27,638 nucleotides of DNA from a virus. The position numbers and the translations under genes are program-made. Location of the stretch: the IMG/VR virus record IMGVR_UViG_3300021961_000490, positions 1 through 27,638 of that record; one strand, given 5' to 3'. The notes below the pieces were generated by a model. That model did not search any database, was not told where the DNA came from, and was given only the letters and a program-made list of their open reading frames with translations. Of this stretch, positions 1 through 27,638 are shown in pieces (position 1 is the stretch's first letter; each line of letters begins with the position of its first letter).

Positions 1-209
1 TTACGGCGGCTGGAACGGAGCTGTATAGATAAAGTTTTTAAATACGCTTCTGGAGAAGAAGAAATTTGTTTGGCTTTATTGTTGGTTTTGCAAGGTCTAC
101 AGACGGAACGGCGATATATTTTGCCGTCACCATACCGGGATTCAAGTATTTCGAAATCTTTTACTGGTAAAGTTTTTTTGCAGCCTTTACAGGTTTTTGT
201 GTCTGGCAT
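1..209 (-). CDS. Zinc-ribbon protein, HNH-endonuclease-like N-terminus (3' truncated by window edge)
   Basis: The frame opens with ATG at 209 and stays open to the window edge, so only about 69 residues are visible. The start is preceded by GGGGAAG as a weak ribosome binding site. The visible part has two CxxC pairs (KTCKGCKK near residue 5 and CRPCKT near residue 38), which would bind one zinc ion. This spacing and the basic context resemble the N-terminal zinc ribbon of small phage HNH endonucleases, but the HNH motif itself would lie outside the window. The gene follows the capsid gene and is separated from it by a strong terminator, so it probably belongs to a different transcript or depends on read-through. 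It could equally be an unrelated zinc-binding protein. Confidence 0.6.
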   Translation of the reverse strand, partial: MPDTKTCKGCKKTLPVKDFEILESRYGDGKIYRRSVCRPCKTNNKAKQISSSPEAYLKTLSIQLRSSRR

Positions 210-220
210 ACTACTTCCCC

Positions 221-249
221 AAAAAGAAAGGGGGCCGAAGCCCCCTTTC
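221..249 (-). terminator. Rho-independent terminator after the major capsid gene
   Basis: On the minus strand a perfect 10-bp stem (GAAAGGGGGC paired with GCCCCCTTTC, plus positions 240-249 and 226-235) closes a TTCG tetraloop with a C-G closing pair. It is followed directly by TTTTT. It sits 16 bp after the capsid stop codon and is the clearest terminator in the window. Confidence 0.93.
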
Positions 250-265
250 CTTGTCTCTACGATTC

Positions 266-1174
266 TTACGGAGTACCCGGAGAACCAAAGATGCCGCGAG
301 GATCGCTAAAGCCGAAGCTGTAACGCTCACGAGCCTTATAGCGCACGTTACCGGTTTCGAAGTCGCCTTCAAAGCCAGTCTTGATGGCTACACGCTGGAA
401 CATCTTCATGCCGTTAGGAGCATCGGTCATGATGAAGAACGCATCGGGATCAGTCAAGTAATGGTTGACTGAGTAACCCTGCGGAATCATGCCCATGTTC
501 TTGATTGCATTGATATCGTTATCTGCAGTACCAACACGCAGAGTTGATTTCAGGATGCGATCAGCAGTGAACTGAAGTTCCTTGGGGATAACGAGCTTGG
601 TGCCCTGAACAGCAATTTTCAGGCCGCGCTCATCAGTGAATGCTGCAATGTCGATCAAGGCCTGTTCCAGAGAGGTCTCGGAAAGGTCTGCTGCGACTGA
701 CAGCTCATTACGCAGATCGGGACCGCTAAGGGTCGGGTGATCTGTAGCACAAAGCGGCTTGCCATCGCCACCAACTGCGGTGGTGAACGCATTGTTCAGG
801 ATAGCGGCTGCTTTGATCTGCTTGGTCTGCGCCATAGAACGAGCCAGAGCCTTGGTGTAACGGCCTGCAAGTTTGTCATAGAGATTGTCCTCTATGGCTT
901 CTTCGGTCAGGCTGAATGCCAAAGCAACAGTTTCGTGGGTGTAGCGCGCTGTGTAAACTTCTTGCGCTTGGTCGTATGCAACGCCAGCACCTTCAGCTTT
1001 AACAGGGGCTTCACCGAAGCCAGATAACATCACCTCTTCCTCGAATGCTCGGTCAGAGGATTCGGTGGAATAGATTTCTGCATGCTCATTTTCATACGAA
1101 CTATATTCCAGACCAAACAGAGCGTTTAGACCGGGCTCCAGTTCTTTTACAAGTTGGGAACGTGAAATTGCCAT
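266..1174 (-). CDS. Major capsid protein (Mu gpT-like / marine-phage major head protein)
   Basis: This 302-residue protein has the features of the Mu gpT-like major head family: an N-terminal helical region (MAISRSQLVKELEPGLNAL), an acidic stretch with a GFGEAPVK segment at about residues 52-59, and the conserved CATDHPTLSG segment near residue 141. These are recognised from memory of the family. Its position at the end of a portal-chaperonin-scaffold-decoration series, just before a strong terminator, is the usual place for the coat gene. AAGGAG lies about 10 nt before ATG, a strong site that suits a highly expressed protein. It should form the icosahedral shell after scaffold-guided assembly. 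No N-terminal prohead protease site is obvious. Confidence 0.85.
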   Translation of the reverse strand: MAISRSQLVKELEPGLNALFGLEYSSYENEHAEIYSTESSDRAFEEEVMLSGFGEAPVKAEGAGVAYDQAQEVYTARYTHETVALAFSLTEEAIEDNLYDKLAGRYTKALARSMAQTKQIKAAAILNNAFTTAVGGDGKPLCATDHPTLSGPDLRNELSVAADLSETSLEQALIDIAAFTDERGLKIAVQGTKLVIPKELQFTADRILKSTLRVGTADNDINAIKNMGMIPQGYSVNHYLTDPDAFFIMTDAPNGMKMFQRVAIKTGFEGDFETGNVRYKARERYSFGFSDPRGIFGSPGTP

Positions 1175-1188
1175 TGGTCAGTTACTCC

Positions 1189-1764
1189 TTATTGGCCAGC
1201 AACCCCTGCACTTCCGTACAGGTGTTCGTTGATCTTAACCACAACAACTGCATTAGCACCAACAGCATTGCTGGGTACGTCCCAAAGGCCTACAACCTTC
1301 AGGTTAAGTGCAGCGGTTGTAGCGATTGTGCTGGTGTCAAGCTCCATGCCTGAAACGCCAGTGGTGGTGCTACCAGTACCAACGACAACGTCTGCATTCT
1401 TACCGTAGTCGGTAGCAGCAGAAGTTCCATCGTTCTGGATAATGAACAACTGGTTAGGATCGTCAATTACATCGGCAACAATCTTGCCTTGAGTGATGTT
1501 GACGGAACCCGGATAGTAGTTCTTCCAAGTCGGCTTGCCAGAAGTCGGATCAATGTAGTTACAACCATTGAAAACGCCTACGGCAGCAGTGTGACTTGCT
1601 GGATTAAACTGCAGAATGTAGCCGTCCTTCAAGGTGACAAGGTCTCCCTGATAGATGGCGCCAGACTGGTTATCTGCAATCTCATAACCATACTGCTTCT
1701 GTGAACCAGAGGCAGACAAGTTACCGAGGGGACGCAGACCAAACGCTTTGTCTACATTAGCCAT
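1189..1764 (-). CDS. Probable capsid decoration / head-stabilising protein (family not recognised)
   Basis: This 191-residue protein is rich in Gly, Ala, Thr, Val and Asn, with short beta-like segments such as YGYEIADNQSG and AVVVVKINEHLYG and no charged coiled coil. That composition suits a beta-rich virion protein. It lies 14 bp before the major capsid gene and after the scaffold genes, the normal place for a head decoration or stabilisation protein. AAGGA lies 10 nt before ATG. I do not recognise a named family, and the function is inferred from position and composition only. A head-tail connector or fibre-like protein is also possible. Confidence 0.6.
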   Translation of the reverse strand: MANVDKAFGLRPLGNLSASGSQKQYGYEIADNQSGAIYQGDLVTLKDGYILQFNPASHTAAVGVFNGCNYIDPTSGKPTWKNYYPGSVNITQGKIVADVIDDPNQLFIIQNDGTSAATDYGKNADVVVGTGSTTTGVSGMELDTSTIATTAALNLKVVGLWDVPSNAVGANAVVVVKINEHLYGSAGVAGQ

Positions 1765-1790
1765 GATAAAAGTCCTTAAAAAGATACAGT

Positions 1791-2288
1791 TTAGTCAGAA
1801 GACCTTGTGGGACCACCGACACTTACTTTTGACTGCCTTTCAGGTGAATTGATTTTCATTGAGCCATGTGCATTGGCTTTCATCAAATCATTGTCAGCAG
1901 CCCTAATTTGATCATGGGTGCGAGATTGGTAATATGCCCGACGCTCTTCTGCTGTTTCTTCAGGTATGCGAGCAAGAACAACATCACCTACGCCAATAAC
2001 TCCGGCATGTTTACCATCGTCAACAGAGGCTCCCTGAAACTCAGGGTACTCATCTGCACGAACAAGCTCATAGCCCTCGCGCATCTTGGCAGTGACATTC
2101 ATTCTGTCGTCCATTCCTGCAGCTTCTCTCCTGATCCACCGGTGCTTATAACCTGCCGGAGGCGGAGGAGCATCTAGTCTTGAAGGTGGAGCCCACGGCT
2201 TGCGACGCGCATCCTTTTCACGGGTTTCCGTGCTTCTAGGGCTGCGGGACAGTTTAGGTACTGCTGGTTGGTCCAATTGGTCGCTCAT
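1791..2288 (-). CDS. Hypothetical head-module protein
   Basis: This 165-residue protein begins at ATG 2288, with AAGGTGA about 8 nt upstream overlapping the stop of the scaffold-like gene. A GTG three codons earlier is less well placed. The N-terminal third is basic and Pro-rich and probably disordered (APPPPAGYKHRWIRRE region). The middle has the segment EGYELVRADEYPEF, a pattern I associate with small conserved proteins next to the capsid gene in marine phages. The C-terminus is rich in Lys, Asn and Ser. No catalytic motif is visible. Its place between scaffold and decoration genes suggests a minor head or assembly role. Confidence 0.7.
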   Translation of the reverse strand: MSDQLDQPAVPKLSRSPRSTETREKDARRKPWAPPSRLDAPPPPAGYKHRWIRREAAGMDDRMNVTAKMREGYELVRADEYPEFQGASVDDGKHAGVIGVGDVVLARIPEETAEERRAYYQSRTHDQIRAADNDLMKANAHGSMKINSPERQSKVSVGGPTRSSD

Positions 2289-2293
2289 GTTTT

Positions 2294-3193
2294 TCACCTT
2301 TTAACGTATTTGGCATATTCTTCAAGTGGCACCCCTAGTCTTTTAGCAATTGCTACCTCACTAGGTCTCAACTTGATTGTGCGGCGTGCTGTAGAATTAA
2401 CACCGGAAGACCGGGTTGCAGGAGCCACCGTTTGCACGGGCCGGGAGGTCCTGTTAGTAGTTTGTGGCGCAGGTTCTTCAACTTCAAAACGCTGCGGAAA
2501 TATGTTACGCATTCTGCGATCTATCTCATCATAGTATTCATCTGAGCTGGGGTCAAATCCTTCATTTTTCACCAATTCAACATGGATACCACGAACTGTG
2601 TTGGTCATGACAACATCTTGACCAAACCATTCGTTTCTTTCTGCCCACTCCTCGGCCTTTGCGTCCGTTCGTGGAGGCTGGTTGAACGAGGGCACTTGGA
2701 GGTTTTGAGGCGTTTGAACAGGAGTATTCTTTTGCTGCAATAGCTGCTGTTTTTCCCACAGCGACGTAGTTAGCCTTTGTTGGGCCTCTGTCTCTGTGTC
2801 TATATCCCCTTCTTCTCGCGCCCGCTTTATAACATTTTTCAACGCGGTAATGGTTGTATCCAGCCGTCCCTCTGCCTCTCCCCGACGCGCAGTTGTTGAC
2901 TGTTCGTAGGCCTTTGATAATTCGGTGTGTTTAGCATGTACGCTTCGAGCATACTCTAGGGCTGATTCTTCGCGACGTTCTGACTCCCGAAGTCTAGCCG
3001 TGAGCTTATCGATTCGCTTTTTTACTTTTTCAGAATAATTATCCAGATCATCTGAGCTTGGAGCTGCCTGCTTTTCTGGCTGCTCTTGCTTTACATTCAC
3101 CACTTCAGCACCGTCATCGTTTAACTCGACAACAGCCTCTTGCTCGTCCTCACCCACATTAAATTCTAACTGCTCGTTCTCAACTTCTGCCAT
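2294..3193 (-). CDS. Scaffolding-like head assembly protein
   Basis: The 299-residue product is highly charged. It has an acidic N-terminus (residues 1-45), a long Glu/Arg/Lys-rich helical stretch with coiled-coil character (about 55-165), a Gln/Pro-rich linker (about 155-180) and a basic C-terminus (last 50 residues, TARRTIKLRPSEVAIAKRLG). An acidic/coiled-coil body with a basic C-terminal coat-binding tail is the usual design of P22-type scaffold proteins, and the gene sits just before the coat genes. ATG 3193 is chosen because AAGGGGA lies 5-6 nt upstream, after the GroES stop. An earlier in-frame ATG at 3232 lies inside the co-chaperonin gene. The function is inferred from architecture and position. 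Confidence 0.7.
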   Translation of the reverse strand: MAEVENEQLEFNVGEDEQEAVVELNDDGAEVVNVKQEQPEKQAAPSSDDLDNYSEKVKKRIDKLTARLRESERREESALEYARSVHAKHTELSKAYEQSTTARRGEAEGRLDTTITALKNVIKRAREEGDIDTETEAQQRLTTSLWEKQQLLQQKNTPVQTPQNLQVPSFNQPPRTDAKAEEWAERNEWFGQDVVMTNTVRGIHVELVKNEGFDPSSDEYYDEIDRRMRNIFPQRFEVEEPAPQTTNRTSRPVQTVAPATRSSGVNSTARRTIKLRPSEVAIAKRLGVPLEEYAKYVKR

Positions 3194-3203
3194 TGGAGTC
3201 CCC

Positions 3204-3668
3204 TTACATGTGCAATATGTTTTCGGGATCACTTATGACCCCAAGGATTTCATCATCGTTGAGGAGCCTAATCTCGCCCCCCTCTATTTGAATGCGTGAT
3301 CCCGCATATCGACCAAAAACCACCCAATCACCCTGCTTGCACCACGGTCCATGCGGAAACTTTGACTCATCCGCATACGCTAAGTTACCCATCTTCAAAA
3401 CATAACCAACATTAGTTGCTAACTGGTTTCGTTTCTGGGTTTCATCTGCAAGTACAATTCCACCTTTCGAGGTTTTGGCTCCTCGATAGGGAAGGATGGC
3501 CAATCTCCATCCTGTGGGTTGAGGGATCAAATCAAGCACACTAGCTTCAAGTTTTTCAGCATCAACTTTGCCGTCGTCCGTAAAGACTTGTTCAAGTCCT
3601 TTTCGCTCAACGTCTTTGTCTTGCTGCCACCGTTCTTCTAGCGCAGTCAATTTTCTTTTAGACTCCAT
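3204..3668 (-). CDS. GroES-like co-chaperonin
   Basis: This 154-residue protein has a charged N-terminal extension of about 45 residues followed by a Cpn10-type beta barrel. The core begins at about residue 50 (PTGWRLAILPY) and contains a GGIVLAD segment with IVL at residues 71-73, matching the GroES mobile loop that docks on GroEL. It continues with a GYVLKMG strand, a WCKQGDWVVFGRYAG segment and an NDDEILGVI C-terminal strand, all typical of the fold. AAGGAG lies 7 nt before ATG. No GroEL gene is visible, so the protein should work with host GroEL, as T4 gp31 does, probably to fold the coat protein encoded 2 kb downstream. Confidence 0.85.
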   Translation of the reverse strand: MESKRKLTALEERWQQDKDVERKGLEQVFTDDGKVDAEKLEASVLDLIPQPTGWRLAILPYRGAKTSKGGIVLADETQKRNQLATNVGYVLKMGNLAYADESKFPHGPWCKQGDWVVFGRYAGSRIQIEGGEIRLLNDDEILGVISDPENILHM

Positions 3669-3687
3669 ACAGGCTCCTTAGTTATGG

Positions 3688-3873
3688 CTACTCGCTGCTG
3701 TTTCTCTGCAGCTCCCCGCGAACAACACTGTCCACAAGACGAATGCCTTCAAGTCTGCCCATTAGGAAACGATAACGCTCCATATCAGATACGCTTCCGC
3801 CCAACACAATGGCTTCTGTGTCTTTCTCTAGCTTTCTGATTTCTTTCAGAACGCGCTCGGCGAACTCTAGCAT
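3688..3873 (-). CDS. Small conserved head-module protein, unknown function
   Basis: This 61-residue, mostly helical protein (LEFAERVLKEIRKLEK, then DMERYRFLMGRLEGIRLVDS) looks like a short helical hairpin. I recall similar proteins beside the portal gene in marine podovirus-like genomes, but the family has no function that I know. GGA lies about 8 nt before ATG. The next gene, the co-chaperonin, starts 20 bp after its stop. It may be a minor assembly factor. Confidence 0.75.
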   Translation of the reverse strand: MLEFAERVLKEIRKLEKDTEAIVLGGSVSDMERYRFLMGRLEGIRLVDSVVRGELQRNSSE

Positions 3874-3895
3874 GGGTTATTCCATGAAAATGCAG

Positions 3896-3918
3896 CAGAC
3901 GATTTACGCCATCGTCTG
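3896..3918 (-). other. Intercistronic hairpin
   Basis: CAGACGAT (3896-3903) and ATCGTCTG (3911-3918) form a perfect 8-bp stem with a 7-nt loop between two head genes. There is no good T-run on the minus strand, so it is more likely an mRNA processing or stability element than a terminator. Confidence 0.45.
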
Positions 3919-3925
3919 GAAGGCT

Positions 3926-4159
3926 TTAATAAATTTTAACTGGTTTGTTGCCGTCTTTTTTCTTCACAGTCTTAACAGGGCCTGCGGCCTTTTTAGACTT
4001 GCCTGCGGTGCTTAATGCAATGGCCACTGCCTGCTTTTGCGCCGCCTTTTTGCTCTTTGGCTTACTGGTGCCTATTTTACCCTTTTTTTCGTAACTTCCA
4101 ACTAATTCGCTTATATTCTTGGAAACTACTTTACTACTTTTACCTTTTTTCAACGGCAT
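3926..4159 (-). CDS. Small Lys-rich basic protein
   Basis: The 77-residue product starts at ATG 4159, where AGAGGA lies 6-7 nt upstream across the portal stop codon. It is very rich in Lys, Ala and Ser and contains the segment AQKQAVAIALSTAGKSKKA, close to a KQAxAIALSxAGxSKK motif shared by several small phage proteins (DUF6496-like in my memory). The charge suggests nucleic-acid binding or a disordered virion-associated peptide. A longer frame upstream runs inside the portal gene and lacks a ribosome site. The function is unknown. Confidence 0.75.
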   Translation of the reverse strand: MPLKKGKSSKVVSKNISELVGSYEKKGKIGTSKPKSKKAAQKQAVAIALSTAGKSKKAAGPVKTVKKKDGNKPVKIY

Positions 4160-4163
4160 TTGA

Positions 4164-6515
4164 CTATCCTCTTGGGGCATAAATGCGTTCACGAGCAACG
4201 GCAGATCGCTCTGCGGCAATCTTTTCTTGGGAAGCGATACGCGCATCACTAGCCTCAGTATTAGCTTCAATTCGCATTTGCTCGTTGGCCAATCCTTGCT
4301 GCTTAAGTTGTGCGTCAATCTGATCTTTCTGAGCCTGCTGTGCCAGTTCCTGCTCTTTAAGCTTGACCACCGGATCAGTTTGATTTTGCTGCCCTTGACC
4401 GGAAAGCTCCATCTGCATCTGCTTCATTTCCATCATATATTGAGAGACTTTGATTGAAACCAGAGCTTCTTTCTGCATGTCAGAAATCATTCGATCCGGG
4501 TCGGTACCATACTGCTTGAACAGTTCTGCCTCGGTGTCTTCTTCGGCCTTCACTTTTATGTGCTCGAGGATGTGCTTTTGCAATCCTGCAGCAGCCAATG
4601 GGTTGGCTTGAATAAGCGGAGAAAGGCCCATCATAAGGTGAGACGCAATGTGCGAATCGTGCTGTTGACCTGCGTAAACCTTCAAATCCTTACCGTCAAC
4701 CGCGTCAATGTTCTCACTGGCTGGGTCTTTAGGCATTTGGTTGGTCTGTACCTTAAGAATGCCGTCAATATCTCGCACATTCATAGCCTGATAGACTCGA
4801 TAATAGGCCTCATACATGTTGTGCATCTGCGGGGCGCTTTGCGCCAACTGCAGTTGTGTCTGGGCGAGGGTAATTCGCTGTGCAGCAGAGAAGATATTGG
4901 GGTCAGCTACCGGCAACACGGAAACCATGTTGTTAAAATCAGCTCGCTTGATGCAGCGAGACGCGCCGGGGACTTCGTAAGGGTACTCATCCGGCAGATA
5001 AATGCCAAAGCCCTCAAAAAGCATCTCAAATTCTTGAGTCTGGGCGTAATAGAGGCGTTTGTGGATGGCAGACATGACCATTGACCCACGCTCTAATAGA
5101 GCCAGCGTGGTGCCCACAGCGGCCTGCTGGTTGCCCTGCCCTACCTGCATATCGGCTATGCTTGCAACACGCCTACCGGCGTCTACAGTGAAGCCTAGAA
5201 GGGCATACAGGGTCTGACTTGGCTCTTTGTACGGCAATGGCAATAAAGAACTGCCGATTTCAGCCCCACCAGCGTCAATATCTCGCCACTCGCCCGGCTG
5301 TATTGGATCATCGTCCGCTGCAATCCTTGCTCCCTTGGCCTTAAAGCCGGCAGGCAGGTTTGCAAGAGTGCCAGCGTCAATAAGTTGACGCAGGGCGGAG
5401 GTTGCTGTCTTAGCAAGGCCTCCAATCAGGTGGACAAAGCCTAATCCATAGGCTCCTAGCCCTTCTACAAGCACATAATGGACAAAACATTCTCGACGAA
5501 GCTTAAGTTCGTCGTTCTCCACCCAATTTCGTCGAATTGAGACGATTTTTCCACTGGCCTCATCCAGTGTTATTACGTATGGCAGCTTAATTTCCGTCGG
5601 TTTATTGTCTTCATCGACATCTTCGTGGCCCGGAATGTCCATATCGACATGAAATTCAAGCAAAAACAGCTCTTCTGGTTCTCCAGAAGCCTGTATTCCT
5701 GTGACTTTATCAATTGTTGCGCCTATTTGGTCGTTATTGATGCCTGAATCGTCTGGTTCTATCTCAGTATCCAAATATTCGCCGGCGAAAACGCGCTTTT
5801 TGAACTCATTGGAGTCCATTGCAATGCGGTGAGTGATGCGTCGGCACTCCGAAACAACGCTAGAGCCGTGGTAGGGAATGTAAAGATCGTCAGGAAGCAC
5901 TAAACGGCTAACCATGCGGCCCACCTGAGCATCATAGTAGACCTTTTTGAAGGTAGAACCACCGTATCCGGTGTAAAACAGGAGCTGATCGAACTCCGGC
6001 GTGTACTCTTTCATCACCGTAGTGAGCTGATAGTTCATGAAATCCTGCACTCGAGAGGCTTGTTGGACCTTATCCAACGTCTCTTTGCCCAAGGTTTGAG
6101 TGCGGACGGGGCCCCCGGCTGGCATTAGCTCCTTAAACGCCTGTGCTTGAAACTGAACAATCGCCTCTGTCAACATAGGGTGAACAGCACTGGCCGCTCC
6201 ACGGAAGGGGCGAGTGCGTTCTTCCATTTTCAAGCCCAACAAATCAAGGCCCTTGGCATAGGTGTCTTCCCATTCGGTGCGAGAACTTTTGTCTGCCTCG
6301 AAAAAGGCCATCAGGTTCAGCGAAATAACGTCCAAATCTTGCGAATCCATGTCTTCTGCAAGATTGTCGTAAAAGCCCTTCTCCATAGAATCCGCTATTT
6401 CAATCGAAACAGAGCCGTCTTCTTCTAGCTCAATCTCAATTTCTGGTCCCTCTTCCATTTCTATGTCGATCATTTCGCTAAGAGGAGCGGGATTGGCGAC
6501 CTTATCTATAGGCAT
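4164..6515 (-). CDS. Portal protein (P22-like head-to-tail connector)
   Basis: This 783-residue protein matches the large portal proteins of P22-like podoviruses. It has an acidic N-terminus (residues 15-45), then a conserved core starting near residue 70 with TYAKGLDLLGLK and RPFRGAASAVHPMLTEA, LMPAGGPVRT, FYTGYGGSTFKKVYYD and LPDDLYIPY. These segments are typical of the family. The C-terminal 130 residues are Gln/Glu-rich and should form a helical barrel or coiled coil. The portal ring sits at one vertex, carries DNA in during packaging and joins the tail. AGGA lies about 8 nt before ATG. The stop overlaps the ribosome site of the next gene. The length is near the usual 700-800 residues. 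Confidence 0.9.
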   Translation of the reverse strand: MPIDKVANPAPLSEMIDIEMEEGPEIEIELEEDGSVSIEIADSMEKGFYDNLAEDMDSQDLDVISLNLMAFFEADKSSRTEWEDTYAKGLDLLGLKMEERTRPFRGAASAVHPMLTEAIVQFQAQAFKELMPAGGPVRTQTLGKETLDKVQQASRVQDFMNYQLTTVMKEYTPEFDQLLFYTGYGGSTFKKVYYDAQVGRMVSRLVLPDDLYIPYHGSSVVSECRRITHRIAMDSNEFKKRVFAGEYLDTEIEPDDSGINNDQIGATIDKVTGIQASGEPEELFLLEFHVDMDIPGHEDVDEDNKPTEIKLPYVITLDEASGKIVSIRRNWVENDELKLRRECFVHYVLVEGLGAYGLGFVHLIGGLAKTATSALRQLIDAGTLANLPAGFKAKGARIAADDDPIQPGEWRDIDAGGAEIGSSLLPLPYKEPSQTLYALLGFTVDAGRRVASIADMQVGQGNQQAAVGTTLALLERGSMVMSAIHKRLYYAQTQEFEMLFEGFGIYLPDEYPYEVPGASRCIKRADFNNMVSVLPVADPNIFSAAQRITLAQTQLQLAQSAPQMHNMYEAYYRVYQAMNVRDIDGILKVQTNQMPKDPASENIDAVDGKDLKVYAGQQHDSHIASHLMMGLSPLIQANPLAAAGLQKHILEHIKVKAEEDTEAELFKQYGTDPDRMISDMQKEALVSIKVSQYMMEMKQMQMELSGQGQQNQTDPVVKLKEQELAQQAQKDQIDAQLKQQGLANEQMRIEANTEASDARIASQEKIAAERSAVARERIYAPRG

Positions 6516-6524
6516 TTTTGTGTC

Positions 6525-9500
6525 CTAAATGTATTTACGGTTGTCGTGAGTCTGACGCTCTACGTTACCGCCGCGTTTAAAATATTTTGGGTTTTCCGCA
6601 GTGCTGCCCTTGAGCATGTGCTCTTGGCTTTTCAGAGGACGTGTCGTGACTTTTTTGGCTAGGACCAAGGGTCCTATCTGAATCACCTGCTCTGCAGTAT
6701 TTACAGGCATTCCTGTGTTTTTGTCATAGAAGAAAGAGTGGCGATAGGGATTCATTCCAATCTGCGTCCACTCTGGGTCGTTAAGGTACTTCTCCGCCAG
6801 ACCGCGAGCCTCTTCCACGTCCATATTGCGCCACTTGCCATTCATTCTGGCAAACGGTGCCTTATCTTTTTTGCCTGTCGCTACACCAAGTGCAGCGTCT
6901 GGATTGCTATTAAACTTCACGTCATCCAGAACCGCCACCTTTCCATAGCCCATAGACTTACCGCTAACACCAGTGCCCTCGTGTACGGATACAACCCAAG
7001 TATCGTAGTTGTTATATGCAGGAATATCTAGTCGAGAGCCAACTAGGGTGCCATCGGGGATTTCTTTGTTTAAACCAATTAGCCCCTTTTCTACCTTGTT
7101 TTTATCCAGCGCATAGGCTATTTCCTCAAAAGAGGAAATCTCGGGGACTTCGGTTATTAGTTCGATAGGGCGCAGCTCTTTTACTTTCTGAGCGTAGTCC
7201 TCTATGGATATTTTTCCAGCGTCTAGGTCTCGAGCAGCTTCAGCAAGTTCAGGCGTCTGTGTTTGCCTAAAGTCGCCCTTGTTGGCATTGCGCCACGCTT
7301 CACGCTGCTCTTCGGTGATTGACTTTACAAGGTTCAGTTCTTCGCCACCTTTGGCCTTGTTGGCTGGTGTATATGGGCGATCACGCACCAGCAAAACAGA
7401 AGTGCCATGCTCATCGCTCATGTTGACAGCATCATATCCAAGCTCTTTTGCCAACCTGCCGCGCTGCCTTTGCGCCTCCCATTGGTTTTCACCAACTTCT
7501 TCTCTACCAAATATCCTTGCAAGACTTTCTGAATCAAGCTCATCTGCCCGATCTTCCGCGACCGCCTTGTACCACAAATCAAAGTCTGGGCTGTCTGGAT
7601 CAATACTGCTGTTTGTGCGAAGTATTGCAGCCTTTTGCTGCTCCCAAGGGAAATCGCTATATCCAATAAAGTCACCGCTCCTTGCTATCTTTTCAGGTGG
7701 TATGTCAAAAGAATATAGGCTCTCTCCGTGCGACGTAGCTGCGGCCTTGGAGGGACTTAAAAAGATGCCATCAAACAAGCCTTCATTTTCTTTTATCGCA
7801 CCACTCAGTTTGCCGCCGTGATAATAAGTATCCACTGCTTCCTTTCCGGCCCCAGCCATCCTTGCCTCTTGGCTCATATCAAGAACGGCGTCCAAGGAGC
7901 CTATGCCCTTGGCTTCTGGTGATAACCGATTCAGCTCGTCTGTCTGTATCCTAACGGCATCGTCATAGTCCTTGGCGTATGGCACATTCTTGGCGCCCCC
8001 AAAGTACTCTGGATCATGAACAAAGAAAACTATATCCGGCTCGCCATTGTTGTATTCTCTAAAGGTGTTTTTGTCCCAGTTAGGCGGCGCAAACTCATCG
8101 TTCCACGGCAAACGGGCAACAGGCTTAAAGCCTACACTTTCATATATCTTAGGTAGATAAGTGTTAAAAGCGTCAAGTTTTTTGCCTCCTGCCTGAACCG
8201 CAGCTTGCAACATTCCATAGCTTCCTCTAATCGGCTCGTTAGAAGAAGCAAATACCGCAACAATGTCGCCGTCTGGCTTGATTGCAAACCCGCTGCCTGA
8301 TTCTGTACGGAACAATCGAGCGTTCGCCAACTCTTCGGGAGATTTAATCTCAACCTGAGCCCCCATCGGATTGGACGCCATCGCCCGAGTCATGTCTGCA
8401 TTATATGCTGCTGCATTGGTTGCTGAATCTACCTGTCTAATTACAGGTAGAGAAAGAGACGCGCTCTGGTATTGTGTCAGAGTATTCTGATCAGGGCTAA
8501 AAGTTAGAAGCCCATCGCCGCCATCTGTGCTGAGAGTTTCTCTCGTGTAAGGCCCGGATTCTCTGCCAAGATTTCGTCCATCAGCCCCTCCCGAAACTCC
8601 TCGGGTCGATTTTGCGACGTTGATTGCATCTCTGCGGAAGGCTGTGAGGAAGTCGTTTCTTCGTTGAGAAAGGGCGCCCCTACCTTGAATATACCTGACA
8701 TCGCCTGATCTAAGGCTTCCATCGGGGTTGGCGTTCTCGAATTGTCTTGCTGCTTCATCTAATTTTCTCCTGTCTACTTCGGGCCTAGTATACCAAGGAC
8801 CACTGACAGACTCGGTAACTTTAAACCCTTGAGGTATTATATCATTCGCTGGGCTTTTTACAAATGCCTCAAATTCCTTCTGCCGTTCAGGCGTCATTCG
8901 GACAATACTGCCGTCAGACAACGGATATTCGACTATGGGGCCTTCAATAGCTTGACGGTATGTCATTCCAGAGGAAAAAGTTCCGGGCTTGCCTTCTGTA
9001 ACGCCTGCACCAATGGCTGTTCCGCTTCTAACCGCTTGAAGCGTGCTGTGTGAAACCCCTTGGTTGCCTTCAATCAACCATGTTTCCCAGTGCATCCTGC
9101 CAATAGAACCGTCTTGTGGACGACCTATCATCCTGTATGCCTGAGACACCGTGTCTCCCATGCCGTTTTCTAGCATTTCGGTCAGCATCAAGCCGCGTGG
9201 TCCTACCAGTATCTTGCTCAAGCCGCCTTTGTTTATGCCGTCATAAATGTTCTTGCCTTCATATCGACCGTCATCCCACAAATGGCGAGACTGAATTCGG
9301 TCCATAACCAGCATATCGTCTTTGCCGCCTACTAAACCTATGAAAGAAACAACCTTATTGTCTATACCGGGGTTATTTGTAAGCCGGAAAAACTGTCGTC
9401 TAAACTCCCGTCCGGTAACTTTAGGATCAGCTAAGGATTTGTGGAGCAGTGTGAGCGCTGGAGCGTTAGTGCCTTCTGCTGTTTGTGAAAGCGCGTAAAG

Positions 9501-11903
9501 CAGCTTGCCTGCTGCATTGGCATTCATTGTAACCTGTCTAGCCGGAGAGCCTTCTGGAAGGCTTTCTTTGACCATCTTCTGCCATGCAGGAAGATCGCTT
9601 TCAGTAAACTCTCCTCTGGCCGATTTGGCTATAAACGGCTGGGCCCTGTCTAAAAGATCAATGAACGCGGCTTCTTGCTGAACCGGGCCGGCACCCCTAG
9701 AAAGTATGCCCCACATAAACAACCTTCCGGTCATTTCAGGAGTAGCCACTTGGGAGTTGTATATGTTTTTTATTTGATTTACATAGCCAAAGCCCTCGTC
9801 AACAGTGGCCTTAAGCTCTGGTGTCAATCTATCCAGCTTGGCTGCAAGAAGAGAAGGATCGTTATTGTATTTAACCGCTTGGGACGGCGGCGCCGGTAAA
9901 TAATCCCCGCCAAAAGCTTCTGCTTCTGTGGCTTTCCAACTTTGTTCACTGGTCAATGCGTCAGGATGCCTCGCAATTGTGGCGTCAATGTTGGCGATCA
10001 CTGCGTCTTTGTTTTTTGGTGTAAAACTCTGAACAACAGGCGTTTCTGCTTTTTGGCCAGTTCCTTCTACCAAAAGCTCTGGAGGAAGTGCGTGACCCTT
10101 AGCGTTCTGGTCAACAACCCCTATCCTCATTGCTTCGCCGTCTACCGGAGGGACATCATCAGCCACGCGGGGCGGCGCTATTGCCTCTGTCGTAGGCGTG
10201 AGCTCCTCCAGCATCTGCTTGGCTGCACCCTTTCCGGCTTTTTCCAATGCCTGATCCGCTGCCGCCTTTGCCGCCCTCTTAGCTCCCCGTGCTCCAGCCC
10301 CTGCCAACGGCACAGTGCCTGCAGCAGACATCGTAACTACCTGACGCAAAATGCGGGCAAGCTCATGGTCCCCCGCCGCCTCTGCCTCATTGGCCAGTTG
10401 CGAATACTTCTCCGCGTCTAACGCAGAACGTACCTCGCCTACAACAGGCGTCATGTCAAGGGCAAAACCAAGTGGGTCCTCTTTGGCTCCCTCGTACATC
10501 CCCCTGCCAAGCGACGCTACATCAGAACCAAATTCACGCAGCGGCGACTCACTGGCAGCTATGTCCCTGCCATAGTTATAAACCGTGGTGGGAATCTCCT
10601 TAGCCCCACCAAGGATGTTTTGCAACATAGTATGGCTCTCGGTCCGTGGTCCTTGATCCTCGGACGGTCCCAACCGGCTCCAAGCAATGCCGCCGTCGGC
10701 ATACGAGGCCAGCGCATCCTGTGCTGGCCTAACGGACTTTTTTACAGACTCCTCCGCTAACATCCGGTCCAGCTTGGACACCGGACCACCGTCCTTAAAC
10801 GGTTGAACCCGCAGGTCCACCGGCGTCACCTTATACATGCCTGTTTCTTGGTCAATGTAAACAGGTGCAGGAGACCCGGACCCAGAACCACTGCTCGCGG
10901 CTTGAGCAGGAGCTAGCGCCTTTTGGAACTGTGGGCCTTGAGCCTGCCTGTTCTGGGCAAAAAGCTGGGACTGGGAGGGACCGTAGTAAAGGTCAGAAGC
11001 TCCTAACAAAGAACGCGGCCTGCTCGTTACAGAAGGTGGGGTCCAACTCCAGCCGGAACCCGTAGCAGAAAGCAGCTTGGCTGCGGGTGTATAGTCATAG
11101 CCAAAGCCTCCAACCGCCGTCCGTGGCGCGCTTTCTCGGAAAGCTTCATCCAATGCAGGGGCACCCTTCTGGTAGATGTCCGCGCCCCCCTGCTGTTGTG
11201 CAAAGGCGGCAGGGTCATAAACGGTTGTAGGAGTGTACTGTGTAGTACTGGGCTCATACACTGTTTGGCTCGACGGAATAGTTGGCTCGGGTGGGGTCAA
11301 CGGGAGCGTGGGTGTAGGTATGACAGGTGCAGGCTGCTGCACATTGAACAAGATGCTTGGGTCTATCCCAGTGGCAAGAAAATCTTGAAGCGTGTATCCG
11401 CGCTCGGTAGCAATTTGCTGCATTTCCGCACGCTCTTGGGGAGTAATGCCGTCCTCGGCGATTCTAGCTACATAGTCCTTAGCCTGCTGCTTCAGCACTT
11501 CCACGCCGTTCTGGCCTTCTGCTGAAATCCTCGCTGCTTCTGCAGCCAGAACAGGATTACGGAGGTAGGCGGACTCCGCTTCACTGGGCTGAATGAGTGT
11601 TTGAATATCGGGAGAGCTGGTTACAGTGAATATCTTATCTAGTACTTTCTGCCCCACGCCGGCGTTAATCAGGTCAGTGGTGCTGATCCCAGATTCCACC
11701 ATGATGTTATAGGCATCAGCGCCCGTCGGCGCGTCGGTATCTGCAAGGTATTTTTGCGCTGTGTCGCGCAACCATGCGTAATATTCTTGGATTCCCTCGT
11801 CTCCACGAGCAGCAGCACCCCGATACGCATCGGAAACTTCACCGCCATCAGCCATACGAATGGGGAGACGAGCCAACATGGCCCGCGCTGAAAGGTCTGA
11901 CAT
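6525..11903 (-). CDS. Giant polyvalent-type protein with GNAT-like and ADP-ribosyltransferase-like domains
   Basis: The 1792-residue protein lies between terL and portal. Visible parts, in order: an ADGG motif at 18-21; a helical N-terminal region (35-185); a Pro/Thr/Gln-rich linker (188-350); KDGG and ADGG motifs at 370-373 and 402-405; an Ala/Gly-rich segment (520-560); a globular unknown domain (about 625-940); a GNAT-like domain (about 1180-1300, with IYESVGFKPV at 1253-1262); an ART-like domain (about 1355-1510, with YHGG at 1361-1364, FLSPSKAA at 1381-1388 and GYDAV at 1489-1493); another conserved-looking domain (about 1600-1750); and a C-terminal FKRGGNVERQ tail. This modular layout fits polyvalent proteins, thought to be packaged in virions and delivered with DNA to counter host systems. 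AAGGGGA lies about 8 nt before ATG. Domain calls rest on motifs only. Confidence 0.8.
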   Translation of the reverse strand: MSDLSARAMLARLPIRMADGGEVSDAYRGAAARGDEGIQEYYAWLRDTAQKYLADTDAPTGADAYNIMVESGISTTDLINAGVGQKVLDKIFTVTSSPDIQTLIQPSEAESAYLRNPVLAAEAARISAEGQNGVEVLKQQAKDYVARIAEDGITPQERAEMQQIATERGYTLQDFLATGIDPSILFNVQQPAPVIPTPTLPLTPPEPTIPSSQTVYEPSTTQYTPTTVYDPAAFAQQQGGADIYQKGAPALDEAFRESAPRTAVGGFGYDYTPAAKLLSATGSGWSWTPPSVTSRPRSLLGASDLYYGPSQSQLFAQNRQAQGPQFQKALAPAQAASSGSGSGSPAPVYIDQETGMYKVTPVDLRVQPFKDGGPVSKLDRMLAEESVKKSVRPAQDALASYADGGIAWSRLGPSEDQGPRTESHTMLQNILGGAKEIPTTVYNYGRDIAASESPLREFGSDVASLGRGMYEGAKEDPLGFALDMTPVVGEVRSALDAEKYSQLANEAEAAGDHELARILRQVVTMSAAGTVPLAGAGARGAKRAAKAAADQALEKAGKGAAKQMLEELTPTTEAIAPPRVADDVPPVDGEAMRIGVVDQNAKGHALPPELLVEGTGQKAETPVVQSFTPKNKDAVIANIDATIARHPDALTSEQSWKATEAEAFGGDYLPAPPSQAVKYNNDPSLLAAKLDRLTPELKATVDEGFGYVNQIKNIYNSQVATPEMTGRLFMWGILSRGAGPVQQEAAFIDLLDRAQPFIAKSARGEFTESDLPAWQKMVKESLPEGSPARQVTMNANAAGKLLYALSQTAEGTNAPALTLLHKSLADPKVTGREFRRQFFRLTNNPGIDNKVVSFIGLVGGKDDMLVMDRIQSRHLWDDGRYEGKNIYDGINKGGLSKILVGPRGLMLTEMLENGMGDTVSQAYRMIGRPQDGSIGRMHWETWLIEGNQGVSHSTLQAVRSGTAIGAGVTEGKPGTFSSGMTYRQAIEGPIVEYPLSDGSIVRMTPERQKEFEAFVKSPANDIIPQGFKVTESVSGPWYTRPEVDRRKLDEAARQFENANPDGSLRSGDVRYIQGRGALSQRRNDFLTAFRRDAINVAKSTRGVSGGADGRNLGRESGPYTRETLSTDGGDGLLTFSPDQNTLTQYQSASLSLPVIRQVDSATNAAAYNADMTRAMASNPMGAQVEIKSPEELANARLFRTESGSGFAIKPDGDIVAVFASSNEPIRGSYGMLQAAVQAGGKKLDAFNTYLPKIYESVGFKPVARLPWNDEFAPPNWDKNTFREYNNGEPDIVFFVHDPEYFGGAKNVPYAKDYDDAVRIQTDELNRLSPEAKGIGSLDAVLDMSQEARMAGAGKEAVDTYYHGGKLSGAIKENEGLFDGIFLSPSKAAATSHGESLYSFDIPPEKIARSGDFIGYSDFPWEQQKAAILRTNSSIDPDSPDFDLWYKAVAEDRADELDSESLARIFGREEVGENQWEAQRQRGRLAKELGYDAVNMSDEHGTSVLLVRDRPYTPANKAKGGEELNLVKSITEEQREAWRNANKGDFRQTQTPELAEAARDLDAGKISIEDYAQKVKELRPIELITEVPEISSFEEIAYALDKNKVEKGLIGLNKEIPDGTLVGSRLDIPAYNNYDTWVVSVHEGTGVSGKSMGYGKVAVLDDVKFNSNPDAALGVATGKKDKAPFARMNGKWRNMDVEEARGLAEKYLNDPEWTQIGMNPYRHSFFYDKNTGMPVNTAEQVIQIGPLVLAKKVTTRPLKSQEHMLKGSTAENPKYFKRGGNVERQTHDNRKYI
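8504..8758 (-). CDS. Candidate overlapping gene nested inside the polyvalent gene
   Basis: This 84-codon frame lies entirely within codons 1049-1134 of the polyvalent gene, shifted one base. ATG 8758 is preceded by AGGAGA with 7 nt spacing, as good as any start in the window. The product is Gln/Glu/Pro-rich and mostly helical, with EALDQAMSGIF near the start and ENPGLTREKLSAQMAAMGF at the end. That tail resembles endings of small phage proteins that I recall from related genomes. Against it, the Shine-Dalgarno bases also encode RRK in the larger protein, and several other out-of-frame ORFs of similar length occur by chance. It may be a real dual-coding gene, but this is not proven. Confidence 0.5.
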   Translation of the reverse strand: MKQQDNSRTPTPMEALDQAMSGIFKVGAPFLNEETTSSQPSAEMQSTSQNRPEEFREGLMDEILAENPGLTREKLSAQMAAMGF

Positions 11904-11945
11904 AAGGGCGTCCCCTTGGTGTTAAGTACTTGTTACCATTCTACT

Positions 11946-13430
11946 TCAATAATATTCAGGCACAAGCCCATCTTTTAAAACATGTTCCTCGTCTTCGTCA
12001 TCCTTCAATGCAATAAAATTCCCTGCGCGGAACCGCATTAGCGCTTGCGTCGTACTGTCCACCATGTCGTCGTTGTCACCATTCGGGAAGGCCGCGCACT
12101 CTTCAATCAGCTCATCAGCCCAGTCCGTGTCAGGTGCCCACACCATCCCTGATTCAAGAATCGGTGCAACAGAGTTAGCCCGAGACACCTTGTCCTGCCC
12201 TGCTCGTCGGCCACCGGGAGAATACATAGTGACAGGAATGCCCACGCGTCGCAGCTCCTGTTGAAGCGTGATCCCCGTTGCCTTGGCCTCGATCAATACA
12301 TTGTCAGGATGCCAGTAGGTGTACTGCTCCTTGGCCACTCGCTTGAGTTCCGGGAAGTCCCACCGGCCTCGCCTCACGTCTACCAGTAGCAGGGCAGGGC
12401 CTCCATCCTGCGTAGGGTAGAACACGCCCCACGTGGTAATGACAGAAAAGTCCGCCGTCTCTTTTTTGGAGTAAGCTGTATCATACGATTGAATGATGTA
12501 TTCCAGTCGCGGAGTATAGTCCTTGTCCCAACGCTGCCAGTACTCTCGCTTGAGTATCGCGCCCTCGTCAGCCGTAGGACGCTGCTGGTACATGGCGTTC
12601 CACTTCTGAACGGACAGTGATGCTCGGACCGCCTTCAGCTCTTCCAGTTTCCAGAATGAAGGCCACAGCGGACGCTCGTTTTCCATGTTCTCGTTAAAGA
12701 TTGCCGGGAACTCAATTACTTCCCACTGGTCTGCGTTGTGGCTAGTTTGCGCCTTAAGCAGTCGCGCCGTCAGGTCCTTCGTCCCCCACCGCGTCATTAC
12801 AATAACCACCGCACCACCCGGCTGCAGTCGAGAGCGTGGGCCAGAGGTATACCACTCCCACGCATTGTCCAACGCCAGTTGCGACTGCGCGTCCTGCTCC
12901 GAATGCGGATCGTCGATAATCAAAAGGTCTGCACCGCGACCTGTCATCGCACCACCAACGCCCACCGCAAAGTACTCACCACCGTGGTTCGTGTCCCACC
13001 GGCCGGCTGCCTTGCTGTCAGCCTTGAGCCGTGAATCAGGAAAAACTTCCCCATATCTGTCTAACTCCATCAGGTTACGTACCTTCCGGCCAAAGCGAAC
13101 CGCCAGCTCTCCCGTGTGGGTAGCCTGAATAATCTTGGTTCGCGGGTTACGGCCCATGCAGTAGGCTGGCAGCAGATAAGACGCAAATTCTGACTTTGTA
13201 TGTCGGGGAGGCATGTTGATGATCAGACGCTTCAGGGTTCCCTTAGCTATCCGATCAAAAGCAGAGGCCATCTTTTCGTGGTGGCTAGACAAGATTGCTT
13301 CTGGCCAGACGTATTTGGCGAAGTTCAGGAATGAATCGCCAGCCTTTTCTTGAGCTTCGAGTAAAGCAAGCCGTAGTTCTAATCGAAGGCGTTCTGCTTC
13401 AACGTCCGACGGCAGTTTAGTTGGTTGCAT
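11946..13430 (-). CDS. terL: Terminase large subunit
   Basis: The 494-residue protein contains both terminase activities. The ATPase has a variant Walker A (MPPRHTKSE, 73-81), Walker B (LLIIDD, 169-174) and a TRWG coupling motif (213-216). The C-terminal RNase H-like nuclease has acidic residues in SYDTAY (D317), LIEAK (E381) and NDDMVD (D454, D455, D458). The NxPPRHxKSE form is normal for this large family. The enzyme cuts concatemeric DNA and drives it through the portal. It starts 7 bp after a small upstream gene. Unusually, the small subunit lies about 2.1 kb away, beyond an inverted cassette. Confidence 0.95.
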   Translation of the reverse strand: MQPTKLPSDVEAERLRLELRLALLEAQEKAGDSFLNFAKYVWPEAILSSHHEKMASAFDRIAKGTLKRLIINMPPRHTKSEFASYLLPAYCMGRNPRTKIIQATHTGELAVRFGRKVRNLMELDRYGEVFPDSRLKADSKAAGRWDTNHGGEYFAVGVGGAMTGRGADLLIIDDPHSEQDAQSQLALDNAWEWYTSGPRSRLQPGGAVVIVMTRWGTKDLTARLLKAQTSHNADQWEVIEFPAIFNENMENERPLWPSFWKLEELKAVRASLSVQKWNAMYQQRPTADEGAILKREYWQRWDKDYTPRLEYIIQSYDTAYSKKETADFSVITTWGVFYPTQDGGPALLLVDVRRGRWDFPELKRVAKEQYTYWHPDNVLIEAKATGITLQQELRRVGIPVTMYSPGGRRAGQDKVSRANSVAPILESGMVWAPDTDWADELIEECAAFPNGDNDDMVDSTTQALMRFRAGNFIALKDDEDEEHVLKDGLVPEYY

Positions 13431-13436
13431 GCGAGC

Positions 13437-13685
13437 CTATTCTTCTTTCTTAACAATACTAAGGACAGTGGCGTCCTTCTTGTTGTCCGCTTCGGCATAG
13501 GCCTCTAACAGGGCTATGAGTTCAATTACTTCATCTGGAGTATACCTGCCACGAGAATATTTCACTATGGCTAGTAGCAGCTCTGCTCGCGAAATCTCTG
13601 TCTCTTCCACAGTAGTCCGTTTCGTTTCAAGTTTATAAAAATTTTTGGCCAATTCAATTTTCAAACTAAAGGGGGCCTTTTTCAA
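13437..13685 (-). CDS. Small helical protein upstream of terL (probable TTG start)
   Basis: The reliable coding part is about 82 residues: a basic start (KKAPFSLKIELAKNFYK), then TEISRAELLLAIVKYSRGR and PDEVIELIALLEAYAEADNK, both amphipathic helices, and a Lys/Glu tail. No ATG exists in this frame after the GC-rich repeat region. The TTG at 13685 is the most plausible start, though its upstream GGA is weak. A GTG at 13892 would add a tail encoded by repeats, with Arg/Ala-rich low-complexity sequence. The stop is 7 bp before terL, so the two are probably co-transcribed. The gene is unrecognised; a packaging accessory role is suggested only by position. The start remains uncertain. Confidence 0.6.
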   Translation of the reverse strand: MKKAPFSLKIELAKNFYKLETKRTTVEETEISRAELLLAIVKYSRGRYTPDEVIELIALLEAYAEADNKKDATVLSIVKKEE

Positions 13686-13688
13686 GAG

Positions 13689-13704
13689 GGTTCCACGTGA
13701 AACC
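13689..13704. promoter_or_regulatory. parS-like centromere motif
   Basis: GGTTCCACGTGAAACC is a near-palindrome. Its 14-bp core, GTTCCACGTGAAAC, matches the core of the bacterial chromosomal ParB-binding site parS (consensus TGTTnCACGTGAAACA); only the outermost bases differ. It sits at the edge of the GC-rich repeat region, just upstream of the terL operon. No ParA or ParB gene is visible in the window. Confidence 0.5.
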
Positions 13705-14280
13705 CTAACCCCATTTTCGTTTTGGCCATAATTATTTGTGCAAAATCGGGCTAAAGCTGCGGCCGCCACCGAGCGGGCGCTCGATCGATGCCCGCGTCGA
13801 GCGAGCGTTCGATCGATGAACCAAATCGGCGCCAAGGGACCCGTAACCCGTTGATATGCCTCAGGTTTCCTGCGCCCCGGCCCACGGGCCACGGCCCGAG
13901 GCCCACCATTGCCGAGCGAGCGCTCGATAGACCCCGCTCAGGGCCCACGGTTCGCGGCTCGAGGGCCCTGCTATTTCCGGTAATTATTATTACCGGAAAT
14001 AGTGATTCGAGGGAAATCAAGCACTTAGCTAAAACGCGCTGCCCGGCGACCCGGCAAACACTACATGTTGTGTCTTGGACCACTAGCCGGGGGCCACGGA
14101 CCACGGCTCAGGGGCCATCAAGCGAGCGCTCGCTCGGCGCCCGCCGCGCGCGCCGGGGGCCGGCCCGGCCGCCCCTCCTTTCCCGGTTTGGCAAACAGCG
14201 ACGGACTTGGGCTCTTAAGAGAAGAGCGGAGAGGCCCAGCCAGTGCCGGGTAAAATTGTCTCGTTGAATGTAGAAAAGTA
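13705..14280. repeat. GC-rich palindrome-rich intergenic region between divergent transcripts
   Basis: No convincing gene lies here. The sequence is much richer in G+C than its neighbours and contains repeated palindromes: a 21-bp element at 13770-13790 and 13798-13818 (two mismatches apart, 28-bp period), and relatives at 13913-13930 and 14121-14137, all built on CGAGCGAGCGCTCG. It also has three stretches of the GGCCACGGnCC type (13879-13905, 13939-13968, 14088-14117), one perfect AT-rich hairpin (13971-14002) and a run of almost pure G/C (14136-14175). It separates the leftward terL operon from the rightward small-gene cassette. Possible roles are packaging site, origin or control region; none is shown directly. 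Confidence 0.75.
13971..14002. repeat. Perfect 14-bp inverted repeat
   Basis: CTATTTCCGGTAAT (13971-13984) and its exact complement ATTACCGGAAATAG (13989-14002) flank a TATT loop. The hairpin is an AT-rich island inside GC-rich repeats. No T-run follows on either strand, so it is not a standard terminator. It could be an operator or a structured origin or packaging element. Confidence 0.8.
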
Positions 14281-14291
14281 GTTGAAAGTAG

Positions 14292-14364
14292 TTGACGCCT
14301 GTATTTGGCTTGTTCATACTTCGTTGTAAGTCGGGGATTCGCCCCGCCCATACAGGAGACAGAC
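14292..14364 (+). promoter_or_regulatory. Promoter-leader module A (plus-strand cassette)
   Basis: TTGACG (14292-14297) and CATACT (14315-14320) are 17 bp apart. They are followed by TTCG, a CGGGG-ATTCG-CCCCG hairpin (14332-14346) and ATACAGGAGA with the ribosome site just before ATG 14365. The same order and much of the sequence recur in modules B, C and D on the minus strand. A GTAGTTGA repeat precedes the -35 box. Confidence 0.75.
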
Positions 14365-14565
14365 ATGCAATTATTCAGCGACACTAAAGGCTGCAAGACT
14401 TACGTGAGCCCACAAAACGCCATCAAGGCGGCCGATCCGGCTGCCTTAGAACAATTTAAGTGGGTCATGGCGGTTAATGAAGGCCGATATCACATCGTCT
14501 TCATTGGGCAGGATGCCCTTCAGCACTGCCTGCAGAAGGGCCACTTCTGCACCTACGGTTTCTAA
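14365..14565 (+). CDS. Small hypothetical protein, first gene of plus-strand cassette
   Basis: The 66-residue product begins at ATG 14365, with AGGAG 6 nt upstream in the conserved leader. It has a C-terminal half (NEGRYHIVFIGQDALQHCLQKG) that looks like a small alpha/beta fold, and three Cys residues. I do not recognise a family. It is the first of three small plus-strand genes with their own promoter and terminator, a moron-like layout. The strong promoter and leader imply high or early expression. A longer in-frame extension upstream is rejected because it would translate through the leader hairpin. Confidence 0.75.
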   Translation: MQLFSDTKGCKTYVSPQNAIKAADPAALEQFKWVMAVNEGRYHIVFIGQDALQHCLQKGHFCTYGF

Positions 14566-14578
14566 CTCTAATCAATAC

Positions 14579-14594
14579 GGCCCCTTCGGGGGCC
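14579..14594 (+). other. UUCG-tetraloop leader hairpin
   Basis: GGCCCC-TTCG-GGGGCC forms a 6-bp stem with a very stable C(UUCG)G loop, about 18 bp before the start of the next gene. There is no T-run, so it is more likely an RNA stability or translation-control hairpin than a terminator. Confidence 0.75.
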
Positions 14595-14612
14595 ATTACT
14601 GGAGATAAGACA

Positions 14613-14912
14613 ATGTATAAATATGAGATCGTCAACACTTATCCAGACGCCTTAAGTTGCAAATTCAAGCCAAGCGACTTTAACAATGTTATTAACGTCA
14701 TGCTCTATTGTCTTTCCGAAGAAGCAAAAAAATACGATGGATATTTAACCTTCTATCTCAATGGCAAAAAATCAAGTGGGGAGCAGCTCTTACAGGCCGC
14801 AGAAGCCGACAGGGATGCTTTCTGGGAGAAGAAAAACGAGACTCACAAACAAATATCGGTTAGCACTGGCATAACTGCCTTTGTCAAGAAGACAGTTTGG
14901 GTACGAAAATAA
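14613..14912 (+). CDS. Hypothetical protein, second gene of plus-strand cassette
   Basis: This 99-residue protein starts at ATG 14613, with GGAGA about 8 nt upstream. It has an N-terminal strand-rich part (YKYEIVNTYPDALSCKF), helices (FNNVINVMLYCLSEEAKKY), a strand segment YLTFYLNGKK and a basic C-terminus. No family is recognised and no catalytic motif stands out. It lies between two UUCG hairpins, which mark the gene borders within the same transcript. Confidence 0.75.
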   Translation: MYKYEIVNTYPDALSCKFKPSDFNNVINVMLYCLSEEAKKYDGYLTFYLNGKKSSGEQLLQAAEADRDAFWEKKNETHKQISVSTGITAFVKKTVWVRK

Positions 14913-14917
14913 TAACC

Positions 14918-14933
14918 GGCCCCTTCGGGGGCC
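14918..14933 (+). other. Second UUCG-tetraloop leader hairpin
   Basis: This copy of GGCCCC-TTCG-GGGGCC is identical to the one at 14579-14594 and lies about 18 bp before the third cassette gene. The repetition suggests a deliberate element in front of each gene. Confidence 0.75.
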
Positions 14934-14951
14934 ATCATTGGGAATGAGACG

Positions 14952-15167
14952 ATGCCCGAGACAACTGACAAGATTAATTTGATGGTCGCGAATTACCGCA
15001 AAGGCATTTTGGGGACGCCTGACGCCCCTCACAGGGGCAGCAGCCTGCACCATAGGTTTTGGCAAGGCTATTTTGGCGAAGTGAAGCCCGGCCAGTTCAG
15101 AAACACCCTCATCTACCCCTGCGTTAAAGCAGGCGCCATCTGCGCCGCGCAGGACAAAAAACCGTAG
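14952..15167 (+). CDS. Small protein with weak ribosome-modulation-factor-like pattern
   Basis: The 71-residue product starts at ATG 14952 after a GGGAA-type ribosome site. Its centre, YRKGILGTPDAP followed by SSLHHRFWQGYF, resembles the GxxG...P...(R)xxWxxGY pattern of RMF and related short phage proteins. This is a motif impression only. Its last 55 bp overlap the 3' end of the convergent nuclease gene on the minus strand. A terminator 23 bp downstream ends the cassette. If it is RMF-like it could bind ribosomes; otherwise the function is unknown. Confidence 0.65.
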   Translation: MPETTDKINLMVANYRKGILGTPDAPHRGSSLHHRFWQGYFGEVKPGQFRNTLIYPCVKAGAICAAQDKKP

Positions 15168-15553
15168 ATTATGCCCCACTCCACCGACGCCAGCGGCCAT
15201 TGTGCCGCTGGTTTCGTTTTCAGGACCCCATTTTCATGCAGGCCCTCAACCTGATCCCCTCTGTAGAGCCTTATAGTGGCCGTAGGGCGATGTTCTACCA
15301 TAACCCATACCGGACTACCTATCTGAGCGTGTCGTAGCTGAAAAGCTATCTGGTGAGGGCTCAGGCGAACTTTATTCCCGGCTGTCACCACTTTCAGCTC
15401 GACGAGGACAAAGCCTTTGCCCGGCAGAGCGAGGAGGCAGTCTGGCAGGCCCAACCCAACGCGATTTTCGAGACGCGTCAGCAGCACGCCGTGCGGAGTC
15501 AAGCCCCGCTTCACTCGCTGATAAAGTTTAGCTTCAGGACCTTGTGCGGACAT
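15113..15553 (-). CDS. PD-(D/E)XK nuclease, VRR-NUC-like
   Basis: The 146-residue product, taken from ATG 15553, has an N-terminal helix (GPEAKLYQRVKRGL), then RLENRVGLGLPDCLLAL and GFVLVELKVV, followed by LSPHQIAFQLRH. The PD...ELK pair is the PD-(D/E)XK nuclease signature, and the following Ser-Pro-x-Gln helix is typical of VRR-NUC and related structure-specific nucleases. It may process recombination or packaging intermediates. The start overlaps the small terminase end by 20 bp, so the two genes are probably translated together. The C-terminal region overlaps the convergent cassette gene and its terminator. Confidence 0.8.
   Translation of the reverse strand: MSAQGPEAKLYQRVKRGLTPHGVLLTRLENRVGLGLPDCLLALPGKGFVLVELKVVTAGNKVRLSPHQIAFQLRHAQIGSPVWVMVEHRPTATIRLYRGDQVEGLHENGVLKTKPAAQWPLASVEWGIIYGFLSCAAQMAPALTQG
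15190..15220 (+). terminator. Rho-independent terminator of the plus-strand cassette
   Basis: CCAGCGGC (15190-15197) and GCCGCTGG (15204-15211) form a perfect 8-bp stem with a CATTGT loop, followed by TTTCGTTTT. It is oriented to stop plus-strand transcription and lies inside the antisense nuclease coding region. Confidence 0.85.
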
Positions 15554-16268
15554 CTGCGGGTAACGGCACGTCGTTATCAATCTGGACCTGACCCGCAAGC
15601 GGGTCATCGGGCTCGTCGGGCTCGTCGGGCGCCAGCTCGCCATCATCCTCGAACTCCTCGAGCGGCGTGAGCGACCTGACCAACTGCTCTGGCGTCACGT
15701 CGATGATCGCCTGCGGTGGCGGGCCGCCGTACATGGCTTTGATTTCCTCGAGCTTGCGCCTCACCTCATCTGCACTCATGCTGTCGATGGTGCCGTGCCT
15801 GATTTCTTTACGATCGACGTAGATCGTGCCCAGTGCCTGCCCTCGGCGATACTCTGCGCTTACAGCGGCGCCGTAGTTGCCGGCAGCCAGAGCTTGATCT
15901 CGAATGTGTTGTAAATCACGTAAATGCCTGTCGATAGTAGTGCCGTACTTTTCAGCCACCTCCCTGCGATACTGCTGAATTGCAGCGACAATTTGTGGAT
16001 TTCGGCGTGGATCGGTCAACTCGTTCGCAATCTTTGAGGCCTTCTCGGCAGGATAGCCTGCAGCTATCGCTGCTTGTTTGAGCGACTGCTTGCCCTCGCC
16101 GTCCACGAGCTCTTGAATGAACTTCCAATGCTTGGGAGAAACAGTCTTCGACTGTTCCTCGAGTGTCCCGACATCCACCTGCAAGCGCGTCTGCAGTGAA
16201 CGCTTCTTGCGATTGTCAGTTTCAAAAGGGCTCTCGTTGAAAATGTCTTTGATGTTTTTACTCGCCAT
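15534..16268 (-). CDS. terS: Terminase small subunit
   Basis: The 244-residue protein shows the terminase small-subunit pattern. A helix-turn-helix region (about 43-95) contains SPKHWKFIQELVDGEGK, SLKQAAIAAGYPAEKASKIA and RRNPQIVAAIQ. A central helical oligomerisation region follows (RREVAEKYGTTIDRHLRDL, ALAAGNYGAAVSAEYRRGQ), then an acidic C-terminus with a DEPDEPDDP repeat. It should recognise the packaging site and load the large subunit. ATG 16268 overlaps the upstream stop (TGATG), with GAGGAT 7 nt before it. Its separation from terL by an inverted cassette is unusual. The repeat array just upstream of its operon is a candidate target. Confidence 0.85.
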   Translation of the reverse strand: MASKNIKDIFNESPFETDNRKKRSLQTRLQVDVGTLEEQSKTVSPKHWKFIQELVDGEGKQSLKQAAIAAGYPAEKASKIANELTDPRRNPQIVAAIQQYRREVAEKYGTTIDRHLRDLQHIRDQALAAGNYGAAVSAEYRRGQALGTIYVDRKEIRHGTIDSMSADEVRRKLEEIKAMYGGPPPQAIIDVTPEQLVRSLTPLEEFEDDGELAPDEPDEPDDPLAGQVQIDNDVPLPADVRTRS

Positions 16269-16528
16269 CACTTGATCCTCGTGCAGGTCCAAAAATTGTC
16301 GGTCTTCAGGACGTTGAATTTTCTGCCCGTTGTCTTGCGATAGAACGTCGCAAGAGCGTTACGTGCCTTCACCGCGCCCTCTTCACTATCGATCACGAAG
16401 AAATCCCCGACAATCATCGCGGCGAACGGATATTGCGGGCGACCTGTCGCCCAGCGTCTCAAGCTGTGCCTGCGCGGAACGATCGAGCGGTTACACCGGG
16501 TTACGTCTGTTTTTTCACTTTCAAGCAT
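16268..16528 (-). CDS. DUF7303-like small protein
   Basis: The 86-residue product has a basic N-terminus (RRHSLRRW) and a domain with YPFAAMIVGDFFVI, then ATFYRKTTGRKFNV and a final WTCTRIK. This is the pattern I associate with DUF7303, a small phage domain of unknown role. A second protein of the same type lies at 18627-18872. GAGGT lies 6 nt before ATG, and the stop overlaps the terS start. Two copies of the GGTTAC repeat fall inside its 5' coding end, so that end may do double duty as a DNA site. Confidence 0.7.
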   Translation of the reverse strand: MLESEKTDVTRCNRSIVPRRHSLRRWATGRPQYPFAAMIVGDFFVIDSEEGAVKARNALATFYRKTTGRKFNVLKTDNFWTCTRIK

Positions 16529-16853
16529 GTGTTACCTCAAGTGTTACCCCACTAACTTCGTTAAGACAGTGGGAAAGTTACAGTTCTTTTATAATTGTTT
16601 CATGGAAAATTTTATATATATCAACAAATTGAAATGTTGGGGTACGTTTCGTATGTTTTTCAAAAAAAGTTACACCGGTTACGTCTGTAGGACTTAAAGT
16701 GTAACCTCATCTGTAACCACTAAAATCAATAAAAAACATACACTTACGTGATTTGGTTACACCTCTCATTGTTTTACGCATGAAACAAAAAAAAACGAAA
16801 AAAAACCATGAAACAATGTTAAAGGGCCGAAACGGGTGTAACCCGGTGTAACC
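16489..16853. repeat. Iteron-like array of GGTTACACC / GGTGTAACC in an AT-rich intergenic region
   Basis: The core GGTTACACC or its complement, allowing small changes, occurs at 16489, 16499, 16529, 16541, 16669, 16677, 16699, 16712, 16755, 16835 and 16845. A longer unit of about 20 bp, GTTACACCGG(G)TTACGTCTGT, is present at both 16490-16510 and 16669-16688. A 12-bp inverted repeat, ATTGTTTCATGG (16594-16605) and CCATGAAACAAT (16806-16817), encloses an AT-rich part with A-tracts. From 16529 to 16945 no believable gene is present. The layout fits a replication origin, a terminase-binding pac region or a multi-operator control region. Confidence 0.75.
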
Positions 16854-16945
16854 GGCTAAAATCCCACCAGTCCCGTGGTCCCTGAGCCATGAGCCCTGAT
16901 CCTCGCCCCCTGAGCACTGAGACGCGCCACAAGGCCCCTGAGCCC

Positions 16946-17404
16946 TCACAGCCTGTCCTCGTACTCACCCACAGGGGGCACCCCTGCTGGAGCCGTAGAG
17001 CTCTCTACAGGGCCACTACAGGCCATCTCAATCAGCATGTCTAAGTAGTGCCGTGCCTTGCGGAGGTCCTCGATGCCCCCCTTCGAGCGCCAGCGAGTGA
17101 TGTACTTCACCACATTCGCTTCGTTCCAGCCGAGGTTGTTCTTTGTGATATATTCGTTCGGCTGAATTGCCAAGTGCTGATAGTGAGTGCCGCCGACCTG
17201 CGTACCGAATGCGCTCGGCGCTGCCTTCGCTAGCCTTGCCCCGACTGACTTGGAAGGCGCCTTGCGTAGACGTTTGCCGCGCATGCACCAGTCCTTCAGC
17301 GTGTCGATCGGGACATTGTGTTTGCGCGAGAGCTGCTTGAGCGACACGTCGCTGTCCATCCACTCCTGCCGTATTGCGTCAACTAATTCTTGAGGATGCT
17401 GCAT
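16946..17404 (-). CDS. HTH-DUF3310 fusion protein
   Basis: The 152-residue product starts at ATG 17404 behind GGAGGG with about 7 nt spacing. Residues 1-45 look like a homeodomain-type helix-turn-helix (ELVDAIRQEW, VSLKQLSRKHNVPIDTLKDW). Residues 65-135 match DUF3310: GGTHYQHLAIQPNEYI, NVVKYITRWRSKGGIEDL and ARHYLDMLIE. DUF3310 is common in phages and its role is unclear. The HTH suggests DNA binding or a host-type invertase/transposase-like reader domain joined to it. The gene lies at the end of a run of tightly packed genes and just before the repeat array, so it could be an array-binding protein; this is a guess. Confidence 0.8.
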   Translation of the reverse strand: MQHPQELVDAIRQEWMDSDVSLKQLSRKHNVPIDTLKDWCMRGKRLRKAPSKSVGARLAKAAPSAFGTQVGGTHYQHLAIQPNEYITKNNLGWNEANVVKYITRWRSKGGIEDLRKARHYLDMLIEMACSGPVESSTAPAGVPPVGEYEDRL

Positions 17405-17405
17405 G

Positions 17406-17552
17406 TTAGCCCTCCGATTCGCCGTCGCCAACGAGCTGTTCGATTTGCTCCTCGAGCCACTCGACGCGTGCGAAAAGCGCTTCCATCTCGCGAAAGCGCT
17501 CGATCGTGTCATAAGCCTCTTCGCCTTCCAGTTCAATAATTATCTTTGCCAT
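17406..17552 (-). CDS. 48-residue acidic coiled-coil protein
   Basis: Reading from ATG 17552 gives a 48-residue product (begins MAKIIIELEGEEAYDTIERF, ends QLVGDGESEG) with heptad-like hydrophobic spacing and many Glu residues. It overlaps the acetyltransferase end by 20 bp and stops 1 bp before the next ATG, while its last codons supply the next gene's GGAGGG site. This compact packing supports it as a real gene. Its function is unknown; it may dimerise. Confidence 0.7.
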   Translation of the reverse strand: MAKIIIELEGEEAYDTIERFREMEALFARVEWLEEQIEQLVGDGESEG

Positions 17553-18003
17553 CAGCTACCCCCGTGTCATATTCGAAGTTATTTGAAAACTCGTTTTCTT
17601 GCAAAAGCCGGGCGCCGTTGCCCAAATGAAAGCGAGCAGCCTGCTCAGTCTTGGGTGACATCGTGACAACCCTGTGCTGCCCCTTGAGCGCATGCAGCAG
17701 CGAGTTGATCAGTTTTCTCCCGGCACCCTTTTGATTCGACCATAGCGAATACGGCACGACGATGTCGCCGCGCTGAGGGTCCTTCGCCGCTTCGAGAAGG
17801 TCCTCCTCTGTCTCGGGTACAAACCACGTGTAAGCAACGCACACCACCGCGTGCGTCACAACACCGAAGCCCTGCTTATCGATCAGAGCGTACACTTCGA
17901 AGGGCTCTTCAAAGCGCCTGAGGGGGCCGCCGATAAAATTCAGCGGACGCACAGGGTCCTGTTCAATTGCGTGTATAAAGTCGGCCGAGCATTTGATCAA
18001 CAC
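17533..18003 (-). CDS. GNAT-family acetyltransferase-like protein
   Basis: The 156-residue product, from GTG 18003, contains VPYSLWSNQKGAGRKLINSL, which carries the GNAT acetyl-CoA-binding pattern (Q/RxxGxG/A) between about residues 85 and 105, then VVTMSPKTEQAARFHLGNGA, the usual C-terminal strand-helix of the fold. AGAGGA lies 8 nt before GTG and overlaps the previous gene's end. Two ATG codons at 18021 and 18036 are alternatives but are less well spaced from a ribosome site. The substrate is unknown. Phage GNATs of this type are common among early genes and may modify host proteins or small molecules. Confidence 0.75.
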   Translation of the reverse strand: MLIKCSADFIHAIEQDPVRPLNFIGGPLRRFEEPFEVYALIDKQGFGVVTHAVVCVAYTWFVPETEEDLLEAAKDPQRGDIVVPYSLWSNQKGAGRKLINSLLHALKGQHRVVTMSPKTEQAARFHLGNGARLLQENEFSNNFEYDTGVADGKDNY

Positions 18004-18007
18004 AGTG

Positions 18008-18385
18008 TTAGTCCTCTTCATCCATGTCTTTTTCATCAGCCCGTAAAACTTTTATCTTTTGCCCGTCGGCCAGATAGCGCTTGTCGCCGATGAGGATTTC
18101 CTTAAGCGTCTTTGCGCCGCGATAGCTCACGACCTCATCCATCGGGAGTTGGGGAAGTACCCGGCGCACGTAGTGCGCGAGCAGGTTGTACTGGTGCAGC
18201 TTTTTTTCACCGTCTGAAAAAAAGGCAGCGAACGGCAGCCGCCTGTAAGTTTTTTTATTCAACACGGCCCAGCGGCTCGGCCCGCCACCCACTTCATAAT
18301 TCGAGGTGATGTTTGTCAGATCGATCCCGTAGGTGATCAGATTGCCTAGCGTGCCTGTTCTTGCGCGAATGCGATAGTCTGTCAT
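18008..18385 (-). CDS. Hypothetical protein
   Basis: This 125-residue protein has a basic N-terminal half (LNKKTYRRLPFAAFFSDG), a helical middle (LHQYNLLAHYVRRVLPQL) and an acidic C-terminus (ADEKDMDEED). It starts at an ATG overlapping the previous stop (ATGA). I do not recognise a family. It belongs to the tightly overlapping run from 19926 down to 16946. Confidence 0.7.
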   Translation of the reverse strand: MTDYRIRARTGTLGNLITYGIDLTNITSNYEVGGGPSRWAVLNKKTYRRLPFAAFFSDGEKKLHQYNLLAHYVRRVLPQLPMDEVVSYRGAKTLKEILIGDKRYLADGQKIKVLRADEKDMDEED

Positions 18386-18627
18386 TGTTCAATACCCGCA
18401 AAGCAGAGGTCTGCAATCTCTTGCCGAGCACGAGTGACAATGCCTAGCAATTTATCAGCCGTCGCCGCAGGATCGTCGATGGCCCCCTTGAGTGCCAAAA
18501 GAACCGCTATCTCATCGAAGCTCTTTACAAGTTTCAGATGTTCGTTCATCAGCTCGCGGCGCTTCACGTTGTGTCGCTTTGTGATTTCGTTCAAGTCTTC
18601 GACCAGCTCGCTTACATTTGCTTTCAT
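18382..18627 (-). CDS. Small helical hypothetical protein
   Basis: The 81-residue product starts at ATG 18627 (TAATG overlap, GGAGAG 7 nt upstream). It is almost all helix with heptad patterns: VSELVEDLNEITKRH, LMNEHLKLVKSFDEIAVLL and LLGIVTRARQEIADLCF. It is probably a coiled-coil dimer. An earlier ATG at 18642 lacks a ribosome site. No function is recognised. Confidence 0.7.
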   Translation of the reverse strand: MKANVSELVEDLNEITKRHNVKRRELMNEHLKLVKSFDEIAVLLALKGAIDDPAATADKLLGIVTRARQEIADLCFAGIEQ

Positions 18628-18872
18628 TATTCTACTCTCCATATTCTGATGCCGCTGCCTTCACGGCGTGCCACAAATTTCCAACCCCTTCTGAGACCAA
18701 CAGCCATAGCCGCCTTGTACGGCCTGCCGCCGCTGTCCTCATTCTCAAAGTGTGCGCTCTGGCCCGGCTCCATATGAGCGAAGGGCCACTTAGTGGAACG
18801 GGAAGTCAAGTAGGGTATCGGGATACCTTCTTCGACAACCACGGTTCGATAAACTTTCTTAACCGCTGGCAT
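18627..18872 (-). CDS. Second DUF7303-like small protein
   Basis: This 81-residue protein shares the pattern of the protein at 16268-16528: a WPFAHMEPGQSAHF segment, then AMAVGLRRGWKFVARR and a final IRIWRVE. The two are diverged but appear to have the same fold, so this is an old duplication or independent acquisition. It is coupled to both neighbours by TAATG overlaps. The function is unknown. Confidence 0.7.
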   Translation of the reverse strand: MPAVKKVYRTVVVEEGIPIPYLTSRSTKWPFAHMEPGQSAHFENEDSGGRPYKAAMAVGLRRGWKFVARREGSGIRIWRVE

Positions 18873-19054
18873 TATTTTTCCTCACAAATAATTGATGGGT
18901 TGTAGGGAGGCCAGCCCTGCTCGCCCCCCGTTGTTGCCCACAGGTTAACCATTTCGCAATAAACTGACTCGTGGTCCGTGGCGCGTGCCACGTCATCGTT
19001 GCCTGCCCAACCAAGGGCGGCCACGAGGGCCGCCGTGAAAATAAGCTGTTTCAT
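18872..19054 (-). CDS. Small exported protein with N-terminal signal peptide
   Basis: The 60-residue product starts at ATG 19054 (TAATG overlap). Residues 1-25 are a classical signal: a Lys near the start, a hydrophobic core (LIFTAALVAALGWAG) and an ARA-type cleavage site. The mature part of about 35 residues has two Cys (33 and 57) and a GWPPYNPS segment, consistent with a small periplasmic domain with one disulfide. No lipobox is present. A role at the cell envelope, such as superinfection exclusion, is a guess. Confidence 0.7.
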   Translation of the reverse strand: MKQLIFTAALVAALGWAGNDDVARATDHESVYCEMVNLWATTGGEQGWPPYNPSIICEEK

Positions 19055-19926
19055 TACAGCCCCCACCGTGCTCGGCAGATGGGGCCGATGCCGAGGCGGA
19101 CAGACTCCTCGTTTGTGAGCAGCCTGCTGCAGCAGCTACACTGGCCAGTGTTGTGGCCGTGGGCTGTGAGCGCAGCCAGCGGGTCCGCTGCCAGTGCCTG
19201 CAGCTCCTGAGCGATCTCGGCGCGGGCTTCGCGAACGGCGAAGAACTTGCCCTCTGGGCTGATCTTGCCAGCGTAATTACCGTTGTCCTTGACGTACAGG
19301 TGCCCGGCGTTTTTGCCGTTGGCTGGGGCCAGCGACACGCGCAGGCCGTTGATGACCAGCGCAGGCTTCTTCAGGCCGTTGCTCTGGGCGGAGGCAAACA
19401 GCTCGCCGATGCGGGTGAGGTCGATCACTGGGGCGTTGGCTTCGCGCTCGGCGCGTGCTGCATTGCGCTCGGCGTCGCGCACCTGCTGCTTGGCGTAGCC
19501 GTTGACGATGCACGCCAACTGCTTTTCGGACAGCTCGCCGTACTTGCGGGCTTTGCCCAGAAGGTCCTGATAAAACGGGGACCAAGTGGCGGCGACCAGC
19601 CACTGGTAACCGGCGTCGCCGATGACCGCAACGATCTGGGCCTTAGCGCCCTCGGCGTTGTTGGCTTCCTTGCGGGCCTTGCGCTCAATGCGCTGGGCGC
19701 GGGCCTTCTTGCGATCCGCTGCGGATGTCAAGAAGTAGCCCTTGCCGTTGCAGGCAAAGCAGTCCGACCGCTCCTGATAGCGGCGGACCCCTTGATACTT
19801 CCCAGTGCCGCCACAGTGGGCGCAGGGATACTGCTGGGTCTTGGCGTAAGGGCCAGACGAGGAAGAAACCTCGATCTGATCGATCGGGGTTTCTAGAGAA
19901 GAAAAGTCAAAGTCAAAGGTGTTCAT
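19054..19926 (-). CDS. DnaJ-type zinc-finger plus DUF6011-like protein
   Basis: This 290-residue protein has two zinc modules. Near the N-terminus, CAHCGGTG (C35, C38) and CFACNGKG (C56, C59) form a DnaJ-type cysteine-rich finger. At the C-terminus, CSCC (C263-C266), ESVRLGIGPIC (to C284) and a final RWGL match the DUF6011 pattern found in phage and plasmid proteins. The middle is Lys/Arg/Ala-rich and helical, with a strand pair (ALVINGLRVSL and GHLYVKDNGNYAGKI). It may bind nucleic acid or act as a chaperone-like protein. It is expressed from module B and leads a run of nine overlapping or abutting genes. Confidence 0.8.
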   Translation of the reverse strand: MNTFDFDFSSLETPIDQIEVSSSSGPYAKTQQYPCAHCGGTGKYQGVRRYQERSDCFACNGKGYFLTSAADRKKARAQRIERKARKEANNAEGAKAQIVAVIGDAGYQWLVAATWSPFYQDLLGKARKYGELSEKQLACIVNGYAKQQVRDAERNAARAEREANAPVIDLTRIGELFASAQSNGLKKPALVINGLRVSLAPANGKNAGHLYVKDNGNYAGKISPEGKFFAVREARAEIAQELQALAADPLAALTAHGHNTGQCSCCSRLLTNEESVRLGIGPICRARWGL

Positions 19927-20001
19927 GTCTGTATCCTGTATGAGGCGGGGCCGATCCCCGACTTAGTGCGAAGTATGAAGCTTATTGCTAACGACTGTCA
20001 A
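19927..20001 (-). promoter_or_regulatory. Promoter-leader module B
   Basis: On the minus strand TTGACA (plus 19996-20001) and CATACT (19972-19977) are 18 bp apart. They are followed by TTCGC, a CGGGG/CCCCG hairpin (19946-19960) and ATACAGGATA before ATG 19926. From the -10 box to the start codon it is close to module A. Confidence 0.75.
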
Positions 20002-20008
20002 CTATTAT

Positions 20009-20347
20009 TCACCACCCTCGTCGATAAATTTCTATAACTTCGTCTCGGAGCTGATCGAGCTCGTTGAGAACCCGGCCGAGCAACATCTTACGCAGCAACT
20101 GGGGAGCCGCGAGGTCAGTGGACGGCGCAGCAAGTGCCGCTATCCCAGCAGCGACGGCGTAGTCGTCGTCGCCGTTCAGCGTGTCGTAGACGTACTCGGC
20201 TCCAATAGGCGAATTGACGAGAACCTCCGCGACCCACGCAAGGGTCGTGTCGCTTGGCCAAATGTCGGGATCGTCGAATTCTTTGACAAAGTCGCGCGGG
20301 CACTCGGCAACGCAGTTCAAAATGATTTTTTTTATGTCGGCATTCAT
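20009..20347 (-). CDS. Hypothetical acidic protein
   Basis: This 112-residue acidic protein is helical, with IKKIILNCVAECP near the N-terminus, an Ala-rich middle (YAVAAGIAALAAPS) and a C-terminal LLGRVLNELDQLRDEVIEIY helix. It lies 14 bp after the antirestriction gene and probably shares its transcript from module C. No family is recognised. A role as partner of the antirestriction protein is possible but unsupported beyond position. Confidence 0.7.
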   Translation of the reverse strand: MNADIKKIILNCVAECPRDFVKEFDDPDIWPSDTTLAWVAEVLVNSPIGAEYVYDTLNGDDDYAVAAGIAALAAPSTDLAAPQLLRKMLLGRVLNELDQLRDEVIEIYRRGW

Positions 20348-20361
20348 CTGAGCTCTCCCAA

Positions 20362-21267
20362 TTACGCCGCGACCTGAGTCGCGGCGGGTGAATCGGCCTG
20401 CAGGCTGTGCAGGTACTCAGCGGCCTTGCTCGCGGCGCTGGCGGCGCGAACGATCAGGCGCTTGTCGTTCTTGAGGGCCTTGAGCCACGATGCGATGTAC
20501 TGGGCGTGGTCAGCACGGGGCTCGGCGCTGATCTGCAGGTCAGAGCACAGGAAAGTGGCGCCCAGCTCCGCGACGAGCTCCTCGGCAGCGTAGGCCTCAT
20601 CGCCGAAGGCAAGGCCCTTGACGCGGTCAAGACGGCTTCTGTGACCAGACCAGTGCACGAGCTCGTGGAGCAGGGTCGCGGCAAAGCATTCCTGAGCGCT
20701 GCTGGTCGGGGTGCCGACGAAGTCGGTGATGGCCGGAACCACGATCTTATCTGACAGGGGGCTGTAGAAGGCGCGGTCAGAGCCCACTGTAACGCGGATA
20801 TCGGCGCCGGTAGCGTGGGCGAAGTCGAGGGCAGCCTTAACCCGCTCGTCGGCCTCTGCGGGCGTCTCAGGGGCCTCAGGAACAGGCAGGGGCTCAACAC
20901 CCTCTACTTGCTCTGCGTTGAACACAGCGGTCTGGCGCAGGAAGGGGATTTTCTTGCCATCCCCAGTCTCTTTGTCTTTGATCTCAAGAGACTTGAAGAA
21001 GACGATGTAAGCGCCGGCTTTCTGGCCAGCGCGGACTTGGCAGCCTTTGTCTTGCCAAGCCTTGTAGGTGCCCCACCTGTGGTCGGCGAAGCCGGCTGAC
21101 CACAGCAGGATCGGATTGATCCCTTGATAGGCCTTGCCAGTGCTGATGCTGATTGGGCGGCGGGCGGTGCCACCGTTGCCGATCCACGGCTTGACCCAGC
21201 CGGTGCCGTGGGTTTCGATCAGGTCAACTATCGTGTTTGTGATGGTCTGGTAGGCGTCGTGCTTCAT
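20362..21267 (-). CDS. ArdC-type antirestriction protein (ssDNA-binding domain + zincin peptidase)
   Basis: The 301-residue protein has the two-domain ArdC layout. Residues 1-120 match the N-terminal ArdC/DUF1738 ssDNA-binding domain (GTGWVKPW, GKAYQGINPILLW, RWGTYKAWQDKGCQVRAGQK). Residues 140-290 are a zincin-like metallopeptidase with HELVH at 201-205 and a downstream EELVAELGA at 229-237 supplying the third ligand. ArdC proteins protect incoming DNA from restriction on entry. The gene is led by promoter module C, consistent with prompt expression after infection. AGGAG lies 6 nt before ATG. The family and both motifs are clear; its substrate is not known. Confidence 0.9.
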   Translation of the reverse strand: MKHDAYQTITNTIVDLIETHGTGWVKPWIGNGGTARRPISISTGKAYQGINPILLWSAGFADHRWGTYKAWQDKGCQVRAGQKAGAYIVFFKSLEIKDKETGDGKKIPFLRQTAVFNAEQVEGVEPLPVPEAPETPAEADERVKAALDFAHATGADIRVTVGSDRAFYSPLSDKIVVPAITDFVGTPTSSAQECFAATLLHELVHWSGHRSRLDRVKGLAFGDEAYAAEELVAELGATFLCSDLQISAEPRADHAQYIASWLKALKNDKRLIVRAASAASKAAEYLHSLQADSPAATQVAA

Positions 21268-21342
21268 AACTTTCTCCTGTATAGACTAGGGCCAATCCCC
21301 AGCGATTTGCGAATAATAAAAGACAACAACTGCTACTGTCAA
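21268..21342 (-). promoter_or_regulatory. Promoter-leader module C (antirestriction gene)
   Basis: On the minus strand TTGACA (plus 21337-21342) and TATTAT (21313-21318) are 18 bp apart, followed by TTCGCAAATCGC, a GGGGATTGGCCC element and ATACAGGAGA. The spacer has a GACA...TTGTTGTC arrangement shared with module D, possibly an operator. Confidence 0.8.
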
Positions 21343-21358
21343 CTACTTTAAGACACTT

Positions 21359-21664
21359 TTAGCCATAGGCCCGGTGGCCCTTGATCCGCCACTTCTGAAT
21401 CACGGCGCGGCCAGTATCGTCTTCATCGACGACGACATAAGCCACAGTCTTCTTGACCAGCGCATAGCGCCAGCCACTATCGTTGACCGGTCGCTCGGAC
21501 ACCCACACGCGGTGGGGGTACTCGGTGTTGCGGCCGGTGGCCAGATCAGGATGCAACACAAGGCCTTCGCCGTGTGTGTCGTACTCGAACAGGTGGCCGC
21601 AGTCACACTCGGTGAAGCAGCCGCCGTCGAGGATGGGATAAACTGAAGAGGGTGCAAATGCCAC
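21359..21664 (-). CDS. Hypothetical Cys-containing protein
   Basis: The 101-residue product starts at GTG 21664, with AGGAG about 7 nt upstream in the conserved ATACAGGAGA leader. It has a short CFTECDCGHLFEYDTHG segment that may bind metal, then a strand-rich part (YPHRVWVSERPVND, AYVVVDEDDTGRAVIQKW). No family is recognised. It follows 21713-21928 and probably shares its promoter (module D). Confidence 0.7.
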   Translation of the reverse strand: MAFAPSSVYPILDGGCFTECDCGHLFEYDTHGEGLVLHPDLATGRNTEYPHRVWVSERPVNDSGWRYALVKKTVAYVVVDEDDTGRAVIQKWRIKGHRAYG

Positions 21665-21712
21665 GGTCTTTCTCCTGTATTGAGGTTGCTGCGCCCCAGC
21701 AGGGGCGATTTA
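21665..21712 (-). promoter_or_regulatory. Leader hairpin without its own promoter
   Basis: CGCCCC and GGGGCG (21692-21707) form a 6-bp stem with a 4-nt loop, followed by ATACAGGAGA and a GTG start. It has the leader half of modules A-D but no -35/-10 boxes, and so acts on a transcript from upstream. Confidence 0.7.
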
Positions 21713-21928
21713 TTAGATAGTTGGTTTAAGAATCCTAAAGGATGGGCTTATGCACTTGATCTCGCGAATTGCCTGCTCGATGCTTTTGTAGGTGTTATGA
21801 GGCGGAAGCAAAGCAGAAACAGTAAACTCGCCTTCCCACTCTTCGATCTTCCAGTGCTTGTCCCATATCTGGAAATCGTACTCGGCGTATCCATCTTCTC
21901 GCTCATATACTTTGGTCAATTTGCTCAT
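21713..21928 (-). CDS. Small hypothetical protein
   Basis: This 71-residue protein has strand-rich segments (YAEYDFQIWDKHWKIEEWEG) and a helix (SIEQAIREIKC). AGGAG lies about 11 nt before ATG, a little far. It is driven by module D. No family is recognised. Confidence 0.7.
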   Translation of the reverse strand: MSKLTKVYEREDGYAEYDFQIWDKHWKIEEWEGEFTVSALLPPHNTYKSIEQAIREIKCISPSFRILKPTI

Positions 21929-22008
21929 GTTGGGTCTTTCTCCTGTATGGGCCGGGGCGAATCCCTAGCGATTTGCGAATCATAAGGGACAACAATTGCT
22001 ATTGTCAA
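21929..22008 (-). promoter_or_regulatory. Promoter-leader module D
   Basis: On the minus strand TTGACA (plus 22003-22008) and TATGAT (21979-21984) are 18 bp apart. The run then has TTCGCAAATCGC, a GGGATTCGCCCC element and ATACAGGAGA. A TAGTTGA repeat lies upstream of the -35 box. It is very close to module C over its whole length. Confidence 0.8.
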
Positions 22009-22032
22009 CTATTATCAACTACTCTCCGCTTG

Positions 22033-22227
22033 TTAGCGCCACCGGCTCCACATACTGGCCGGTTCGGGTCGCTTGTTGCGTTTCCGGGTTCGAGACGACA
22101 ACGGCTCAAACTCCCTCATGTCGCCCTCGGCGTAGGTTTTGACGACGCCGCCCTGCTCGAGGTAGTCGGCGGTATCTTTTAACAGCCGCTCCCGCAGCAA
22201 CTCTTTTTCAGTTTTAACCTCTGACAT
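22033..22227 (-). CDS. Small hypothetical protein with basic C-terminus
   Basis: The 64-residue product starts at ATG 22227 (TAATG overlap with the gene before). It has a helix (EKELLRERLLKDTADYLEQGG), a VVKTYAEGD turn and a basic C-terminus (SRTRKRNKRPEPAS). The QGGxV motif after a helix recalls small phage DNA-binding-like proteins, but no family is certain. A longer frame upstream has no ribosome site. Confidence 0.65.
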   Translation of the reverse strand: MSEVKTEKELLRERLLKDTADYLEQGGVVKTYAEGDMREFEPLSSRTRKRNKRPEPASMWSRWR

Positions 22228-22472
22228 TAGTGCAGGACCCTCTCTTCGTCGGGGGACGGAGCCATTGACACGAGGTCGTAGATGTAGCTCATGTTTCTCA
22301 TGTACGTTGATTTTGGAATATTCGTTTCTTGAAGCGCAGTGCAAAGCAGTGTTGTGAATACCGAAATTAGGTGTTCCGCGTTCACAGACCGCTTTGACTC
22401 TACGCGGACCAACGCCTTGTCCAATTCCTTATAAAGTAAAAGAATCGTTTTTTCTTCTTCGTCTAAAATCAT
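22227..22472 (-). CDS. Small helical hypothetical protein
   Basis: The 81-residue product starts at ATG 22472 behind AGGTGA. It is helical (EKTILLLYKELDKALVRVE, HLISVFTTLLCTALQET) and soluble in character. It overlaps the preceding gene by 44 bp in a different frame. No family is recognised. Confidence 0.65.
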   Translation of the reverse strand: MILDEEEKTILLLYKELDKALVRVESKRSVNAEHLISVFTTLLCTALQETNIPKSTYMRNMSYIYDLVSMAPSPDEERVLH

Positions 22473-22635
22473 CGTCAGTCACCTGCCGTTCTCGTCCAAT
22501 CGTTTTCACAAAGCTGGTGCAGGTTATGCAGTACCAGCCTACCCTGATTCTTTTGCCTTCATCGAACCCGATTACCTGACACATAACTTCGCCGCACGTG
22601 CAGGGGAGCTCATCAAATCTCTCGCTGATTAACAA
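22429..22635 (-). CDS. Small zinc-ribbon protein (TTG start)
   Basis: The 68-residue product begins at TTG 22635, with AAGGAG about 7 nt upstream. Other upstream starts lack a ribosome site. It carries a CTCGEVMC group and a WYCITC group about 15-20 residues later, which together should bind one zinc. The C-terminus is Arg-rich. It overlaps its neighbours on both sides, 23 bp and 44 bp. The role is unknown; a nucleic-acid-binding ribbon is plausible. Confidence 0.6.
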   Translation of the reverse strand: MLISERFDELPCTCGEVMCQVIGFDEGKRIRVGWYCITCTSFVKTIGRERQVTDDDFRRRRKNDSFTL

Positions 22636-22822
22636 CGTCAAACTCCTTAACCGTATGGTCCACAATACCATGCCTTGCTTCGACAAGGCGAACAAAATCC
22701 CTTGCAAAGAGTGGCGCGGGTTTCATGTGCCGCGAGGCCTCCATGTAGATGAGCAAAATGTCGTCGTGGGATAGTGGCTTTTGCCGTAGGAGCCGGGCTT
22801 TTATTTTCTTTAAAAACCTCAT
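22613..22822 (-). CDS. Small hypothetical protein
   Basis: This 69-residue protein has a basic N-terminus (RFLKKIKARLLRQK) and a helical middle (SHDDILLIYMEASRHM). Its ATG overlaps the stop of the membrane protein gene (ATGA). No family is recognised. Confidence 0.65.
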   Translation of the reverse strand: MRFLKKIKARLLRQKPLSHDDILLIYMEASRHMKPAPLFARDFVRLVEARHGIVDHTVKEFDVVNQREI

Positions 22823-23010
22823 GAGCCACCACCTACTATAAGTATTGCGCTCACGAGTAAAAAAGCTATCGTTATGCCTACGGTTACACTAAGGATCGCA
22901 AGTGCTTTAAGTGCTCGTCGTTTCCAACGCGGCTCAGTCCACTCAAGTGTGTTGTAAGGATCAAAGGTGCGGTCAAAACGATAGTGCCGCCTATGGTCGT
23001 GATCATTCAT
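22819..23010 (-). CDS. Small single-pass membrane protein
   Basis: The 63-residue product has a charged His/Arg-rich N-terminal part (residues 1-35) and one hydrophobic segment at about 37-60 (ALAILSVTVGITIAFLLVSA). AGGAT lies about 8 nt before ATG. It could be a holin-like or envelope protein, but no lysis genes are nearby and one segment alone does not decide it. Confidence 0.65.
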   Translation of the reverse strand: MNDHDHRRHYRFDRTFDPYNTLEWTEPRWKRRALKALAILSVTVGITIAFLLVSAILIVGGGS

Positions 23011-23227
23011 TTATCTTATCCTCCAGTTCAATAATTTGGCTTTCATCGAAAGTGTGTAGCAGTTCAACCCTTCTTTTCTTTCCACCTACGCCGACGACTT
23101 CAAGCACTATTGATGTTATGTCTATTTGTTCAGGCAGTCCCAATTCAGCGGGTAGCCTATCGTAGGTCACTTCAATCGGTAAGATTGAATCGGTTAAAAA
23201 CGTAGAGCTTGTCATTTTTGTGCTCAT
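23003..23227 (-). CDS. Small hypothetical protein
   Basis: The product from ATG 23227 has 74 residues; a second ATG four codons later would give 70. It has strand-like segments (LPIEVTYDRLPAELG, ITSIVLEVVGVGG) and an acidic C-terminal helix (ESQIIELEDKINE). It overlaps the gene before by 56 bp. The ribosome site is weak, so the exact start is unclear. No family is recognised. Confidence 0.6.
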   Translation of the reverse strand: MSTKMTSSTFLTDSILPIEVTYDRLPAELGLPEQIDITSIVLEVVGVGGKKRRVELLHTFDESQIIELEDKINE

Positions 23228-23498
23228 TAAGAATTCTTTCCGCCTCCTCTGGGTTGTCAACTCGCAGCAGTTCGCAATATTTTTTAACGACCAGCGATCC
23301 AACGATGTGCGAGAGTTTCATGCCCAAAAACTCGTGCATTTCGCGCAACATCAGATAGTGCTTGTAACGAAGAGTGATTGTATTCTTTCGCCCGTATCTG
23401 TCTTTTGGTGACTTGACAGGCCTGAACGTCGGCTTGCCTTTAGGCCGATGCGAACGATAGGTATACCTGAATGCAACTTTACGAGTTCTGTGTTTCAC
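23172..23498 (-). CDS. Basic hypothetical protein with ribbon-helix-helix-like pattern
   Basis: The 108-residue product starts at GTG 23498, overlapping the polymerase stop (GTGA). The first 40 residues are very basic. The middle, NTITLRYKHYLMLREMHEF followed by LSHIVGSLVVKKYCELL, looks like a strand plus two helices as in ribbon-helix-helix DNA binders. This is a pattern impression. It may regulate or assist replication, since it follows the polymerase gene. Confidence 0.65.
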   Translation of the reverse strand: MKHRTRKVAFRYTYRSHRPKGKPTFRPVKSPKDRYGRKNTITLRYKHYLMLREMHEFLGMKLSHIVGSLVVKKYCELLRVDNPEEAERILNEHKNDKLYVFNRFNLTD

Positions 23499-25345
23499 GA
23501 TGCGCTACCCCACGTCTCTCCTATTTCGATGTCCACCCGCGAAGGCACGTCAAGCTTGACGGCGTCGCGCATGATTTCTGCAGCGGCCTCTGCCTGCTCT
23601 CGAGACTCGACGCACAATGCAATCTCATCGTGTACCTGAAGCATGATGTCGAAGCCGGCCTTGTTGAGTTCAACGAGGGCCTTTTTACATTGGTCACTGG
23701 CGCTGCCTTGTATTAACCGATTAAGTCCCTTATAGGTCATCGCTCTTTTGATGCGAGCACCATACTTCGCATAAGCTTCTTCATATGGTAAGGCCTTATT
23801 GATGCCCCACTCCTGTGGCTCCCACAGCGGAAAGCGACACTTGCGCCCTAACAGCGTGCGAATAGAACCACCCGATACGGGATTCTCAATCTTCTTCTGT
23901 ACCGACTGTACTGTACCGCGTAAGAAGGGCACTCGCGTATGGAAGGTATTTATGAGCGCAGAGGCCTCCTCAACCGTCAGGTCTAGCTCATTGGCAAGCT
24001 TTGCCTTTCCCATTCCGTACATCAACCCAAGCCCAATAGTCTTTGCCTGTTTTCTAGTGATGCCTGCCATATCAGCTACCATCTGGTGGAAGTCGGTATC
24101 AGGGTTACTCAGGTAGGCCTCTGCCATTTTGTCAGCTCCCGGATGATTAAGCAGGTTGGCGTAATGCACAAGCAGCCGTGGTTCCTGCGATGAGAAATCA
24201 CACGCTGCCCAGAGCTTACCTTCTTCGGGCAAAAACAACCCACGTACCATTGGCCCGATGATCTCGTGGCGGGCCGGAACTTGTTGCAGATTCGGCTGGG
24301 CCATGCTGAGTCGGCCTGTAACTGTTCCCCCGCCGTCACCCCGTAATTGATTAATGTGCGAATGGATGCGGCCATCTGCCTCGCTGAAGTCCAGATAAGG
24401 TTGCAGGAATGTGTTGTGTGTTTTATTGACTTCGCGTGCGGCTACAATTGCTTTTGCTACCTTGTGATCGCAACCTTCAAGAAAGCTGCGCGTGAAGCTT
24501 GGTGCGCCCTTTACAGTTCGAGGGTATTCGACGCCCAGTGAGTCGAATGCTTTCGCAATGCTTGCGGCTGCCCATATGTCAACAGAGAGCCCTGCGTCTC
24601 TTTGTATCGCTTTGATAAGATCGCGTTCCTTGCTCTGCAACTCCACAATTAACTGCTCTGCTTTTTGCCGATCAAAACGAATGCCGCGATGAGTAATGCC
24701 GACCAGCACAGGAAGTAGTTCTGTTTCTAACTCAAAGATAGCCTCGACCTCTTCTTGCCGCATCACAATTTGCAAATGGTGCCACAGCTTCAATGTCAGA
24801 GCTGCGTCCTGTTCGGCATATTCGCCCACGTACATCGCGGGTAGTTTCCACAGCTCACGCTTCGGATGAACACCGAAGTCTGCTGCTGCCTTCTTCAAAG
24901 CGTCTTCGGACTTGCCTTCTTTCAACATGTCAAAGCCTAGTGCGTTGAGTGCGTAGCTGAAGCGATTCTCATCCACGAGCCCGGCTGCGATCATTGTATC
25001 GATGATAGTCCCGTGGACCTTGAAGCCTGATGCAAGTAGCCAGCCCAAGTCGTAGGCCGCGTTGTGCATCACCTTGGGACACGGTAGCTTGAGTACATCA
25101 GCTATCCACTGCTCAACAATTCTTTTGTCAAGATTACCACCGCCGCCATGTGCAACAGGGTAGTAGCCACACCAGCCGTCAACGGCTACGGCGTAGCCGA
25201 CGATAAAGCCATCTTTGCGCGGCCATCCGGGACCGAATCTCTCCATATTAGGATCGCAGGTCTCAAGATCGATGGCGATTTCCTTCGCCTCTGATAAATC
25301 GGGAAAGCTCTGTGGCGGCAGCCATTCGCTACTAGTCGGAATCAT
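23495..25345 (-). CDS. polA: DNA polymerase I family A with 3'-5' exonuclease domain
   Basis: The 616-residue protein (ATG 25345; a TTG at 25354 is an alternative) has a proofreading domain with D26/E28 (IDLETCD), N95/D99 (HNAAYDLG) and Y176/D180 (YAEQDAALTL). The polymerase domain has motif A with D383 (CDFSSQEPRLL), the O-helix RKQAKTIGLGLMYGMG (R431, K435, Y443) and motif C HDE (572-574). No 5'-nuclease domain is present, as is usual in phage enzymes. The residue aligned with E. coli Phe762 is Leu439. That form is known in many marine phages and has been linked to slower, more accurate synthesis and temperate life. The gene lies after the helicase and primase. Confidence 0.95.
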   Translation of the reverse strand: MIPTSSEWLPPQSFPDLSEAKEIAIDLETCDPNMERFGPGWPRKDGFIVGYAVAVDGWCGYYPVAHGGGGNLDKRIVEQWIADVLKLPCPKVMHNAAYDLGWLLASGFKVHGTIIDTMIAAGLVDENRFSYALNALGFDMLKEGKSEDALKKAAADFGVHPKRELWKLPAMYVGEYAEQDAALTLKLWHHLQIVMRQEEVEAIFELETELLPVLVGITHRGIRFDRQKAEQLIVELQSKERDLIKAIQRDAGLSVDIWAAASIAKAFDSLGVEYPRTVKGAPSFTRSFLEGCDHKVAKAIVAAREVNKTHNTFLQPYLDFSEADGRIHSHINQLRGDGGGTVTGRLSMAQPNLQQVPARHEIIGPMVRGLFLPEEGKLWAACDFSSQEPRLLVHYANLLNHPGADKMAEAYLSNPDTDFHQMVADMAGITRKQAKTIGLGLMYGMGKAKLANELDLTVEEASALINTFHTRVPFLRGTVQSVQKKIENPVSGGSIRTLLGRKCRFPLWEPQEWGINKALPYEEAYAKYGARIKRAMTYKGLNRLIQGSASDQCKKALVELNKAGFDIMLQVHDEIALCVESREQAEAAAEIMRDAVKLDVPSRVDIEIGETWGSAS

Positions 25346-25350
25346 AAAGC

Positions 25351-26847
25351 TCAAAACCTGAATCCTCTCTGCTCGTTTTTTGGACGCACGATGTGGAGTG
25401 CCTGACGTGCCCGCGTTACCGCAACGTACAACAGGCGGTGAATACTGTCGGCATTACGCTCGTACTCTTTTGCAAAGCGCGGTGAGAGGTCCGTGAGCAA
25501 TAGCACATTGTCCGCCTCGCCTCCCTTCGCTCCGTGAATTGTGGAAAGTTGTATGGGCGGCTTGGAAGTAAGCTTCGTACCCCGTCGCAACACTGCGATC
25601 AGGTAGTCTCGTTTGTCTTCCCCAATTTTACCCAGAGCCTCGTGCCATATGTCCCTGCTCTCGAGGCCGTGGTTATCTGCCAAATACTGCATTGTGAACA
25701 GGCCTTCAGGGTCTGCTCCCTTCAAGTTGCGGTGACCGCGTTTGATCGCATTTGGTCCAAGATATTTATAAACCTGCTTGAGAGTCGAGTGGTTAATCGC
25801 CTTACCTGCACGTAGCCGCTCCCAGCCTATTACTGCTGTAAGGACCGATTCCGAAATGCTTTTATGCCCGTGGCGCTCGAACAACAGGCCTTGAGACATG
25901 AGCCACTTGTGCAGATCGTTGAGCATGTAGTTTGTCGCCGCCATGACCAGCCACTGCCCTGAGGCGACGTTGACCTGCTCATAGTCATTGTAATATTGAA
26001 TGTCGCCGCCGATGGTACGTGGCGCCCAATGCTTTTCCTGCCGATTCTTTATTCGGCGAACAATTGAGTCGGCAAATGAATGAATCCTCGATGGCACTCG
26101 ATAGCTCTGCGATAAGACAGTGATCTCGCCGGGGCAGGCAAGGAAGCTTTCTACGTCGGCGCCGGCCCAGACATATACCGCCTGATCGTCGTCGCCGGCA
26201 ACCCACACACGCTTCGACCTTTCAGACAGCAGCATCACGAGGCGCCACTGCAGCTTTGACATGTCCTGCGCCTCATCAACGATGACAACATCTAATCGTG
26301 GCAGGCGCTCTGGCTGCTCGACAATCTGCTCAAGAAGGTCGGTAAAATCCAGCAGCATCTTCGCCGCCTTGAACTTACGGTAGCTCCGCTCGATGTATTC
26401 GAAGTGGTACCACTCGATGTCAATCTCACTCCTGTTGTAATGAGTACGCAGGTCCTCTCCACGTAGACGAGCAATGTTTATCTCGTTGAGGATTATATTG
26501 TCAGCACGGACCACGAAGTCCTCGCCCTCTGTTCCGGCAGCAACCTCGAGGCCTACACTCTTTGCAAATTCAACATAGTCGGCCGCCGACAGCATGTCTT
26601 TGCTGCCAACGCCAAGGCAGTTGTACGCAAGGCTGTGCAGCGTTCTGAACCACGGAAAGCTCAGGTCCGCGTTCAGTTGTGGGAACTTCTTGATCCCTCG
26701 ATCCCGCGCTTCGTTAGACGCTTTGCGAGTGAACGCAAAATAGCCGATGCTGGTGCAGTTAGTTCCTTGGTCGAGCTCACGCTCGACGATGTTCAACAGC
26801 GTCGTTGTTTTACCACTGCCGGGAGGGCCAAAGATTTTATTGATCAT
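25351..26847 (-). CDS. UvrD/Rep-like superfamily 1 helicase
   Basis: The 498-residue protein shows all core SF1A motifs: Walker A GPPGSGKT (7-14), motif Ia FAFTRKA (38-44), motif II DEAQD (191-195), motif III GDDDQAVY (218-225), motif IV QSYR (247-250), motif V STIHGAKGGEAD (435-446) and motif VI YVAVTRAR (474-481). The length is short for UvrD, as in phage Dda-like helicases. ATG 26847 overlaps the primase stop (TAATG). It probably unwinds the duplex for the polymerase encoded next. No nuclease domain is fused. Confidence 0.95.
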   Translation of the reverse strand: MINKIFGPPGSGKTTTLLNIVERELDQGTNCTSIGYFAFTRKASNEARDRGIKKFPQLNADLSFPWFRTLHSLAYNCLGVGSKDMLSAADYVEFAKSVGLEVAAGTEGEDFVVRADNIILNEINIARLRGEDLRTHYNRSEIDIEWYHFEYIERSYRKFKAAKMLLDFTDLLEQIVEQPERLPRLDVVIVDEAQDMSKLQWRLVMLLSERSKRVWVAGDDDQAVYVWAGADVESFLACPGEITVLSQSYRVPSRIHSFADSIVRRIKNRQEKHWAPRTIGGDIQYYNDYEQVNVASGQWLVMAATNYMLNDLHKWLMSQGLLFERHGHKSISESVLTAVIGWERLRAGKAINHSTLKQVYKYLGPNAIKRGHRNLKGADPEGLFTMQYLADNHGLESRDIWHEALGKIGEDKRDYLIAVLRRGTKLTSKPPIQLSTIHGAKGGEADNVLLLTDLSPRFAKEYERNADSIHRLLYVAVTRARQALHIVRPKNEQRGFRF

Positions 26848-27638
26848 TAGAACGGAGTCTCCCCATAATCCTTAGGTGCGCTGAACGGTGAGTCTTGAGA
26901 AGTGAACACAGGCATTCTCCAGACCCGTGTTGCGCGGCCCTTCAACTTTAGCACGTCACTCTCGGCGCCCATGTCGCGCAGGCGTTGAGAAATCTTAGGG
27001 GCACTCAAGCCGGTGAAGCTATTGCGTTTCAGGTGAACCTCTAAATCCTTCATTCTAAAATACACAACCCCCTTCGCCTCGTCTGTCCAGACACGGCCAA
27101 GCAGAATCTCGTCTCGGTCCATAGCCTGCTGCAGGTGCGTCGTGAATTCTTCAACGAGGTCAGAGAATCGGCCCGTCACTGTCGCGTCTTCGCTCGCCTC
27201 GGTAATCTGCTCCAGCTCAACCATCTCTTGCAGAAGTCCATTTACCATCGATTCCCAGTCGCCTCGTTTCATCGTCGGCGGAAGGATGTTGAGGCGCTCC
27301 ATGCACGCACGTTGAAAGTGCATTTGGTTGAACAGTGACTCTGTTTCCAACTCCACGCGCTTGCCGTTTACATCTAGGAACCACAGGGGCGGCTCGCTGT
27401 TATACTTTGTCAGTGATCCAAGCTGCGGGCTGTCGGGTCCATCTCCGCCCACTCCATACTTTCTCGTGCGGCATAGCCCAGAGTTGCAAAACGATTTAAT
27501 CGGCTCGTCTTTGCACTTGTACTTGTATTCTTTCTTCTCAAGTTGCTTGCTAATGATCTGCAGCTCTTGAATTCCAAGCGGCGGATCAAAGTACTTCATG
27601 TTGTACTCAAGCAATTTGTCGCCCCAGTTTTCAGCAAA
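26847..27638 (-). CDS. Primase C-terminal region (5' truncated by window edge)
   Basis: The frame is open to the window edge, giving 263 visible residues. The N-terminal visible part (KYFDPPLGIQELQIIS, then KKEYKYKCKDEP and CNSGLCRTRKYGVGG) resembles the PriCT-type C-terminal domain of phage and plasmid primases, with three closely spaced Cys. A helical region follows, then a winged-helix-like end (VHLKRNSFTGLSAPKISQRL, then TRVWRMPVF). The archaeo-eukaryotic-type primase catalytic part, if present, lies outside the window. Its position before a helicase and polymerase agrees with a replication role. Confidence 0.75.
   Translation of the reverse strand, partial: FAENWGDKLLEYNMKYFDPPLGIQELQIISKQLEKKEYKYKCKDEPIKSFCNSGLCRTRKYGVGGDGPDSPQLGSLTKYNSEPPLWFLDVNGKRVELETESLFNQMHFQRACMERLNILPPTMKRGDWESMVNGLLQEMVELEQITEASEDATVTGRFSDLVEEFTTHLQQAMDRDEILLGRVWTDEAKGVVYFRMKDLEVHLKRNSFTGLSAPKISQRLRDMGAESDVLKLKGRATRVWRMPVFTSQDSPFSAPKDYGETPF

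Follow-up and report, generated by a model that had tools for sequence, protein, structure and literature searches.

A recurrent promoter and hairpin-leader module preceding unrelated genes in an uncultured virus and in phages with a related terminase

Different genes on both strands of the virus record IMGVR_UViG_3300021961_000490 are preceded by what looks like the same promoter and leader, which raises the question of whether one module has been reused at four transcription units and whether those units are controlled together. The window analysed here is the whole stretch of 27,638 nucleotides, positions 1 to 27,638 of that record. All five elements of the original prediction, four modules (A to D) and a promoterless leader (E), were located and are listed below with the genes behind them and their Shine-Dalgarno (SD) sequences.

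14268-14367, plus strand: module A, with upstream A-rich element GTAGAAAAGTAGTTGAAAGTAG, -35 TTGACG (14292-14297), 17-nt spacer and -10 CATACT (14315-14320); its leader has hairpin CGGGG-AUUCG-CCCCG (14332-14346), ATACAGGAGA (14350-14359) and ATG at 14365
14365-15167, plus strand: cassette under module A, three small ORFs of 66, 99 and 71 aa
19054-19926, minus strand: gene under module B, a 290-aa zinc-finger-like protein (DUF6011, PHROG 4046)
19924-20015, minus strand: module B, with -35 TTGACA from 20001, 18-nt spacer and -10 CATACT; its leader has hairpin CGGGG-AUCGG-CCCCG, SD ATACAGGATA and ATG at 19926
20362-21267, minus strand: gene under module C, an ArdC-type antirestriction protein (ArdcN plus zincin MPTase-PolyVal)
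21265-21356, minus strand: module C, with -35 TTGACA from 21342, 18-nt spacer GTAGCAGTTGTTGTCTTT and -10 TATTAT; its leader has hairpin GCUGGGG-AUUGG-CCCUAGU, SD ATACAGGAGA and ATG at 21267
Start GTG at 21664, minus strand: gene behind leader E, 101 aa, PHROG 23785
21665-21712, minus strand: leader E, promoterless, with hairpin CGCCCC-UGCU-GGGGCG, then ATACAGGAGAAAGACC and GTG at 21664
21713-21928, minus strand: first gene under module D, a 71-aa ORF
21929-22022, minus strand: module D, with tandem TAGTTGATAATAGTTGACA, -35 TTGACA from 22008, 18-nt spacer ATAGCAATTGTTGTCCCT and -10 TATGAT; its leader has hairpin GCUAGGG-AUUCG-CCCCGGC with one A.C mismatch, SD ATACAGGAGA and ATG at 21928

Promoter and leader parts were conserved at all four transcription units on both strands, in agreement with the reuse of one module. 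A to D have in common a -35 of the TTGAC type, a spacer of 17-18 bp and a -10 followed, with its last T counted, by TTCGT in module A and TTCGC in B-D. The proposed common hairpin element was found in a looser form, a hairpin being present in each leader and the exact word GGGGATTCGCCCC in module A only, with the variants GGGGATCGGCCCC, GGGGATTGGCCCT and AGGGATTCGCCCC in B, C and D, respectively. Similarly, the SD before the start is the same in A, C and D and differs in module B. Leader E does lack a promoter and includes ATACAGGAGAAAGAC at 21666-21680, preceded by a hairpin different from those of A-D (CGCCCCTGCTGGGGCG). The leaders of A and B, but not their spacers, are alike (86% over 36 nt), and the likeness of C to D (75-90% in most 20-nt windows) is confined to the module, both flanks being unrelated. 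In the relative L001, module A has an identical copy and module B an orthologous one.

The composite pattern occurred four times in the window and not once in 1000 dinucleotide shuffles, and the extended SD gave six matches in the window where 0.58 were expected. Neither the -35 word alone nor the hairpin word alone exceeded expectation in the window. A profile HMM built from relatives only, the kind of motif-model scan that had been proposed, matched exactly modules A (E=2e-11), C (6.9e-10), D (6.6e-9) and B (3.6e-6) in the window, while leader E was recovered weakly (E=0.0097) and the following match had E=4.5. Among the sigma70-like sites listed for 13.5-27.6 kb, the first five include A, B, C and D.

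The module is widespread among uncultured aquatic phages with a related terminase. Further copies and conservation in relatives, on which the original prediction had been staked, were clearly found. They amount to 85 distinct copies, of which 69 are non-redundant, whereas reversed sequence gave none; a contig has up to five copies, and 24 contigs have at least two. The consensus consists of AAGTAGTAAAAAGTAG-TTGAC, a spacer of 16-18 bp, a -10 that is often TGn-extended (TGn was present in 11 of 15 spacers of 16 nt) and a leader of 31-50 nt terminating in ATACAGGAGA or AGAAAGGAGA ahead of ATG. The commonest -35 was TTGAC[A/G], and the block 5' of it is A-rich with A at -5 in 98% and at -7 in 90% of copies. 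A blind promoter-to-SD pattern identified 40 viral-contig stretches compared with two for a reversed-SD control. A host or prophage origin of the module was rejected, since no TerL relative was present among 84,980 bacterial and archaeal genomes and the 28 stretches with the blind pattern in such genomes, from unrelated phyla, were of the same order as the approximately 14 chance stretches estimated from pattern length. Coincidence of ordinary phage gene starts, in which a common host SD, the sigma70 consensus and easily folding G+C-rich sequence fall together, would be compatible with single words at chance level and unexceptional individual hairpin folds; it is nevertheless hardly credible given the shuffles, the reversed-sequence controls, the held-out HMM and the limitation of C/D homology to the module, and chance recurrence was ruled out.

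In about two thirds of the leaders a hairpin takes up the sequence from the predicted +1 almost as far as the SD, and 23 of 35 distinct leaders had a hairpin score of at least 14 versus 2.4+/-1.3 in shuffles. The stem begins 5-11 nt past the -10 in 44 of 48 and ends 1-4 nt before ATACAGG in 45 of 48, a start that would fit a near-+1 geometry if the predicted +1 lies 7 nt past the -10, and the SD is unpaired or nearly so in the predicted folds. Changes on both sides were present in three of seven stem pairs of the long hairpin class, for which the shuffle control cannot exclude effects of relatedness. Covariation was scored on that class only because a joint MAFFT alignment with the short class shifted stems by one column, and an arm-swap test was excluded as its hairpins had been selected for pairing. 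The GUC-stem classes kept the loop pattern NNNGG despite varying stem length (ATTGG 9, AGTGG 6, GTTGG 6, AATGG 5), and leader classes outside them in the same phage group had unrelated loops or no hairpin.

The stability of the window hairpins did not exceed that of shuffles matched for composition (z about 0), so single-sequence folding energy is uninformative as evidence; this ordinary stability counts against reading the modules as expression cassettes. AU-rich leaders without a clear hairpin replace hairpin leaders in several lineages of the group, and the hairpin is a class-specific element rather than a universal one; hairpin protection can therefore not be a universal part of the module. 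A known RNA family was ruled out by the absence of any Rfam match at the gathering threshold in the window, L094, L090, L097, L010 and L070. An intrinsic terminator or attenuator was likewise rejected, as the A-E hairpins precede an SD and not a T-run and are unlisted as own-strand terminators. The hairpin is more readily understood as a structural feature of the mRNA 5' end or its vicinity than as an established site of control, and recognition at the RNA level through its conserved pentaloop is conceivable.

The genes behind the modules are varied. Neither the three small ORFs under module A nor the 71-aa ORF under module D had a family match. A CGGCCCCUUCGGGGGCC hairpin precedes each internal start of the plus-strand cassette (14578-14594, 14917-14933), the zinc-finger-like gene is followed by a run of small ORFs on its own strand, some of which overlap, in the direction of the terminase small subunit, and the ArdC-type gene by a 112-aa ORF (20009-20347) preceded by a 9-bp hairpin. 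The homologue of the leader-E gene has a full promoter module in relatives L011, L094 and L153. In total, 37 gene families stand behind modules, with leader class C1 serving nine of them and class C2 eleven. Seven of 14 recurring gene families had at least two leader classes, differing between phages, which indicates that module and gene assort separately. Such reassortment, together with the nearly identical modules of DSL-LC04 (L166), L139 and L186 in front of different genes and the confinement of C/D likeness to the module, would also be expected if the modules were mainly recombination linkers, that is, boundary homology blocks for accessory-gene exchange in which regulatory sequence doubles as the crossover site. 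This appears very unlikely as the main role, because the conserved positions are those of promoter, hairpin and SD at fixed spacing, leader classes vary within one genome and homology alone would not predict pairing kept with changed letters.

A single regulon had also been proposed. In the form considered here, a dedicated trans-acting phage or host protein would bind the pentaloop hairpin in the leader, giving translational control, or a promoter-spacer site, and would switch all module genes together. In its favor are the retention of the NNNGG loop across stems of differing length, the strong GGTCTC-N7-GAGACC dyad that overlaps the -10 in one spacer class, and the spacer element common to C and D; for the ESAS promoters of cluster K mycobacteriophages, which are comparable, repression by a regulator was deemed plausible by the authors of PMC11373665. 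The GACA..TTGTTGTC spacer element of modules C and D is real, although neither A nor B has it and as a dyad it is not significant. Dyadic spacers numbered 12 of 69 (3.4 expected) and were mostly of the GGTCTC/GAGACC class, the only operator-like spacer class in relatives, with a few single cases, so a universal spacer operator was rejected. In the window the spacers of A, B and C/D are unlike one another and none is a significant dyad, other leader classes of the group have unrelated loops or lack the hairpin, and a regulator was not identified in the window. The differing spacers count against one regulon with a dedicated factor, which is rather doubtful overall, and of the suggested dual control, the RNA level is left possible by the pentaloop, while the hairpin is class-specific and the spacer element lacks a significant dyad. 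It is conceivable, if unlikely, that an RNA-binding protein of phage or host recognizes NNNGG-pentaloop hairpins and activates or protects the cassette mRNAs all together; a gene landing behind a cassette would then join a ready-made RNA-level regulon, and different leader classes would address different regulators.

We consider it probable, from sequence, that the modules are portable cassettes of sigma70 promoter and 5'-hairpin leader that serve to express accessory genes strongly. The host sigma70-type promoter, with the A-rich, UP-element-like AAGTAGTAAAAAGTAG adjoining the -35, would start a short mRNA that begins with the leader. Leaders of the window class would fold about 0-5 nt from the predicted +1, the hairpin ending 1-4 nt before an extended SD that would remain single-stranded. 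In E. coli, stabilization by 5' hairpins, which hinder access of RppH and RNase E, is established (PMC3997798). Transcription by unmodified host RNA polymerase would be strong and presumably early, the 5' end may be shielded against RppH/RNase E, and translation from the cassette mRNA would be efficient. The cassette moves independently of the gene behind it, and an accessory gene or short operon could be expressed at any insertion site on either strand, the likely beneficiaries being antirestriction, the zinc-finger protein and small unknown proteins. This would offer phages a concrete way to express genes that they have newly acquired. Because the gene behind a module is probably an accessory or possible anti-defence gene, AAGTAG-TTGAC ... 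ATACAGGAGA-ATG may serve as a sequence handle for finding such genes in phage dark matter.

No paper naming the modules was found, motif and keyword searches giving only unrelated or comparative papers. The many early promoters of T4 resemble the module in using host sigma70 and in having conserved sequence outside the hexamers, among it an A-rich upstream stretch; they are not known to be joined in one unit to a conserved hairpin and an extended SD, as here. Morons of lambdoid phages are inserted accessory genes with their own promoter that are movable between phages, as is proposed here, although we know of no single moron promoter module repeated within a genome. The 5'-terminal stem-loops of ompA, papA and engineered bla (PMC3997798) lie at or within a few nt of the mRNA 5' end with the SD downstream unpaired, an arrangement that is predicted for the module too; those are single leaders, whereas the hairpin here belongs to a cassette that the phages use repeatedly, and its stabilizing effect is presumed.

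Among known systems, SAS/ESAS of cluster K mycobacteriophages comes closest. There, a short conserved sequence with AGGAG adjoins the start codon in many non-structural genes that are unrelated to one another, and a subset has an upstream ESAS of about 46 bp, which includes an inverted repeat and SigA-like -35/-10 hexamers separated by 17-18 bp (PMC3203893; PMC11373665). These occur throughout one phage group, are essentially absent from the host and accompany gene families that vary between phages (PMC3203893; PMC11373665). The module is likewise a start-adjacent repeat with many unrelated genes in one phage group (37 gene families, 24 contigs with at least two copies) and contains a predicted sigma70-like promoter, its hexamers 16-18 bp apart. 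In contrast, its start-adjacent sequence, ATACAGGAGAAAGAC or AGAAAGGAGA, has no apparent similarity to the 13-bp SAS consensus GGGATAGGAGCCC, located 3-9 bp from start codons (PMC3203893; Pope 2011). The main inverted repeat of the module is situated downstream of the -10 and before the SD, at the predicted mRNA 5' end, with some changes that keep pairing, whereas the 17-bp imperfect inverted repeat of ESAS lies inside the promoter element and was judged a DNA site because its variation gives no support for pairing in RNA (PMC3203893; PMC11373665, Adephagia 2024). The module represents a second, sequence-unrelated case, after cluster K mycobacteriophages, of a phage-group-specific gene-start unit on unrelated accessory genes, here combining promoter, hairpin leader and ribosome site in one gene-independent unit of about 90 bases with several interchangeable classes.

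The window is a fragment of 27,638 bases and constitutes a full IMG/VR virus entry. On the minus strand, the C-terminal part of a primase, a UvrD-like helicase and a family A DNA polymerase are followed by small ORFs and the module region, beyond which lie the terminase small and large subunits, portal protein and major capsid protein. By terminase large subunit the closest named phage was DSL-LC04 (78.9% identity), a metagenome assembly with a predicted host only (PMC10611076), then 023Pt_psg01 (61%) and the Pelagibacter phages HTVC027P and HTVC023P (56-59%). Four modules, each a promoter, leader and extended Shine-Dalgarno (SD) sequence before the start codon of an accessory gene, and one promoterless leader had been proposed, and all five were present at the stated places:

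14292-14364, plus strand: module A, before three small ORFs of unassigned function
19927-20001, minus strand: module B, before the gene for a zinc-finger-like protein of 290 aa that carries a DUF6011 domain
21268-21342, minus strand: module C, before an ArdC-type antirestriction gene
21929-22008, minus strand: module D, before a 71-aa ORF and then a 101-aa ORF behind leader E
21665-21712, minus strand: leader E, promoterless

Single short words of the module occurred at about chance frequency in the window, the extended SD excepted. The composite TAGTTGAC-spacer-NANNNT-leader-ATACAGGA was present four times and absent from 1000 dinucleotide shuffles. Along the module C and D matched at 75-90% in most 20-nt windows, whereas similarity on either flank was at chance level, suggesting that only the module was duplicated. 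Modules A and B had the leader half of the module in common (86% over 36 nt) but not the spacer.

Relatives were gathered via the zinc-finger gene, ArdC, terminase and DNA patterns, and a profile HMM was built from 30 of their modules, excluding the window and its near-twin L001. This model recovered modules A, C, D and B at E-values of 2e-11 to 3.6e-6 and leader E at 0.0097, the next window match being at 4.5; the test was held-out rather than blind, since the training modules were picked with a motif seen in the window. The leader-independent pattern AAAGTAGTTG, 50-80 nt of any sequence and ATACAGGAGA matched 40 viral-contig stretches versus 2 with the SD reversed. The further copies and conservation anticipated by the original prediction were found in a general scan for promoter, SD and ORF, which gave 85 distinct modules (69 non-redundant) versus none in reversed sequences. 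At least three module sequences were located on 17 contigs and at least two on 24, and the terminase of most terminase-bearing module contigs was 77-87% identical to that of the window.

About nine of the 69 modules, from less related phages or poor-looking, were left out of the statistics, which rest on 60 confident modules. The -35, most commonly TTGACA or TTGACG, was preceded by AAGTAGTAAAAAGTAG with A at -5 to -7 before TTG in 88-98%, an A-rich stretch resembling an UP-element proximal site. Spacers were 16, 17 or 18 nt, and TGn preceded the -10 in 26 of the 60 modules, including 11 of the 15 with 16-nt spacers. The search design itself required A in the second and T in the sixth position of the -10. 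The start codon, ATG in 58/60, lay 31-50 nt from the -10. An SD-less HMM uncovered lineages with AGAAAGGAGA replacing ATACAGGAGA, some of which share the GUCGGAUUGGCCGAC hairpin (contigs L111 and L116).

Leaders fell into six classes, C1 to C6, with unrelated stems in those outside them:

C1: GUCRGGG-N5-CCCYGAC
C2: GUCGG-NUUGG-CCGAC
C3: AU-rich GUAGUUUAAUUUAAC, no clear stem
C4: CCCGUACUUGAGUG
C5: GUCGGC-GCYUU-GCCGUC, in DSL-LC04, L139 and L186, each before a different gene
C6: the window type

Of 35 distinct leaders, 23 had hairpin scores of 14 or more (shuffles 2.4+/-1.3, maximum 6). The stem began 5-11 nt past the -10 in 44 of 48 hairpin leaders and ended 1-4 nt ahead of ATACAGG in 45; with a transcription start some 7 nt past the -10, it would begin at the mRNA 5' end or within a few nucleotides of it. 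Within the long hairpin class 94% of cells were paired and three pairs were altered on both sides; the covariation score was matched by 1 of 500 shuffles, a control in which relatedness is still present. Predicted folds of the window leaders had the stem in its expected place and left the SD free of pairing, or almost so, at energies ordinary for their composition.

Strong hairpins just before the SD were also present at promoterless intra-operon starts in the window, L094 and other contigs, with UNCG or GNRA loops in L094 and others. In the window these were:

14578-14594 and 14917-14933: GGCCCCUUCGGGGGCC hairpin
21692-21707: CGCCCCUGCUGGGGCG hairpin
20362-20385: 9-bp stem at the ArdC stop

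Separately, the intergenic region between the terminase large subunit and module A (13770-14140) contained recurring palindromic blocks of CGAGCGAGCGCTCGATCGATG as well as GGCCCACGG repeats (families D2 and D3). Repeats akin to GGTTACACCGGGTTACGTCTG / GTGTAACCCGGTGTAACC (16488-16521, 16821-16854; 16665-16695), in the gap that precedes the terminase small subunit, are possibly a binding or packaging site.

Across relatives 37 gene families were located behind a module, and seven of the 14 seen more than once had at least two leader classes, while the commonest classes served 9 and 11 families. Members of the zinc-finger cluster of the window carried C6, C1 and C3 leaders in differing phages, the families MTDFNNIAAI and MYSDQFQAKI each had C1 at one place and C2 at another, and the 101-aa gene lacked a promoter in the window but had a complete C2 module in L011, L094 and L153. 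The simplest reading is that the module is a movable expression cassette of host-sigma70 promoter, short leader and strong SD. The host-sigma70 promoter would drive transcription, where we infer both promoter activity and the position of +1, and in the hairpin classes the 5'-terminal stem would hinder RppH and 5'-end-dependent RNase E entry, a known route to mRNA stabilisation (PMC3997798).

A dedicated regulator acting on the modules is possible, as the pentaloop pattern NNNGG was kept despite changing stem length and one spacer class (in L094, L097, L010, L108, L111, L150 and L169) had a strong dyad over the -10, GGTCTC-N7-GAGACC. Single L111 modules had other spacer dyads (TTGCATG..CATGCAA and AGTAGT..ACTACT), and the dyads look as if operators had diversified inside one promoter frame. 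However, no operator was common to the four promoters of the window, and the proposal that the four units form one regulon therefore outruns the evidence.

The modules have a counterpart in cluster K mycobacteriophages, where the start-adjacent SAS is a 13-mer containing AGGAG at 11-19 places per genome (PMC3203893) and the ESAS, an element of about 46 bp upstream of some SAS, combines an inverted repeat with SigA-like hexamers separated by 17-18 bp (PMC11373665). The window also encodes a DUF3310 protein (16946-17536, minus strand). This domain is common in phages, so its occurrence with start-adjacent modules in both phage groups may be coincidence. The DUF3310 protein gp51 of phage Adephagia has a speculated role in translating SAS-bearing genes (PMC11373665). 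Architecture and use are strikingly parallel in the two systems, whereas sequence, inverted-repeat position and RNA-pairing evidence differ, and we file the present modules as a new system of the same kind rather than as members of SAS/ESAS.
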